Assembly (NCBI GenBank): GCA_010672825.2
Contig: JAAHFU020000002.1
Span: forward strand, 942,001-1,006,000
DNA length: 64,000 nt
Source of the DNA: Leptolyngbya sp. SIO1E4
GTDB taxonomy: Bacteria; Cyanobacteriota; Cyanobacteriia; Phormidesmidales; Phormidesmidaceae
Direction of reading: 5' to 3'
How positions within the stretch are numbered: position 1 is the first letter of the stretch; each line of letters starts with the position of its first letter. Below are positions 1 to 64,000 of this stretch, piece after piece. The notes below the pieces were generated by a model. The model was not told the origin of the DNA, ran no database searches, and saw only the letters and a program-made list of their open reading frames with translations. The position numbers and the translations under genes are program-made.

Positions 1-540
1 ACCTAGATGATTCATCTGATAGCCCCTTAGGAGAAGATGATTCCCCTGGCAGCCCCCTAGGAGGCGATGATTCATCTGATAGCCCGTTAGGAGAAGACGA
101 AACCCCCTTAGGAGACGACGATAGTCCCTTGGGAGGCGATGACGATCCCTTAGGAGACGACGATAGTCCCTTGGGAGGCGATGACGATCCTTTAGGGGAA
201 GACGATAGTCCCCTAGGAGGAGATGACGATCCCTTAGGAGACGACGATAGTCCCCTAGGAGGAGATGACGATCCCTTAGGAGACGACGACCCCTTAGGAG
301 ACGACGATAGTCCCCTAGGAGGAGATGATGATCCCTTAGGAGGAGATGATGATCCCTTAGGAGACGACGATAGTCCCCTAGGAGGAGATGACGACCCCTT
401 AGGAGAAGATGACGATCCTTTAGGAGGAGATGACGATCCTTTAGGAGGAGATGACGATCCTTTAGGAGGAGATGACGACCCCTTAGGAGAAGATGACGAT
501 CCTTTAGGAGGAGATGACGACCCCCTGGGAGACGACGATT
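1..540. repeat. Tandem 21-base coding repeat array
   Basis: Near-identical units reading like ggaggagatgacgatccc followed by ttaggagacgacgatagt recur in frame up to about position 540. Differences are mainly synonymous swaps (gac/gat, ccc/cct, tta/cta) and swaps between G, D and E at one position. This is a protein-coding minisatellite and not a CRISPR array, because there are no unique spacers. Confidence 0.85.
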
Positions 541-647
541 CCCTTAATAGCCCCTCAGACGACGATTCCTTTAATAGCCCCTCAGAAGAAGACGAATTGC
601 CAGACAGTTCTCTAGAGGACGATGATTTACTGAACAAGTCCTTCTAA
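1..647 (+). CDS. Acidic heptapeptide-repeat protein, 3' part only
   Basis: The reading frame is open from the left edge of the window, so the N-terminus lies outside. The visible protein is about 214 residues and is built almost entirely of six- to seven-residue units of the forms GGDDDPL, GDDDSPL and GEDDSPL, about twenty in the regular part. More degenerate DSSDSPLG units lie upstream, and a non-repetitive acidic tail ends in LLNKSF. The DNA is itself repetitive, with 21-base units, so copy number may vary by slippage. No enzyme domain is visible. The high Asp content would suit a disordered, cation-binding or surface-exposed segment, but that is inference. A TTG at 129 is unlikely to be the true start because the repeat continues upstream of it. 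Confidence 0.8.
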   Translation, partial: LDDSSDSPLGEDDSPGSPLGGDDSSDSPLGEDETPLGDDDSPLGGDDDPLGDDDSPLGGDDDPLGEDDSPLGGDDDPLGDDDSPLGGDDDPLGDDDPLGDDDSPLGGDDDPLGGDDDPLGDDDSPLGGDDDPLGEDDDPLGGDDDPLGGDDDPLGGDDDPLGEDDDPLGGDDDPLGDDDSLNSPSDDDSFNSPSEEDELPDSSLEDDDLLNKSF

Positions 648-717
648 AAAGCATGAGCTGACCACCAGCCCTTAAGACCAAACTGAGTTAGATTTAATTA
701 CCTTTTAGTTCCCTGGG

Positions 718-1965
718 CTACGGGTTATTGCTGAGTCCCTTGATGACAGCGCCATAAAGTGTAGACAGGCGCATTTCATCGAGGGGCGCTTCTGAATGAT
801 TCCAAGTCATTGAAACACAATAAGTCTTGCCACTTTCAGCTTCTAGCTGATGGGTCAAATTTAAGACACCAGGGATAGACCCCCCTTTAAAGGCGACCCT
901 AGCCCAATCTTCGGCATTGACAACCCCCGGTGCCGGGTTCACACCCATGAGGGGTAAATCTGCCACCTGAGCCATGAGTGCACAGAGTTCATGTGGGGTG
1001 AAAAAATATCCAATCTCTGATGCTGTGAGTTGTTCCTGAGATTGCCCTTCGTGGGTGCTGCTTGCAGCGCCCACATCAGGGAGGGGATAGCTCGCGATTT
1101 CATCCAGTATTTGCTGTCGTCCCTGCAGTGAGCTGAGGCTGCGATAACGCTCTAGCACCGATATGTTTTGGGGCGCTTTCAGAATAAAAAATTCGCGGGT
1201 TGTTAAAAATGGGCGGTTTCTGAGAGTGTAGGCTTCTATGGATGCTCGTCCGAGCACGTGAATCAACGCATCAGTGGCGGTGTTGTCACTCATAGAAATC
1301 ATCAGGGTGGCTAACGTTTCTAAGGTGAGCTGCGTTCCATCTGGCCAGGTGTGCAGGAAGCCACTGGGTAAACTTTTCCACTCAGGGCGGAGTTCAACCA
1401 CATCTCCCCAAGAACGCTGATCTGATTCAATTTGCTGACGCAGCGCCGCTAGGACTGCCAGCTTGAAGGTAGAGCCAACTGCCAGGGGATTGTCAGCGTT
1501 GAGGGCTGCTAATTCAGACTGGTCTTCTAACACTAGGAAATTAACCTCTCCCGGAAAAGCCTGTAGCTGTTCAATCGCCTCGTCTAAACTGATGGCCATG
1601 GGCGCAGGCTGAAAGAACAACCCTGCGATCTGACCGCGACTGTTGAGGGTAATTTGAGCAGCGACTCGACCCCGTTCAAAAAGCACGAGATAAAGCTCTC
1701 CGGATGGCTGCACCTCCTGATAAGCGCCGAAATCTGCCTGCATCTCTGCAATCAATTGCTGCGCCTGCGACAGCGGAAACTGGTTAAGCATGGCCGGAGC
1801 AAACCACTCGGCTTGAAGCTGGGGAGTTGTGAAGAGTCTTTCCAGGGCAGCTTGGGGGGAGATTTGCATTTGCGCGATCGCGGATGAAGGGATTGGGAGC
1901 ATCGAAATCGCAGGGATAGCTCCCAAAACGAAAGAGAGGGTCATCAGGGGGCGGGGCATTTTCAT
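718..1965 (-). CDS. Secreted serine hydrolase, class A beta-lactamase-like fold
   Basis: A 415-residue protein with an N-terminal hydrophobic signal segment (about residues 8-30, cleavage plausible after SAIA). The active-site motifs of the penicillin-recognising serine hydrolases appear in order: STFK at 165-168 (SxxK), SDN at 226-228 and KGG at 360-362 (the KTG-box position). No Glu of the class A omega-loop type (ExxLN) was recognised, and the spacing from SDN to KGG is longer than in true class A beta-lactamases. A cell-wall-related or esterase-like hydrolase is therefore at least as likely as a resistance enzyme. The DUF2141 gene lies just upstream on the same strand (42-base gap), so the two may be co-transcribed. 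Confidence 0.8.
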   Translation of the reverse strand: MKMPRPLMTLSFVLGAIPAISMLPIPSSAIAQMQISPQAALERLFTTPQLQAEWFAPAMLNQFPLSQAQQLIAEMQADFGAYQEVQPSGELYLVLFERGRVAAQITLNSRGQIAGLFFQPAPMAISLDEAIEQLQAFPGEVNFLVLEDQSELAALNADNPLAVGSTFKLAVLAALRQQIESDQRSWGDVVELRPEWKSLPSGFLHTWPDGTQLTLETLATLMISMSDNTATDALIHVLGRASIEAYTLRNRPFLTTREFFILKAPQNISVLERYRSLSSLQGRQQILDEIASYPLPDVGAASSTHEGQSQEQLTASEIGYFFTPHELCALMAQVADLPLMGVNPAPGVVNAEDWARVAFKGGSIPGVLNLTHQLEAESGKTYCVSMTWNHSEAPLDEMRLSTLYGAVIKGLSNNP

Positions 1966-2007
1966 GGCGACAACCTCAAACCACTGGTAATGGCGACAGC
2001 TGGGGCG

Positions 2008-2487
2008 CTAGAGGTACTGCAGTGTGATTTGGATGGTCGTGTTGGTGCCTGCTAAGAGAAACATCGAATCTTGGTAGCTGGCTGGCCCTATGGTGACAGG
2101 AGGGTTGTTAGAAAAGCCAAAGCCCTCGGTTGGAATCCCCCATTGGTTTGTGTTGAGGACAGCATCACCGTTGCTGTCGTGGTAAAGGGCGATCGCGTAA
2201 TTACCCAAGGTCAAATTATCCAACGTCACGATTGTGGATGCTTCAGAGATGGGCTCAGAGAGGCTAACACACTGGGTGCTGACTTCATCTCCATCAACTT
2301 CTGGGAAGCCCTGACTGCCTGAAAATAAAGCTAAACAAACTTGCCCGCTGCGATCTCGAAATCCGTCAATTTCCACCGTCAGGTTGCCCGTGAATTCAGC
2401 CTGTGCCTGAGCCGACACCATTAAACAGCCCAGAGTAGCTGCCAAACCTAGAGCAGCAAGCCGGACACAGCGATCAAGACTTCTCAT
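2008..2487 (-). CDS. DUF2141 family secreted protein
   Basis: A 159-residue protein with a clear signal peptide (hydrophobic about 9-28, ending AQAQA). The mature part resembles the DUF2141 family: an opening beta segment with VEIDGFRDRSGQVCLALF, then YAIALYHDSNGDAVLNTN and a GIPTEGFGFSNNP stretch. The family is predicted to be a periplasmic or outer-surface beta-sandwich, and no enzymatic role is established. It lies directly upstream of the serine hydrolase gene on the same strand. The ATG at 2487 is the only start that keeps the full signal peptide. Confidence 0.85.
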   Translation of the reverse strand: MRSLDRCVRLAALGLAATLGCLMVSAQAQAEFTGNLTVEIDGFRDRSGQVCLALFSGSQGFPEVDGDEVSTQCVSLSEPISEASTIVTLDNLTLGNYAIALYHDSNGDAVLNTNQWGIPTEGFGFSNNPPVTIGPASYQDSMFLLAGTNTTIQITLQYL

Positions 2488-2596
2488 CCCAGTTAACTCC
2501 TTGAGTAATGTGTTGAGTAATTTGACACACGTTAGTTCCCAACGCCTAATTTGCCCACCCCTTGTTTGAGCAATCCCTCAATGCGCGCAGAAACAT

Positions 2597-2628
2597 CTGT
2601 AGAGACCGCAAACTTGCAGTCTCTACAG
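2597..2628. terminator. Inverted repeat downstream of the DUF3267 gene
   Basis: CTGTAGAGAC and its exact complement GTCTCTACAG flank a 12-base loop. The hairpin lies between the DUF3267 gene, which is transcribed toward it, and the start of the DUF2141 gene. No run of T follows on the minus strand, so a terminator role is only possible. A repeat-type palindrome is the alternative. Confidence 0.35.
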
Positions 2629-2751
2629 TTGCCTCATCTCTTCAGGAACAAGGAGCAAGCCATCAGGCTTAGGATTTAGACTCAACTCGTCGCTGATTTT
2701 AAGATAAGTTGAGGTTCGCTGCCCTCACCCGGTGGGTCATTTTTGCCCCAG

Positions 2752-3642
2752 TTATCGTCTCAAGCATCGATTCAGGCTAACGATGAGTAAAGCCAGGATA
2801 AGCGAGATCGCCCCTACCGCCAGCGGACTGGAGGAGATGCCAATCTCCTGGTCGGTTTGCTCCCACTGTAAAAGCACCCAGTTTCCAAGACTCATCTGAA
2901 ATGAAGGCACTTGCAAAAGATCGAGTGGAATCAGCAGCAGAGATCCAACAAAGGTGAATAGTGCAAAAATAATGACGGTCCAGCTCATGACCGACCAGAC
3001 ACTATTTAACCCTGACCGATGTGGAAGGGGATGGGCCAGAACTTTAGCTGCAACGGTTGAGGATGCATAAAGCGCCATCCCTTCACGGCGATCTTCCACC
3101 ATGATTGACGAAGGATATTGATAAACAATGCCAGCCATCCAGAGATCCCCAATGGCGCCAGAGGTGTTAATAACCACTGCCCACCCTAACCAGGCAAGTT
3201 GTGGAAATATCCCCATCAAAACCAGTGCAACGGTGTTAATAACTACCAGCGGCGCTAAGATAATCACCAAAAACTCATTGCGAGAAAACCGCTGACCGGG
3301 TGCTGTGGCATAGGCATAAGGGAGCAAATGTTGGATACCGACACCGTAGTACGGAGCACCGCCAAAGGCTTTAAAGGCTAACCCATGAATGCCTTCATGA
3401 ACGATGATGGTTGCCATGGGCAACACAATCAACCCTAAGAGCAGATTTCCATAGCCCCAGAGCTGATCAGAACTCAATGAGAGTGATGCCACCCAAGAAC
3501 GCTGGTGGGCGGTGTTGTATAGAACACTAACGCCGATTAAACTCATCACAAATAGCCCAGTCCCTGCGCTCATCCATTGCAAAACTAGGCGGCGATTGAG
3601 CTTAAACACATAAATAAGAGAGTCTTTAGCATCTATCACCAT
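2752..3642 (-). CDS. DUF3267 putative zincin-like membrane metalloprotease
   Basis: A 296-residue multi-pass membrane protein. An HExxH motif (HEGIH, residues 82-86) sits at the edge of a hydrophobic segment and is followed by FKAFGGAPYYGVG, the arrangement seen in DUF3267, a family of putative membrane zinc peptidases distantly like site-2 proteases. About five to six hydrophobic segments are visible (about 25-42, 65-80, 120-145, 150-170, 220-240, 270-290). The substrate is unknown. The gene is divergent from the response regulator at 4203. Confidence 0.8.
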   Translation of the reverse strand: MVIDAKDSLIYVFKLNRRLVLQWMSAGTGLFVMSLIGVSVLYNTAHQRSWVASLSLSSDQLWGYGNLLLGLIVLPMATIIVHEGIHGLAFKAFGGAPYYGVGIQHLLPYAYATAPGQRFSRNEFLVIILAPLVVINTVALVLMGIFPQLAWLGWAVVINTSGAIGDLWMAGIVYQYPSSIMVEDRREGMALYASSTVAAKVLAHPLPHRSGLNSVWSVMSWTVIIFALFTFVGSLLLIPLDLLQVPSFQMSLGNWVLLQWEQTDQEIGISSSPLAVGAISLILALLIVSLNRCLRR

Positions 3643-4202
3643 GAGTTCATCCTAGGTAATAAATAAGGTTGACGCTCGCTTTCTTAAGACCTTCCCTAAA
3701 TAAAAATCCAACACTTTTCATGTATAGAATTTAACTTATTGAAAAACCCCAGCTATTAAGATAGACAATCAACCGGAACTTTCAAGAAACAAATTTCAGG
3801 AATAGTCGTCTAAGGGGGGTATTACCTTAATGAAAGGCGATTTAAATATCGTATTTCAGATCAAAAAGATCGCAATTACTAAGAATTGTAACGGCATCTA
3901 TTTGACCGCATTTTGAATGACGGATCTCTAGTATTATCAGCAATACTGATTTCTTGTCTTCAGCCGATCGGACATTCTTTTACTTAGAAAGTTAATGTTT
4001 TTTGAGCGGCGATCGCAGGAGAAATCCTCTCGAATCAAGTGCACTTGAGGAATAGGAGATTGACACTTTAGCTTAAAATAGTTTCGATTCAAAGCCTGCC
4101 GTTATTTCTCTTGAGATAGCTAAACCCCCAGATTTAAAAAGTTTGAACTCATCCCGATATCACACGCTCAGCCTTTAAGGATTTTGCATAGGAAGAGGCA
4201 AC
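3643..4202. other. Divergent intergenic region, 560 bases
   Basis: An AT-rich gap between two divergently transcribed genes, which must hold both promoters. It has one HIP1 octamer at about 4008-4016. A TTGACA at 4060-4065 is followed too closely by TAAAAT to form a normal sigma-70 promoter. No ORF, RNA gene or clear inverted repeat was recognised. Confidence 0.5.
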
Positions 4203-4880
4203 ATGTTAAGTGAAGTGGCATCCGCCAACCTTGAATCTCGCTCCCAGGTTCCCCTGCGAATTGTGATTGTCGAAGACGATCCGGTTATGCAGTTAGGGCT
4301 AGAGCAGTTTTTGGAAGATTGTGAAAGCTTTCAGGTGGTCGGGCGAGCAGAGGATGGCTATTCAGGGATTGCGCTAACGCTGGATTTAAGTCCGGATTTA
4401 GTCGTGATGGATATTGGCCTTCCACAGCTAGATGGGATTGCAGCGACCCAGCAAATTAAACAGAAGCGGCCTGATGTCCGGGTTGTGATACTTACCTCCC
4501 ACACCGCAGATGTTGAAATGATCGCAGCCCTAGCCAGCGGTGCCGATGCCTACTGTATTAAAGGCACTAGCCTTGAACAGTTAGAGGTCGCAGTTAACTG
4601 CGCGAATAATGGAGCTACATACTTAGATCCGCAGATTGCTCGTCGTGTGATTGGCCATTTACAATACACCCACCCGACAACCCCGGCCATTGACTTATCG
4701 AATCGAGAACTCGACATCCTCAGGCTGATTGTAGACGGTAAAAGTAACCCTGAAATTGCCTCTGAGCTGTTTCTGAGTGTCAGTACGGTGAAGACCCACC
4801 TCCGCAACATCATGAACAAACTCTCGGTCGATGATCGGGTGCAAGCGGCGGTCGTGGCTTTGCGAACTGGGCTAGTCTAG
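4203..4880 (+). CDS. NarL/LuxR-family response regulator
   Basis: A 225-residue two-domain regulator. The receiver domain (about 18-135) has the acidic pocket E24-D25-D26, the phospho-acceptor D70 in VVMDIGLPQLDG, and a conserved Thr (VVILTSH) and Lys (YCIKGT). A LuxR-type helix-turn-helix follows (about 160-225), with ELDILRLIVDGKSNPEIA and STVKTHLRNIMNKL. A phosphorylated receiver would be expected to dimerise and activate transcription. No cognate kinase is adjacent, so it is an orphan. The ATG at 4203 gives a 17-residue leader before the receiver. Confidence 0.92.
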   Translation: MLSEVASANLESRSQVPLRIVIVEDDPVMQLGLEQFLEDCESFQVVGRAEDGYSGIALTLDLSPDLVVMDIGLPQLDGIAATQQIKQKRPDVRVVILTSHTADVEMIAALASGADAYCIKGTSLEQLEVAVNCANNGATYLDPQIARRVIGHLQYTHPTTPAIDLSNRELDILRLIVDGKSNPEIASELFLSVSTVKTHLRNIMNKLSVDDRVQAAVVALRTGLV

Positions 4881-5014
4881 AGGAGTCACGGTAACTGTTG
4901 TCAGCCCCCAACATTGACAACCCCTAACCCCCGATCTCAAGACCTGACCGATTGGGCGAGTCAGGATACCAAGGCATTAGGGTATGGTTGGGCAATATAA
5001 GAAAATCGGCGATT

Positions 5015-5974
5015 ATGGCTGAAGTTGATCAGATTTTAAGAAGTCTGGTAAGTATTATTGCAAGCTATTTTCCAGGTCGAGTTCGAGGCCAGTATTTAGT
5101 TGGTAGCTATGCAACAGGAACCACGATCGCAACCAGCGATCTCGATATTGTTGTCGTGCTTAAAGAGCGCTTACAGCCCAGCGAAGTAGAACAAATCCCT
5201 CAGGTGCGCGCAGCCTGTCAGCAGCAAAGCGCAATCTCAATTGACCTGAAATTTATAGAAGAAACTCACCTGCTTGAAACTGGTGGGGTTAAATTTCAGA
5301 CCCACAGCCGCTGTTTATGGGGTGAAGATATTCGCGCCTCGGTGCCGCTAAAGCCCATTGACGCTCACATTCGAGACTCAATGCATGGCCAATATTCGCT
5401 GTTTGCACGGGTTAGAGGTAATCCAGAGCATTTAGTATTCCCGTTGGACTACCCTGATCCTGAGGGTGAATTTTACGGGTATGACTGGCGTCCCGTTCAG
5501 CTCTCTGATGGCACTCGTCGCCCAAGTATTAAGGACTTGACCCTGAATGTATTGTTACCTGCAGAAGCTTTGACTCTACTGAAAGCTGGTCAATATGTGG
5601 GGGATGGGTCAAAGGCCGATATCTGCAGACAATATCAAGTCTGGGTGAACGATCAGTGGGCGGCTTTTATTCAAGTAATTTATGAATACTGTCATCAGCG
5701 CTGGCATTACTTAGTGCCAGAAAGCGCTATCGAACGGCAACAGCTGCGATTGCTCTGTCAGCAAGCATTAGGATTTGAAAACCATTTTCTTACTCAATAT
5801 AAAGACTATATTTTGAATCAGCTCCCCGAGGCTGAACCTTGGCTGCAAGATTATTGCATTCAACGTTTAGGTCGCCTGATTTATCGTGATCAGAGAGTAA
5901 ATAATTTGTTAGAAACGCTCAAATCGTTGAATAAATCTGAAACCGCTTCAGATGTTTTAAGCCCTCAACCTTGA
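5015..5974 (+). CDS. Nucleotidyltransferase-domain protein
   Basis: With the ATG at 5015 the protein is 319 residues. A TTG at 4952 would add 21 residues, but homologous sequence starts near the ATG. The N-terminal domain carries the polymerase-beta-type signature GS-YATGTTIATSDLD: GS at residues 30-31, with D42 and D44 as metal ligands. The third acidic position is probably in SIDLKF. The roughly 200-residue C-terminal helical part resembles the substrate-binding region of aminoglycoside-type nucleotidyltransferases, but no specific substrate can be assigned. It follows the response regulator on the same strand after 134 bases, so co-transcription is uncertain. Confidence 0.75.
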   Translation: MAEVDQILRSLVSIIASYFPGRVRGQYLVGSYATGTTIATSDLDIVVVLKERLQPSEVEQIPQVRAACQQQSAISIDLKFIEETHLLETGGVKFQTHSRCLWGEDIRASVPLKPIDAHIRDSMHGQYSLFARVRGNPEHLVFPLDYPDPEGEFYGYDWRPVQLSDGTRRPSIKDLTLNVLLPAEALTLLKAGQYVGDGSKADICRQYQVWVNDQWAAFIQVIYEYCHQRWHYLVPESAIERQQLRLLCQQALGFENHFLTQYKDYILNQLPEAEPWLQDYCIQRLGRLIYRDQRVNNLLETLKSLNKSETASDVLSPQP

Positions 5975-6069
5975 GTGAAGTTAACATTACAAATTCGATG
6001 CATTGGAACTTCTAAGGTGTCGGGGGCATCGAGTTAGCTAATGAACTATTTGCTAGGACAAGGAATGCA

Positions 6070-7125
6070 ATGCGTCGAGTCATATTATTTCTATCCAAAG
6101 TCATTCTCAGTTGTTGGATTGTACTAACCGTTTCTTTTTTATCATTATTGGTCTTTAATGCCCCCAACGTGCCCACAAATGCTCCTTTTGCTGGCGTATC
6201 AATTCGCACTCAAAACGATGCGACTATTCACTTGCCAAATCGTATCTTTACCTGCACAGACACTGGGCAACAATTTCAATGCCAGGCAGATATTCAAAAA
6301 AGGACGCTAGCACTCAACCTGACCCAGGGCATCGATTATCAATATGACCTGACTGACTGCCAGGCTCAGTATGATGGCCAGCCAGTGAGCTGTGAGGAAA
6401 GCGGGGTCACCTTTGCCCCCATCCTTTCAGAAACCTATGAAATTACGGATATGGCATTGAACCCCCAACAGCAAAAGGCTTTGCAACAGCGATATCGGGG
6501 CATTAATACCCTGATGCGGTTAGGGGAAGTTCGCTTGCTTCGTATGAGTATGGGGCTGTCGCTGGTGGCGGGCATCGGCGCGGCGTTTTTTGCTTGGCTG
6601 CATCCAGAGCTGTCTCTCAGCAAAGCCTTTGCCAGTGTTGCCGCTGGCTTTGGAATTCACCAGCTCGTGTTGCAATTCTTGGGGCAAATTCCCTACAACG
6701 CGGTTACCCCCTATGGCTTGAAGCCTGAAATCTGGGACTGGGTTGTGACGAGTGCTGCGATCACTGTAGGGATTACCGCCGCGATCGCAACGGCTCTTTT
6801 GCTTTGGCAACGGCTTCATGGCCCGACCCAGATTTTGGTCAGACTGATGAGCAGCGTGGGAATTTTCGTCCTCTGTTGGTTATCGTTCAATTTCAGTTTT
6901 ATGTTTGGCTTAAATGTAACGGGAATGGTTGTGTTCGAGTCGTTAATAATGTGGTCAGCCGCAGCCGTTTCCATCATCTTTGCCATTGCAGCGGCCAGCT
7001 TACTTTGGTCACATACCTATCAATCGATTAAAAGGTTTTTGAGTCTGAGCAGTGGGTTTGGGGCCGTTGCCTTAACTTCATACTTTTTCGTCTATCTGCT
7101 TCTAGGATTGGGCTATGCAGATTAA
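6070..7125 (+). CDS. Multi-pass membrane protein of unknown function
   Basis: A 351-residue protein. One N-terminal hydrophobic segment (about 8-30) is followed by a hydrophilic domain of about 110 residues with four Cys (in IFTCTDTGQQFQCQ, LTDCQ and VSCEE), probably extracytoplasmic and disulphide-bonded. About six further transmembrane segments fill residues 158-348. No family was recognised. The start has AAGGAATGCA just before the ATG, an acceptable ribosome-binding site. It stands alone between the nucleotidyltransferase and the S41 peptidase genes. Confidence 0.7.
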   Translation: MRRVILFLSKVILSCWIVLTVSFLSLLVFNAPNVPTNAPFAGVSIRTQNDATIHLPNRIFTCTDTGQQFQCQADIQKRTLALNLTQGIDYQYDLTDCQAQYDGQPVSCEESGVTFAPILSETYEITDMALNPQQQKALQQRYRGINTLMRLGEVRLLRMSMGLSLVAGIGAAFFAWLHPELSLSKAFASVAAGFGIHQLVLQFLGQIPYNAVTPYGLKPEIWDWVVTSAAITVGITAAIATALLLWQRLHGPTQILVRLMSSVGIFVLCWLSFNFSFMFGLNVTGMVVFESLIMWSAAAVSIIFAIAAASLLWSHTYQSIKRFLSLSSGFGAVALTSYFFVYLLLGLGYAD

Positions 7126-7247
7126 AAGGAGTCTGTGCTTTAAAGGAAGGGGCTAGATGCTGCAACGATATTGGTGATAGCGATAAATTTCTAACAGGGG
7201 CTTGGCTGCTTGAGTGGCCAAGTCCTCGGTTTCTGGCTCGAGCCTTT

Positions 7248-7275
7248 GATGTTTTATCGCAGATGTTTTATCGCA
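7248..7275. repeat. 14-base tandem duplication at the edge of a dispersed repeat
   Basis: GATGTTTTATCGCA occurs twice, head to tail, immediately before copy 1 of the dispersed 95-bp repeat. It may be a local duplication associated with that element. Confidence 0.6.
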
Positions 7276-7366
7276 GCGTGCATTTGGATCAAGTACACCC
7301 TAGATCCCAAACCCTAGACCCTGCCTTCACCAAAATGTACTGGATTGAACTAAATAGGACTACAGT
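7271..7366. repeat. Dispersed 95-bp repeat, copy 1
   Basis: One of six copies in this window. The core reads GCATTTGGATCAAG-TACACCCTAGA, then CCCAAACCCTAGACCCTG, then a segment ending near TACTGGATTGAACTAAATAG. The internal block contains two direct CCCTAGACC-like units. It sits in the gap before the S41 peptidase gene. Confidence 0.75.
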
Positions 7367-7535
7367 CTTGCCTGACAAACGAATAAAAGGAGAATAGATT
7401 CCGGATTTCTGGGGCTTGACCCCATTGTTGCTTTGGATTGCGAAAACTCTGGAATCTTTAAGATCTGTATTTTTTAAGATCATCGGGTCGGTCGTTCAAC
7501 AGCTTTTTTTAACACCGTTTTTTACTGAGAAAGCC

Positions 7536-8807
7536 ATGATTCCCAGACGCTATCAGTTTTGGCTTAAAAGCCTTATCCTCACGGGTTTTATAAGTGTTGC
7601 CTTAGGCATCCTACCAGGGGCGATCGCCCCTGCCCCATCGGCCCAGCCTGATGTGTTTGAGGCTGCTTGGGAAACCGTCAATGAGCACTTTTACGATCCC
7701 GACTTCAATGGCGTAGACTGGGCTGCCGTAGGAGAGCAGTATCGATCACGGGTGGCCCAAGCCTCTTCCCGTTCGGAAAAGGCTGCTGTCATTAACGAGA
7801 TGCTTGCTGAGCTGCAGACGTCTCACACTTATCTATACACTGCTGATGAACCGGCATACTATCAGCTCCTCGGCATTTTTTACCCGCGCTCGTCTGACCT
7901 GCAAGCTGAGCTGCAAGAAACCTTTCCAGAGGGCAAAATCGAGTACGTAGGGATCGGCATCGTAACTCAGGAGATAGAGGGGCAAACTTTTGTCAAGGCT
8001 GTATTGGACGGCAGTCCAGCCGCGGCAGCGGGGCTTCAAGTCGGTGACCAAATTCTCAGTGTGGCTGGTCAACCTTTTCAGCCCATTCAGTCATTTGTAG
8101 ATCAGGCAGACCAGCCGGTGAGTCTGCAGATACAAAAATCGTCAGATGCCGACACTCAGCAAACCATTACCGTCACGCCTCAGCGATACGACGGTGTCAC
8201 AATGTTTCTCGATGCCATGGCCGATAGCATCGAGGTCATCGAAACAGCAGGGCAAAAGATCGGCTATGTTCACATCTGGTCCTACGCCGGAGAGCAGTAT
8301 CAGCGCAAGCTTGAAGACGAACTGCTTTACGGTCGTTTGAGAGAGGCTGATGCCCTCGTGCTGGATTTAAGAGAAGGGTGGGGAGGCGCACCGTTGACTG
8401 CCCTCAATTTCTACACGGCGAGAGGTCCGAGCGTCACGAATATTAGTCGCAGTGGCCAGGAGACAACTTATCACAGCCAGTGGAAGAAGCCGGTGGTCAT
8501 GGTGGCTAATGAAGGGAGCCGCAGCGCGAAAGAAATTTTGGCCTATGGTTTTCAGCAATATGACATTGGGCCGGTGGTGGGCAGCACGACGGCAGGTGCA
8601 GTTATTGCCGGGCGCCCCTTTGTACTGCCAGGGGGGTACCTGCTGTATGTTGCGGTGGCCGATGTTTATGTTGATGAAGCTGTGCGGTTAGAAGGGGTTG
8701 GGGTGACGCCCGATGTGGATGTCCCCTTGCCCTTGCCCTATGCCCAGGGGGCCGACCCCCAAAAAGAACAGGCGATCGCAACCGCCCTAGAATTGCTCGA
8801 CCCCTAA
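7536..8807 (+). CDS. S41-family peptidase with PDZ-like domain
   Basis: Using the ATG at 7536 the protein has 423 residues. A start at 7416 would put unrelated sequence before the signal anchor. It has an N-terminal hydrophobic segment (about 10-30), an alpha-helical region matching the start of tail-specific proteases (FDPDFNGVDW), a PDZ-like region (about 137-215, with GSPAAAAGLQVGDQILSV) and an S41 core (about 240-400). The nucleophile is probably S330 in NEGSRSAKEI. Where CtpA-type enzymes have the catalytic Lys (TFGKG) this protein reads STTAGAVIAG, so it is closer to S41 members that use another dyad, or its activity is altered. A periplasmic or thylakoid-lumen protease role is likely. 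Confidence 0.85.
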   Translation: MIPRRYQFWLKSLILTGFISVALGILPGAIAPAPSAQPDVFEAAWETVNEHFYDPDFNGVDWAAVGEQYRSRVAQASSRSEKAAVINEMLAELQTSHTYLYTADEPAYYQLLGIFYPRSSDLQAELQETFPEGKIEYVGIGIVTQEIEGQTFVKAVLDGSPAAAAGLQVGDQILSVAGQPFQPIQSFVDQADQPVSLQIQKSSDADTQQTITVTPQRYDGVTMFLDAMADSIEVIETAGQKIGYVHIWSYAGEQYQRKLEDELLYGRLREADALVLDLREGWGGAPLTALNFYTARGPSVTNISRSGQETTYHSQWKKPVVMVANEGSRSAKEILAYGFQQYDIGPVVGSTTAGAVIAGRPFVLPGGYLLYVAVADVYVDEAVRLEGVGVTPDVDVPLPLPYAQGADPQKEQAIATALELLDP

Positions 8808-8827
8808 TGCCAACTGGTAGGGAACTG

Positions 8828-8855
8828 GTAGGGCCAGCAAAATTGCTGGCCCTAC
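8828..8855. terminator. Perfect hairpin between convergent genes
   Basis: GTAGGGCCAGCA and TGCTGGCCCTAC form a perfect 12-base-pair stem around AAAT. It lies between the stop of the S41 peptidase gene and the stop of hisS, which converge, so it could act as a bidirectional terminator. There is no T tract on either side. Confidence 0.5.
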
Positions 8856-8869
8856 AGGCGTATTGGAGA

Positions 8870-10156
8870 TCACGAGGCTGCTCGGGCAGCGGCAATTTTT
8901 TGGCGGAAGGTGCTGGCTTCGCTAATAACGGCATCCTGGGTAAGTTCTTGCTGTTCTCCGGTTGTTAGCCACTTCAGCTGGACTGTGCCCTGTTCTGCTT
9001 CAGCCTCCCCCAGGATGAGGCACATCACGGCTCCGCTGCGATCGGCTCGCTTAAACTGTTTGCCAAAGGCGGCCCCGCTCAAGTCCATCTCGACGGCGAG
9101 GCCCGCCTGCCGCAGGGTATGGGCCATCTTTAAGGCAACCCCCTCAGCCGCCTCACCCCGAGAAACCACATAGACATCCATTGAGGGGGTGGGGTCTGCC
9201 GCCAGCTGCTTAAGGAGAAGAGTCAGTCGTTCAAGCCCGATCGCCCACCCAATCGCTGGGGTCTCTGGCCCGCCCAGCTGTGCAATCAAGCCATCGTATC
9301 GGCCCCCGCCACAGACGGTTGCCTGGGCACCCAAGTCAGCTGATTGAATTTCGAAGGCGGTGTGGGTGTAGTAGTCAAGCCCCCGCACCAAGCGTGGATT
9401 GAGCTGATAGGCAATCCCTAAATCACTCAGGTACTGCTGCACCCGATCAAAGTGCTGCCGCGACTCATCGCTGAGATAGGTCAACAGCTGAGGGGCATCT
9501 TGAACGATCGCCTGGGTTTTCTCATCTTTGCTGTCTAAAATTCGCAGAGGGTTGCGCTCTAGCCGATCTTGAGAGTCAGGATCTAGATCGGCTTTATGGG
9601 GGGTCAGGAACTGAATTAACGCGTCTCGATATCGCTGTCGATCGTCACCGCTACCGACAGAGTTGAGATCCATCGTGAGAGACTTGAGGCCCAGGGCCTG
9701 CAGCAGCGCTGTGGCGATCGCAATCACCTCGGCATCGGCACGGGGAGCCGCCGACCCAATGAGTTCCACATCGAGCTGATGAAACTGTCGTTGTCTGCCC
9801 GCCTGGGGGCGCTCGTAGCGAAAAGCAGGCCCCACATGCCAGAGCCGCTGCACGCCGCCCTGAGCCATCAGCTTATGCTCATTGACTGCGCGCACAAGAC
9901 CAGCCGTAATTTCAGGGCGCAGGGTAATGGAGCGTCCGCCGCGATCTTCAAAGGTATACATCTCCTTGCCGACGACATCGGTGGCTTCCCCAATGCCCCG
10001 CTCAAAAAGATGTGTTTGCTCAAATAAAGGGGGGCGAATTTCCCGATAGGCCGATCGGTGCAGCAAATCTCGGGCGGTAGACTCGACCCACTGCCAAAGG
10101 GGAGTTTCTTCGGGCAAAATGTCACGGGTGCCCCGCAGTGCCTGAATTGTCGCCAT
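8870..10156 (-). CDS. hisS: Histidyl-tRNA synthetase
   Basis: A 428-residue class II aminoacyl-tRNA synthetase that charges tRNA-His. The N-terminus has the family start GTRDILPEE. The class II motif 2 region ([21 protein letters not shown]) is present. The His-specific motifs are [12 protein letters not shown] and GGGRYDGL, followed by the motif 3 region [12 protein letters not shown]. The C-terminal anticodon-binding domain begins at about residue 325 ([16 protein letters not shown]). Length is normal for bacterial HisS. It is convergent with the S41 peptidase gene. Confidence 0.97.
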
Positions 10157-10260
10157 AGCTTCACTGTCTCACTGATAAATCGACTCGGCAGGAATGCCTC
10201 CACGATAGAAGGCGATCGCCGCCATATTTGCTTTCAACAGAAATTGGCTCAAGCCACGCG

Positions 10261-10641
10261 TTACTTGCTGAGCGTTTCCCAATTGCCGTAGCGATCGCCG
10301 TAGTACGTCAAAATTACTTCAATTTGGGGTTGACAGATTTCAGCCGCATCAGCGCTGTAGCGAATCCACACCCCGCCGACCTGACTCTGAAGATAGTCAA
10401 AGGTTTTCGCCGTTTGGGGCAACAGGCCGGTGGTCACCCCTTCAATCTGTCGTAGGTGAACAGCCACTTCTCGGTAAACAGCTAGGGGTAAATGAGGACT
10501 ATGGAGACGGTACTCAACCTGCTGTGGCCCGGCCCCATTAGGCCCTGTGTTAGACCCGTTATCAGCTTCAGGGGAAGCGTTCTTATTTGCTGTGGGATCA
10601 GCTTCAGGGGAAGCGTTCCTATTTGCTGTGGGATCAGCCAT
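10261..10641 (-). CDS. Small conserved hypothetical protein with N-terminal repeat
   Basis: 126 residues. The first 26 residues contain a perfect-length duplication, ADPTANRNASPE then ADPTANKNASPE, encoded by a 36-base DNA repeat, and this segment is probably disordered. The rest (about 42-126, starting VEYRLHSPHLPLAVYREVA) looks like a compact alpha/beta domain with RQIEGVTTGLLPQTAKTFDYLQSQVGGVWIRY. No family was recognised with certainty. It starts five bases after the stop of the LuxR-type gene, so the two form an operon. Confidence 0.7.
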   Translation of the reverse strand: MADPTANRNASPEADPTANKNASPEADNGSNTGPNGAGPQQVEYRLHSPHLPLAVYREVAVHLRQIEGVTTGLLPQTAKTFDYLQSQVGGVWIRYSADAAEICQPQIEVILTYYGDRYGNWETLSK

Positions 10642-10646
10642 AACCC

Positions 10647-10934
10647 TCAGGAGTTTGTCCCGTTGTCGTCAACATTCGGCAGCGTGCAGCAGTTTACATC
10701 ATTGATGCACACTTTGCCCCACTGTAAGGCCCACCTGACTAAAGCCACCCGATTGCCCGTGACTGTTTTTGTCAGGATATTGCTGATGTGATTATCCACA
10801 GTGCGCTTGCTAATTTCGAGCTGTTCAGAAATTTCTTGGTTGGTCAGACCAGCGGCAACCAACTCAACAATCTGTAACTCTCTCTCTGAGAGGGTGCCGT
10901 GGATATGAATGTTGGAGGACTCGCTGCCTGACAT
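10647..10934 (-). CDS. Single-domain LuxR/GerE-type DNA-binding regulator
   Basis: 95 residues, mostly one LuxR-type helix-turn-helix (about 10-75): LSERELQIVELVAAGLTNQ, then EISKRTVDNHISNILTKT. There is no receiver or other sensor domain. Similar stand-alone regulators are known in cyanobacteria, but the target genes cannot be read from sequence. The C-terminal tail (about 78-95) has two adjacent Cys (NCCTLP) that could be redox or metal sensitive, which is inference. It is first in a two-gene operon with the small hypothetical protein. Confidence 0.85.
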   Translation of the reverse strand: MSGSESSNIHIHGTLSERELQIVELVAAGLTNQEISEQLEISKRTVDNHISNILTKTVTGNRVALVRWALQWGKVCINDVNCCTLPNVDDNGTNS

Positions 10935-11188
10935 GGGTGGTTAAAAAATTCTGCGTTATGTATATATGCTTATTCAAGTGTACTGCTTAATTCCCAGCTC
11001 TAGGTCATAACCTGGGATTGTGGATGGGTAGGGGGGTAGGGAATTAGGGGGAATAGGGGATGAGGGGATAAGGAATGGGGGGAGGCTTCTGGACTTTTGA
11101 ACGTTTCCTTTTGGGGCTTCGAACAGTTTCTACTGGGATGCCGTAAACCCCAGACCTCAATCGTTTTGCCCCCAGAGCCTAAACCCTA

Positions 11189-11602
11189 TTACTTAAAAGA
11201 TGAGCACTGATCGCTGTCGCACACGGGGTAAGACGATTCGTAGGTGCGATCGCGCTGGCCAAAGAGGGTATAGCGGTTGTCGCGAATGAAGGCGTAAATG
11301 CTGTCTCCGGCGGACTTGATGCCAGGCAGCGATCGGTAGGCGTTTACAAAAACGTGCCCCATTGGCAGCAATCGGCCGATTTCTTCTGCAGCATCACTGC
11401 CTTGCCAACGATGCTCAGGATGGGCTTGCTCTAACAGAATCATGCCTTGCTCGCAGTCTTCAGGGGTGATGCTCCATTCGGCCAGGCGGGTGTCATCCTG
11501 CATCGGCACATATTCAAATTGATGACCCTGGTCTAGCTGCTCTAACAGGCGCACCAGGGTAACGCACAGGTTGCAGGTGCCGTCATAAATGACTGTGTAC
11601 AT
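11189..11602 (-). CDS. DCC-family (DUF393) thiol-disulphide oxidoreductase
   Basis: The frame is open further upstream, but the ATG at 11602 gives MYTVIYDGTCNLCVTLV, the standard start of the family. The protein is 137 residues. The DxxCxxC motif (DGTCNLC) is the predicted redox centre of the thioredoxin-like DCC family. Further family features are FVNAYRSLP and a C-terminal Cys pair (PVCDSDQC). Family members are usually small cytosolic or membrane-associated proteins of unproven function. It is divergent from pstC. Confidence 0.85.
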   Translation of the reverse strand: MYTVIYDGTCNLCVTLVRLLEQLDQGHQFEYVPMQDDTRLAEWSITPEDCEQGMILLEQAHPEHRWQGSDAAEEIGRLLPMGHVFVNAYRSLPGIKSAGDSIYAFIRDNRYTLFGQRDRTYESSYPVCDSDQCSSFK

Positions 11603-11737
11603 AACGTGCTCAAGAAACCTATAACGACGACATTTTCCAGGGTAATCGATGTCTCGCTCAGATGACGACAGGGCCGCTCCATACCCCCAGTTTTCTGCGT
11701 TATCGGAGCGGATTGTAGCTCGAAGATTAAGACCTGC

Positions 11738-11756
11738 CTTAACCTGCCCTTTACGC
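11738..11756 (+). promoter_or_regulatory. Candidate Pho box upstream of pstC
   Basis: CTTAACCT and CTTTACGC are separated by three bases. This matches the spacing and sequence of cyanobacterial PhoB (SphR) boxes, which are 8-base CTTAACCT-like repeats every 11 bases. A third, weaker TTAA-containing unit may lie just upstream. The site is about 160 bases before pstC, a phosphate-regulated transporter gene in cyanobacteria. Only two good repeats are seen, so this is a candidate. Confidence 0.45.
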
Positions 11757-11799
11757 GTTCTCGGTAGGATGCCGCAGGGTGCTTTTAGGTCATTGACCT

Positions 11800-11841
11800 C
11801 ATGTCTGAGGTGCGATGAACCATGTCTGAGGCGCGATGAAC
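11800..11841. repeat. 21-base tandem duplication in the pstC leader
   Basis: Two head-to-tail 21-base units beginning CATGTCTGAGG and ending GATGAAC differ at one base (T or C). They lie between the DCC gene and pstC, downstream of the candidate Pho box. Function is unknown. Confidence 0.6.
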
Positions 11842-11917
11842 CTGCCACTAGCGATGTTGCTCCTTGTCATTTCAGAAGCCACCCTCTGCCTGTGAAAACT
11901 TGACTCGTATACAGTGA

Positions 11918-12949
11918 ATGTCCGCTGAAGCACCTGTCAATAACCGTGAAACGCTCTGGCAGCCTAGCTACCAGCGTGCGAAAACGATACAGCTAGTGAT
12001 CAAGAGTATCTCTGGCTTTTTTGCAGTGATTTCGATTGCAACCACAGCGGGAATCATTGGAACCTTAATTTTCGAGACGATGGAGTTCTTTCGAGAGGTT
12101 CCGTTTTGGCAATTCCTGACAGATACCCGGTGGACGCCTTTATTTAGCAGTAAACAGTTTGGCATTTTTGTCCTGATCAGTGCCACGCTGCTGACGTCGT
12201 CGATCGCGATTTTGGTTGCGGTTCCTTTAGGATTGTTGTCGGCTATTTTTCTCAGTGAATATGCGTCTTTAGGCGTGCGCAAAACCCTGAAGCCGATTCT
12301 GGAGATTTTGGCCGGGGTGCCGTCTGTCGTCTTTGGTTATTTTGCGCTGCTAACGGTCACGCCGTTTTTGCAGGGAGTGTTTGACTTCCTCAGAACGTCG
12401 GTGATGATTCCAGAATGGCTGAGTTTCTTGCCCTTCTCGGTTTACTATGAGCCCGACTATTTTCTAGAGCTGCCCATTCCTTTTCTGGAAGGGTTCAATG
12501 CGTTGAGTGCGGGCTTGGTATTGGGCATTAGCATCACGCCATTGGTGGCATCCCTGAGTGAAGATGCGATTTATTCAGTGCCTCAGAGTTTGCGTGATGG
12601 GGCCTATGCCCTGGGGGCGACCAAGCGTGAGACGGTCATCGCCGTGGTCTTACCGGCGGCCCTGTCAGGCATTGTGGCGTCTATTATTCTGGCGATTTCC
12701 CGTGCGATTGGGGAGACGATGATTGTGACCCTGGCGGCTGGGCAAAACCCGACTCTGGGGTTCAATCCTTTTGTGCCGGTGATGACGATGACGGCCTACA
12801 TTGTGCAGGTCAGCCTGGGAGATACGGCTGTAGGCACGCTGGCTTACAAAACCATTTTTGCGGTTGGGATGACGCTGTTCTGTATGACGCTAATCCTCAA
12901 TATCTTTAGCTTTTGGTTTGTCCGTCGCTTTCGAGAGAGGTATGAGTAA
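11918..12949 (+). CDS. pstC: Phosphate ABC transporter permease PstC
   Basis: A 343-residue inner-membrane permease of the PstSCAB high-affinity phosphate importer. About six transmembrane helices are visible. The binding-protein-dependent transport signature is in the last cytoplasmic loop (about 225-250: [24 protein letters not shown]). The family's [12 protein letters not shown] and [10 protein letters not shown] stretches are present. The gene overlaps pstA by one base (TAATG), so translation is probably coupled. No pstS lies upstream. Confidence 0.95.
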
Positions 12950-13869
12950 TGACGCTGAAGCAGGTCACCGACTCAACCCACAGCCCTGCCTCAAACCCGG
13001 AGCCGTTTAGGGCCAACCTGCGCAGACGATACCGCATTGATCAGGTGTTCAAAGTGGCTACCTGCACGGCCACCATTATTGCGATCGCGGTGTTGACCTG
13101 GTTGCTCCTAGACGTCCTGATTCACGGCCTCCCCACCTTAAACTGGAATTTTTTGACCAGCTTTCCGTCTCGACGACCGGAGGATGCAGGCATTATCGCT
13201 GCGATCGCAGGCACGGCTTGGGTGATGGTGTTAGTGGCAATCTTTTCCTTTCCGATTGGGGTTGGCTCGGGCATCTTTCTCGAAGAGTTTGCTGAAGATA
13301 GCTGGTTTAGCCGCTTCATTGAGATTAATATTGGCAATCTTGCAGGCGTGCCTTCCATCATTTACGGCTTACTAGGGCTGGCGGCTTTTGTGCAGATTTT
13401 AGGGCCATTGACCGGGGGGCGCAGCGTTTTGTCGGGGGCGCTGACGTTAACCCTGTTAATTTTGCCTATCATCATCGTGGCCACCCGAGAGGCGTTGCGA
13501 GCAGTGCCTGATAGCATTCGCAATGCAGGGTATGCCCTGGGGGCAAATCGCTGGCAAGTTATCTGGAGCCATGCGTTACCGGCGGCTTTTCCAGGGGTGT
13601 TAACGGGGGTGATTTTGGCACTCTCTCGTGCCGTGGGGGAAACAGCGCCTCTGATCGCGATCGGAGCGTTGACTTTTGTGCCGTTTTTGCCCAGAAACCC
13701 CCGTGAGCCATTCACTGTGCTGCCTATTCAGGTTTATAACTGGGTCAGCCGTCCTCAAAGAGAGTTTCACGACATTGCTGCCTCTGGCATCATTGTTCTA
13801 TTAATTGTTTTGCTTCTGATGAATTCCCTGGCCATTATTTTGCGAAATCGGTTCCAAAAAGCTCGCTAG
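12949..13869 (+). CDS. pstA: Phosphate ABC transporter permease PstA
   Basis: A 306-residue partner permease of PstC. It has an N-terminal cytoplasmic tail followed by about six transmembrane helices. Family motifs are [18 protein letters not shown], the EAA-type loop [24 protein letters not shown], and [16 protein letters not shown]. The start codon overlaps the pstC stop. PstB follows after a 65-base gap. Confidence 0.95.
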
Positions 13870-13934
13870 GGCTACCTTTCTCTTCTTGTTTCCCGTCGTT
13901 TTTGATTTTTCCTGCTGTTGATTGTGGTCTCAAA

Positions 13935-14741
13935 ATGGTTCAAGACACTTTAACCCAAGCAGCGTCTAATGTTGCCCTGAAAACAGAGAATTTATCGGTT
14001 TACTATGGCTCTACCCTAGCGGTACGAGAGGTTTATCTCGATATCCCGAACCATCAGATTGTGGCTTTAATTGGGCCGTCTGGATGTGGTAAGAGTACTG
14101 TCTTACGGTGTTTTAATCGGATGAACGACCTCATTGCGAGTGCACGGGTCGAGGGGAAGGTGACCTTCCACGGCAAGAATATTTATGACAGCGCAGTTGA
14201 TCCGGTTGAGCTGCGTCGTCGTATCGGTATGGTGTTTCAAAAACCCAACCCCTTTCCAAAATCTATCTACGAGAATATTGCCTGGGGAGCCCGCATTAAC
14301 GGATACCAGGGCGACATGGATGAATTGGTAGAGCGATCGCTTCGGGGTGCCGCCATCTGGGATGAAGTTAAAGACAAGCTCCGGGAGAGTGGGTTATCCC
14401 TATCTGGGGGGCAGCAGCAGCGCCTTTGCATCGCCCGCGCGATCGCGATCGAACCTGAAATCATCCTGATGGATGAGCCGTGTTCTGCCCTTGACCCCAT
14501 CTCTACCCTCAAAATTGAGGAGTTGATGCAGCAGCTCAAGGAAAACTACACCATCGTTATTGTGACCCACAACATGCAGCAGGCTTCGCGGGTCTCCGAT
14601 CAAACAGCCTTCTTCAATGCAGAAGCCACTGAGGCAGGCGGTAAGGTCGGTTACCTGGTGGAATATGACGACACTGAGGTCATCTTCAGCAACCCGAGGG
14701 AAGCCTACACCCGCGATTACGTTTCTGGCCGTTTTGGTTAA
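13935..14741 (+). CDS. pstB: Phosphate ABC transporter ATP-binding protein PstB
   Basis: The ATG at 13935 gives 268 residues, the normal PstB length. A TTG at 13902 adds an unlikely leader. Walker A is GPSGCGKS (residues 47-54), the ABC signature is LSGGQQQRL, and Walker B is IILMDEP. The PstB-type sequence CFNRMNDL follows Walker A. It energises phosphate import through PstC/PstA. A strong terminator follows the stop codon and closes the pstCAB unit. Confidence 0.96.
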
Positions 14742-14768
14742 TTGCTGGCGCGTTAGCAAGCTAGCAGC

Positions 14769-14825
14769 ACGGCGGATAGAGATCCAACATGTTGGGAAAT
14801 GTTGGGCCTCTATCCGTCGTTTTTG
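14769..14825 (+). terminator. Rho-independent terminator after pstB
   Basis: ACGGCGGATAGAG pairs with CTCTATCCGTCGT (one G-U pair). The loop contains a second small palindrome, CCAACATGTTGG, and TTTTT follows. It lies 28 bases after pstB, in the right orientation to end the pst operon. Confidence 0.8.
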
Positions 14826-14935
14826 CTTTCGTCAAATTTGGAGACATGAACTACACTGCAAGTCACAGGGGGCTTCCCAACCGGGAGCACTCGTCTCGCT
14901 AACCCTGTATACTTTGCCCGCTTTCCCAACTGACT

Positions 14936-15688
14936 ATGCAACTGCACCTTTGCACCTGGCCCGAAGTCGAAACCTACCTGCAAACTTCAAAGGGCATCAT
15001 TTTTCCCATCGGTTCTACTGAACAGCATGGCCCGACAGGGCTGATTGGCACCGACGCCATTTGTGCAGAGACCCTGGCTCAGGGCGTTGGCGAAGAAACT
15101 GGTGCACTGGTTGGCCCTACCATCAATGTGGGCATGGCTCTGCATCATACGGCCTTCCCTGGCAGCATTAGCCTGCGCCCCAGCACCCTAATTGCGCTGA
15201 TTCAAGACTACGTGAAACCCCTGGCAAAACATGGGTTTGAACGCTTCTTTTTCATTAATGGCCATGGTGGCAATATGGCGACTTTGAAAGCCGCCTTTGC
15301 CGAAACCTATGCGCTCTTAGCTGACTTGAATGTGGCCAATGCTGCCCGGGTGCGGTGTAAATTGGCCAACTGGTTTATGTGTCGTTCGGTATATACCCTC
15401 GCGAAGGAACTCTACGATAACCAAGAAGGTTCCCACGCGACTCCGAGCGAGGTGGCCCTGACTCAATTTGCCTATCCCAACCACATCAAACAGGCTGAAC
15501 TCCGCCCAGAAATCGCCCCTGCAGGGTATCCCATCTACAGCGCAGCAGACTTCCGCAATCATTACCCTGACGGGCGCATGGGATCTAACCCTGCCCTGGC
15601 AACCCCAGAACACGGTAAGCAGTTCTATGACGCTGCGGTTAAGGAGTTAAGTGGTGATTACTTTAATTTTCTGGCGGCAGACTCATGA
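14936..15688 (+). CDS. Creatininase-family amidohydrolase
   Basis: A 250-residue protein of the creatininase/MftE/ArfB family, metal-dependent amidases that include creatinine amidohydrolase and enzymes of flavin breakdown. Metal-binding motifs are visible: IGSTEQHGPTGLIGTDA near the N-terminus (Glu and His ligands, then Asp) and FFINGHGGN at about residues 103-111. Another family element is EGSHATPSEVALTQF at about 163. The cyanobacterial substrate is not known. It stands alone after the pst terminator. Confidence 0.88.
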   Translation: MQLHLCTWPEVETYLQTSKGIIFPIGSTEQHGPTGLIGTDAICAETLAQGVGEETGALVGPTINVGMALHHTAFPGSISLRPSTLIALIQDYVKPLAKHGFERFFFINGHGGNMATLKAAFAETYALLADLNVANAARVRCKLANWFMCRSVYTLAKELYDNQEGSHATPSEVALTQFAYPNHIKQAELRPEIAPAGYPIYSAADFRNHYPDGRMGSNPALATPEHGKQFYDAAVKELSGDYFNFLAADS

Positions 15689-15705
15689 AGTAGACCTATG
15701 AAATA

Positions 15706-15786
15706 AAGCCTTGACTCAGTTGGATCCAGTACACCTGAGTCAAGACAGGGGCTAGGGTGTGCTTTATCCAAATGCAAGCCACTATC
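15706..15786. repeat. Dispersed 95-bp repeat, copy 2 (short form)
   Basis: In reverse orientation it reads GCATTTGGATAAAG-CACACCCTAG then CCCCTGTCTTGACTCAG and GTGTACTGGATCCAACTGAG. It lacks one of the two internal CCCTAGACCCCAAA units of other copies, as expected from slippage between the internal direct repeats. Confidence 0.7.
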
Positions 15787-15811
15787 CCCTCATACCAGTT
15801 CTCGTTTCTAA

Positions 15812-15908
15812 AGCTACAGATCAGACCCCTCTCAATCTCCCCTTGCCAAGGGGAGGTGCCGAAGGCGGTGGGGTGGCAGAATGTGGCGCTGCTTTGAAGA
15901 ATTGGTAT
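15812..15908. repeat. Second dispersed repeat (family B), copy 1
   Basis: The segment from GATCAGACCCCTC to AATTGGTATTA contains the palindrome CCCCTTGCCAAGGGG and the string GGCGGTGGGGTGGC. A close relative lies at 61810-61908, and a partial inverted relative at about 24200-24236. Short ORFs across it are not convincing genes. Confidence 0.6.
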
Positions 15909-16244
15909 TACTGGCAATAGCGATATTGCATCTGAGGAGCTAGGTAGGACAATCGGATTTCCTGGAATCCTTTTGCCTACTGCCTAGCGTTGTTCACAAG
16001 TTTGCTGCAATTTCCCACCCGTTTGAGCCCGGCTTTCCGGGAACCTTCACTAAAGTTTTACTGAAATCGGCTCTGCTTAGTAAACGCTTCATTCACAAAA
16101 GCCATTTTTTTCAAAAATCGTGTGTATTCTGACGGAATACGGAAGGCATTTTCATAGCGTTCTGAGAAGCTGTTTAAATAGATTCGACCTTTTATACAGC
16201 GTTTCTGAAGCTAGTGAGGTACAAATAACGACCTGAAACCCTTG
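15909..16244. other. Intergenic sequence without recognised genes
   Basis: Contains a short third repeat, TAGGACAATCGGATTTCC (about 15943), with a near copy at about 24106. No ORF with family similarity was seen. The sequence runs into the candidate structured RNA that follows. Confidence 0.4.
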
Positions 16245-16304
16245 TGCTCAGGTAAAGTGATGTACTTCACCAGGCAAGGAAATGCTGTAAGCATCCTCTG
16301 AGCA
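16245..16304 (+). ncRNA. Candidate structured RNA (three-way junction)
   Basis: TGCTCAG and CTGAGCA (16245-16251 and 16298-16304) pair perfectly and enclose two hairpins. One is at 16251-16271 (GGTAAAGTG facing CTTCACC, one mismatch) and one at about 16278-16296 (ATGC facing GCAT, extended by GG/CC). A terminator-like hairpin with TTTTT follows 70 bases later. The arrangement suits a small RNA or a riboswitch/attenuator leader for the small gene at 16484. It matches no riboswitch class that I recognise. Confidence 0.35.
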
Positions 16305-16370
16305 GAATCGGGCCAGAATGATACTCATCGCCGATATGCGCGCAACAGCTAAGGTTCTTTTGCTGTCGCT

Positions 16371-16396
16371 ACCCCGTTGAGTGGGGCTTTTTCCTT
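16371..16396 (+). terminator. Terminator-like hairpin before the small gene at 16484
   Basis: ACCCC and GGGG(C) flank GTTGAGT and are followed by TTTTT. The stem is short. An additional ACAGC/GCTGT stem lies just upstream. It could end the candidate structured RNA. Confidence 0.45.
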
Positions 16397-16483
16397 GTTA
16401 AGGTGGGTGACTCACAAAAACTGAATCTACGGAGTGCACTTTGAATTTCTGTCCTGCAACCCTTTGAATTGGTGGTGAAGCGC

Positions 16484-16720
16484 ATGATCCGTTTACTTTT
16501 AAAAAATCTCAAAGCTTTTTTATCTGCTGAAGTGCCTGATGATGTTGCCGTTTGTGAATTTGACTGCCGAAAATTAGAGTGTCGAACAGAAGATTGGGTC
16601 AATTGTCCTAGACGGCTGAACCAAACTGAGACCTCTGGTGCGCCTGCTGAAACCAGCTGCCTAGAAGTAGAGCAAGAGGTTAAGGCCGGGAATTGTGCGG
16701 GACAGCGTCCACAGCAGTAG
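16484..16720 (+). CDS. Small Cys-containing hypothetical protein
   Basis: Beginning at the ATG at 16484 the product has 78 residues. The first half is protein-like, with FLSAEVPDDVAVCEFDCRK followed by LECRTEDWVNCPRRL. Four Cys are regularly spaced, which recalls short cyanobacterial proteins of unknown function. The last 20 codons overlap the 3' end of the convergent large gene. No strong ribosome-binding site is visible, so this is a moderate call resting on the Cys pattern. Confidence 0.5.
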   Translation: MIRLLLKNLKAFLSAEVPDDVAVCEFDCRKLECRTEDWVNCPRRLNQTETSGAPAETSCLEVEQEVKAGNCAGQRPQQ

Positions 16721-18811
16721 GGTGACGTAGGCTAAGCCGATCGCCCACTGATACCAAACCAGCGCAGTGACCAGCCCGGGTACCGACTCGTCGCGCAGGC
16801 GAATGTCGTTAAAGCCAAATTTGAACCAGTTATTGAGGCTAAAGTCGTAATAGTTAAGCCAGTTGCGGCGGCGCTGCCAGTTGATTGGATAGTAGCGTTC
16901 TCGAAAGAAGGGAAATTTGGGGATGATGGGGAGTCTTGCAATTAAAAGTCGCAGTTGACGGGCGCCACCATCTTCTACGAGATAGCTTGTATCGAGCTGG
17001 TCATGGAAGCGGCCTTGACGATACAGCAGGGCAATCAGGATGCCAGGAATTGGAACGACCACTGCAACGATCGCACCTCCGGTTAATAGAGGGGCATCTC
17101 CCAGCCGTAGCAGCGTGGTGAATCCTAATAGGGTCAGGAGGGCAAAGCTGCCCACCATCCACAGGGTTTCTTCCCAGGGGGGGGTGATGGCGGTTGGTCG
17201 CCTGCGACGGTAGCGGTCAACGCCCCAAAACAACAGACTGGAAAGGGCGATCGCGACGATCCCGACCCCCAGTGTCAGGCCCACGCTGGTGCCGTAGTGG
17301 CTCATCAGCAAAAGGATCGAGAGCGCCAGGTATCGCACCAGCAGTTGCAATCGTGCTGGCCATGATCGGGGGGGGTGGGCAATGATGCGATCGCGCAGTT
17401 TTACATAGGTTGCCAGGTCAACCTCCTCTAAATCCAAAACATCTACTGCCTGCACAAAGGGACTTTTCTGTCGCTGACTAACAATGGCGTCTACCTGCGG
17501 TGCCGAAAACCCGATATTCAGCAAATGAGCCTTAGAAGCCGTGTTGAGGTTAACGGCGGTGAGCTGCTGTTGCAAGGCTTTGAACCGTAGTCGCTCGGTT
17601 GTGTAATCGAGCTGGTTGGCATCAGCCACCTGCTCTAACTTGCGAAAGTTCCGCACGAGATTACGTAGCAAAGTTTCATTGCCCTCTAGGGTCGGTACCG
17701 ACAAAACCCGGCCAATTTGCCCTGGACTGCCCAATAGCTCTGCCTGGTCGGCATTGAAATCCAGGCCTGCAACGTTGATGTAGGCTTCAGGTGCCAAGGT
17801 CGCATCGCCAAAATCTAGCTGGCCCTGCACAATCGCTCCCCGTAGGTTAATCGACTGACTGAGCCGGATTTGTCGAAAGCTCAAAGGGGTTTCAAATCGA
17901 GCCTCCGTCAAAAATAAATTCCCCGCAAAAACACTTTTCAGGAAAGAGCCGGTTCCTCGCCACTGGGTTTGGCCAAAGTCGGCATTTCCTTGAAATGTAA
18001 TGCGGCTGAAGTTTGCAGCCTGATCAAAGACCGTTTGGCCAAAGCTCGCGGTTTCATAAAACTCACTGCCCTGAAAGGTTGATGGCCCTCGAAACACGCT
18101 TTGCCTCAGGCGTAGGCGCTGAAAAAAGAGACAGCTGCGAAACCGCACTTCCTGCTGAAACTCGCTGGCGACAAATGTCGCAGTTTGGCTAAAGCGACTC
18201 TCACTAAAATTAGCGCTCTGGAGGAACTGTGCCCCCTGGGCATTGATTGCCCCTAAGAAGAAAATGTCTGTTCCGTTAACTGGCCCGGCAAATCGCGTTT
18301 GGGATAGGTTCAGCCCGCCTCGAAACAAGAAAATGCGCAAAGCCGTCGGCTGGGGTTGCAGCAGCAGCGATCGCGACAATTGGCTAAGCTGAGACAGCCG
18401 CTTGCGATCGCGTTTTAGCTGTGTTTGCTCTGGTTCGGTCAATAAAGGGAAAAAAGCGTCTCCATACAGAGGTTCCCGCAGGCTCAACCGCTGCAGGTCA
18501 AACTCTCCATAAATGACCGCATTGCTCAGGTCAAGATTGAGCGCCTTATCTCCGCTCTGGAGCACAGTTTGTAAGCGACGATAGAAGCGATCGCGAAATT
18601 CACCATTCTCCGGCGTGAGATCCAGGGTCACCTGGCGCAGGTTGATAGTGGGCTTACCATCCCGCTGTACAGGGTTGGCAATTTGAGTTTCCAGCATCTC
18701 CAGGGTCAGTGCCCCCGCCGCCTGCGGAGCCCCCCAAGCAACCGCCGCTCCCCCGCCCCAGAGCAAACAGCCCAACAATACAGACAATCCCAATCGCAGC
18801 CAGACGTTCAC
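16661..18811 (-). CDS. Membrane protein with pentapeptide-like repeats and HhH motif
   Basis: A 716-residue protein. Signal peptide at about 1-28 (ending AWG-AP). From about 90 to 350 it shows degenerate pentapeptide-type repeats of the A(N/D)F pattern (ANFSESRF, ATFVASEF, ANFSRITFQGNADFG), predicting a right-handed beta helix. A helix-hairpin-helix domain like ComEA/PsbU follows at about 415-475 (NLNTASKAHLLNIGF, VDAIVSQRQKSPF). About five transmembrane segments lie in the C-terminal 240 residues. I do not recognise a characterised family for this combination. An exported repeat domain anchored by a C-terminal membrane module is the simplest reading. Confidence 0.75.
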   Translation of the reverse strand: MNVWLRLGLSVLLGCLLWGGGAAVAWGAPQAAGALTLEMLETQIANPVQRDGKPTINLRQVTLDLTPENGEFRDRFYRRLQTVLQSGDKALNLDLSNAVIYGEFDLQRLSLREPLYGDAFFPLLTEPEQTQLKRDRKRLSQLSQLSRSLLLQPQPTALRIFLFRGGLNLSQTRFAGPVNGTDIFFLGAINAQGAQFLQSANFSESRFSQTATFVASEFQQEVRFRSCLFFQRLRLRQSVFRGPSTFQGSEFYETASFGQTVFDQAANFSRITFQGNADFGQTQWRGTGSFLKSVFAGNLFLTEARFETPLSFRQIRLSQSINLRGAIVQGQLDFGDATLAPEAYINVAGLDFNADQAELLGSPGQIGRVLSVPTLEGNETLLRNLVRNFRKLEQVADANQLDYTTERLRFKALQQQLTAVNLNTASKAHLLNIGFSAPQVDAIVSQRQKSPFVQAVDVLDLEEVDLATYVKLRDRIIAHPPRSWPARLQLLVRYLALSILLLMSHYGTSVGLTLGVGIVAIALSSLLFWGVDRYRRRRPTAITPPWEETLWMVGSFALLTLLGFTTLLRLGDAPLLTGGAIVAVVVPIPGILIALLYRQGRFHDQLDTSYLVEDGGARQLRLLIARLPIIPKFPFFRERYYPINWQRRRNWLNYYDFSLNNWFKFGFNDIRLRDESVPGLVTALVWYQWAIGLAYVTLLLWTLSRTIPGLNLLLYF

Positions 18812-19031
18812 AATTTCCCCACAGTACCCCTGTGGTGACGATTATCCCCTTTATTTCCCCCCTCCCTCCCTCCTCTCCTATCTCCCTAAACCCCACTCCC
18901 CTCCCTACTTTCCTCCTACCCCCCACCCCCTCTCCCCAAACTTCCCCCCAACCTGTACCCCTTGATACAAAGCCCTGGCACCAGGTGTACTCAACTAGAG
19001 AGAAATGCCATGCCCCCCTGGGGAATTGTGA

Positions 19032-20177
19032 ATGGCTCTCAGCGCTTCAACCTTGCTAGATTCTGCTCGGCTCCTCTTTGATCTCCAACACGTCAGCCAA
19101 GTGGTGCAGGCGATTTCTGGCTGCCTGGAGGCGCGTAAGATTTCTCAACACATCACCGATGCCTTAGTCAATCAGTTTGACTGCGTCTTTGCGCGACTTT
19201 GGCTCATGGAAGTTAACCAGACTGCCCTGCGCCTAGTCGCTTCCTCTGGCCTGCACACCCATCTCGATGGATCCTTTGCTCGCGTCCCGGTGGGGGCCTA
19301 CAAAGTGGGCAAAATTGCCCAAAATCGCGTCCCCTTCTTGAGTAATCATCTGGCTGACGAACCCTGGGTTAAAGATCGCGACTGGGCGATCGCCAATCAC
19401 ATTCAGGGATTTGCAGGATACCCTCTAGTTGCCAATGATCGAGTCATCGGCGTGTTGGCCACCTTTAGCGATCAGCCCATGGCTCCAGAATTCCTGGAAG
19501 TGCTGCAAGTGTTGTGTATGACCACGACGATTGCTTTGGATGCTGCCACTCGCGTGGAACAATCTCGGCAGGCAGCGCTGCCCGCTCAGGCCAACGGCAG
19601 TTTTGGGTTGGCCTTGTCTGATCAAATGGCCACGGCGCTACGGTCTACCTGCTTAACCCTGGTTGGTACTGAGCACCCCCTACCGGCAACGCTTAGCTAC
19701 ACGCTATTGCAGGCAGTAGAGCACCTCAATCATCATCGGTGCAACTATTGCCGCCTCAGCTATCAGGAGGCTTTTGTGGCGCTAGAAGCCATTATCGCGG
19801 TTCCAGCTGATGAGGGTGACGATGCAGAGACCTGGGTGCGATCGCAATTCATTGACCTGCGCACGCTGACCTTGTGGCTGGGGGGAAAGCTGGATCTGCG
19901 GTTGGTTCGCGATCGCAAAGCCGTCCAGTTCTTTCTGGAGGTGCCCTATCCTGACCCTGATCTCGCGATCCCGGCATCTGGCTCTAAAAAGCTCTCTGAG
20001 CGCGAGTGGGAAGTGATGACCTTGCTAGCCCAAGGGTTGCGCGATCGCGACATTGCCCAAAAGCTTTACATCAGCGAGAGCACGGTGAAATTTCACATTA
20101 ACAACAGCTTGGTTAAACTCAACGCCAAAAACCGCTATCAAGGGGTTTACCAGGCCGCCATTCAAGGGTGTATCTGA
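19032..20177 (+). CDS. GAF-domain LuxR-family transcriptional regulator
   Basis: A 381-residue regulator. A GAF sensor domain occupies about 25-175 (DCVFARLWLMEV, FAGYPLVANDRVIGVLATFS). A middle linker contains NYCRLSYQEA. A LuxR-type helix-turn-helix closes the protein (about 318-380: KLSEREWEVMTLLAQGL, ESTVKFHINNSLVKL). There is no receiver, so input is probably a ligand or redox state of the GAF domain. No tetrapyrrole-type Cys is obvious, so bilin binding is not claimed. It is divergent from the large membrane protein gene. Confidence 0.88.
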   Translation: MALSASTLLDSARLLFDLQHVSQVVQAISGCLEARKISQHITDALVNQFDCVFARLWLMEVNQTALRLVASSGLHTHLDGSFARVPVGAYKVGKIAQNRVPFLSNHLADEPWVKDRDWAIANHIQGFAGYPLVANDRVIGVLATFSDQPMAPEFLEVLQVLCMTTTIALDAATRVEQSRQAALPAQANGSFGLALSDQMATALRSTCLTLVGTEHPLPATLSYTLLQAVEHLNHHRCNYCRLSYQEAFVALEAIIAVPADEGDDAETWVRSQFIDLRTLTLWLGGKLDLRLVRDRKAVQFFLEVPYPDPDLAIPASGSKKLSEREWEVMTLLAQGLRDRDIAQKLYISESTVKFHINNSLVKLNAKNRYQGVYQAAIQGCI

Positions 20178-20303
20178 CTAACGGGCGGGATATTAGACCT
20201 CTTGCATCAATCCTAAACGCCCCCTAAATCCCCCAATTCTGCAAAATCAACATTTTAGAAACATCCTGCATACCGTCTATTTTCTGATTCAGAGATAGAT
20301 CGC

Positions 20304-21305
20304 CTACAGCGCCTGGAATTCAGGGGGCTGAGCTGCAAAATGGGTTTGAATCGCTGCAGCATCATCCTGGCCGAGGGTGATTTGCTGATATGCCGTGGTT
20401 AGATTGCTCGGAAACAGCCCTTGAAAAAGGTAATCAGCATAGGCATCAGGTATCATCGTTTGTTCAATCGCGGCTTCCTGGGAAACTCCGTCAGCCTGCC
20501 ACTGTAGCGCTAGGGTTTCCAGATAGTCGAGATACCCCTGTAAGGTTTCCAAATCGGTGCGATCGCTCACAGGCCCGTGCCCCGGCAAAATTGTCGCTGT
20601 CGGATAGGTGGTTGCGAGCTGCTCTAAGTTGACCTGCCAGACTCGGAGATTGCCATCTGCTGCATAGGGAAAGCGCTGGGTAAACAGCAGATCGCCTGCC
20701 ATCAGCACGTCTTCGTCAGGGAGATAAACCACGAGGTCAGTTCCCCCGGTATGACCGTCAAACTCTGCGAGCTGCACCGAGCGATCGCCCAGCCACAGTT
20801 CTCCAGCGCCATGCACAATCACATCAGGCGGGGTGGGGTTCGGGTCTAACTCCAGATTGTTGGTTAGCATCAGTTCTCGAATGGGGCCGCGCCCCAAGAT
20901 GGGATGCCCAAAGGCGTCTGCTGCCGTATTGCCCCCGGAATGATCAAAGTGGTAATGCGTATTGACCACATAGCGAATGGGTTGGTCAGTGAGGGATGCC
21001 ACCGTGGCAAACAGCAGATTTGCCAGCGCTTCATTCTGGAAAGGGTCAACCACCAGCACCCCGTCAGAGCCAATCACAATGCCACCATTGCAAATGGCTG
21101 TGTTGGTCATATCAGCAGGGGGAAAGTCGGTGCTAGCAATCAGGCCATAGACCCCGTCTGCAAGTTCCTCTAGGGTCAGCCCAGCGACTTCTAACGTTAA
21201 ATCAGCCTCTGTTTGGGCTGGGGTGTAGGGTTGAAAACTGACAATACCGACCAGGGTGGCAAGGGTAATCACGAGGCCAATGGCCCATCGGCGGAGGTGT
21301 TTCAT
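20304..21305 (-). CDS. Secreted MBL-fold metallo-hydrolase
   Basis: 333 residues with a signal peptide (hydrophobic 9-26). The metallo-beta-lactamase zinc motif HxHxDH is complete: H117, H119, D121 and H122 in THYHFDHSGG. The later ligands are H185 (DGHTGG), the Asp in MAGDLLF and the His in LPGHGP. Such exported proteins are often annotated as cyclase/hydrolase-like. The real substrate (lactone, beta-lactam or other ester) is unknown. It stands alone. Confidence 0.87.
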   Translation of the reverse strand: MKHLRRWAIGLVITLATLVGIVSFQPYTPAQTEADLTLEVAGLTLEELADGVYGLIASTDFPPADMTNTAICNGGIVIGSDGVLVVDPFQNEALANLLFATVASLTDQPIRYVVNTHYHFDHSGGNTAADAFGHPILGRGPIRELMLTNNLELDPNPTPPDVIVHGAGELWLGDRSVQLAEFDGHTGGTDLVVYLPDEDVLMAGDLLFTQRFPYAADGNLRVWQVNLEQLATTYPTATILPGHGPVSDRTDLETLQGYLDYLETLALQWQADGVSQEAAIEQTMIPDAYADYLFQGLFPSNLTTAYQQITLGQDDAAAIQTHFAAQPPEFQAL

Positions 21306-21510
21306 CGGGGGATATGTCCTGTTGCGTGGCCCGTTCTAATAGTTTTTCAGTGATACTATGAGCGGCTGAGGGATGGCAATGGAAGAAATCAACTGACATA
21401 ATCCATCCCATCGATTGACATCCTCACCAATATCCCCGCTGCGCTAGTCTTCAACCGGGTTTCGGGTATGGAGTATGGGGAAGGCTGCAAGCAGAATAGA
21501 ACTCTGGATG

Positions 21511-23187
21511 CTAGACATCTGCAGTGGCATATCCTCGGATCAGATCTACGGCCTGCCGCAGGGCTGTCAGCCGCTCGGGTACCTGTTGCGATGGCGGCAG
21601 ATGTTGCAGAATATCTAAGCAATAGAGCCGTCGCTGTACCTGGCCACTGGCTCCGACCAAAAATACCGCTCGCTTTTTATCGAACGCATCTTTGAGCATA
21701 GTCTCAATGGCCAGCAGCGCGGTTACCCCCAATCTAGGAACGTCGCTGAGATCCAGAATTAGGATTTCATAATTTTCTACAATTGAAAGCCGTCGGGAAA
21801 TAGCCTTGGCTGCGCCAAAGCTCATCGGCCCGCTGAGACGAAACATCAAGACACGACCTTTAGCAGCCTGTAGGAGCGATCGCTCTTCTGGTGAGAGCCA
21901 GTCCTCATCATCCCCCTGGGTGACGGCCTTCATGCCCTGGATTTGCAGATCCGTCAGGCTTTTGATGGTGAGTAAGTTGGCCAAAAATACCCCCACTGCA
22001 ACAGCGGTGATTAAATCTACAAACACCGTCAAGGCCAGAACCAGGTACATTAACCCAGCTCCCTTGGTGGATAGTCGATGGGCCCGCTTGATAAACCCCC
22101 AATCAATAATGTCGATCCCTACTTTAATCAGAATGCCTGCCAGCACCGCATGGGGGATAGATTCTGTCAGCACCCCTGCTCTCAACACAATGACCCCTAG
22201 TACCACGGCATGAATCATCCCGGAGAGGGGTGTTTTGCCCCCGGTCTGAACGTTGATAACCGTCCGCATGGTTGCCCCAGCGCCGGGTAAGCCGCCAAAT
22301 AAGCCGGAAATGAAGTTGCCGATGCCTTGGCCAATCAGCTCGCGATCGGAATCGTGTTGGGTGCGGGTAATGTTGTCGGCAACCAGAGACGTCAATAAAG
22401 AGTCCAGGGCGCCTAACATTGCCAACATGACGCTGTAGCCCAGCATATCTTTCAGATTGACCCAGCTAAATTGGGGCAGTTGCAGGCTCGGCAAGCCAGA
22501 GGGAATATCCCCAATGCGGGGGATATTGCTCTCTGGGAAAGCCAGCACCGACAGCAAGGTGCAGATGACGAGGGCCAGTAAGGGGGCCGGCAGCACCCGG
22601 TTGAGGCGCGGCGGGGCAGCGAAGACGATGATTAGGGTCAACAGCCCCAAACCAGCCGCAGCCCAATTGATATCGCTTAAATAGGAAGGAATTTTCAGCA
22701 GCGAGTTGACCACCCCCGCGTCTGTCTTATGCCCCAGCAGGGGGCCAATTTCCAGCAAGATAATAATCACCCCAACGCCTGACATAAAGCCAGAGATGAC
22801 GGTATAAGGCATCAAGGTGATGTATTTACCCAGGCGGAGGATCCCCATCAAGATTTGAAAAAGGCCGCCGAGCATGATCACAGTAAAGGCCATGGCTAAA
22901 CCCGTTTCTGGGTTTTTAGCCGTCAACGCGGTAAACATTGAAGCCATGACAACGGTCATGGGGCCGGTAGGGCCAGAAATCTGAGAAGGGGTGCCCCCAA
23001 AGAGAGCTGCAAAAAAGCCGACACACATGGCCCCATAGAGTCCGGCAATGGGGCCTACGCCAGATGCGACCCCAAAGGCCAGGGCTAGGGGTAAAGCGAC
23101 GATAGCCGCAGTCAGCCCTCCAAAAAAGTCTCCTCGGAGATTGTTGAACTTGAGACCGTGAACCAGATCCATTGGAAACGTGGTCAT
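21511..23187 (-). CDS. bicA: SulP-family bicarbonate transporter, BicA type
   Basis: A 558-residue SulP transporter with a C-terminal STAS domain (about 435-550). It is very similar along its length to cyanobacterial BicA, the Na+-dependent bicarbonate importer of the plasma membrane. Shared landmarks are the N-terminal FNNLRGDFFGGLTAAIVALP, then GGTPSQISGPTGPMTVVM, PYTVISGFMSGVGVIIIL and SRDRELIGQG-like loops, and VGIDIIDWGFIKRAH. It would supply inorganic carbon to the CO2-concentrating mechanism. Directly upstream (10 bases) is the relic of sbtA, another bicarbonate transporter gene, so the original unit was probably sbtA-bicA. Confidence 0.9.
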   Translation of the reverse strand: MTTFPMDLVHGLKFNNLRGDFFGGLTAAIVALPLALAFGVASGVGPIAGLYGAMCVGFFAALFGGTPSQISGPTGPMTVVMASMFTALTAKNPETGLAMAFTVIMLGGLFQILMGILRLGKYITLMPYTVISGFMSGVGVIIILLEIGPLLGHKTDAGVVNSLLKIPSYLSDINWAAAGLGLLTLIIVFAAPPRLNRVLPAPLLALVICTLLSVLAFPESNIPRIGDIPSGLPSLQLPQFSWVNLKDMLGYSVMLAMLGALDSLLTSLVADNITRTQHDSDRELIGQGIGNFISGLFGGLPGAGATMRTVINVQTGGKTPLSGMIHAVVLGVIVLRAGVLTESIPHAVLAGILIKVGIDIIDWGFIKRAHRLSTKGAGLMYLVLALTVFVDLITAVAVGVFLANLLTIKSLTDLQIQGMKAVTQGDDEDWLSPEERSLLQAAKGRVLMFRLSGPMSFGAAKAISRRLSIVENYEILILDLSDVPRLGVTALLAIETMLKDAFDKKRAVFLVGASGQVQRRLYCLDILQHLPPSQQVPERLTALRQAVDLIRGYATADV

Positions 23188-23197
23188 TATCTGTTGT

Positions 23198-23395
23198 TTA
23201 ACCCCAAAAGCGTTGGATTAAGTGGAAATAAATAGGGCTTCCGATGAGGATGTTGAACGGAAACGTGAGAGCCAGGGCCATGGAGATATAGAGGCTGGGG
23301 TTTGCGTCCGGAACGGTCAGCCGCATGGCCGCCGGAACCGCACTGTAAGAGGCACTGGCACAGAGCACGGCAAACAATGCATCTCCGATGGACAT
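23198..23395 (-). pseudogene. sbtA: Relic of sbtA (3' end only)
   Basis: The 65-codon fragment starts SIGDALFAVLCASASY, continues AVPAAMRLTVPDANPSLYIS and ends FPFNILIGSPIYFHLIQRF. It corresponds to the C-terminal transmembrane part of SbtA, the Na+/bicarbonate symporter of about 370 residues. The sequence further upstream in the same direction is interrupted by stop codons, and no N-terminal two-thirds was found. It ends 10 bases before bicA. I infer a truncated gene. A tiny functional membrane protein cannot be fully excluded. Confidence 0.7.
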
Positions 23396-24238
23396 CTGCG
23401 TTATGAGTATCCAGCTTCAATCGCAGAAGTAAAGAGCGCGTAAATGGGCGCGATCGCCGCAACAATGACGGCAACGAGGAGGGCGATAGCAATTGTCAAC
23501 TGTACTCCAAGTCAACGGACGAGAAAGGTGGCAAGCACACTTCAGGAGAGGGTCTGAGGAATTTGCTGCAACAGAATTGGGGAGATTGATATCGCAAGCG
23601 CCATGCTAGTCGAGATATTGCACGTATTGCCTGGATTCCCGCGAAGGCAGGAATGACGTTTCGAGACGACCCTAAGCTCACTGGCGAGCGCTATGGTAGC
23701 GTCTACGGTCTTGTTTTCTCAAGCAGCCTAGTCAACAAACCAAAACCTTAACTGACGGGTGTGCTGTTCGCCTGAGATCAACGAACCTTAGGCAGACTGT
23801 TGATCCCAGTTCGCGAACAGTCAGATTAAGTCCTTATCTCGCAGTTTCAAAAATTATCATTACAGTGCTGAATCAGGCCGAGGAGGAATTATAGACAAAC
23901 CCTGGGAGGAGAACAGATATTTGTCTCCATCGTTTGCCTCGCCTGAAGCCGTTCATCGGATTAAGTTGATGCTAAGCCAAAATTGAAAATAGAGTTACAG
24001 CATTGCATGTCTCTACATGAATGTTTAAGCGAGCTGTATTTGATCGAGCCGTTGACGGGCGTCAATACCCCGAGTCTGGCTAATATTGCACCTGAAGTGC
24101 CGGTTAGGACAGTCGAATTTCCTGAAATCCTTATGCAGCAAGGTTTTGATTTCTGCCTTCTGCCTTCTGATTTCTGCCTTTTGCTATACCCATTCTCCAA
24201 AGTAGCGCTACCTATCGCCACCCCACCGCTTTAAGCGA
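23396..24238. other. Degenerate intergenic region, about 840 bases
   Basis: Hydrophobic-coding snatches on the minus strand (for example a membrane-like stretch at about 23405-23500 ending in a stop) may be decayed remains of the sbtA region. It also holds a REP-like palindrome, ATTCCCGCGAAGGCAGGAAT at 23635-23654, a long inverted repeat at 23764-23820, and short dispersed repeats at 24101-24236. No intact gene was recognised. Confidence 0.5.
23764..23820. repeat. Long imperfect inverted repeat
   Basis: CTGTTCGC followed by GATCAAC on the left arm matches GTTGATC followed by GCGAACAG on the right arm, about 57 bases end to end. It would form a long hairpin. It may be a repeat element, an IS end or an operator pair. 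No coding sequence crosses it. Confidence 0.55.
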
Positions 24239-26215
24239 CTATGCTGTAATGCGCCCCGTCAGCGGCGAACTCGCGCTGGCATAAGACTGGACGGGGATCC
24301 GCCCTGAGCCATAGGCTAGCCTACCGGCTAGCGTGGCTAACCCCATCGCCCGCCCCATCGCCACCGGATCTTGAGCTTTAGCGATCGCCGTATTAATTAG
24401 CAGTGCGTCTGCCCCCATTTCCATCGCTTGGGCGGCTTCGCTAGGGGTGCCAATACCCGCATCCACCACTACCGGAATCTGAGCATTTTCAATAATGATT
24501 TGAATGTTAGCGGCATTCCGAATGCCCTGGCCCGACCCAATTGGGGAGCCCAAAGGCATTACCGTGGCGCAGCCAGCAGCCTCTAAGCGCTGGGCCAGCA
24601 GAGGGTCAGCATTAATGTAGGGCAATACCGCAAAGCCTTCTTTCACCAGCTGCTCGGCGGCCTCTAGGGTGCCAATGGGATCTGGCAATAAGTACTTAGC
24701 ATCGGGGATCACTTCTAGCTTGACGAAGTTGTTGTCTTCTTGCCCTAACAGCTTGGCCATCTCTCGCCCTAGGCGAGCTACCCGAATGGCTTCTTCAGCA
24801 GTTTTGCATCCGGCGGTATTGGGCAGCATCCAAATGCGGTTCCAGTCTAAGGCTTCGGCCAGCCCCTCATGGCCGGGGGCGTTGGTCTGCACTCGACGCA
24901 CAGCCACCGTGACAATCTCACAGCCGCTAGCGGCCACTGCCTGGCGCATGGTTTCGAAGTCACTGTATTTGCCGGTGCCCGTCATCAGCCGCGAGTGAAA
25001 TGTGCGGCCAGCAATTACCAACGGGCTGTCCTGGCTGGAGGGGTCAAGACTGGGAGTGGGGCGTTCCAGAATTTGCATCGGTTGAGTCACTAGGGGATGA
25101 GTCGCTAAAGAGGCGGGTAAAGCGGGGGAGGTTTTCTCGAACCGTTCCCATGAGAATGCTTCCATTAAAGGAGCTGGTTTGCCAAGCAGGTAGTCTGTGA
25201 CTAACTCTGCAGTAATCGGCATCAATAAAATACCGTTGCGGTGATGGCCAGTTGCCAAGGTGAGGTTATCACAGGTGCTGGGGCCAAGAATAGGCGCTTC
25301 ATCCGGTGTGGTTGGGCGAAACCCCCACCAGGTTTCCTGCACTGGGAAGTCTTGAAGCACCGGGAACAACTGACTGGCCTTATGGAACAGATGATGCAGC
25401 CCAGCTGGGGTAACACCGGGTGTAAAGCCCACCGACTCGCAGGTCGCGCCAATCACAATGCGGCCATTGCGGCGCGGCACCAGGTAAATGCCCTCTGAGC
25501 CAAACAACACCCGCTGCAGAGGTTGTGGATAAGGATGGTGGGGCGGCACCTGCACAGCGGCCATCTGCCCTTTCATCGGCAACACGGGAATAGGCAGCAG
25601 GGCATTAGACCACGCGCCCGTTGCTAAGACGTAGTGCCCCGCCTGTAGGTCGCCGAGGGAGGTTTGTACCTGCTGCACCTGGCGATTTTGCTGGATAAAG
25701 CCCTGAACCGTTATCCCTTCGCGCACGTCGACGCCTGCGTCTTGGGCGGCCATCCGCAGGGCTTGGGCCAGGGCGCGGTTATCCACCTGGCCATCTTCGG
25801 GATACCACCAAGCCCCCGCGATCGCTGAGGTAAGCCCAGGTTGGTATTGAGCGGCTATGGCTGCTTCTAGCCAGCGCCCTCCCACCGTTGAGCGGTGGTC
25901 AGTCTGGGCTGGGCGAGTCATTTGCGGGGCTAAAATTCCGCTCGGCCAATAGCCCACCTCTTGCCCGGTGAGGGCTTCCAGCTTTTTGGCCCAGTCAGGA
26001 TAGCGCCTCAGGCTCTGAGCGCATAAGTCTAGAAACGGCCCGGGGGGAATCTCCTCAGCCCCTGGCGCCAACATACCAGCAGCGACATGGCTAGCAGCCT
26101 CCGAAAAGTCACGGCTGACCACCGTTACCGAGAGCGAATTTTGCCGCAGCTTGAGGGCGATCGCCAATCCGATCACGCCACCGCCCACAATCAGGACATC
26201 TGGAGTCCCTGTCAT
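24239..26215 (-). CDS. thiO-thiG: ThiO-ThiG fusion: glycine oxidase / thiazole synthase
   Basis: A 658-residue bifunctional thiamine-biosynthesis enzyme. The N-terminal FAD glycine oxidase (about 1-370) has the dinucleotide-binding start [17 protein letters not shown] and the C-terminal [15 protein letters not shown] and [10 protein letters not shown] segments. It makes iminoglycine. The C-terminal thiazole synthase (about 398-655) starts [19 protein letters not shown]. It carries VKLEVIPD with the Schiff-base Lys and phosphate-binding stretches [12 protein letters not shown] and [12 protein letters not shown]. Fusion of the two is known in cyanobacteria and would channel the unstable imine. 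A proline-rich protein gene lies upstream. Confidence 0.95.
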
Positions 26216-26349
26216 CGATTTTGCCTATCCTTTACTGCTGCAACGCTTTCCTCAGCTTTTCTCACAAAGTGCAAGAAGCGTCAGGAGCCGAATTCGGCTT
26301 CAATTCCAGAGTAGTCTAATCGCTTCTAAAAAGGATGGGTCTAAAAGAC

Positions 26350-26721
26350 TTACCACAGTGCCGGGATCGCCTCTTGATTAGCCGGGGCTGCTGGCGGCGG
26401 TGCCTCGGGTTCAGGCTCGGCTGGGGGGGCTTCCGCCTGAGTTTCTGCAGCCGGGGCCTCAGTCTCGGTTGTCTGGGCTTGGGCAGGTACATTATCCCGC
26501 AGCTGTTCCATGCCCTCGACCGACGTTTGTCGAGTCACATTCTGGCCTGCTTCCTCAATAGAGGTTAGGGGTTCTGCCGCAGCCGGGCTTGCTGAGATGG
26601 CGTTTCTAGAGGCTCGAGTACCCTCGTTGATCTGCTCTACCAAATTTCGACTGTTGCCGACGCTATACAGCGTAAATAAAGCAATTAACCCCAACAGGGC
26701 ACCAAACAAATAACGACTCAT
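26350..26721 (-). CDS. Small membrane-anchored Pro/Ala/Glu-rich protein
   Basis: 123 residues. One transmembrane segment at the N-terminus (about 4-20, YLFGALLGLIALFTLYSV) is followed by a soluble stretch and then a low-complexity tail rich in P, A and E (about 80-115). No domain was recognised. The organisation suggests a membrane anchor with a disordered spacer. It lies between thiO-thiG and the ferredoxin gene on the same strand, but gaps of 65-135 bases leave co-transcription open. Confidence 0.65.
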   Translation of the reverse strand: MSRYLFGALLGLIALFTLYSVGNSRNLVEQINEGTRASRNAISASPAAAEPLTSIEEAGQNVTRQTSVEGMEQLRDNVPAQAQTTETEAPAAETQAEAPPAEPEPEAPPPAAPANQEAIPALW

Positions 26722-26786
26722 GGGGAATTTCCCTTTATGACAGCGGACTCACCCATTCAACCGGGTGACTTCATGATAGTTCTCGT

Positions 26787-27140
26787 TCAAGAAATAGAGC
26801 ATTTACCTTCTGGGATCCAAACGGGCTGAGTTCCCTGTCCCCAGAACCCATCATATTTGGTGACGCGAATATCGCCCAATACCTGAGTCTGACAGGCCAG
26901 ACGTAGGTCTCGATCGCTCTGATGGGGTGGAAAAGAACGGCGAGCGCGATCGCGCCAATTCGCTTCTGATACCGGCCCCTCAATCTGGACGGCGCAGGTG
27001 CCGCAGCTGCCAATCCCGTGACAGTTGATCACGGTTGCCTGGCGGTTATAGAGTGCGATCCCGTGTTTCAACAATTCCTGTCGGAGGTTGGCTCCCGGCG
27101 CACACTCAAAGGTTTTCCCTTGGGCCGTCACTTTCGGCAT
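26787..27140 (-). CDS. [2Fe-2S] ferredoxin-like protein
   Basis: The ATG at 27140 gives 117 residues beginning MPKVTAQGKTFECAPG. The longer frame adds a leader without family similarity. Cluster ligands are C40, C46, C49 (CHGIGSCGTC) and C83 (LACQ). The first spacing (C-x5-C) differs from the C-x4-C of photosynthetic plant-type ferredoxins, so this is an auxiliary electron carrier and not the main PetF. The partner is unknown. It is divergent from cimA. Confidence 0.9.
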   Translation of the reverse strand: MPKVTAQGKTFECAPGANLRQELLKHGIALYNRQATVINCHGIGSCGTCAVQIEGPVSEANWRDRARRSFPPHQSDRDLRLACQTQVLGDIRVTKYDGFWGQGTQPVWIPEGKCSIS

Positions 27141-27545
27141 GGCTTTCCAGACTCTCCTTATATATAAAGGTGATAGATGCGTCAACGCAGACGGTGGGCA
27201 AGCCCCAACTGCAGGGGTAAAGCCTGCTCAAGCAGATCCGCTCAAACAGGTGAGCCCTGACGGTAACTCACTGTTCAATGATTCGTATTGATCTGATCCC
27301 AGCATAGATCACTCTAAACCGCTAAATTCTGTAAAAAGGAAAACTCTGTCCTGGGGCTTCCACGACCTCAGACCCTAAGGAGCCCGATAAGATAAGTCAA
27401 TATTCTGCGAACTCCCTCGGCAGATGTTTAACCTCAGAGTCAGAAAATCGAGTTGCCGGGATCCCAAAATCTCTCCAAAACTCGACAGTTTTCCCTGTGC
27501 CCCTGCTCTCGGGTTTCTTCCATCTCACTCACTTGCGGCTCGCCC
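27141..27545. other. Divergent intergenic region, about 400 bases
   Basis: Must contain the promoters of the ferredoxin and citramalate synthase genes. A weak hairpin (GTGAG ... CTCAC at about 27250-27271) is visible. The reading frame of cimA is open back to 27453, but that leader has no family similarity. No riboswitch or operator was recognised. Confidence 0.4.
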
Positions 27546-29222
27546 ATGACCTCACTCCCTACACCGCCACCCACCCCCACCCTCTGGATTTACGACACAA
27601 CTCTGCGTGATGGTGCCCAGCGAGAGGGGCTGTCACTCTCGATTGAAGATAAACTGCGGATTGCCCACAAGCTCGACGAGTTGGGGATTCCTTTTATCGA
27701 AGGGGGGTGGCCAGGGGCCAACCCTAAAGACGTGCAGTTTTTTTGGCAATTGAAGGAAGAACCGCTAAAGCAAGCGGAAATTGCTGCGTTTTGCTCCACC
27801 CGACGACCGGGTAAAGACGCCGCAACCGATCCGATGCTGCAGCCCATTTTGGCCGCTGGCACCCGCTGGGTCACGCTGTTTGGCAAATCCTGGGATTTAC
27901 ATGTGACCGAGGGGTTGCAGACGAGTCTGGAAGAAAATCTGGCCATGATTGCCGATACCATCTCATTTCTTCGAGACCAGGGACGGCGCATTATTTACGA
28001 TGCAGAGCACTGGTTTGATGGGTATAAGGCGAATCCTGACTATGCCCTGCAAACCCTTGCCAGTGCCCTCAACGCAGGGGCTGAATGGTTAGTGTTGTGT
28101 GATACGAATGGGGGCACCTTACCCCATGAAATTAGTGCCGTTGTGCGCGCTGTGCAGGCATGGCTCACCTCACAGGTTCCCAATGGTGAGGGCGCTGTCC
28201 TACCGCGCTTGGGCATCCACACTCACAATGATGCAGACACTGCTGTTGCCAATGCCCTGGCGGCCGTGATGGAAGGGGCTGAGATGGTGCAAGGTACGAT
28301 GAATGGCTATGGAGAGCGATGCGGCAATGCCAATCTCTGCTCGGTGATTCCGAACCTGCAGCTCAAGCTAGACAAACCCTGTTTAGCGCCTGAAAAACTG
28401 GCTCACTTAACAGAAACCAGTCGCCTTGTGAGCGAGCTGGCGAACCTGGCCCCCGATGATCATGCCCCCTTTGTAGGGCTCTCAGCATTTGCCCACAAGG
28501 GGGGTATCCACGTCAGCGCAGTGGAAAAAAATCCCAAAACCTACGAGCACATCACCCCAGAAGCGGTTGGGAATCGCCGCCGCATTGTGGTTTCTGACCA
28601 GTCGGGTCTCAGTAATATTCTGGCGAAGGCTCGCAGTTTTGGTATCGATCTCAATAAGCAAGATCCCACCTCTCGCCAACTCCTCAGCCGCCTGAAAGAC
28701 CTCGAAAATGAGGGCTACCAGTTCGAAGCGGCGGAGGCCAGTTTTGAACTCCTGATGCGGGAAGCGGTGGGTCAGCGCCCTAGCTTTTTTGGCTTAAGAG
28801 GCTTCCAGGTGCATTGTGACAACTTACCCACGGAAGACCATTGGAAAACTCGCTCTATGGCGACGGTGAAAGTCATGGTTGATGGGCAAGAAATTCTCGC
28901 AGCGTCTGAGGGGAATGGCCCCGTTTCTGCGCTAGATAAAGCCTTGAGAAAGGCGCTGATGAACTTTTATCCTGCGATCGCACAGTTCCAGCTCAGTGAC
29001 TACAAGGTCCGAATTTTGGATGGCCGGGCAGGTACAGATGCCAAGACCCGCGTTCTGATTGAGTCTAGCAATGGCCAGCAGCGCTGGACGACGGTTGGGG
29101 TTTCCGGCAACATCATTGAAGCCTCTTACCAAGCAGTGGTTGAGGGTCTGGAATATGGACTGCTGCTTCAAAATGAACGGTTTCACAATTCAGTTCCCAG
29201 CAGGTTTCAAGCAAAATCCTGA
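27546..29222 (+). CDS. cimA: (R)-citramalate synthase
   Basis: The ATG at 27546 gives 558 residues. It belongs to the DRE-TIM metallolyase family (isopropylmalate, homocitrate and citramalate synthases). Catalytic-site motifs are IYDTTLRDGAQREG at the N-terminus, the HTHNDADTAVANALAA metal-binding segment and NGYGERCGNANL. The C-terminal LeuA-type allosteric domain (about 400-545) has VMVDGQEILAASEGNGPVSALD. The GAQREG variant and overall length point to CimA rather than LeuA. CimA condenses pyruvate with acetyl-CoA, giving a threonine-independent route to isoleucine. Confidence 0.92.
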   Translation: MTSLPTPPPTPTLWIYDTTLRDGAQREGLSLSIEDKLRIAHKLDELGIPFIEGGWPGANPKDVQFFWQLKEEPLKQAEIAAFCSTRRPGKDAATDPMLQPILAAGTRWVTLFGKSWDLHVTEGLQTSLEENLAMIADTISFLRDQGRRIIYDAEHWFDGYKANPDYALQTLASALNAGAEWLVLCDTNGGTLPHEISAVVRAVQAWLTSQVPNGEGAVLPRLGIHTHNDADTAVANALAAVMEGAEMVQGTMNGYGERCGNANLCSVIPNLQLKLDKPCLAPEKLAHLTETSRLVSELANLAPDDHAPFVGLSAFAHKGGIHVSAVEKNPKTYEHITPEAVGNRRRIVVSDQSGLSNILAKARSFGIDLNKQDPTSRQLLSRLKDLENEGYQFEAAEASFELLMREAVGQRPSFFGLRGFQVHCDNLPTEDHWKTRSMATVKVMVDGQEILAASEGNGPVSALDKALRKALMNFYPAIAQFQLSDYKVRILDGRAGTDAKTRVLIESSNGQQRWTTVGVSGNIIEASYQAVVEGLEYGLLLQNERFHNSVPSRFQAKS

Positions 29223-29327
29223 TGAGTGATATCCCAACCTAATGAAATCGGTACGTTCTCTTTCAGAAGTTTCCTAAAGCAAAGCTGGAGTTCTGCGTAC
29301 TGCCCAGCGCAAACTTGAAGGTAGAGG

Positions 29328-29735
29328 TCAAGCGGCAACAGGAACAGCACTCGGCAGTTGCTCCATCACCGCCTGCATCTTTTGGCTAGCATCCAGCGCA
29401 ATTTCCTTGGCTCTGGGGCTGTGAATCATGAGAAACATCATCAGCGGATCCACCGCGGAAACCTCTACCCGACCGTCAGTGTGTTCCTGCACGACTACGT
29501 TGCAAGGGTAGAGAACCCCTGCTTTGTCATCAGTTTGAATCATCTGGTAAGCCACTTGCGGATGGCAGGCTCCCAAAATCTTGTAACGGCGAAAATCGAT
29601 ATCCAGTTTCTTTTTGAATGCGGACTGAACATCAATCTCTGTGAGAATTCCCAGTCCTTCTGCCTTGAGGGCCTCTGTGACCAGGGCGATCGCATCCTCA
29701 TAAGAAACACAAACAGTTTTGCTGAAGTGGTACAT
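29328..29735 (-). CDS. DUF302-domain protein
   Basis: 135 residues, a single DUF302 domain. Typical features are YEDAIALVTEALKAEGLGILTEIDV near the N-terminus, then YKILGACHPQVAYQMI, the conserved CNVVV segment and a short acidic/hydrophobic C-terminal half with VDPLMMFLMI. The family is widespread and uncharacterised. The preserved Cys/His (GACHP, YPCNV) hint at redox or metal binding, which is inference. Confidence 0.9.
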   Translation of the reverse strand: MYHFSKTVCVSYEDAIALVTEALKAEGLGILTEIDVQSAFKKKLDIDFRRYKILGACHPQVAYQMIQTDDKAGVLYPCNVVVQEHTDGRVEVSAVDPLMMFLMIHSPRAKEIALDASQKMQAVMEQLPSAVPVAA

Positions 29736-29875
29736 AAGTCTTAATTGAAGGTACAGGTGGCCAAGCGATGGGTCGTAACCATGGGGACCCTTGTGGTTCT
29801 CGCAGAATCATCATATAACTAAATGGTAATTTGGCCATATAAAATCTTTCATCGTCGAGACTCAGATAAACGCCC

Positions 29876-30973
29876 ATGACATTACCCACGCTTCAAATAG
29901 GCCATTCTGTTGCCCGTTACCCCATCATTCAAGGCGGCATGGGGATTCGCATTTCGGGGGCTCACCTAGCTGCCGCTGTCGCGAATGCCGGGGGCATTGG
30001 GATTATCTCTGCCATTGGTTTAGGGATGAACTCCCCTTACTTTGATCCCCATCAGCCCTCCCCTAAAGACCGTCAGAAACAGTTTTTTGAAGCCAATCGA
30101 CTGGCCCTAATTGACGAACTCGAACAAGCCCGCAAGCTCAGCCCCCAGGGCATTATTGGGGTTAATGTGATGGTGGCTGCACGGGACTACGAAACCCTCG
30201 TGCGCACATCAATTCAGCACGGAGCGAACCTGATTATTTCTGGGGCAGGGTTGCCTCTGAAGCTCCCGGCATACGCTGTGGATGCGCCTGAGGTTGCCCT
30301 CGTCCCCATTGTGTCGAGTACTCGGGCCGCAAAAATTATCTGCCAAAAGTGGCAACGGCAGCATGGGCGATCGCCCGATGCCATTGTGGTGGAACATCCA
30401 AAATCAGCGGGCGGTCACTTGGGAGCGAAGATTCAAGATTTAAATGAGCCCAGCTTAGAGGCTGTCCACGTGATTCCTGAATTGGTTGCCTACCTCCGCG
30501 ATCAGCTTCAAGAGACGATTCCAGTGATTGCCGCAGGGGGCATTTGGACTCGTGCTGACATTGATCGTGCCCTAGCCCTGGGGGCTAGCGGGGTGCAGAT
30601 GGGGACAAGGTTCATCACCACCGATGAATGTGATGCCGATCACCGCTACAAAGACGTTCACTTGAACGCCAAACCTGAGGATGTGGTGATTGTCTCCAGT
30701 CCCGTGGGGCTACCTGGGCGGGCATTGCGGAATCCATTTGTAGAGAAGGTTTTGGCAGAAAAAACGCCTGCTCCACAAGAATTTTGTTTGGCAAATTGCT
30801 TACAAGTGTGTCAGTTTCGAGATACCCGAGAAACCTACTGCATTCTCCGAGCCTTAGATCGGGCCTCGCAAGGTGATGTTGAGACGGGCCTGATTTTTGC
30901 AGGCAGTAATGCTGGCCGAGCCCAGCGCGTGATGCCCGTCGCTGACCTGATGGCTGAATTGACAACTCCCTAA
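29876..30973 (+). CDS. Nitronate monooxygenase-family FMN enzyme
   Basis: A 365-residue TIM-barrel flavoprotein of the NMO (2-nitropropane dioxygenase) family. Seen are the start YPIIQGGMGIRISGAHLAAAV, GIIGVNVMVAARDY, the FMN-phosphate and active-site region VVEHPKSAGGHLG, VIAAGGIWTRADIDRALALGA and GVQMGTRFITTDE. The C-terminal region has an extra Cys-rich stretch (FCLANCLQVCQFRDTRETYC), which is unusual and could bind a metal or cluster. The radical SAM gene follows after 22 bases, so the two are probably co-transcribed. Confidence 0.88.
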   Translation: MTLPTLQIGHSVARYPIIQGGMGIRISGAHLAAAVANAGGIGIISAIGLGMNSPYFDPHQPSPKDRQKQFFEANRLALIDELEQARKLSPQGIIGVNVMVAARDYETLVRTSIQHGANLIISGAGLPLKLPAYAVDAPEVALVPIVSSTRAAKIICQKWQRQHGRSPDAIVVEHPKSAGGHLGAKIQDLNEPSLEAVHVIPELVAYLRDQLQETIPVIAAGGIWTRADIDRALALGASGVQMGTRFITTDECDADHRYKDVHLNAKPEDVVIVSSPVGLPGRALRNPFVEKVLAEKTPAPQEFCLANCLQVCQFRDTRETYCILRALDRASQGDVETGLIFAGSNAGRAQRVMPVADLMAELTTP

Positions 30974-30995
30974 CGCCGATGAGTGGAGGACTCTT

Positions 30996-31628
30996 ATGAC
31001 ATCTTTCAACCCCCCGAGTGAGCTTTCCCAAGCCTTACAGCAGATTCCCCCCAATCATGCCAACATCATGGGCTATGTCGATCGCTCTGAAGTCAATGGG
31101 CCGGGCTGTCGAGCTGTGATCTGGGTACAAGGCTGTCCTCGTGCCTGTCCGGGCTGCTTTAATCCTGATTCTTGGTCCTTTGAACCGAATCAACTGATTT
31201 CTATCGATGAGCTGGTGGCGCGAATTTTGGGCGAACCTCGCAACCAAGGCGTCACCTTTTCGGGGGGGGAACCTTTCTGGCAGGCCCCAACGCTGACAGA
31301 AATTGCCCGTCGAGTGCACGCGCAGGGGCTAAATGTTATGTCATTTACGGGCTTCACCGTAGAGCAGTTGCGGTCTAACTCTGCCCCTCCAGGGGCTCAA
31401 GATTTGTTGGCACAGCTAGACATCTTGGTGGATGGCCCCTACGTAGAATCCCTCGCGATTAATGATCCGACCTCTCCTGTCTCTTCGAAAAATCAGCGGG
31501 TTCACATCTTTAACCCCGATCTCAAGGACTCTATTACCTGGGCCAGTGATCAACTTGAAGTCCATATTCTGCAAGATGGCAGTCGCATCTTTACGGGCTA
31601 TCGAGGACAGTTAGGAACCCTTGAATAG
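30996..31628 (+). CDS. Radical SAM activating-enzyme-like protein (NrdG/PflA type)
   Basis: 210 residues. The SAM-binding cluster motif is C47-x3-C51-x2-C54 (GCPRACPGCFNPD), followed by VTFSGGEPFWQAPTL, the family's GGE motif. It resembles 4Fe-4S single-cluster activases such as NrdG, but no glycyl-radical enzyme gene is nearby. It follows the nitronate monooxygenase-like gene closely. In vivo it could activate a glycyl-radical enzyme elsewhere or have a different role. Confidence 0.85.
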   Translation: MTSFNPPSELSQALQQIPPNHANIMGYVDRSEVNGPGCRAVIWVQGCPRACPGCFNPDSWSFEPNQLISIDELVARILGEPRNQGVTFSGGEPFWQAPTLTEIARRVHAQGLNVMSFTGFTVEQLRSNSAPPGAQDLLAQLDILVDGPYVESLAINDPTSPVSSKNQRVHIFNPDLKDSITWASDQLEVHILQDGSRIFTGYRGQLGTLE

Positions 31629-31749
31629 GGCTGCCGCAGCGGAGAGCCCTTCACCCCCGAATCGGTCTTAGCTGCCTCGGGGTTGAATTAGGCTGCCAGC
31701 CCTCCTCAGTAAAATCTGCCAGAAGGTCGTCACACCCCTAGGGAAAAAC

Positions 31750-32070
31750 TCAAACCAGGCTTTGGGGGCAATAGCCCAGCCCGGAGACAAACTGCTCTTG
31801 AAAGCAACTCACTTCTTCCGGATTCGGTGCTCCATGGGACACGATGGCCAGGTGGTAGCGATTCATGACCAAGGTTGGGGCACACCCTGCATCGAGGTTG
31901 TTAAGGGCAAGGATAACGGCGGGGCGGGGCTGATAGGCAAACCCATTTTCGTTCAAAACAGCTTGGCAATTATGGCAGAGATGGGGCTCTAAGGTGTCAT
32001 CTAGCTTGACGCGCACGACCCAGCAGTCGTTTAAAAAGATAACTGTGACACAGGTTAAGTGTGGCTGCAT
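31750..32070 (-). CDS. Small hypothetical protein with Cys pair
   Basis: The ATG at 32070 gives 106 residues beginning MQPHLTCVTVIFLNDCWVVRV. It has a possible zinc-binding CHNCQ and regular protein composition (PRPAVILALNNLDAGCAPTLV). A longer start at 32139 is less convincing. No family was recognised. The opposite-strand frames look worse, so it is called at moderate confidence. Confidence 0.5.
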   Translation of the reverse strand: MQPHLTCVTVIFLNDCWVVRVKLDDTLEPHLCHNCQAVLNENGFAYQPRPAVILALNNLDAGCAPTLVMNRYHLAIVSHGAPNPEEVSCFQEQFVSGLGYCPQSLV

Positions 32071-32320
32071 TTTTTGCCGCAGATACACCAGGATTCTTTG
32101 TGTCAGACTTACGTTTGCAAAACAGTAGAGAAATTCCAAAACGCTTACCCCAGGTTGGCTACAGTCTCACCCTAGGCAAAGAATCTGAGGAAGATGTGAA
32201 GAACTGCCGTCATTTTCAGGGGGGCAATGGCTGGGTCGTTAGGATCTGCATGGATGCTCGTACTTCATCATCAATCACGCTTGACCCCTGACCTCCATTG
32301 TCTGATTCGGTGAGCTCCCT

Positions 32321-35300
32321 ATGTCAGCAGCTAGTCAACGAGCTTCTCAAATTCTCAGTGTTGAACAGGTGCTGAATCGCCAGCCCTTGACGGTGGCGCC
32401 AGAGACGACGGTTGCGATCGCCAGTGCGCTCATGTGCCCAATCGCCGGGCAGACGTGTGCGCTTTCGGGGCCTCACTCCGCTTCCGAGCCGTCTAATTGC
32501 GCGCTCATTGTGGCCAATAATCAGCTACAAGGGATCGTGACCACAGGAGATCTGGTGCGACTGATCGCGGCAGGGGCAGCGTTAGAGGCCACGGCGATTT
32601 CAGCAGTGATGACCCAGCCAGTCATTGTTCTCAAGCAGTCAGAGACCCCCACGATTTTTACCGTGCTGGCCGCCCTAAAACAGCATCGGGTGCGCCAACT
32701 GCCCCTGGTTAATGGGGCTGGAGCCCTACTGGGAATCGTGACTCAAACAGATCTCCGACAGGCCACACACCTGTTGGATGTGCTTAAGCTCAGGCGAGTG
32801 GGTGAGGTTATGGCCCGAGACGTTAGTCAGGCTAAAGGGACTGAAACCCTCCTCGAATTGGCCCAGCGGATGACCCGGCAGCGGACGAGTGGCGTCGTGA
32901 TAACTGAGACCAAACGTCGGAGCGGTCTTGTGGTAGATGTCCCTGTGGGTCTCGTGACTGAACAGGACATCCTACAGCTACACGCCTTAGGGCTATCGCT
33001 GGCTCAAACCCCAGCCCAGGCGGTGATGGCAGACCTGCCTCTGCGGCTAGTGTCTCCGCAGGAGACCCTCTGGGCCGCCCACCAGCAGATGCAACGGTGG
33101 CAGATAGGCCATGTGGTTGTGGTCAATGAGGCGGGGGGGGTTGCCGGGATGGTAACCCAGGCTAGTCTACAGCAGCTCCTAGAGCCGATGGAGCTGCTGA
33201 CAGAAATTGAGCAGCTGCAACAGCTAAGCCAGACCCAGGCCGCTAGCCTGACTGGGGCAAACCGGCAGCTACAGCAGGCAAATCAGCAGCTCAGCCTGGC
33301 GCGGGCTGAGTGCCAACGGCTAGAAGCAGCTTTGCACAAGGCGAACCAGATGCTAGAAGAACGGGTGGGGTTGCAAGCTGCTCAGCTCGTGCAGACCGAC
33401 GAAGCGCTGCGACAAGAAATTCAGGAGCGCCAGCAGGTACAAGAACAGCTCACGCAATTTTTTTCGGTCACCCCTAGTCTGCTCTGCATTGCTGGCCTCG
33501 ATGGCTACTTTAAACGTCTCAACCCCAGGTTTGCTCAGATTTTGGGCTACGACGATGCCACCTTGCTGGCAGAACCCTTCATAACCTTTGTCCATCCGGA
33601 AGATCGCTTGGCCACCCAGTCCCAGCTTCAGTGGTTAGCTGCCGGAAAACTCACCCTTGCTTTTGAGAATCGCTACCGTTGTCAGGACGGTCGCTATCGT
33701 TGGTTTAGCTGGAATGCAACGGCTGATCTGGATGCACAGATCGTGTATGCAGCCGCCCGTGATATGACAGAGCGCAAACAATTTGAGCAGGCTTTAGAAC
33801 AAGAACGCAACTTTATCTCGGCAGTGCTAGATACGGTCGCTGCCCTAGTGATTGTGTTGGATCAAACAGGTAAGGTTATTAGCTTTAATAGTGCCTGTGA
33901 ACAGGTATCCGGTTATGGGGCGGATGAGATCCGGGGACAGCAGATTTGGACAATCTTGATTCCGCCAGGGGAAAGAGCTGAGGTGCGGGCCATTTTTCAG
34001 CGGATTAAGCGGGGACAAGCGCTGGATCACTATGAAAGTTATTGGGTTCGTAAAGATGGGGGGCGCAGACTCATTCGTTGGTCAAACACGGTTTTAAAGG
34101 ATGCCTCTGGCAACGTTGAATATGTCATTGGCACTGGGATTGACGTGACTGGCCAGCGCCAAACAGAACAAAATCTAGCCCGTCAGCATCAACAGGGACA
34201 GCTACTTGGTGAGATCACGCGCAAAATTCGTGAGTCTCTAGAGATAGAGGAGATTTTGCAAACTGCCGTGACCGAAGTCCGCAAGCTTTTAGCCTGCGAT
34301 CGCGTGGTCATCATCCAGTGCAACGCGAACGAAACGGGGAAAGTTATTCAAGAGTCAGTGGGCCACGGGGAAACCTCTCCATCCCTATTGCATCAAACCG
34401 TCTCGGGCCTGAAACTTATGGGTCATGCCCACACTCCCCCCTCTAAAGCCTGTGCCTGTGAAGATCTCAAGTCGGCCCGCTGTTCTCTTTACACTGCCGA
34501 ATTCTTAAAAAAGTGGAATGCCCAGTCCTGCGTTGAGGTGGCCATTTATGTCAGCGATCAGCTTTGGGGGCTGATAACGGCCAGCCAATGTGATCGCCCT
34601 CGTCAGTGGGAAGTTTTTGAAATTGAGCTGCTGCATCAGCTCGCTAATCAGATGGGGGTGGCGATCGCCCAGGCTCGACTGTTGAATAACCTAGAAACCC
34701 AGGTTAAACAACGCACCCATCAATTAATTCAGACGAATCATCAATTAAGGCGAGAAATTCAAGACCGAATCCAGACCGAATGTGCTCTGCGAGAGAGTCA
34801 GCAAAAGCTAGAAGGCATTCTTGACAATGCTGATGAGGCGATCATTTCAATTGATGAACAGCAGCGCATTGTGATCTACAACCAGGGGGCCGAGCGGATC
34901 TTTGGCTATGCCTTTGAAGACGTTTACAACCAGTCGCTGGATCTGTTGCTCCCTGAGCCGTTTCAGCAGATTCATCGGCAGCATGTCCGAGATTTTGCGG
35001 CATCTGCCCAGACCTCTCGACCCATGGCCAACCGCAGGCGAGACGTGTTTGGGCGGCGCAAAACCGGAGAGGTATTTCCGGCAGAGGCGTCGATTTCAAA
35101 GCTACAAACCAAGACGGGTCAGCTATTCACCGTTATTCTTAAAGACATTACGGGGCAGCGACAGTCTGAGGCAGCCCTGCGGCGAAGTGAAGAACAGCTG
35201 CGGCTCACTACGGACGCTCTGCCAGCTTTAATTTGTTCGGTAGATACCGAGCAGCGATATTGCTTTAATAACCAAACCTATGAAGACTGGTTTCAGATCC

Positions 35301-36226
35301 CGGTGGCTGACTTGCGGGGTCGCTACGTGTGGGAGGTGATGGGCGATACGTATTACGCTCAGGTAAAACCTCACATTGAAGCGGCCCTAAGCGGCCAGCA
35401 AGTGAACTTTGAAGCCGAACTCACCCCCCCTGATGGGAAAACTCGCTACCTGTTAGCAACCTATATTCCCGAAGTGGATGAGCACAACAGAATTAAAGGC
35501 TTTTTTGGGCTGACGAATGATATTAGCGATCGCAAAGCCGCTGAGCGCATGAAAGATGAATTCGTCTCCGTTGTAGGGCATGAACTCCGAACGCCGCTCA
35601 CGTCTATTCACGGCTCCCTCAAGCTCTTAGCGAGCAAACGATTAGGGACACTAACGCCCCAGGGCGAGGAATTTCTAGAAATTTCGCTAAAAAATACCCA
35701 GCGCCTCACGCGCCTCATCAATGATGTGCTGGACTTAGAGCGCATCGAGTCTGGCCGGGCAACGATGTCGATGCAGATGTGTGCCCTCTCAGCGCTCATG
35801 TTGCAGGCAGCTCAGGCCATGCAGGCCATGGCCACTACCCAAAACATAAGGCTCATCGTTGCCCCCTTTGACGGCAAAATATGGGTAGATCCTGACCACA
35901 TCATTCAAGTCCTGACGAACCTGCTGAGCAATGCCATTAAATTTTCAGCCCCAGGCACCACCGTTTACCTGAGTGCGACCAAACGGAAAGAGGCTGTTCA
36001 GGTTCAGGTGAAAGACCAGGGACGGGGCATTCCGCCCGAGAAGTTAAAAACGATTTTTGAGCGTTTTCAACAGGTAGATGCTTCAGATTCTCGGCAGCTT
36101 GGGGGAACGGGGTTAGGGTTGGCAATTTGCAAGAATATTGTGCAACGCCACGGCGGTGACATTTGGGTTGAGAGCATCCCCGGTATAGGCAGTACGTTCT
36201 TCTTTACACTGCCAGACGTTCAGTAA
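32321..36226 (+). CDS. Large sensor histidine kinase with CBS, PAS and GAF domains
   Basis: 1301 residues, without transmembrane segments. Order: two CBS pairs (about 10-150 and 155-290), a coiled coil (about 290-375), PAS (about 378-490), PAS (about 495-615), GAF (about 625-790), a second coiled coil, PAS (about 830-945), PAS (about 955-1070), HisKA with H1087 in VSVVGHELRTPLTSIHGS, and HATPase (about 1185-1301: N-box LTNLLSNAIKFS, G1 DQGRGIPPEKL, G2 LGGTGLGLAIC). There is no receiver. CBS domains usually bind adenine nucleotides or SAM, so energy status may feed this kinase. The cognate regulator is not adjacent. Confidence 0.92.
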   Translation: MSAASQRASQILSVEQVLNRQPLTVAPETTVAIASALMCPIAGQTCALSGPHSASEPSNCALIVANNQLQGIVTTGDLVRLIAAGAALEATAISAVMTQPVIVLKQSETPTIFTVLAALKQHRVRQLPLVNGAGALLGIVTQTDLRQATHLLDVLKLRRVGEVMARDVSQAKGTETLLELAQRMTRQRTSGVVITETKRRSGLVVDVPVGLVTEQDILQLHALGLSLAQTPAQAVMADLPLRLVSPQETLWAAHQQMQRWQIGHVVVVNEAGGVAGMVTQASLQQLLEPMELLTEIEQLQQLSQTQAASLTGANRQLQQANQQLSLARAECQRLEAALHKANQMLEERVGLQAAQLVQTDEALRQEIQERQQVQEQLTQFFSVTPSLLCIAGLDGYFKRLNPRFAQILGYDDATLLAEPFITFVHPEDRLATQSQLQWLAAGKLTLAFENRYRCQDGRYRWFSWNATADLDAQIVYAAARDMTERKQFEQALEQERNFISAVLDTVAALVIVLDQTGKVISFNSACEQVSGYGADEIRGQQIWTILIPPGERAEVRAIFQRIKRGQALDHYESYWVRKDGGRRLIRWSNTVLKDASGNVEYVIGTGIDVTGQRQTEQNLARQHQQGQLLGEITRKIRESLEIEEILQTAVTEVRKLLACDRVVIIQCNANETGKVIQESVGHGETSPSLLHQTVSGLKLMGHAHTPPSKACACEDLKSARCSLYTAEFLKKWNAQSCVEVAIYVSDQLWGLITASQCDRPRQWEVFEIELLHQLANQMGVAIAQARLLNNLETQVKQRTHQLIQTNHQLRREIQDRIQTECALRESQQKLEGILDNADEAIISIDEQQRIVIYNQGAERIFGYAFEDVYNQSLDLLLPEPFQQIHRQHVRDFAASAQTSRPMANRRRDVFGRRKTGEVFPAEASISKLQTKTGQLFTVILKDITGQRQSEAALRRSEEQLRLTTDALPALICSVDTEQRYCFNNQTYEDWFQIPVADLRGRYVWEVMGDTYYAQVKPHIEAALSGQQVNFEAELTPPDGKTRYLLATYIPEVDEHNRIKGFFGLTNDISDRKAAERMKDEFVSVVGHELRTPLTSIHGSLKLLASKRLGTLTPQGEEFLEISLKNTQRLTRLINDVLDLERIESGRATMSMQMCALSALMLQAAQAMQAMATTQNIRLIVAPFDGKIWVDPDHIIQVLTNLLSNAIKFSAPGTTVYLSATKRKEAVQVQVKDQGRGIPPEKLKTIFERFQQVDASDSRQLGGTGLGLAICKNIVQRHGGDIWVESIPGIGSTFFFTLPDVQ

Positions 36227-36327
36227 TGGTGAAAGCGTTGACACTATCGTGGACTCCAACCAGGGAGGAGGTATCGACTTTTTTGGAGTCAGGTTAACCT
36301 GATTTGCTGTGTGTTAGGGCTAATGCT

Positions 36328-36891
36328 TTACTCAGATAGCCAAGCAAATAACATCTGAATCGTAATCTGTAATTCGCTTGCAAACGCAGGCGTCGGCAGA
36401 TCCGCCTCTGGCTCATCAAAGACAGCGGTTTCTTGTTGAGAACGATAGACAAACACAGTTTGCTCAGCAGGATCAATCAGCCACCCTACCTGGGTACCAT
36501 GTTTCAGACAATACAAAATATTTTTCGTCACTTTCGTTTGGTTTTGGCCAGGAGACAAAATCTCAACCGTCCAATCTGGTGCAGCATTAAAGGTGTTTGC
36601 GACTTCCCCATTTTCATCGCGAGGAATGCGGCTCCACACAAAAACAGCAATGTCTGGCACTGTTGATCGTTCCCCAAAGGTACAGCGTAATTCAGGGAAG
36701 GCACGGGCAATACGCTGAGCCTTAACCACACGATTGATAACGGCTACAAGCTCTCCCTGAATGACGCTGTGCTTCCCCTGGGGCATAGGTTTCTGGATGA
36801 CTTGGCCGTCAATATATTCGCTTGCGGGCTTTGTTTCCGGCAGGGTTAAAAACTCTGCTAGCATCAGGATTCTAGAGGGCGCTTGTACCAT
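36328..36891 (-). CDS. Uma2 (DUF820) family nuclease-like protein
   Basis: 187 residues, a single Uma2 domain of the PD-(D/E)xK nuclease fold. Seen are the N-terminal TLPETKPASEYIDGQVIQKP and the active-site core STVPDIAVFVWSRI, followed by PDWTVEILSPGQ and a downstream Lys. The family is heavily expanded in cyanobacteria, and its biological role is unclear. No partner toxin or antitoxin gene is adjacent. Confidence 0.88.
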   Translation of the reverse strand: MVQAPSRILMLAEFLTLPETKPASEYIDGQVIQKPMPQGKHSVIQGELVAVINRVVKAQRIARAFPELRCTFGERSTVPDIAVFVWSRIPRDENGEVANTFNAAPDWTVEILSPGQNQTKVTKNILYCLKHGTQVGWLIDPAEQTVFVYRSQQETAVFDEPEADLPTPAFASELQITIQMLFAWLSE

Positions 36892-37054
36892 TTTGAACTG
36901 GTTCCTAGATTGGCTAACTAGGTTAGCTGAGTTTACATACCCTCTTTGATTCTAACTAGCGACTCAATTAAGAAAGTCAGCTTAAGCGAGGGGGTTGGCT
37001 TTGCGTACTCCCCAGAAAGCAATCATCCCATCGCATAACGTGAAAGATACGGCA

Positions 37055-37089
37055 CAAAAAAGGACGGTTCCGAGGAACCGCCCTTTTTT
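37055..37089 (-). terminator. Rho-independent terminator of the site-2 protease gene
   Basis: On the minus strand GGGCGGTTCC, CTC and GGAACCGTCC form a 10-base stem with one mismatch, followed by TTTTTT. It starts 16 bases after the stop codon at 37105. An A-run on the other side could make it bidirectional. Confidence 0.85.
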
Positions 37090-37104
37090 CATATTTCATA
37101 AACC

Positions 37105-38244
37105 CTAGCTAGCAGAGAGAGAACTTGCGGGTTGGTTTCTGCGCTGCAGCAGTTCCAAAATTGATCGTTTCTCCAGCAAGCCCAGCAGCGTACCGTTTTC
37201 ACGGATGACTGCTAATACAGAGAGCTTTTGCTCTTCTAACAGCTTGACAACATCTAAGAGAGACTCGTCCGCGTTAATGGTGGTGGGCACCTCAGATCTA
37301 TCCATGATGTCCCCCACGGTGGTTGTTTCCCATCGATCGCGGAGCACATCCCTGAGGGCATCTACCTGCAACGTTCCGACCAACTGCTCGTGGTCATTGA
37401 CAATCAAGAACTTGCGCCAATCCCCGTCATTAGCTAGCAACACATCATCTGCGAAGGCGCGCAATGAGGTATCAACAGACACGATGGGGCTGTTGGAGTA
37501 CAGAGCATCTGCTGCCGTCAAACCATCCAAGCGCTGCTGAACCGTGGCGAATTGAGCTGAACGATTGGCGTTGCTCAATAAGAACCAGCCAATCAACAAT
37601 GTCCAGACACTTCCGAAGGAGCTGATCCCCAGCAGTGAAGCCACGCCCAAGCCAATGGCTAACCAGCCAATCACCTGCCCAGCCCGGCTGGCAAAAGCTA
37701 CACCTTTATAAGGGTTGCCCGTCACCTTCCAAACAATCGACTTCAAAACATTGCCGCCGTCTAATGGCAGACCTGGCAACAGGTTAAAGACGCCTAACGC
37801 CAAGTTGATGTAGGCTAACAACGTTAAAATCGCACCCACTGGCCCCCCTAAGGCCAACCCTTGGGTGGTGGTGAATAGCAGCGTAGACAAGACCAGGCTG
37901 ACGACGGGGCCTGCGATCGCCACCTTAAAGGCACCGCCAGGGGTGTCTGATTCTTTTTCGAGGGCGGCCAAACCGCCGAACAAAAAGAGGGTAATAGAAT
38001 TAACCCCAACCCCCTGCTGCAGGGCGGCAAAGCTATGGCCCAGCTCGTGGGCTAAGACTGAGCCAAACAGCAGGAGCGCGGTCAACAGGCCCAATAACCA
38101 GGGGGTTGTCCCCGGTAGTGTGGGGAATGCGTTAGACAAACCGCTGCCGTAGTTCCAGGTAAAGAGTGCTAGCACCAAAAACCAGGAAGCATTCACATAG
38201 AAGGGAATGCCGAACAGATTGCCCACCCGTAAATTGCCGTTCAT
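37105..38244 (-). CDS. Site-2 protease family protein with CBS pair
   Basis: The ATG at 38244 gives 379 residues. A TTG at 38280 would add 12 more. M50 intramembrane metalloprotease: HELGH at residues 66-70 lies in a transmembrane helix, and the third ligand is in LPGLPLDGGNVL. About six hydrophobic segments fill the first 215 residues. Two CBS domains (about 235-370) follow in the cytoplasm and may gate activity by nucleotide binding. Such rhomboid-like S2P proteins release membrane-bound regulators. The substrate is unknown. Confidence 0.9.
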   Translation of the reverse strand: MNGNLRVGNLFGIPFYVNASWFLVLALFTWNYGSGLSNAFPTLPGTTPWLLGLLTALLLFGSVLAHELGHSFAALQQGVGVNSITLFLFGGLAALEKESDTPGGAFKVAIAGPVVSLVLSTLLFTTTQGLALGGPVGAILTLLAYINLALGVFNLLPGLPLDGGNVLKSIVWKVTGNPYKGVAFASRAGQVIGWLAIGLGVASLLGISSFGSVWTLLIGWFLLSNANRSAQFATVQQRLDGLTAADALYSNSPIVSVDTSLRAFADDVLLANDGDWRKFLIVNDHEQLVGTLQVDALRDVLRDRWETTTVGDIMDRSEVPTTINADESLLDVVKLLEEQKLSVLAVIRENGTLLGLLEKRSILELLQRRNQPASSLSAS

Positions 38245-38606
38245 ATGGGGCACCTCAGTGAATAACTCTGAAAGCGGCAAGACCCTTAGCTGGCGTCATT
38301 TCCGCTCCGTTACCTAGATTGTAACGAAAGGTAAAGAACCGTCTCATCCTGCCAGAGGGATAAAGTCCGAAGGATTGAGTTCGGGTTACCCCTCGATGAG
38401 ATGCAGGCGGGGCGCACGCGATCTCTACTCAATACTGTTTCCGCCTGATGCTCGTACACATCTCTGTTTGATCAATATGTATGAGCCGCATGTATAAGCT
38501 ACAGCTCTGCCTCAGCTGAAGGATAAATTGTAGACCCCCTCTCGCTTATCCAGAAATTATCGACTAGAGATTGTCTCTGTGGGGTCTGTGCAGCATATAA
38601 AGTTAC

Positions 38607-39530
38607 TTAATTCGGTTGTCTGAGGGCGTCTTGGCGTAGGTATGCCAGCTTTTCCTCTAGGGCTTGGGTTAGAGTTTCCAGACGGGCGCGATCGCTCAGC
38701 ATCGGTCGCCCGTTGACGGCTGCCTGTTCTAAAACTTTGGCTAAACGGTCGGACTGAGCAGCGGTAGAGACCCAGTTGCCTTGAGCAATGGTCTGACCCC
38801 AGTGCAGTGCCGACCGCATCCCCGATCGCACCCCTCGGCCATAGCGGGGATATTGCGGGGTCAGGGGAGGGATATGAAGTGGCCGATAGGGCTGCTGAAT
38901 CGAGGCACACCAGTCTTGCCACTTGAAGGCCAAAATGCGGGGGCTGGTTGTCAGCGGTATCCACGGAATCCCCAAGGCATCCGCTGTGATGGCGCCGTGC
39001 ATCGCTTCTGCCAGCAACAGTTTGCTGTCTTGAATGGCGGCTATGACCTGGGTTACAGGCCAGCTCGGGTCAATGTAACGAAAGCCCACAGCTGAACAGA
39101 CAGATTCCCAGGTTTCCCGAGCGAAGGTGGCATGGTGGATGTGGGGCATAAATGCCACGGGTTTAGAGGGCGGCTGTGGGCTCGGGGAAACCAGCCGCCG
39201 CAGCAACACCCCCCCATCAGTAATGGCTAAATCAGCCGGTAGATTAAGACGCTGGGCAGTTAACGGGCCGCGAACGCAGTAGAGCTTCCAGGTGGGCAAA
39301 ATCGACGGCAGGGGGGTTTCATAGCCAGCCCCTGTACTAAAGATGACAACCGTTTGGGCCTTACCCAAACGCTGGGGCAGCCGATCGTTGAGTAGCGTCC
39401 CTAGCCCCACTAATACTGAATCGTCGTCTTGGGCGATGACCTCGGGTAAGAGCTGCTGCCAGAGCCAGGTGTTGAGCTCATCGCCAAAATTGGCAACGCG
39501 ATCGCGCCGTTGATAATAAAAAATCCGCAC
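38607..39530 (-). CDS. Polysaccharide pyruvyl transferase family protein
   Basis: 307 residues. Start MRIFYYQRRDRVANFGDELN matches the family opening (xNxGDEL). Also present are VLVGLGTLLN, FSTGAGYE, the VRGPLTAQRLN motif and DGGVLL. Such enzymes add ketal pyruvate to exopolysaccharide sugars. It is the last of three closely spaced genes on the same strand with glycosyltransferase-like neighbours (4-14 base gaps), which points to a surface-glycan operon. Confidence 0.88.
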   Translation of the reverse strand: MRIFYYQRRDRVANFGDELNTWLWQQLLPEVIAQDDDSVLVGLGTLLNDRLPQRLGKAQTVVIFSTGAGYETPLPSILPTWKLYCVRGPLTAQRLNLPADLAITDGGVLLRRLVSPSPQPPSKPVAFMPHIHHATFARETWESVCSAVGFRYIDPSWPVTQVIAAIQDSKLLLAEAMHGAITADALGIPWIPLTTSPRILAFKWQDWCASIQQPYRPLHIPPLTPQYPRYGRGVRSGMRSALHWGQTIAQGNWVSTAAQSDRLAKVLEQAAVNGRPMLSDRARLETLTQALEEKLAYLRQDALRQPN

Positions 39531-39534
39531 GAGC

Positions 39535-40587
39535 TTACCCCTGACTCCGTGAGTAGTACCAGTCTTGCCAGCGCTGCTGCAATCGCTGGGAGCCGTAGTG
39601 GAACCGCTGATGCTGCACCATCAACTGCTGCTGCCAAGGGGGGCGGCGACACCAAACATCATAGGCAGGCAACAGGGTGTGCTGAATTAAATGCAGCCAC
39701 TGCTGCGTGATGCTTTCTGGGGTAATCGCCTGCGATCGCGCTGCCCCATTCTGGATCATGGCTTGACGCTGCGTTCTATCTTCCTTCAATCGCACCAATG
39801 CCTGCACGACCTCTGAGAAAGTGGTTGCTTCTATATAGTCCAGATCGCTTTGACGTTCTGCCCGATAGCCGCACTCTTGTCCTAGAACCGCAGGCACGCC
39901 TGCCAGCCAAGCGTTGTAGAGCTTGGTGGCCGGTTTGTGTCGATAAGTGTGAGTCTGCCTAAGCACCCCTGGATCAAAGCTCCGTACGGCTACAACGGCA
40001 TCCACATGGCGATAATCATTCCACCGGGTATCGAGAGCCTGGTGCTCATTCCATCGATTAGTATTGACCACGGGCTGCCACCGTAGCCCCAGATGCCGTA
40101 ACGTGTCTACCCAATCAGGCCCAGTCAACTCAGGTGCCAGGTTAGCAGCGTGCCCAAAAAAGGCAATGGTGTCGAAGCGATCGCCTCGATCCATCCCCCG
40201 AGGCTGTAGCCCTGGCTGGGGCCAGTGGGGCATGAAGTAAGCCCCCGACGGGCGATTTGCCTGGACAGGATTTTGCACAATGTGGGCCTGGGCCGCTGGG
40301 TGAGGCGGTAAATCTCCCTGAAAACATACCAGCAGGCGGCGGGGCAGCACCGCTTGGCCATGGCGATGACTGCGAAAGGCATTGCGGTGCAAAAAGATAA
40401 TGCCTTCGTCAGGCAGATGATCAACCAGTGCACAGGTGACCCCAGCTTCTCTCACCCTGAGGTAGGTCTGAATTGTCCAGGCGTAAACCCCTAGCCCGAA
40501 CCCTGACCAGTTGGTCGTCGCATCATCCGGTAGGGTTTCTGGCCAGAGTGCCTGGGGAAGGTAAAAGTAAAGGTCAGGGTGGGACAA
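39535..40587 (-). CDS. Putative glycosyltransferase-like protein
   Basis: 350 residues. It has features of a GT-B-like fold: an N-terminal domain (SGFGLGVYAWTIQTYLRV) and a C-terminal nucleotide-sugar-like segment with KPATKLYNAWLAGVPAVLGQ and SDLDYIEATTFSEVVQAL. The family is not identified with confidence. It lies four bases from the pyruvyl transferase gene, downstream of the HpsE-like gene, in the same operon, so a role in the same polysaccharide is inferred. Confidence 0.7.
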   Translation of the reverse strand: MSHPDLYFYLPQALWPETLPDDATTNWSGFGLGVYAWTIQTYLRVREAGVTCALVDHLPDEGIIFLHRNAFRSHRHGQAVLPRRLLVCFQGDLPPHPAAQAHIVQNPVQANRPSGAYFMPHWPQPGLQPRGMDRGDRFDTIAFFGHAANLAPELTGPDWVDTLRHLGLRWQPVVNTNRWNEHQALDTRWNDYRHVDAVVAVRSFDPGVLRQTHTYRHKPATKLYNAWLAGVPAVLGQECGYRAERQSDLDYIEATTFSEVVQALVRLKEDRTQRQAMIQNGAARSQAITPESITQQWLHLIQHTLLPAYDVWCRRPPWQQQLMVQHQRFHYGSQRLQQRWQDWYYSRSQG

Positions 40588-40601
40588 AGATATCGTTAGA
40601 T

Positions 40602-41669
40602 CTAGTGGCTAGAGGGCTGTTTTTGGGGCAAGCGAGTGATGGTCGTTGCCGTGCGCACAGCTGCCAATTGCCCCAGCCCATGGTACAGGGGGCTCATGAA
40701 GCTGCTGCTTAGCAAAGCAAATTCACAGGCGCACACTACATCCTCTGGCAATGAGCGATAGTTGCGAGCAGCATATAGGACTAAGCGGCGCAGGTCGTTG
40801 AGCATGTACAGGGGTAACACAAGCGGTCGCTGCCAGGGGCGATAGCGCACCATGCGTAATAAAAACCGATTAAGCCCTACTGACCGACACAGCTCTAGTA
40901 AATATCCCCGCTGGATGCGCTCAGCAGGAATATGATGCTTGACCTTCATCGCTGGATTGTGCCAGATCTCCCAGCCAGCATCTCGAATGTAGGAAAGTGT
41001 TTCCACATCTTCCCCTTTGCCCCGCAAAGACTGGTTGGCGACCCCAGACAAGCGAGGACGAACCGGCACATGGGCCAGCCAAGCCTCACGACGAATCACC
41101 ATGCCAGCACCCGCAGGGAGTACCCGCCGCCGTTGCGTGTAGATAAAGGGCTGATCCCCGCGATCGACAATGGCTAACAGAGACGCAATGCGCTGGAATC
41201 CTACCGGAGGCGGGACATCGTAAAGGGGCTGCACTTCGCTGCCAAAGGCCCCTGCTCGAGGATGCTGGTGGCTAAATCGCCATACTTCAGTCACCCAGGT
41301 TGCATGCGGCAAATTGTCATCATCCAGAAACCCGATCAGCGGAGCCATGACCTGGCGGACAGCGCATCGGCGCGCATAGGCGAGCCCTTGCTGAGGTTCA
41401 AAGGAGTAGCGCAAAGGGACATCTGCCATCCAGTCTTGTTGGTAGTGGCGCACCACGGAGAGGATGTCTTCACTGCTGTTATTGTCGATAACCAACACTT
41501 CCCAGCAAATGCCTGCGGTGTTTTGCTGAAGCTTTAAGCTTTCCAGCAGCCGTGGCAATTTACGCACACCATTGTAAGTACAAATAACAACGGAAAAATC
41601 AGCCACAAAACACCTACTTATCTCAGTAATTTGACTCCAACCCAGGAGGGTGTGGATTGTAACTGCCAT
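40602..41669 (-). CDS. hpsE: GT2 glycosyltransferase, hormogonium polysaccharide (HpsE) type
   Basis: 355 residues from the ATG at 41669. A GTG at 41603 with a TAGGTG ribosome-binding site would start right at the domain (VADFSVVICTYNG) and is a good alternative. GT-A motifs are VVICTYNG, VLVIDNNSSED, GLAYARRCAV and the DxD-like FLDDDN. The C-terminal region has RGKGEDVETLSYI and a membrane-associated tail. Resemblance to HpsE is by overall features and the gene neighbourhood. Substrate specificity is unproven. It is first of the three-gene glycan cluster. Confidence 0.8.
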   Translation of the reverse strand: MAVTIHTLLGWSQITEISRCFVADFSVVICTYNGVRKLPRLLESLKLQQNTAGICWEVLVIDNNSSEDILSVVRHYQQDWMADVPLRYSFEPQQGLAYARRCAVRQVMAPLIGFLDDDNLPHATWVTEVWRFSHQHPRAGAFGSEVQPLYDVPPPVGFQRIASLLAIVDRGDQPFIYTQRRRVLPAGAGMVIRREAWLAHVPVRPRLSGVANQSLRGKGEDVETLSYIRDAGWEIWHNPAMKVKHHIPAERIQRGYLLELCRSVGLNRFLLRMVRYRPWQRPLVLPLYMLNDLRRLVLYAARNYRSLPEDVVCACEFALLSSSFMSPLYHGLGQLAAVRTATTITRLPQKQPSSH

Positions 41670-42069
41670 ATCGGATCAGCCAATCACACATAGATCGCTT
41701 TAAAAATGTACGATGCCTCTGAGTCTATATGATGCCCTTAATCCACAAGCTTTAAAGCGCATCAAAGAATGGCAGATGCCTCCGTATCGCTTGTAAAAGC
41801 AACTACCCAGATCTCAAACTAGGATTAGCCTACTTGAGGTCAATTAAATAGACGTTAAATAACGCGAAATGTTTGCCTATCCCACAGTCATTGTCTGGTC
41901 AATGTCAGGGAAAGTACCCAGGGGCTAGCGCGGAGCTTAGCCAAACCTTAAACTTATCCGCACAAATGTCTTCTGGTTACATCGACCCTTTATGGTCATT
42001 CAGTAACCTGCTATACCCTGTGCCTGATCAGTACAAGAAAAGGTAAGAGAAGTGTTTGAGGAGAGGGTG
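41670..42069. other. Divergent intergenic region, 400 bases
   Basis: Contains the promoters of the glycan cluster and of the substrate-binding protein. No TGAACA-type operator of the sort found at 43981 and 47066 was seen here. No RNA gene was recognised. Confidence 0.4.
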
Positions 42070-43704
42070 ATGACGTCACGAAATCAACTAAAGCGAGTGA
42101 GTAGATCCTTAGCTGGCTTAGCTGTATTGGCATGGGTGGTGGCTGGTTGCGGCGGTAGTGAAACAGCCACCACTGATCCGGCTGCCGATACGGGGACAGA
42201 AACCGGTACGCTGCAAGCCGGGGGGAGCGTTGTGTGGGCCCGCTATGGGGATGCTGATTCCCTCGATCCCCATCGCACAACTACTACGCTCTCCTGGCAA
42301 GTTTTCGATCAGATCTATGACACGCTATTGGCTTTCGATGACACTGGCGAGGTAGTCCCTAATCTCGCTAAAGAGTGGACCGTCAGCGAAGATGGGCTCA
42401 CAGCCACTTTTGTCCTGAATGACGGCATTACCTGCCATGATGGCACCCCCTTCGATGCCAACGATGTTAAATACACGGCTGAACGGGCAATTGATGAGAC
42501 GAATCCCAGTGTGACGAAGGGTGCCTGGGGGCCTATTAGTTCAGTGGATGTGGTTGATCCGCAAACGGTCACGTTTTCATTTACAGAGCCTTTTGGTGCC
42601 TTCATCGCTTTTATGGCAGATCCCTTCTCTAGCCAGATATGTGATAGCGCCGAAGCCTTGGGAGATGACTTTGGCGTCAGTGCTGCCGTCGGTACTGGTC
42701 CATGGAAATTGGTGAGTTGGACCAAGGGTGACGAAATTGTTCTGGAGAAAAACCCGGATTATCAAAACTTCGGGCGACCCATTGAAAACGCCGGCGCTCC
42801 GTATCTTGATCAGCTCATTGTCAAGCAGATTCCAGAACCGCAAACCCGGCTGGCAGGGTTGCAGACGAGTGAACTGCATATCATCGCAGAACCCCCTTTA
42901 GAAGAACTTGAAGCCATTCGAGGCGATGATTCTTTGGAGCTATACGTTGCTGAGAAGACCGGCCAAAATGTTTTCTTCGAGTTCACTATATCGCGCCCGC
43001 CGTTCGATGATATTCGGGCACGGCAGGCAGTTGCCTATGCGATCGATCCAGATACGGCCATTGATATTGTTTTTGGAGATGTGGTGCAGCGGGAAACCTG
43101 TACCGTGGCCCGCGGTGTCCTCGGGAATGACCAAGAATTTTGTGCCGAATATGGCTATGAGCACAATCCAGAAAAAGCCCAAGAATTACTGGCAGAACTC
43201 GGATATGGGCCAGATAATCCGCTAACGGTGACAATGATGACCTGGGTAGGTGGCAACCGAGAAAAGATGGTGCAGGTTTTCCAAAACCAGCTGTCGCAGG
43301 TGGGGATTGAAACCGAAATCGAGACGATGGACATCGGCACCATGAATGCCCGTGTCAAGCAAGAGAACGAGACCGATAGTGGTCAAAGCACCTTCGATAT
43401 GATGGGCTGGGCCTGGTATGACCCCGATATTCTGCATCAACTGTGGCATTCTCCAGGGGCCTATAGCGGCTATCAAACGCCAGAACTCGATGCTTTGCTG
43501 ACTGCAACCCGATCAACCGTCGACGCAGAAGCGCGGCTAGCAGCTGTTCAAGAAGCTCAGAAATACCTGTTGGAAAACGCCGTCCATGTGCCCCTCTACA
43601 CCCCTGGCTGGCTATGGATTTACACAACCCGTTCTGAGGTAGAAGGGTTTAAGATTGGGCCGTTTAACCGACCCCTATTTAACGACATTAAGCTGCGTTC
43701 TTAG
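42070..43704 (+). CDS. ABC transporter substrate-binding lipoprotein, oligopeptide/nickel type
   Basis: The ATG at 42070 is preceded by GAGGAGAG, a strong ribosome-binding site, and gives 544 residues. A GTG at 42052 is also in frame. A lipoprotein signal peptide ends in the lipobox VVAGCGG. It belongs to the SBP_bac_5 family (DppA/OppA/NikA): GGSVVWARYGDADSLDPHRT, FDQIYDTLL, CHDGTPFDANDVKYTAERA. It would capture peptides, or possibly a metal complex, for an ABC importer. The dppBCDF genes lie 3.4 kb downstream behind the efflux module. Confidence 0.9.
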   Translation: MTSRNQLKRVSRSLAGLAVLAWVVAGCGGSETATTDPAADTGTETGTLQAGGSVVWARYGDADSLDPHRTTTTLSWQVFDQIYDTLLAFDDTGEVVPNLAKEWTVSEDGLTATFVLNDGITCHDGTPFDANDVKYTAERAIDETNPSVTKGAWGPISSVDVVDPQTVTFSFTEPFGAFIAFMADPFSSQICDSAEALGDDFGVSAAVGTGPWKLVSWTKGDEIVLEKNPDYQNFGRPIENAGAPYLDQLIVKQIPEPQTRLAGLQTSELHIIAEPPLEELEAIRGDDSLELYVAEKTGQNVFFEFTISRPPFDDIRARQAVAYAIDPDTAIDIVFGDVVQRETCTVARGVLGNDQEFCAEYGYEHNPEKAQELLAELGYGPDNPLTVTMMTWVGGNREKMVQVFQNQLSQVGIETEIETMDIGTMNARVKQENETDSGQSTFDMMGWAWYDPDILHQLWHSPGAYSGYQTPELDALLTATRSTVDAEARLAAVQEAQKYLLENAVHVPLYTPGWLWIYTTRSEVEGFKIGPFNRPLFNDIKLRS

Positions 43705-43720
43705 CAGGGAGCAGGATATT

Positions 43721-43814
43721 TAGCCCTATTCAGTTCAATCCAGTACGTTTTGGTGAAGGCAGGGTCTAGGGTTTGGGGTCTAGGGTGTGCTTGATCCAAA
43801 TGCACACCGCTATT
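43721..43814. repeat. Dispersed 95-bp repeat, copy 3 (reverse orientation)
   Basis: Runs from TAGCCCTATTCAGTTCAATC to GCATTTGG-complement near CACCGCTATTGC, the reverse complement of copy 1 with few changes. It sits right after the substrate-binding protein gene. Confidence 0.8.
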
Positions 43815-43980
43815 GCTGTGTCCTTATCAAGGGGGTAAGGACATTGCGGGCAAACAAATTCCGGTATGGGCAGGTTTTGAATGCATCTCTCGGGGATGCG
43901 CGCCGACTTTTGGCCAAACCTGCCCTAACGAGATTGGCCGTTTCTTTCTCAGCCATCCCCTAAACCTTGAGGCCAATCTC

Positions 43981-43994
43981 TGAACAAATGTTCA
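43981..43994. promoter_or_regulatory. SmtB/ZiaR-type operator candidate
   Basis: TGAACAAATGTTCA is a perfect inverted repeat of TGAAC around AAAT. TGAACA-type half-sites are typical of cyanobacterial SmtB/ZiaR operators. It lies about 60 bases before the ArsR-family gene, suggesting autoregulation. Confidence 0.65.
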
Positions 43995-43997
43995 GGG

Positions 43998-44016
43998 GGG
44001 AATGATTATCAGTATC
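43998..44016. promoter_or_regulatory. Fur/Zur-box-like site
   Basis: The reverse strand reads GATACTGATAATCATTCCC. It matches 16 of the 19 bases of the classical Fur box (GATAATGATAATCATTATC) and contains TGATAATCATT, the core of Zur-type sites. It abuts the TGAACA palindrome. Dual control by a Fur-family protein is possible but unproven. Confidence 0.45.
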
Positions 44017-44052
44017 ATAGTAAGTATCTTGTGAGACATTGTTTGAACTGTG

Positions 44053-44448
44053 ATGGCTGATGTGAGCCCCTTAAACCGGCAACCCGCCCCCTCTGCCGAT
44101 GCCCCGAGCTGTGAAGAGTCGCTAGTGCACCTGGACAATGTGCGACAGGTGCAGCCTGAGGTTCTAGGAACTGAAAAAGCTCAGCGGATGGCAGAGTTTT
44201 TTGGCGCGCTGTCTGACCCTCACCGGCTCAAGCTGCTGTCGGCCCTCGCTCGTCAGGAACTGTGTGTCTGTGACTTAGCAGCAGCTGTGAAAATGGGCGA
44301 ATCAGCGGTGTCTCATCAACTGCGGGTGTTGCGATCGCAACGCCTGGTTAAATATCGTCGCCAGGGCCGTAACGTTTACTACAGCCTGGCCGATGATCAC
44401 ATTATGATCCTTTACCGAGAAGTCGCAGAGCATCTCGACGAGCCTTAA
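44053..44448 (+). CDS. ArsR/SmtB-family metal-responsive repressor (ZiaR-like)
   Basis: The ATG at 44053 gives 131 residues. A GTG one codon upstream is also possible. Winged helix-turn-helix: [21 protein letters not shown], then [16 protein letters not shown]. The alpha-5 metal site is intact: D114-x-H116-x10-H127-x2-E130, the spacing of the zinc site of SmtB. Additional Cys at 20, 71 and 73 could form a second N-terminal/alpha-3 site, as in ZiaR. Apo-protein binds TGAACA-type operators and zinc releases it. The P-type ATPase gene follows after a repeat element. Confidence 0.92.
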
Positions 44449-44568
44449 AACTGACGCTGCCACCCGGCCAACCCCCTCAGACAGGGTAAGGCCTCCAGGA
44501 TTGGTAGATAGCCATTGTCAATATTGTTGCTGTGTTTAGACACCTGAAAGCTTTCCACGGAAGGTGTT

Positions 44569-44664
44569 CTATAGCGGTATGCAGGCTGGTCAAGCAAACC
44601 CTAGACCCCAAACCCTAGACCCTGTCTTGACCCAGATTTACTGGCCTCAATTGAACAAGGCTAT
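44569..44664. repeat. Dispersed 95-bp repeat, copy 4
   Basis: From CTATAGCGGTATGCAGG through the CCCTAGACCCCAAACCCTAG core to TTGAACAAGGCTATA. The ends TATAGC and GCTATA are short inverted repeats. It lies between the repressor and ATPase genes. Confidence 0.8.
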
Positions 44665-44705
44665 AAGCTGCCTTGTGCTTTCTGCCGTTTGCGATAATGT
44701 ATTGT

Positions 44706-44721
44706 CTGAATAATCTTTCAG
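44706..44721. promoter_or_regulatory. SmtB-type operator candidate before the P-type ATPase
   Basis: CTGAATAATCTTTCAG is an inverted repeat (CTGAA...TTCAG) very like the CTGAATCAAGATTCAG operator of smt. A further TATTCAG half-site follows at 44723. It is 37 bases before the ATPase start, so zinc-responsive control of the pump is likely. Confidence 0.65.
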
Positions 44722-44757
44722 GTATTCAGGAAAAGTTGTCGCGCGCAAGGGAGTCCA

Positions 44758-46755
44758 ATGGTAGAACCCCACACTCACCACGGCTGCTGTGGGGCGGAAG
44801 AATCGCTTCCGCCTAGCCCGGTCTCTTTGGCTTCAGCAGGTTGCTGTGGCCACGATCATGAGCACGGCCATGACCATGATCATGAAGCGTTTGATCTGCG
44901 CCGGGAACTGATCCCAATTGTGATCGCGACCGTTCTTTTGTTAGTCGGGCTGATTTTTCATGATCCGCTACACAATACCCCCTTTGCCATTGCCGAATAT
45001 CTGGTTCTGATGCCGGCTTACCTGATTAGCGGGGGACATGTTTTGACCACTGCTGGGCGCAATATTCTGCGGGGACGCATCTTTGACGAAAACTTTTTGA
45101 TGACGATCGCAACCTTAGGGGCAATTGCTATTCATGAGCTGCCAGAAGCGGTCGGCGTGATGCTGTTCTTTCAGGTTGGGGAAATGTTCCAGGGGTATTC
45201 GGTGGGGCGATCGCGGCGATCGATTCAAGCCTTGCTAGAAGTGCGACCTGACCGCGCTAATCTCAAGGTGAATGGCGCGATTGCATCTGTCTCCCCTGAA
45301 TCTGTCGCGATCGGAGACATGATTTTGGTTCGCCCGGGTGAAAAAATCCCGCTAGATGGCGAAGTGTTAGACGGTAAGTCTCAGGTGGATACTTCCGCGC
45401 TCACGGGAGAGTCTGTTCCTCAAACGGTAGCGGTCGGCGAGTCTGTCTTGGCGGGCATGATTAACCAGTCTGGAACCCTTACGGTGCGGGTCACCAAGCT
45501 CTTTAGCGAGTCGTCTATCGCTAAAATTCTGGAGCTGGTGGAAAACGCGAGCAGTAAAAAGGCCAGGACTGAAAAATTCATGACCCGCTTTGCTCGCTAT
45601 TACACCCCTGTGGTGGTGGTTCTCTCGCTAGCGGTGGCCATCCTTCCACCCCTATTGATCAGCGGGGCGTCTCAAGCGGTCTGGACCTATCGTGCTCTGG
45701 TGTTGTTGGTGATTTCTTGCCCCTGTGGCTTGGTCATTAGCATTCCCCTGGGCTATTTTGGCGGCGTGGGTGGGGCTGCCAAGCGCGGCATTTTAGTCAA
45801 AGGCTCTATGTTTTTAGATGCCTTGACCCAGGTGCAAACCGTTGTGTTCGACAAGACCGGCACCCTGACCCAGGGCAACTTTTGTGTCACAGACGTGATT
45901 TCCCACAACGGGCTCAGCTCACAACAGTTGCTAGAACTTGCGACCCAGGCCGAATCACAGTCTAACCATCCGGTGGCCCAGTCGATTCGGCAGGCCTACG
46001 GACAGGCTGTAAATGATGCTGGGGTGCGAGACTATGAAGAAATCTCCGGCCACGGCATTCGTGCCCGTGTGAATGGACGCACTGTATTGGTCGGCAATGA
46101 CCGCCTCCTCCACCGGGAAGCCATTCCCCATGATGTCTGTGCGGTAGATGGAACGGTTGCTCATTTAGCCGTCGATGGTGAATATACTGGGTGCATTGTT
46201 ATTGCCGACGAACTCAAAGAGGATGCGACCGAGGCAATTAGCACCCTCCGTCAGCAGGGCATTGCAACTGCCATGCTGACAGGAGATAGCCAGTCTGTGG
46301 CTGATCGTATTGCCCAACAATTAGGCGTCGACCACTACCGCGCTAATCTTTTACCCGAAGATAAAGTCGCGGCCCTAGAAGAATTTTTATCTCAGGCAAG
46401 GCAGACTAAGGGCAAAGTTGCCTTTGTGGGGGATGGTATTAACGATGCCCCTGTCATTGCCCGGGCAGATGTGGGGATGGCCATGGGAGGCTTAGGGTCG
46501 GATGCTGCCATTGAAACCGCTGATGTGGTGATTATGACCGATGCGCCCTCCAAGGTTGCTGAGGCCATTCAAATCGCTCACCGAACGCTACGTATCGTTT
46601 GGCAGAACATCGTTTTGGCACTCGCGGTAAAAGGCATATTTATTGCCCTCGGAGCCATAGGGATTGCCACGCTGTGGGAGGCTGTCTTTGCCGATGTGGG
46701 GGTGGCGCTACTGGCCATTCTGAATGCGGGCCGCATCCTCAAAAATAGTGAATGA
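44758..46755 (+). CDS. Zinc/cadmium-type P1B efflux ATPase (ZiaA/ZntA-like)
   Basis: 665 residues. The N-terminus lacks the usual ferredoxin-like heavy-metal domain. It instead has a His/Cys-rich segment with HTHHGCCGAEE, AGCCGHDHEHGHDHDHE within the first 45 residues, likely a metal-capture or sensing tail. The ATPase core has the transport motif C321-P-C323 (SCPCGLVIS), phosphorylation motif D365-KTGT, TGES in the actuator, HP motif (SNHPVAQS) and GDGINDAP. About eight transmembrane helices are present. It exports Zn2+ (possibly Cd2+ or Pb2+), presumably under the adjacent repressor. Confidence 0.93.
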   Translation: MVEPHTHHGCCGAEESLPPSPVSLASAGCCGHDHEHGHDHDHEAFDLRRELIPIVIATVLLLVGLIFHDPLHNTPFAIAEYLVLMPAYLISGGHVLTTAGRNILRGRIFDENFLMTIATLGAIAIHELPEAVGVMLFFQVGEMFQGYSVGRSRRSIQALLEVRPDRANLKVNGAIASVSPESVAIGDMILVRPGEKIPLDGEVLDGKSQVDTSALTGESVPQTVAVGESVLAGMINQSGTLTVRVTKLFSESSIAKILELVENASSKKARTEKFMTRFARYYTPVVVVLSLAVAILPPLLISGASQAVWTYRALVLLVISCPCGLVISIPLGYFGGVGGAAKRGILVKGSMFLDALTQVQTVVFDKTGTLTQGNFCVTDVISHNGLSSQQLLELATQAESQSNHPVAQSIRQAYGQAVNDAGVRDYEEISGHGIRARVNGRTVLVGNDRLLHREAIPHDVCAVDGTVAHLAVDGEYTGCIVIADELKEDATEAISTLRQQGIATAMLTGDSQSVADRIAQQLGVDHYRANLLPEDKVAALEEFLSQARQTKGKVAFVGDGINDAPVIARADVGMAMGGLGSDAAIETADVVIMTDAPSKVAEAIQIAHRTLRIVWQNIVLALAVKGIFIALGAIGIATLWEAVFADVGVALLAILNAGRILKNSE

Positions 46756-46764
46756 TTAGCAATC

Positions 46765-46792
46765 AGCCCAGGCTTGTCACCAAGCCTGGGCT
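46765..46792. terminator. Strong hairpin after the ATPase gene
   Basis: AGCCCAGGCTTG and CAAGCCTGGGCT form a perfect 12-base-pair stem around TCAC, 10 bases after the stop codon. No T tract follows, but position suggests transcript termination or mRNA 3'-end protection. Confidence 0.6.
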
Positions 46793-47065
46793 AAATACTA
46801 GACTCTGTGAATAGGCTCTAATAGCATCCCCTAACGCTGTGGACATTCAACTCACCCCATTCACGGGCGTTTGTGATAAAGCTTATAGACACTATCCACA
46901 CAAATACTAAGGATCGGCAGACATTGCCGGCTGGGCAGATGACCCTGAGGCTACGATGCTCCTATAATCAGCGTTTTCGCCGTTGAGCGGTGATTTATGC
47001 GATGGGATTTAAATGCCTGTCTCTAAGCGAACGAAATTCCGTTCTCCGGCTGTAACGGATCCACC

Positions 47066-47082
47066 ATGTTCACCCTGAACAT
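47066..47082. promoter_or_regulatory. TGAACA-type palindrome before dppB
   Basis: ATGTTCACCCTGAACAT is a perfect inverted repeat with the same TGAACA/TGTTCA half-sites as the operator at 43981 but opposite half-site orientation. It is 25-75 bases before the possible dppB starts. It may place the permease genes under the zinc repressor or a related regulator, which is inference. Confidence 0.55.
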
Positions 47083-47154
47083 TTAGGGGGGCTAGACTTC
47101 CCTTCAATGACGGCAACGGCCTCAGATGAGCTGTTATCGTCCTCATCCATCGTT

Positions 47155-48078
47155 ATGACCCGGTATATTGTTAAGCGCATTCTCAGCGGCATCTTCACTA
47201 TTTGGGTGACGACCGTGGCGGTAACGCTACTCATCCATCTCGTGCCTGGGGATCCGGTGCAAATCATGTTTGCTCAGTCTCAGTCCACCACGCCGGAGCA
47301 AATTGAGCAGATTCGATCGCAGCTTGGCCTCGATCGCCCCCTCTACGAGCAGTACTTTTTGTATATGAGCCGCGTTTTACAAGGAGACTTTGGCACCACT
47401 ATTCGGGGAAATCAGCCGGTACTAGAGCTATTGCTGGTGCGCCTGCCCAATACCCTGATGCTGGCCCTCAGCAGCCTCATAATCACCATGATTGTAGGCG
47501 TTACGGCAGGGTTTTTTGCCGCCTACAAACGGGGCACCTGGATGGATACCACCCTGATGACCGGGGCGATTATTGGCATCTCGATTCCTAGCTTTTGGCT
47601 GGGGCTGATGTTGATGTATGTGTTTTCCCTGCGGTTGGGATGGTTACCAGTATCGGGGACGGACTTCAAGAACCTGATCTTACCGGCGCTGACGTTAGGG
47701 CTAGCAAATGCTGCCTCCGTATCGCGGCTGACGCGATCGTCCATGCTGGATGTGCTTGCTCAGGACTACATGCGAACGGCGCGGGCTAAAGGCTTGGCCG
47801 AAACCCTAGTGCTGTCGCGCCACGCACTGCGCAACGGTCTGATCAATGTGGTGAATATGTTGGGGCTGCAGTTCACTTACATGATGGGCGGCGCGATCGT
47901 AGTAGAAAACGTGTTTGCCTGGAACGGGATTGGGCGACTGGCAATTCAATCCATCTTCCAGCGAGATTACCCAACGATTCAGGGATTTATTCTGATTTTT
48001 GCCACGGTGGTGGTTGCAGTCTCAATCATCTTAGATCTGCTCTACGCCTGGATTGATCCTCGCATCACCTATCACTGA
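47155..48078 (+). CDS. dppB: Oligopeptide/nickel-type ABC transporter permease (DppB)
   Basis: The ATG at 47155 gives MTRYIVKRILSGIFTIW, the normal DppB start (307 residues). An upstream in-frame ATG at 47107 would add 16 residues. About six transmembrane helices. The N-terminal helix is followed by PGDPVQIMF and TPEQIEQIRSQLGLD, then FGTTIRGNQPV, and the inner loop DYMRTARAKGL..HALRNGL with the EAA motif. It overlaps dppC by one base. It forms the channel with DppC. Confidence 0.92.
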   Translation: MTRYIVKRILSGIFTIWVTTVAVTLLIHLVPGDPVQIMFAQSQSTTPEQIEQIRSQLGLDRPLYEQYFLYMSRVLQGDFGTTIRGNQPVLELLLVRLPNTLMLALSSLIITMIVGVTAGFFAAYKRGTWMDTTLMTGAIIGISIPSFWLGLMLMYVFSLRLGWLPVSGTDFKNLILPALTLGLANAASVSRLTRSSMLDVLAQDYMRTARAKGLAETLVLSRHALRNGLINVVNMLGLQFTYMMGGAIVVENVFAWNGIGRLAIQSIFQRDYPTIQGFILIFATVVVAVSIILDLLYAWIDPRITYH

Positions 48079-48968
48079 TGACTCCACAGGTTTCTACGGT
48101 TTCTGAACAGAGCGGTTTGGCTACCAAAATCGCTGACTTGGGTCAGTTTTTCAAACGGCTGTTAAAGAGCCCCAGCGCCAAGATTGGCGGAGCGATTTGT
48201 TTGATGCTGGTGGTGACGGCCATTTTTGCGCCCATGATCGCCCCTTACGACCCCACTGAGTTAGGGGTGGGTCAGGCGCTGCAGCCCCCAACCTGGCAGA
48301 ACTGGTTTGGCACCGATGAATTTGGCCGAGATTTGTTCAGTCGCATCGTTTACGGTTCTCGATTGACGCTCTATGTGGGCCTGATTGCCGTGGGTATCTC
48401 CATGACGGTGGGGGTGTTGGTGGGGCTAGTGGCTGGGTATGTTGGCGGCTGGCTAGAAACTGTGCTGATGCGGATGGTAGATGTGCTGTTTTCCTTTACG
48501 GAAACGCTGATTGCCCTCGCCGCTGTTGCCGTGTTAGGGCCAAGCCTGACTAACGCCATGATTGCCGTTGGCATTAGCTCCATCCCGTTTTATGCTCGCA
48601 TCACCTATGGGGCTGTCCTGGTTGAGAAAAATAAGGAATATTTCAAGGCTGCCCAGGCGATCGGGGCAAAACATTTGCGACTGATTTTTCGCCATATTTT
48701 GCCCAATATTCTTTCTCCCATCATTGTGGTGGCTACCGTGGGGGTGTCTGTGGCGGTATTGTCGGCGTCAGCCCTATCGTTTTTAGGGTTGGGGGCTCAA
48801 CCGCCCTCCCCAGAATGGGGTGCCATGTTGGCGGCAGGACGCGATTACTTTAAGCGGGCCCCCTGGATCACCACCTTTCCAGGGGTTGCGATCGCCCTCA
48901 CTGTCCTGGGCTTCAACCTTTTAGGAGATGCCCTGCGCGAAGCCTTAGATCCCCAACAACGGACGTGA
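48078..48968 (+). CDS. dppC: Oligopeptide/nickel-type ABC transporter permease (DppC)
   Basis: 296 residues with about six transmembrane helices. Family features are FAPMIAPYDPTE, NWFGTDEFGRDLFSRIVYG, the EAA loop EYFKAAQAIGAKHLRLIFRH and FLGLGAQPPSPEWGAML. Its start overlaps the dppB stop (TGATG), so the two are translationally coupled. A 107-base gap precedes the ATPase genes. Confidence 0.93.
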   Translation: MTPQVSTVSEQSGLATKIADLGQFFKRLLKSPSAKIGGAICLMLVVTAIFAPMIAPYDPTELGVGQALQPPTWQNWFGTDEFGRDLFSRIVYGSRLTLYVGLIAVGISMTVGVLVGLVAGYVGGWLETVLMRMVDVLFSFTETLIALAAVAVLGPSLTNAMIAVGISSIPFYARITYGAVLVEKNKEYFKAAQAIGAKHLRLIFRHILPNILSPIIVVATVGVSVAVLSASALSFLGLGAQPPSPEWGAMLAAGRDYFKRAPWITTFPGVAIALTVLGFNLLGDALREALDPQQRT

Positions 48969-49075
48969 AGGCTGGCTGAGCTTACGGTAAATCTGTCGTA
49001 TTCGTTAGAACCCCTCCCCCTACAGTCCATTCCCCGGCCCCTTTCCCCTTGCCCCTTTTTCCCCTCCCCTCCCCT

Positions 49076-50083
49076 ATGCCTCTGCTCGACGTTAAAACCC
49101 TGCAAACGCGCTTTTCCACGGATGGTGGTGTTGTCCATGCGGTCAACGACGTATCGTTTCAAGTCAACGAGCAAGAAACTGTCGGGATTGTCGGCGAGTC
49201 GGGTTCAGGCAAGAGCATGACCATGTTGTCGGTGATGCGGCTCGTGCCTGACCCTCCTGGAAAAATTACCGGCGGCCAGGTTTGGTTTGAAGGGCAGGAT
49301 TTGCTGCAGCTCGGTCTGCCCCAGATGCGGCAGATTCGGGGCAATCGTATCGCCATGATTTTCCAAGATCCCATGACGTCACTGAATCCTGTGCTGACGG
49401 TGGAGAGACAGCTGACCGAGGCGATTCGCATGCACTTGAATTTTGGCAAGGGTGAGGCTCGCGATCGCGCCATTGAACTACTAGAAAATGTCGGTATCCC
49501 CGCTGCCCGCGATCGCATCCGTAACTATCCGCACCAGTTTTCAGGAGGGATGCGACAGCGGGTGATGATTGCCATGGGGCTAGCCTGCAACCCCAAACTC
49601 CTAATTGCCGATGAACCCACCACCGCCCTAGACGTGACGATTCAGGCGCAGATTGTTGCGCTCATAAAGCGACTCAAAGCAGAACTCGGGATGGCCGTCA
49701 TTTGGATCACCCACGACCTCTCCCTGCTGGCTAGCCTCGCTGACCGCATCTTAGTGATGTATGCCGGGCAAATTGTAGAGTCCGCGCCGCTCCATCAACT
49801 CTATGCCAACCCCCGCCATCCTTATACTCTAGGGCTGTTGCAGAGCATCCCTCGCCTGGATGAAGCTCAAAAAACTGCCCTGAAACCAGTACAGGGCATG
49901 CCCCCAGACCTGACAAACTATCCCCAAGGTTGCCCCTTCGCCCCCCGCTGCCCCTTTGCTGAAGACCGCTGTCATCAAGAAGATCCCATTCTAGAATCCG
50001 TTGGCGATAACCATACTGTTGCCTGCTGGGTCAAACCCAATGGTGCCCAAGCCTTAGCCCAGACCTCGGCGATCGCCCATTAA
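49076..50083 (+). CDS. dppD: Oligopeptide ABC transporter ATPase (DppD)
   Basis: The ATG at 49076 gives 335 residues. A TTG at 49049 adds an improbable leader. Walker A is GESGSGKS, the ABC signature is FSGGMRQRV, Walker B is [12 protein letters not shown]. The C-terminal oligopeptide-transporter Cys motif is present ([16 protein letters not shown]). It powers import through DppB/DppC together with DppF. Confidence 0.93.
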
Positions 50084-50156
50084 TTAACCCTTTCCGACAC
50101 CCTGCTCGCACCCCCTTACTCCTGCACCCATCCACTCCTCCTCCCCCGCTCCCCCC

Positions 50157-51146
50157 ATGGCCCCCCCTGCTCCCCTCATCCGAGTCGAAGATCTGAAAGT
50201 TCACTTTCCCGTTATGCGGGGCATTCTCTTGCAGCGCCAGGTGGGCAGTGTGAAAGCCGTTGATGGCCTAACCTTTCATATTCAAAAAGGCGAAACGCTG
50301 GGCTTAGTCGGGGAATCTGGTTGCGGTAAGAGCACCACGGGACGGGCGATTCTACAGCTAGAGCAGCTCACCTCAGGCAAAGTCTTTTTCGAAACGTCAG
50401 AACTGACCCAGCTAACGGGTGAACCCCTGCGACAGCAGCGACGAGAGATGCAGATGATCTTTCAAGATCCCTATGCTTCCTTGAATCCCCGCATGACCGT
50501 AGGCAGCATCGTCGGGGAACCCTTGACCGTTCACGGGTTAGCCTCAGGGAAAGAAAAACGAGAGCGGGTAGCGCATCTGTTGCATACAGTGGGCCTAGAT
50601 CCCAAATTCATTAGTCGCTACCCCCATGAGTTTTCTGGTGGACAGCGGCAGCGGGTCGTCATTGCTCGGGCGCTGGCAGTCAACCCCAAATTCATTGTTG
50701 CCGATGAGCCCATTGCAGCGCTGGATGTGTCAATTCAGGCCCAGGTGGTGAACCTGATGCAGGATTTGCAGGCTGAATTCGGCCTGACCTATCTGTTTAT
50801 TGCCCATGATCTCAGCGTAGTGCGCCACATTTCTGAACGCGTGGCCGTCATGTATCTGGGCAAGGTGGTGGAACTGGCTGATCGAATATCTCTCTATGAA
50901 AATGCGTTGCACCCCTATACTCAGGCGCTTCTCTCTGCTATTCCCATTCCGGATCCTGCGATAGAGGCAAAGCGCGATCGCATTATTTTGCAAGGAGACG
51001 TTCCCAGCCCGACCCATCCCCCCCAGGGCTGTCGCTTTCATACCCGTTGCCCATTCGTCATGGAAGCCTGCCGTCAAGAGCCTGAGCCCGCGTTTAAAGA
51101 TGCAGGGAATGGCCATTACGTAGCGTGCCATTTGGTGCATGAATGA
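50157..51146 (+). CDS. dppF: Oligopeptide ABC transporter ATPase (DppF)
   Basis: 329 residues. Walker A is GESGCGKS, signature FSGGQRQRV, Walker [13 protein letters not shown]. The C-terminal Cys motif [16 protein letters not shown] is typical of the OppF/DppF type. It follows dppD after 73 pyrimidine-rich bases. It completes a four-gene transporter unit whose binding protein gene is separated upstream. Confidence 0.93.
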
Positions 51147-51262
51147 AGGGGCAATGGATGAGCTGATACTCAGTGACTCATCAGGAGATTTTCAGCTAAT
51201 CTAGGCAAAATGGCATCATGAGCAATTTGCTTTGTGTGTTCCCTGGTAAGACGATAGCTACT

Positions 51263-51649
51263 ATGTCCCATATTTTACTGATTGAAGATTATATGCCCCA
51301 CGCTCAACTCATGAGCATGGATCTGACTGAAGCAGGGTATCAAGTCAGCACGTATCAGACAGGCGAGTCGGCGTTAGCCGCCCTATCATCTTTCACCCCT
51401 GACCTGATTGTGCTGGATTGGCGATTGCCAGGTTTGGATGGGGTTGAGGTTTGTCGGCAATTGCGAGCAACGGGCTATACCCAACCAATTTTGTTTGTGA
51501 CCGCCATGGCAGAAGATGCGAACGTACGCAAAGGCTTAGCTGCAGGGGCCGATGCTTATCTAGCAAAGCCTTTTGCGCCACAGGTGTTGTTAAGGGCGAT
51601 CGCCCATCATCTCCAGGGTCACGAGAATTCTAATAGCTCAGCTGCTTAG
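51263..51649 (+). CDS. Single-domain response regulator
   Basis: The ATG at 51263 gives 128 residues (an ATG at 51218 adds a leader of 15). CheY-like receiver: acidic pocket E8-D9, phospho-acceptor D52 in LIVLDWRLPGLDG, a Thr in VTAMAED and the conserved Lys in AYLAKPFAP. There is no output domain. Its 3' end overlaps the 3' end of the opposite-strand histidine kinase by four bases. The pair could form a signalling system, although they are convergent rather than co-transcribed. Confidence 0.88.
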   Translation: MSHILLIEDYMPHAQLMSMDLTEAGYQVSTYQTGESALAALSSFTPDLIVLDWRLPGLDGVEVCRQLRATGYTQPILFVTAMAEDANVRKGLAAGADAYLAKPFAPQVLLRAIAHHLQGHENSNSSAA

Positions 51650-53841
51650 CTCCTGTGGAGCGGTATCTGTACCGTCACGGTGGTGCCAGTTTCGGCGGAT
51701 GAGGCGATGCTGAAGGTGCCGTGGTGGGCTTCAACAATCCGTCGTGTGATAGCAAGGCCAAGGCCGTTGCCAGATGATTTGGTTGTAAAGAAGGGCTGGC
51801 TCAGCTTTGGCAAAATCTCAGGTGGAATCGGCGCGCCGCCATTGTGGACTTTGAGAATCGCAAATTTAGTATTTTCTACCAGCGAACAGGTGATAGTTTC
51901 ACCTGCTACGACGGCTTCACAGGCATTGCTAAGGAGGTTAATAACAACCTGCTTAAGTCGATCGCGATCGCCCTTAACGCGCCCCAACTGATTGAACCCA
52001 GTGGTGTGAATAATCCGATCAGCCGCCACAGGCTGATGGCAAAATTCATCGCACAGCTTTTGTAGAAACTCTCCAATGGCGAGGGGTTCTAAATCGAGCA
52101 ATTGTTCGCGGGCATACATCAAAATTTCATTGAGCAGCCGCTGCAATCGTTCTGATTCTTCGAGGGCAAATGCCAGACGCATTCTGGCGCGTTCAGGCAA
52201 GTCCATCTGCTCAAAGGCATGGAGCCCCATCAGCACTGTCGTGAGCGGATTGCGGACTTCATGAACAATCATGGCAGCCAGCTCACCAATTTCTGCCAGG
52301 CGAGCCTGGGCCTTTTCCATCTGTTTGCGGGCGGTGATGTCTCGGGCTAAGGCTAGGAGCACCGCTCGTCCCCCAATTTCAATGCGCCCTAATCGCACCT
52401 CCACCGGGAATTGGCTGCCATCTTTGCGCTGATGTATCCCTTCTCGGGTCACTGACTGCCCCGGCTGCATTGTCCAATCATGCTCCAGATCCACCATGGA
52501 AACCGCCTTTTGGATATCCGGGACTGACAGTTTCAACAGTTCATCACGGGCGTACCCTAGGGTGTGACAGGCCTCTTGGTTAACATCCAAAAAGCATCCG
52601 TTGGTGTTGACCACAAACAAGGCATCGGTGGCTTGTTCTACTAACGTCCGAAACCGTTGTTCACTCTCCCGTAGCGCTTCTTCTGCGGCTTTGCGCTCAG
52701 TGATGTCGTTCATGACAGCTAAAATGCAGCACTGGCCATTTAGCTTCACGGTTTCTGCTGAAAACAGCACCGTTCGCAGATCGCCCGTCAAGGTGCGGAA
52801 GCGATATTCTTGGTTGCACAAGAATCCATCAGCTCGCAGAGGGATGAGCATATTGGCCCGATCCTCCGGGTTGGCCCACAGCCCTAACTGAATAGAGGTC
52901 TTCCCGATGATGGCTTCTCGATCAGCCTGATACAGATTGAGAAAACTATTGTTAACATCCAGCAGTTGCCCATTTTCAAGGATGCTGAGGCTCATGGGGT
53001 TGGGGCTGGCATAAAAGGATTTGGAGAACTTTTCTTCTGATAAGCGCAGCTCGGTTGCAGCTTGATTACGTTCTGTAATGGCTTCCCCGACTTGATTGAC
53101 CATCTCCTCAAAGGTGACGATCACCTCACCTAACTCGTCCTGACGGTTTGCCCCCCGTGGCATCGACTCAAAAGGCAGCGATCGCGCATCTTGATTTTGA
53201 CTCAGGGTTTCCCCAGCCCGGCGCAGATCACGACGCAGGGCCAACACAGGTGCAATCACAATGCGCTCCAAGACGATCATGGTAGCGCCAGTCACAAAGA
53301 CCGAAATAATGAGTACCAGCCCGGCAATGCGGGCAATGAAGTGGTAAAACTCGCGACCTACCCAGGTTGCATCGTGGCGAATGATGAGCTGATAGCGATC
53401 TTTCAGGGGAGACATTTCCCAAAGCGCGTCGTAGCGCTGGGTGCGGCGATTATAGTGATCGCCTCTAACCCCTCTCTGAATGACGCCTAGAATTTCCTGC
53501 AACCCTAATTCAGGGGCTTCCCCAAAGCTGCCTACCAGCGTTCCATCAGCTCGATACAGGGTTCCCCCAAGAACCACGCGGTTGTGCTGCAGGGTTTCGA
53601 GATAGCCCAATATGGTGGCATCGTCTGTTTCATCGAGATCCTGCTTGGTGCTCAACACCCCCTCAGCCTGAGCGGCCGATAAGGAGCGCAGATATTCCAA
53701 CAGTTCTCGCTCGCGGCGTATGACCGAGGGCACCAAAATAATGGCCTCAATCACCACGATACTGAGGAATACCCAGAAAACGATACGCCGCGACAATCGC
53801 GCCTTCCATAGGTTAGACGGTAGCCGTGGTTTTTGTCCCAT
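51646..53841 (-). CDS. Membrane sensor histidine kinase with HAMP-like and PAS domains
   Basis: 731 residues. Two transmembrane segments (about 18-38 and 165-187) bracket an extracytoplasmic sensor of about 125 residues. A HAMP-like linker (about 188-250), PAS (about 265-390), PAS with SxLDVNQEACHTLGY (about 395-505) and HisKA (H527 in VHEVRNPL) follow. The HATPase has the N-box VINLLSNACEA, and GNGLGLAITRRIV. There is no receiver. The kinase is adjacent to the convergent single-domain regulator, which is a plausible phosphoacceptor. Confidence 0.9.
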   Translation of the reverse strand: MGQKPRLPSNLWKARLSRRIVFWVFLSIVVIEAIILVPSVIRRERELLEYLRSLSAAQAEGVLSTKQDLDETDDATILGYLETLQHNRVVLGGTLYRADGTLVGSFGEAPELGLQEILGVIQRGVRGDHYNRRTQRYDALWEMSPLKDRYQLIIRHDATWVGREFYHFIARIAGLVLIISVFVTGATMIVLERIVIAPVLALRRDLRRAGETLSQNQDARSLPFESMPRGANRQDELGEVIVTFEEMVNQVGEAITERNQAATELRLSEEKFSKSFYASPNPMSLSILENGQLLDVNNSFLNLYQADREAIIGKTSIQLGLWANPEDRANMLIPLRADGFLCNQEYRFRTLTGDLRTVLFSAETVKLNGQCCILAVMNDITERKAAEEALRESEQRFRTLVEQATDALFVVNTNGCFLDVNQEACHTLGYARDELLKLSVPDIQKAVSMVDLEHDWTMQPGQSVTREGIHQRKDGSQFPVEVRLGRIEIGGRAVLLALARDITARKQMEKAQARLAEIGELAAMIVHEVRNPLTTVLMGLHAFEQMDLPERARMRLAFALEESERLQRLLNEILMYAREQLLDLEPLAIGEFLQKLCDEFCHQPVAADRIIHTTGFNQLGRVKGDRDRLKQVVINLLSNACEAVVAGETITCSLVENTKFAILKVHNGGAPIPPEILPKLSQPFFTTKSSGNGLGLAITRRIVEAHHGTFSIASSAETGTTVTVQIPLHRS

Positions 53842-53919
53842 GCCTGAGGCAGCCTACTGCAGAATTCCCCGTGGGCTTAATTGTAGTCGGCAATGTTAGT
53901 CTCTGTGTCAAGCCCATGA

Positions 53920-54747
53920 CTAAACTGGGGAATCGTAGCGTGCGATCGCGGTTTTGGTTTCGTAAGAATAAGCCGCAAAGTCGCCGATATAGGCTGTGTG
54001 GGTAATCAGACCGGTGGCTTTATTCCACAGGTGTAGCTGAAACGCGGGCGGCTCCATAACAAATGCGGCTGGGCTATCTGCAGAAAGCTTGAGAGCAACT
54101 TGATGGGCTACACTGGGGGCGACGCTCCCCAATGTCCCGGCCCAAACGGTTTGAATAGAACGGTGCAGGTGACCACAGGCCACCCGCTGCACACAGGGAT
54201 ACCGGGCGATGAGTTCAGCCAAGGCGTCATTCCCCTGGCAGCGTAAACGATCCATGCCCTGCAAGCCCGTCGTAAAGGGAGGATGGTGCATGAAAATTAT
54301 GGCAGGCTTGTCAGGTTTTTCTGCAAGCTGAGTCTCTAACCAGGCCAGCCGTTCAGCGTCCATGTTGCCATAGCTTTCTCCATCCACCAGCGTGTCTAGT
54401 ACGATGATGCGCACGGGATAGTCGTCTAAGACGTACTGCACGTAGCCTTCGGTGGGCATATAAGGCAAGCGAGGAAACACAGCGCGGAAAGCCGTGCGAT
54501 CGTCATGGTTGCCCATCGCGAGATACACCGGCGCTTTCAAGGGTGCCAGAATCTCTTTTAACATCTGATATTCTGCGGCAGTCCGCTCATCCACCAGATC
54601 CCCAGTTGCAACAATCATGTCAGGCTGGGGCTGCAGGCGATTTAGCTGCGCGACGGCAGCCTGCAGACACTGGTTGGTATCCACAATGCCATAGGCTTTT
54701 TCCCCGGCTGGCTGCACATGTAGATCAGAAATTTGTGCAATGATCAC
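53920..54747 (-). CDS. cpdA: Calcineurin-like phosphodiesterase, CpdA type
   Basis: 275 residues. The metallophosphoesterase motifs are in order: ISDLHV (D-x-H), TGDLVDE, MGNHDD, IFMHHPPF and CGHLHR. This is the pattern of the 3',5'-cyclic-AMP phosphodiesterase subfamily, so it may lower cAMP. Other nucleotide or phospholipid substrates remain possible. It lies downstream of hetR on the same strand with an 88-base gap. If co-transcribed, it would connect cAMP to hetR-linked differentiation, which is speculative. Confidence 0.82.
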   Translation of the reverse strand: MIIAQISDLHVQPAGEKAYGIVDTNQCLQAAVAQLNRLQPQPDMIVATGDLVDERTAAEYQMLKEILAPLKAPVYLAMGNHDDRTAFRAVFPRLPYMPTEGYVQYVLDDYPVRIIVLDTLVDGESYGNMDAERLAWLETQLAEKPDKPAIIFMHHPPFTTGLQGMDRLRCQGNDALAELIARYPCVQRVACGHLHRSIQTVWAGTLGSVAPSVAHQVALKLSADSPAAFVMEPPAFQLHLWNKATGLITHTAYIGDFAAYSYETKTAIARYDSPV

Positions 54748-54835
54748 AGGCCTTGTTCCTCTTGCTACACTGTCTTCGCCAGAGTAGCGCCTGGGTACAA
54801 GGGCACACTATCGCCTGTGCGACACCGTTGGTGGG

Positions 54836-56184
<1,349 letters not shown>

Positions 56185-56529
56185 TCATGCCATCTGAGCA
56201 TGATCGGCGAGGTTGGGAGAGATTCGACCGCTCCCTCGGTAGGCGACATCAAATGATACAGTCGTATCATTGTCAATACGGCCACTGCCCCGATGGGCAA
56301 AATTTGCTTTGTCGTTGTTGCGTTGACGGCCAGTTCCGCGATAGGCGATCGCACTTTCAGGTGGTAGTTCCTGGCTAGTAAGGCGACCGCTACCCCGATG
56401 TTGAGGGGTATCATCAACGATCGTATCTTCTACGAGTAAAGCAGCCCTGGTTGGAGCTATCATGGTGCTGAGGCACCCGAATGCCGCAGCAATTAGTAAA
56501 TATTTAGACAGATGGCGCAAGCAAAGCAT
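56185..56529 (-). CDS. patX: PatX-like secreted precursor with four RG(S/T)GR signal peptides
   Basis: 114 residues from the ATG at 56529 (AAGGGG about 13 bases upstream). A signal peptide occupies about 1-30 (LLIAAAFGCLSTMIAPTRA, cleavage after TRA or AA). The mature part has four HetR-inhibitory pentapeptides: RGSGR 45-49, RGTGR 64-68, RGSGR 80-84 and RGSGR 98-102. They are preceded by H44, Y63, H79 and Y97, and spaced 16-19 residues by polar linkers. RGSGR is the active part of PatS and HetN, and HRGTGR is that of PatX, whose genes are often beside hetR. Four copies would let one precursor yield several signals. Exact cleavage and activity are inferred. Confidence 0.9.
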   Translation of the reverse strand: MLCLRHLSKYLLIAAAFGCLSTMIAPTRAALLVEDTIVDDTPQHRGSGRLTSQELPPESAIAYRGTGRQRNNDKANFAHRGSGRIDNDTTVSFDVAYRGSGRISPNLADHAQMA

Positions 56530-56627
56530 TATTAGAAACCCCTTTGTGTGCTTCTATCTCCTGTTTCAAAGGGGGGGCTCGCTATTCAGGAAGGTTTGTT
56601 TGCGTATAAGTTCTGATCTTGAAAACT

Positions 56628-58436
56628 TTAAGTGATTTTCATAACTCGAAGCCATCCCGCTGCCCAGTTTGGAACCCCTACTACAGTGGTCTTTTGGTGA
56701 TTCTTTAGCCTTTGTAATTGGTGATTGATAGCCGGATGCAAAGTGACCAAATCTAATGTGCAAGAAGCGGAAATTTCCAATTGGGCTTGCCAATTTTCTC
56801 CGTTTATCCTGCGGTTGAGGATTCCTTGAAATGAGGAAACCACAGCGGTCGCTGTCTTTGACAACCCCCAATCTGGGGGCAAAAAAGTATCCCCATGGCC
56901 GCTGATTGGATAGCTTTCGGGATGTTTTTGATAGTGCTGCTGCCGCGATCTCCAATCAGATGTTTGGGGCAAGTTATCGAACAGGGGAACGATTGCCATC
57001 GGTGCATCTGGGTCATTCATCAAGGCTGTTTGCAACGCTTGAACACTGAGTGAGTGGGGTTGGCAGCCGTGTTCTATGCATAAAGCTGCCGCCATGCCTG
57101 CGGCTTGCCCCAGCCCTAACACTGTCGGCTGGAGTCGCGTCGCACCATTGGCGATGTGAGAGACAGAAAGATTTTTGTCGCACACCAAAAATCCCTCGAT
57201 GGCAGCAGGAACCAGTGCCTCGTAAGGTAAGGCAAACGGGGTGCCAGTCCAGCGTCCGCCCCAGCGTAGGGATTTTGGGGCTAATGGCATCGCGAACCCA
57301 GGGTAGTGGTGATCGTTAGGATAGTTGCCGATCGCAATGGCGCTCATCTCCCCCTGTTCATTGATGGGCAGCGCCGCCACCTGCCCCTCTGGCTGGGGCA
57401 AGATATCTAACTCTGTCACGGTGGTCATGCCCACCAACCGCCGACTTTCCCGATAGTAGGGATGCAGGGCAAAGGCTCCCCCCCCTAGCTGGCCAGCTAG
57501 GGGGGCGGGAAAGGCCCCTGTGGCCAGCCCGTAGCGCTCTCCGAATGCGGTTTGGAGATAGGCGGCAAAATTTTGGCTGTGGGCGATCGCCTCTGTGGCC
57601 CACGCTTTCCAAGCGGACTCTCCCGCTAGCAGACGCTGTAAATTCACGCCATAGTCATTGCCCTGTTGGGGCCAATTCAGCATGAACTGGTGCTTGGGCA
57701 AGCGCCCATAATTCAAGAATGCCTCTGCACCGTAACCCTCCCAAGCCCCTTGAAACTGGCTGGGATCATAGTTTACTGTCGGGGAGATTTTAGGGGCGAT
57801 GTGGCCCTCGCCTACATCTTGCAGCACCACAACCCAGGTTGGTGCTTGAACCGGATACGTCTGAATAATCCTATGGAGGGGGTCGTTAGGGTTGGTTAAA
57901 GACTGAGGCGCGCTCGGCTCTGAAAACATCGCCTGATCTTCCCATCCCCAACGGTAAGGGATGTTCCCAAGGGCCAGCAAATCTCCGAGTTCGGTGCCAT
58001 CCACTGTGATACCAGCGTGCACCGTGAAATCATCAAAGCGAACACCCAGGATGCGATCGCCCTGTCGTACAACATCTCGTGGCACCTTCCCCGCAATCCA
58101 ATGCAGATTCGGTAAGGCCCTAACCCAATCTGTAAAAATTGCTGCGCCTACCCGTGGCTCATAGGTGAAAAAACTGACCCAGGCATTGTCCAGGCTTCCC
58201 CCTTGCCGCTGCTGCAGGGCGTTCAAAAAAGCGCCCCAAATTCCGGTCTGAAAGGCCAGCAGTTCATTTCCATCAGGGGCTGACACCCCGGCTGCGGTCA
58301 ACATGCCCCCCAACCAGGCAAACTCACTGACTAAAACGGTTTTGGCCCCCCGTCGGGCGGCCTGAATTGCCGCTGCGGTGGCGCCTGTGCCGCCTCCGAC
58401 AACTAAGACATCTGCCGTTAAAGTCTCTGTTTCCAA
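56628..58436 (-). CDS. FAD-dependent oxidoreductase (xanthan-lyase-associated type)
   Basis: 602 residues. The N-terminal FAD-binding fold is clear: ADVLVVGGGTGATAAAIQAARRGAKTVLVSE. WLGGMLTAAGVSAPDGNE follows. A C-terminal GLGQAAGMAAALCIEHG closes the flavin domain. The family contains uncharacterised FAD enzymes of 500-650 residues. The substrate is unknown. A 98-base gap separates it from the patX-like gene, which lies downstream on the same strand. No functional link to heterocyst patterning is known. Confidence 0.85.
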   Translation of the reverse strand: METETLTADVLVVGGGTGATAAAIQAARRGAKTVLVSEFAWLGGMLTAAGVSAPDGNELLAFQTGIWGAFLNALQQRQGGSLDNAWVSFFTYEPRVGAAIFTDWVRALPNLHWIAGKVPRDVVRQGDRILGVRFDDFTVHAGITVDGTELGDLLALGNIPYRWGWEDQAMFSEPSAPQSLTNPNDPLHRIIQTYPVQAPTWVVVLQDVGEGHIAPKISPTVNYDPSQFQGAWEGYGAEAFLNYGRLPKHQFMLNWPQQGNDYGVNLQRLLAGESAWKAWATEAIAHSQNFAAYLQTAFGERYGLATGAFPAPLAGQLGGGAFALHPYYRESRRLVGMTTVTELDILPQPEGQVAALPINEQGEMSAIAIGNYPNDHHYPGFAMPLAPKSLRWGGRWTGTPFALPYEALVPAAIEGFLVCDKNLSVSHIANGATRLQPTVLGLGQAAGMAAALCIEHGCQPHSLSVQALQTALMNDPDAPMAIVPLFDNLPQTSDWRSRQQHYQKHPESYPISGHGDTFLPPDWGLSKTATAVVSSFQGILNRRINGENWQAQLEISASCTLDLVTLHPAINHQLQRLKNHQKTTVVGVPNWAAGWLRVMKIT

Positions 58437-59013
58437 TACCTTTTTCCTTTAAAGGCTCTGGCTGCAGGTGATTTCGATAAAAATGCCCCTATCCAGGGAG
58501 CAGGCTCAATCAGAATGAACTGTTGCTACAGCCCTGAATATCCCGCAAACCCCGTTTTGATAAAGGTAGTCATTGCTACAGGTCACTCCTGTAGGGGCGC
58601 GAACCTTGCGACCTTCGAAATGGGGCTTAAAACAAGGTTGTGTCTCAGCCGTTTGTGAACCGTTTGAGCCTACCACAAAGCTGGCCTCTGCCTTATATAA
58701 ATATCAATGACAAATAGGTAAAACTTATTGGTGGGTTCCAATAATTTATGCCTCACCGACTGTTTATGGGGTAGGCATCCTGACAGGTATAGTCATAGAC
58801 TTAAGCATATGAATATTGAGAGAACCATAGAAACTCTCTTGGGTGATGAGTCTGAGGTGATGAGATAGCGGTTGTCTACTTCTGACCTAAAGGGAAGAAG
58901 ATGTTTCCTTTTCAGAGCCCTCTATACACAGGTTGATTTTTTCACACAGGTGTTTCTGTGGTTGTTATGGGCATGCGCCTAATCCCCAACAAATACGCTA
59001 TGGAGCGGAAACC
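58437..59013. other. Intergenic region, 577 bases
   Basis: No gene recognised. It contains ATAGACTTAAGCATATGAATAT at about 58796, and a related ATAGACTTAAGCACATAAAG at about 59813, so a short promoter-like or repeat element recurs. No terminator or RNA was seen. Confidence 0.4.
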
Positions 59014-59274
59014 ATGAAAAAGCTTGACTCCAAAACTACGGATGCTGATGAAGGATGGATTGTTCAGGTCTATGGGAGCAATCGCCGTTTGCTCTGTGTT
59101 TTAGAGCCATCCCATGGCTGGATCTTTTTGGCCGGGTGTTGTTTGGGCTTAGCGTTGGCGATCGTGATTTTCAACGTATCTCGCTACACGTCGTCTACAG
59201 ATCGCCCTGAGCTGACTGCGCCAAACGAATCGACAACGGATCCGGTCAAAAGACCTCCCCTACAGGTGGACTAG
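59014..59274 (+). CDS. Small single-pass membrane protein
   Basis: The ATG at 59014 is preceded by GGAG at a suitable distance and gives 86 residues. A soluble N-terminus (GWIVQVYGSNRRLLCVLEP) is followed by one transmembrane helix at about 34-54 (GWIFLAGCCLGLALAIVIF) and a charged tail rich in T and P. No family recognised. The ORF extends further upstream in frame, but that part has no gene-like character. Confidence 0.6.
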   Translation: MKKLDSKTTDADEGWIVQVYGSNRRLLCVLEPSHGWIFLAGCCLGLALAIVIFNVSRYTSSTDRPELTAPNESTTDPVKRPPLQVD

Positions 59275-59660
59275 GCTGTCTGTCTGAATGCAGTATCCCT
59301 GAGTCGAGGTGACGGCTATGGATGCACTGGTGTCTATGGCTTTTCGATCGGGGCTGTAAGACATCGCCAAGACTTGCTTGGCTGATTCTGGGGTGGTTGT
59401 GTCGGTGGACGAAAACAAGCACACGATCGGGGGTGCAATCGGACAGGTGCGATCGCCAACGGCAGTCTCTCGAAGATCGAGCCGGATCAGCTGCGGCAGC
59501 GCAGTCAGGGTATCTCAGTGAGTAACCGGGGTGTTGTATCAATCCAGCCAGCGCAGTTGAGTCAAACCCTGTAAAGGCATGATGTCACTGGCCTGGGTAT
59601 TAAATAACAAAATTTCCTGCAGAGGGGGAGGAAACTGCCATCACTGGCCTGCTTGAACGG
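59275..59660 (-). pseudogene. Decayed leucine-rich-repeat protein gene
   Basis: Minus-strand fragments in different frames read like internalin-type leucine-rich repeats: LQEILLFNTQASDIMPLQGL then LTQLRWLD before a stop at 59539-59541, and downstream LTALPQLIRLDLRETAVGD. Frame changes and stops separate them. No intact ORF covers the region. The coordinates are approximate. Confidence 0.6.
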
Positions 59661-60470
59661 CATTGTCGAGACTTGAATCGAGCCTAAAATCACGACTCTC
59701 ATCAACTGAATCTATGCCTAAGAGACTTTGGAAAAGTTTTTATTATGACTGAGATTTAACAATTTACTCATAATTTGCCCCAAACCGATGTCATATTTTC
59801 GGAGTTTAAAGATAGACTTAAGCACATAAAGATTCAGGTTTTAATAGATTTGAATCTATCGAGGTGACTATGGCTAGACTGCAATCACCTTTCTTAACCA
59901 TTCAGAGAGACCACCTCTGAATACCCCTGTCGATAGGATCTCATGTAACACCTGTGCTGTGGGGGCGAAGCGCTGCGCTCCCACTTTATTCACCCGTTTT
60001 TGTTTACTGTCAACAGCAAGCTCACCGACCCTCATGATGTGAGGCGGATCTTGGCCCGGCGGGAATATGTCGGAACTCCAGAAAAATACCTTTGCTTAGG
60101 CAACCCAAATCCGGTTCTGTCGGATCTATCGAACAACCTACCTCTGTATGCACGTCACATGTTCTTTGGGGAATCGCTTACCTCAATAATCTTGCTATTA
60201 AACGATATTTCAGTGTGGCCGAGGTGATCACAGGGATTCGGACATCAGCTCCATCCATCGCCGCCTGATATCAAGCTTGGGGAGAGCTCCCTCGTATCTC
60301 CTGACTCTGTGTGACAAACCTCTCCCCTTTCCTCTTTCCTCAATGCTTTTTCTATGGAGAAAGCAACCAGGGGCGGATCTTGCTATCTGCTCTCGTCGTA
60401 ATCCAGCCCAACCCATTCTGGAGACATCCGATGAGATTACTCACGCTAACCGACAGTCCTCCCTAGACTT
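59661..60470. other. Low-information intergenic region, about 800 bases
   Basis: Includes a 75-codon open frame at 60000-60227 of no recognised family (DPHDVRRILARREYVG, TPEKYLCLGNPNPVL), which is probably a decayed gene piece or chance. No RNA or regulatory site was identified. Confidence 0.4.
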
Positions 60471-60567
60471 ATTGTGATTTGCATTTGGATAAAGTACACC
60501 CCTAGACCCCAAACCCTAGACCCTGTTTTGCCCGAGATGTTGGACTCATCTGAACAGCGCCATTGCC
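60471..60567. repeat. Dispersed 95-bp repeat, copy 5 (tandem with copy 6)
   Basis: Begins TTGCATTTGGATAAAG-TACACC, continues through CCTAGACCCCAAACCCTAG to CCGAGATGTTGGACTCATC and a CAGCGCCATTGCC end. It is directly followed by copy 6. Confidence 0.8.
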
Positions 60568-60666
60568 TATAGCAGTATGCAGGCTAATCAAGCACACCCT
60601 AGACCCCAAACCCCAGACCCTGTCTTGACCCAGATGTACTGGACTCAACTGAACAAGGCCATAGCC
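60567..60666. repeat. Dispersed 95-bp repeat, copy 6
   Basis: Begins CTATAGCAGTATGCAGGC, has the CACACCCTAGACCCCAAA core and ends GAACAAGGCCATAGCC. The ends TATAGC and GCCATAG are weakly inverted. It lies 24 bases before the nrtD relic. Confidence 0.8.
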
Positions 60667-60689
60667 CAGAATCGTGTCTATCTATTATT

Positions 60690-60887
60690 GACGAGGCGCT
60701 ATTCTTGGCTGATCGTTTGGTGATGATGACCAATGACCCTGCTGCTACTATCAGTGAGGTGATGGCAATCTCCTTTTAACGACTCCGCGATCGGGTGCAA
60801 ATTATGGAAGATTCAGACTATTACAAACTCCGCAACTATGCCCTAGACCTCCTTTACAACCGCTTTGCCCATGACGACACGGAATAA
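60690..60887 (+). pseudogene. nrtD: Relic of nrtD (nitrate transporter ATPase), 3' end
   Basis: The 65-codon stretch reads DEALFLADRLVMMTNDPAAT, then a TAA stop within a region that should be PFPRPRDR, then RLRDRVQIMEDSDYY, KLRNYALDLLYNRFAHDD, and the normal TAA. This is the C-terminal end of NrtC/NrtD-type nitrate ABC ATPases. The Walker motifs and the rest are absent. Its last 23 bases overlap the next gene's start. The internal stop and truncation make it non-functional. Confidence 0.75.
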
Positions 60888-61761
60888 GACTCCGTTCAAG
60901 TCTGCTCGGGCCTTGCTGGCGGGTCGGGTGGCGGTCATTGCCACCATGCATCGTAAGGAGCAGGCGATCGCCCCCCTTTTAGAATCTACGTTTGGGGTGA
61001 AAACTCGAGTTCCGTCTGACTTTGATACCGATAGCTTTGGCACCTTTACCCGCGAGATTAAGCGCCCGGCAGATCAGCTCACAACCGCTCGACTAAAAGC
61101 AGACGCCGCTCTGAAGTTGACGGGGGAAACCCTGGCGATCGCCAGTGAGGGCAGTTTTGGCCCTCACCCCCAGTTGCCAGTCATTGCCTGCGATCGTGAA
61201 CTTGTGCTGCTGCTCGATCAGCAGCAGCACTTTGAAATTGTGGGTGAAGCTGTCTCCACTGAAACGAACTATCGATCCCAGATCATCCAGTCTGTTGAGG
61301 AGGCATTGACCTTTGCCCAATCCGTAGGTTTTCCAGATCATGGGGTGGTGGTTATGTCAGCGTCCAGTCACGGCCCCATGCAGGTGATTACCAAGGGCAT
61401 CACGATGGCCGCCGACTTAGTGGAAGCCGTCGCGCTGGCTTTAGAGCGCTCCCCTGCTAAAAAAGCCCATATTGAAACGGATATGCGAGCACTTTATAAT
61501 CCAACCCGGATGCGAGTCATCGCTAGCGCCACGCAAGATCTGATTCAGACAATTGGGCAACTGTGCCCAGCATGCGGTTGTCCTGGCTTTAGCATTGTGC
61601 AACGCCAACCCGGTTTACCGTGCGGTCTTTGTGGGGCACCGACGGAACTGACACGCTCTGTTCTTTATCGCTGTCAGCGCTGTCAATTTCAGCAAGACAG
61701 CCAGCCTCCAGCAGCCTTACAATTCGCCGATCCCGCTTATTGTCCTCACTGTAATCCCTAA
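60865..61761 (+). CDS. DUF6671-family protein with zinc-ribbon C-terminus
   Basis: 298 residues from the ATG at 60865. A second ATG at 60871 is equally plausible. The main domain (about 17-235) opens GRVAVIATMHRKEQAIAPLL and includes ETDMRALYNPTRMRVI. The C-terminal 65 residues have paired Cys (CPACGCPGF, CGLCGAP, CQRCQF, CPHC), a zinc-ribbon-like part. Biological role unknown. Its 5' end overlaps the nrtD relic by 23 bases, so expression may have been tied to nrt genes in the past. Confidence 0.8.
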   Translation: MPMTTRNKTPFKSARALLAGRVAVIATMHRKEQAIAPLLESTFGVKTRVPSDFDTDSFGTFTREIKRPADQLTTARLKADAALKLTGETLAIASEGSFGPHPQLPVIACDRELVLLLDQQQHFEIVGEAVSTETNYRSQIIQSVEEALTFAQSVGFPDHGVVVMSASSHGPMQVITKGITMAADLVEAVALALERSPAKKAHIETDMRALYNPTRMRVIASATQDLIQTIGQLCPACGCPGFSIVQRQPGLPCGLCGAPTELTRSVLYRCQRCQFQQDSQPPAALQFADPAYCPHCNP

Positions 61762-61800
61762 AGCGACAATCCCTAAAGCAACCCCGGCAATCGATAGCAC

Positions 61801-61908
61801 TGTAGCGACCGATCAGACCCCTCCCAACCGCCCCTTGCCAAGGGACGATGCTGCAGGCGGTGGGGTGGCGATAGGTAGCGCTGCTTTGGCACCTATTGAT
61901 ATTAGCTA
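61801..61908. repeat. Second dispersed repeat (family B), copy 2
   Basis: GATCAGACCCCTCCCAACC, CCCCTTGCCAAGGG and GGCGGTGGGGTGGCGATAGG match the family B copy at 15812 with small changes. Confidence 0.6.
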
Positions 61909-62046
61909 AATTTAATTCAAGACGATCAAAATATATGAATTTCCTATGTTTTGGTTTTAGAATTGACATTTTACATTGGATAGTATCCACGTCACTATGA
62001 AGGCAAGCTCCGGTAAACGAGATGTTTTTGCATTGAGAAAGTCTTC

Positions 62047-63783
62047 ATGGTGGCAATTGTTGATTCGCTCCAAGCCTTGCGTCCCCAGGGACGCTTGACC
62101 CTACAAACCGCTGCGATCGCGTCAGATACAACGGCGATTCGATGCTTAGATTGGGATCGCGATCGCTTCGATATCGAATTTGAGCTGCAGAACGGCACAA
62201 CCTATAACTCATTTCTCATTCGCGGCGACAAGACAGCGCTGGTGGATACCTCCCATCAGAAGTTTCGTGACCTCTACTTGGATTATTTAACTCAGCAGAT
62301 TGATCCAGCCGATTTGGATTATCTGATTGTGAATCACACCGAGCCAGATCACAGTGGCCTGGTGAAAGAGATTTTAGCCTGGGCACCCCACCTCACAGTT
62401 GTGGGGTCTAAGGTCGCCATCCAATTTCTAGAGAATATGGTGCATCAGCCCTTTGACGCACAGGTGGTGAAGAGTGGGCATCAGCTAGATTTAGGCCGAG
62501 GGCATGTCTTAGAGTTTGTCTCTGCCCCTAATTTGCACTGGCCAGATACCCTTTTTACCTACGATACTGAGACGCGTGTGCTGTATACCTGTGATGTATT
62601 CGGCATGCACTACTGCGATGATTTGCTCTTTGATGAAATTCCCCATCTGCTTGAAGACGACTTTCAGACGTACTATGACTGCCTGATGGGGCCCAATGCC
62701 CGTTCGGTTTTGATGGCCCTGAAACGCATTCAAAAATTCTCTGTAGATTTAATTGCCACCGGGCATGGGCCATTATTACAGCATCACCGAGCTGATTGGA
62801 TCGAGCGATATCGCACTTGGAGTCGAACCCAGACGCAGACAGAGACATTTGTCGCGCTCTTTTATGTCGAAGACTATGGGCATAGCGATCGCCTTGTGCA
62901 CGCGATTGCCGATGGCATTGCCAAAACTGGGGTCGCCGTCGAACTTGTGGATATGTCGGTGGCTGATCCCCATGAAGTCAGAGAGTTAGTCAATTGTGCA
63001 GCTGGGTTAGTGATTGGTATGCCGCCCCAATCGCGTCAGACCGCCGCCACCCATCCCCTCTTGAGTACGCTGCTGGCCACGGTGTCGAGTCGGCAAGTGA
63101 TGGGGCTGTTTGAAACGGGTGGTGGGCAAGATGAACCGCTGTATCCCTTGCGGAACCAGCTTCAAGAGATTGGCCTGACTGAAGCGTTTCCGCCCATTTT
63201 GATCAAGGCAGCGCCCACTCCGGCCACTGATAAGCTATGCGATGAAGCAGGCATCGACTTGGGACAGTGGCTCACCCGCAGCCAAGTCGTTGAGCATAGT
63301 AAATCTTTGGATGCGAATTTGGATCGAGCTTTAGGGCGGATGAGTAATGGGCTCTACATCATCACGGCCCAAAAAGACAATATCTCTAGTGCGATGCTGG
63401 CGTCTTGGGTGATTCAGGCCAGCTTTAAACCCCTCGGCGTGGCGATCGCTGTATCTAAAGATCGTGCCATTGAAGCACTATTACAGGTGAATGATTGCTT
63501 TGTGTTGAATGTGCTAGAAGAAAGCAACTATCAGCTGTTGATGAAGCACTTTCTCAAACGCTTTCCCCCAGGGGCTGATCGCTTTACGGGCATCGAAACC
63601 TATGCGGCAGTCAACGGTTCTCCGATTTTGGCCCAGGCATTGGCCTATGTGGAATGCCAAGTAACCAGTCGCCTGGAGTGTAGCGATCACTGGATTGTCT
63701 ACGGCACTGTGCAGACTGGACGGGTCGCCAAACGGGAGGGACTAACGGCTGTTCACCATCGTAAGGTTGGCAATCATTACTAA
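62047..63783 (+). CDS. Diflavin flavodiiron protein (Flv3-like)
   Basis: 578 residues of the cyanobacterial flavodiiron type with three modules: an MBL-fold diiron domain (about 1-260), flavodoxin (about 270-405) and a C-terminal flavin-reductase domain (about 425-575, GLYIITAQKDNISSAMLASW). The diiron ligands are canonical: HTEPDH, NLHWPD, CDVFGMHYCDD and the later His in TGHGPLL. This suits Flv3/Flv4-type subunits rather than Flv1/Flv2, which have replaced ligands. It reduces O2 to water with NAD(P)H-derived electrons, protecting photosystem I or II. No second flv gene is present in the window. Confidence 0.92.
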   Translation: MVAIVDSLQALRPQGRLTLQTAAIASDTTAIRCLDWDRDRFDIEFELQNGTTYNSFLIRGDKTALVDTSHQKFRDLYLDYLTQQIDPADLDYLIVNHTEPDHSGLVKEILAWAPHLTVVGSKVAIQFLENMVHQPFDAQVVKSGHQLDLGRGHVLEFVSAPNLHWPDTLFTYDTETRVLYTCDVFGMHYCDDLLFDEIPHLLEDDFQTYYDCLMGPNARSVLMALKRIQKFSVDLIATGHGPLLQHHRADWIERYRTWSRTQTQTETFVALFYVEDYGHSDRLVHAIADGIAKTGVAVELVDMSVADPHEVRELVNCAAGLVIGMPPQSRQTAATHPLLSTLLATVSSRQVMGLFETGGGQDEPLYPLRNQLQEIGLTEAFPPILIKAAPTPATDKLCDEAGIDLGQWLTRSQVVEHSKSLDANLDRALGRMSNGLYIITAQKDNISSAMLASWVIQASFKPLGVAIAVSKDRAIEALLQVNDCFVLNVLEESNYQLLMKHFLKRFPPGADRFTGIETYAAVNGSPILAQALAYVECQVTSRLECSDHWIVYGTVQTGRVAKREGLTAVHHRKVGNHY

Positions 63784-64000
63784 AGCCCAACATGCTAAAC
63801 CCTCGCAACTGGGGCAAAAAGCAGAAGGCAGAGGGCAAAAGGCAGAATATAACGCTCTCTGTGAAAGGTTTTCAGCTACCTAATACCAATTCGACGATAT
63901 TGGCGATCTCTATTTGCCCATTGCAGGGTGTATCTAGCGCTGCTCTTTGCCTGGCGCTATCCCCATCCCCAATACGACCCATTCGACACCATCAAATGAC
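63784..64000. other. Right-edge intergenic region
   Basis: Contains a short AG-rich repeat (AAAAAGCAGAAGGCAGAGGG, with a reverse relative at about 24140-24180) and an AATACCAATTC motif also seen near 15900. No gene seen. Confidence 0.4.

Follow-up and report, generated by a model that had tools for sequence, protein, structure and literature searches.

The locus analysed here raises the question of why one small protein, encoded next to hetR, should carry four RG(S/T)GR motifs preceded alternately by histidine and tyrosine, a residue that is reportedly irrelevant to HetR binding and yet is conserved copy by copy. The gene lies in the window, i.e. the whole stretch of 64,000 nucleotides of Leptolyngbya sp. 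SIO1E4 DNA that was analysed (Table 1). The initial annotation had read H, Y, H, Y before the pentapeptides and RGTGR in the second copy. Both were verified in the minus-strand open reading frame, and the span given, 56224-56397, is bounded precisely by the first R of copy 1 and the last R of copy 4. The linkers of 16-19 residues that had been described hold as start-to-start distances (19, 16 and 18 residues), the true stretches between hexapeptides being 13, 10 and 12 residues.

Table 1. Position of patX, its hexapeptides and the neighbouring features in the window
Feature	Position	Strand	Remarks
hetR	54836..55786	-	316 aa; 398 bases downstream of patX; PF03574 (Peptidase_S48), PF18460 (HetR_C)
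patX	56185..56529	-	114 aa; signal-like hydrophobic N-terminus and four RG(S/T)GR hexapeptides
Presumed export signal	56443..56529	-	Residues 1-29; hydrophobic run, possible cut after PTRA; read by eye
Hexapeptide 1, HRGSGR	56383..56400	-	H kept in 8/8 clade genomes
Hexapeptide 2, YRGTGR	56326..56343	-	Y kept in 8/8 and T in 7/8 clade genomes
Hexapeptide 3, HRGSGR	56278..56295	-	H kept in 8/8 clade genomes
Hexapeptide 4, YRGSGR	56224..56241	-	Y kept in 8/8 clade genomes
TCCTGA, DIF1-like promoter motif	56586..56591	-	62 bases upstream of the patX ATG
FAD oxidoreductase gene	58436-56628		Upstream of patX; ends 98 bp before patX

The protein displays the trait of the PatX family, an RG(S/T)GR motif in a small protein, here in four copies. 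It scores 28.5 bits (E 1.9e-6) against the NCBIfam equivalog model NF047413 (heterocyst_PatX) and does not reach the cut-off of 30. It is not assigned to this equivalog, and we read the cut-off as a limitation of the 69-position model. PatX, the RG(S/T)GR motif and the presence of H or Y before it are already known. For instance, PatX of Nostoc/Anabaena PCC 7120 is likewise a small protein with such a hexapeptide (HRGTGR) and acts on HetR; it is described as exported, export being required for its action, and as cut by the peptidase PatP (PMC12756182). However, it carries one hexapeptide in 56 aa, whereas the window protein, of 114 aa, carries four and has heads of two kinds. The 'Alternative PatS' paper (PMC5812504) also reports a Y/HRGSGR motif, and the text examined is silent on copies that repeat or alternate. 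PatS (ERGSGR) and HetN share the HetR-binding core but derive from other precursors, and PatS has E at position -1. Alternating or multi-copy PatX was absent from the titles and abstract openings searched; multi-copy forms may already be described in the founding PatX paper. The alternating four-copy PatX is a variant of this already known system. The product is probably an exported multi-copy precursor, with a presumed export signal at its N-terminus; a lipoprotein reading was rejected because the cysteine of the leader is not conserved among relatives, as judged by eye.

patX is located directly upstream of hetR, in the same direction, and hetR is its expected target. The HetR of the window passes the NCBIfam model NF009718 (556 bits for a cut-off of 489), and the 8.2-Mb genome contains two HetR_C matches. 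The gap between the FAD oxidoreductase gene and patX harbors the hexamer TCCTGA. The published DIF1 consensus is TCCGGA, from which TCCTGA differs by one base. A DIF1 motif is expected no further than about 69 nt upstream of patX genes, and the motif of the window, at -62, fits this distance. Of the 54 patX genes collected in the family, 51 could be assessed, and 49 of these have TCCTGA between -75 and -50. Of the 59 patX genes from outside the family, 55 have it between -80 and -40 and two have TCCGGA. TCCTGA may serve as a DIF1 site. It is TCCTGA, and not TCCGGA, that constitutes the DIF1-like motif of nearly all patX genes checked.

The family sample comprised 63 genomes (family f1), 59 of them with a HetR_C match, for which the region upstream of hetR was collected. 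When the 63 genomes were searched with the NCBIfam PatX model, none exceeded the cut-off, and a control genome gave a sub-threshold match; this search is too coarse, as it did not list the window's own PatX, although hmmscan gives it the score reported above. A whole-protein search retained 33 of 95 genomes at E up to 0.1, several of these matches being probably false (e.g. those within frames of 538 and 1588 residues), and was replaced by inspection of the region upstream of hetR. An RG(S/T)GR open reading frame was then found near hetR in 54 of the 59 genomes, so that patX occurs with hetR. Among the five others, the contig ends just upstream of hetR in G004, G017 and G020, and G003 and G008 have only a divergent HetR-like gene. 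Compared with NF047413, the 54 PatX proteins gave 28 matches at E up to 1, none reaching 30 bits, the window protein being the best and that of Leptolyngbya BL0902 scoring 11.0 bits. A 2025 survey based on Pfam and NCBI models with trusted cut-offs lists a Leptolyngbya with patP and hetR and without patX; a threshold effect may contribute to this missing gene.

The order H-Y-H-Y occurs in all eight genomes of one group of the HetR tree: the window genome, six of genus g2 and one of g11. They include Oscillatoria sp. CS-180, Halomicronema sp. CCY15110, Leptolyngbya sp. SIOISBB and Leptolyngbyaceae T60_A2020_046. Support for this group is 93/75, short of the mark for a safe branch. It is nested in a well-supported group of 12, in which three other members have the PatX H-H-W, H-H-W and H-W; in the fourth, the contig ends and PatX was not found. 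Leptolyngbya PCC 6406 is a cultured relative with H-H-W. Across seven non-redundant clade genomes, identity is 100% at position -1 and 93-100% in the core, and falls to 37% at position -2 and to 18% at the residue that follows the motif. Among 84 comparisons of the -1 codons (four positions in the seven genomes), 24 differences were synonymous and none was non-synonymous, and all hexapeptide codons together give a pS of 0.68 versus a pN of 0.010; G036, near-identical to G027, was left out of these counts. Orthologous linkers are merely 22-37% identical within the clade. Since the order was held despite these diverged linkers and the high synonymous change, it reflects more than chance. The complete retention of the -1 residue, with zero non-synonymous change, indicates that the unit under selection is the hexapeptide [H/Y]-R-G-[S/T]-G-R with a copy-specific first residue. 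The order was probably fixed once, in the lineage of the window. Start-to-start spacing is 18-22 residues between copies 1 and 2, 16 in all eight genomes between copies 2 and 3, and 16-20 between copies 3 and 4. Hence, of what had been expected of relatives, a non-random residue before each motif is kept copy by copy, and spacing is conserved only between copies 2 and 3.

The initial annotation had also proposed that the alternation stems from ancient duplications of an H-type/Y-type unit. Under this model, linkers 1 and 3 should resemble each other, but their mean z is 0.06-0.10. Linkers 2 and 3 reach about 0.55, and true orthologues range over 0.9-2.8. The duplication therefore finds no support from the linkers of the H-Y-H-Y clade, in a test of low power in which even orthologous linkers 2-4 can barely be aligned (z 0.9-1.9). 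In G010, copy 3 has a core and a linker whose DNA nearly matches that of the core of copy 2 and of linker 2, which would also account for its copy 2 being RGSGR, copy 2 being RGTGR in seven of the eight genomes. The Y and H codons before these two copies are one base apart, yet they remain different. As the nearest relatives carry H-H-W and H-W, a single additional Y-type copy would also explain H-Y-H-Y; the order may stem from the gain of such a copy, from an H-Y pair that was duplicated or from losses in the relatives. Duplication of an H/Y unit looks to fit another case, the eight-copy PatX Y-Y-Y-H-Y-H-Y-H encoded on the minus strand in a genome of another family (locus L280, genome G220). 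This protein resembles the window PatX by its H/Y alternation, which is an independent one, and differs by its units of 10-11 residues and its alternating linkers, whose near-identical DNA is as expected for a recent tandem duplication of a two-motif unit.

Across the family, multiple copies are the rule, as 50 of the 54 PatX have two or more (range 1 to 9). Of these 50, 48 begin with a polar-headed copy (D, H, N or E) and 48 end with an aromatic-headed one (Y, W or F). The exceptions are G052 (F-F-F, cut off by a contig end) for the first copy, G005 (H-H) for the last one and G026 (Y-H) for both. H-Y-H-Y breaks this polar-first, aromatic-last order: apart from G026, the eight genomes that carry it are the only ones of the family in which an aromatic copy precedes a polar one. 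RGTGR is found in 14 of the 96 aromatic-headed copies of the family versus none of the 85 others (Fisher p 1e-4). However, a reading of the tree reduces this link to about four lineages and HRGTGR exists outside the family (L029, L248), so that no such link is claimed. Outside the family, 92 hetR regions were chosen, two of which were superseded by wider ones, and 59 of the resulting 90 loci gave a filtered PatX; the filter missed at least two (L227 and L262), and most heterocystous genomes fetched yielded none. Fifty-six of these 59 are single-copy (45 H, seven Y and four E) and three are multi-copy (Y-Y-Y, Y-Y-Y-Y-Y and that of L280). In single-copy PatX, H and Y swap even among close relatives (H in L272, Y in L273).

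Several other PatX and HetR proteins depart from these patterns. Two family loci (L150 and L151, in G033 and G002) encode nine RGSGR copies, seven D-headed followed by two Y-headed, with a period of 12 residues (15 for the last), and Ser replaces Glu254 in the HetR of both genomes. In genus g13, the HetR of all six genomes carries D256N and D278N; the PatX of G012, G020, G026, G031, G035 and G041 are D, none found, Y-H, H, H and D, respectively. In G197, a second PatX-like open reading frame (L298, contig C4) has six R(A/G)SGR motifs headed Y, Q, N, N, N and Y and lies on a different contig from the hetR-linked PatX (L282), which has one Y-headed copy.

The contact residues named for HetR-PatS6 (E253, E254, D256, D270 and D278; PMC4649674) and R223 (an R223W HetR reportedly no longer binds PatS; PMC7476756) are all present (Anabaena numbering) in the window HetR and in the eight clade genomes. 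According to Hu et al. 2015, the N-terminal amine of PatS6 is held by Glu254 and Asp256, only the backbone of the first residue is in contact with HetR, replacement of this residue having left affinity unchanged in earlier work, and a seventh residue should hinder binding (PMC4649674). The length of the active peptide (5, 6 or 8 residues) is not settled in the literature consulted, and the hexapeptide HRGTGR is reported to bind HetR at 88 nM (PMC12756182). The conserved hexapeptide, the PatS6 structure and the intact pocket together lead us to read the hexapeptide as the released unit. The precursor would be exported, and proteolysis outside the cytoplasm would then probably release two kinds of peptides with one core, H-type from copies 1 and 3 and Y-type from copies 2 and 4. 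Both would be expected to inhibit HetR about equally because the first residue contacts HetR via its backbone amine only. Since this residue reportedly has no effect on affinity, its copy-specific identity would be kept for a step other than binding. The peptidase might recognise this residue, which would directly follow the cut, or the residue might affect how long the peptide survives or how the next cell takes it up. We find a role at one of these stages (processing, which the initial annotation had also suggested, stability or uptake) more plausible than a difference in affinity.

Taken whole, this reading (a multi-copy precursor, released hexapeptides and a -1 residue kept for a step around the receptor) has, in our opinion, about an even chance of being right. 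Several points weigh against it. The variability of the -2 residue means that a strict cleavage signal is not visible, the H/Y swaps of single-copy PatX outside the family indicate that the constraint on -1 is not universal, and the eight-genome grouping lacks a safe branch. Furthermore, the literature text examined mentions no peptide from a multi-copy PatX, and, given what is reported for BL0902 (PMC11298460), of the same family, PatX of this family may act apart from HetR. A wider version of this reading would make multi-copy PatX of the family a prohormone-like precursor of two functionally distinct hexapeptides, polar-headed and aromatic-headed, the identity of the copies being selected for separate processing, transport or receptor use, and H-Y-H-Y being the arrangement of one lineage; we put it forward tentatively and consider it doubtful.

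Two other explanations appear unlikely, and about equally so. The H-type and Y-type peptides might differ in their affinity for HetR, as the initial annotation suggested, and form a graded or two-level inhibitor in which YRGTGR would be weaker or differently tuned. RGTGR and RGSGR have indeed been proposed to bind modified HetR differently (PMC7761841), and the published constants, which come from separate reports, differ: 88 nM for HRGTGR versus 7 nM for ERGSGR. However, the backbone-only contact of the first residue and its replacement without change of affinity in the HetR-PatS6 work (PMC4649674) speak against such a difference, and the residues of the pocket are constant throughout the clade. 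Alternatively, the four copies might only raise the yield, the H/Y order being a frozen by-product of the origin of the copies. The two residues are one transition apart (CAY/TAY) and interchange in single-copy PatX, as in L272 and L273, and family proteins carry between 1 and 9 copies. Nevertheless, the total lack of non-synonymous change at four positions in seven genomes, amid many synonymous ones, makes history alone unlikely, and in G010 Y and H have stayed distinct although the cores and linkers of copies 2 and 3 are near-identical in DNA.

Somewhat less probable still is that a HetR-like protein with Val replacing Glu254 acts as a second receptor beside HetR and that the two kinds of peptides are divided between them. 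In the 39 sequences of this second HetR examined (L165 and L312-L351, from 38 genomes, genus g7 being set aside), R223, E253 and D270 are kept in all 39, D256 and D278 in 38, and Val254 is found in 37. In the 51 family genomes scored, all 36 with the paralogue (including G009, which has Ala254) have a two-type PatX, and none of the five with a one-type PatX has the paralogue. However, 10 two-type genomes were scored without it (among them G014, whose second HetR_C match exists but was not fetched, and G029, 61% complete), and genera g3 and g7 are two-type without such a paralogue. Outside the family, G165 and G235 have several HetR_C matches and yet a single-copy H-type PatX. The tree offers two independent pairs, neither of them informative, so that two receptors for two peptides were rejected as a raw association with clear exceptions. 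No RG(S/T)GR open reading frame was found around the second HetR (L165) of the window genome.

Leptolyngbya BL0902, which we take to be G040, resembles the window in its family, in having patX directly upstream of hetR and in its predicted DIF1 promoter, G040 having a three-copy PatX preceded by TCCTGA. It differs by its first residues (D, I and Y), and deletion of its patX is reported to change expression largely independently of hetR (PMC11298460). On the strength of these transcriptomes, PatX of the family could work apart from HetR, its repeats binding another partner, but patX adjoins hetR and the core motif and the pocket are both preserved, which makes this very improbable.

In the clade, the sharp loss of conservation on either side of the hexapeptides means that evolution itself marks their boundary. 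Moreover, all 54 PatX collected in the family fall below the NCBIfam cut-off and would be missed by surveys that rely on this model. Finally, a single precursor that carries both kinds of head is a natural test set for the role of the residue before the motif.
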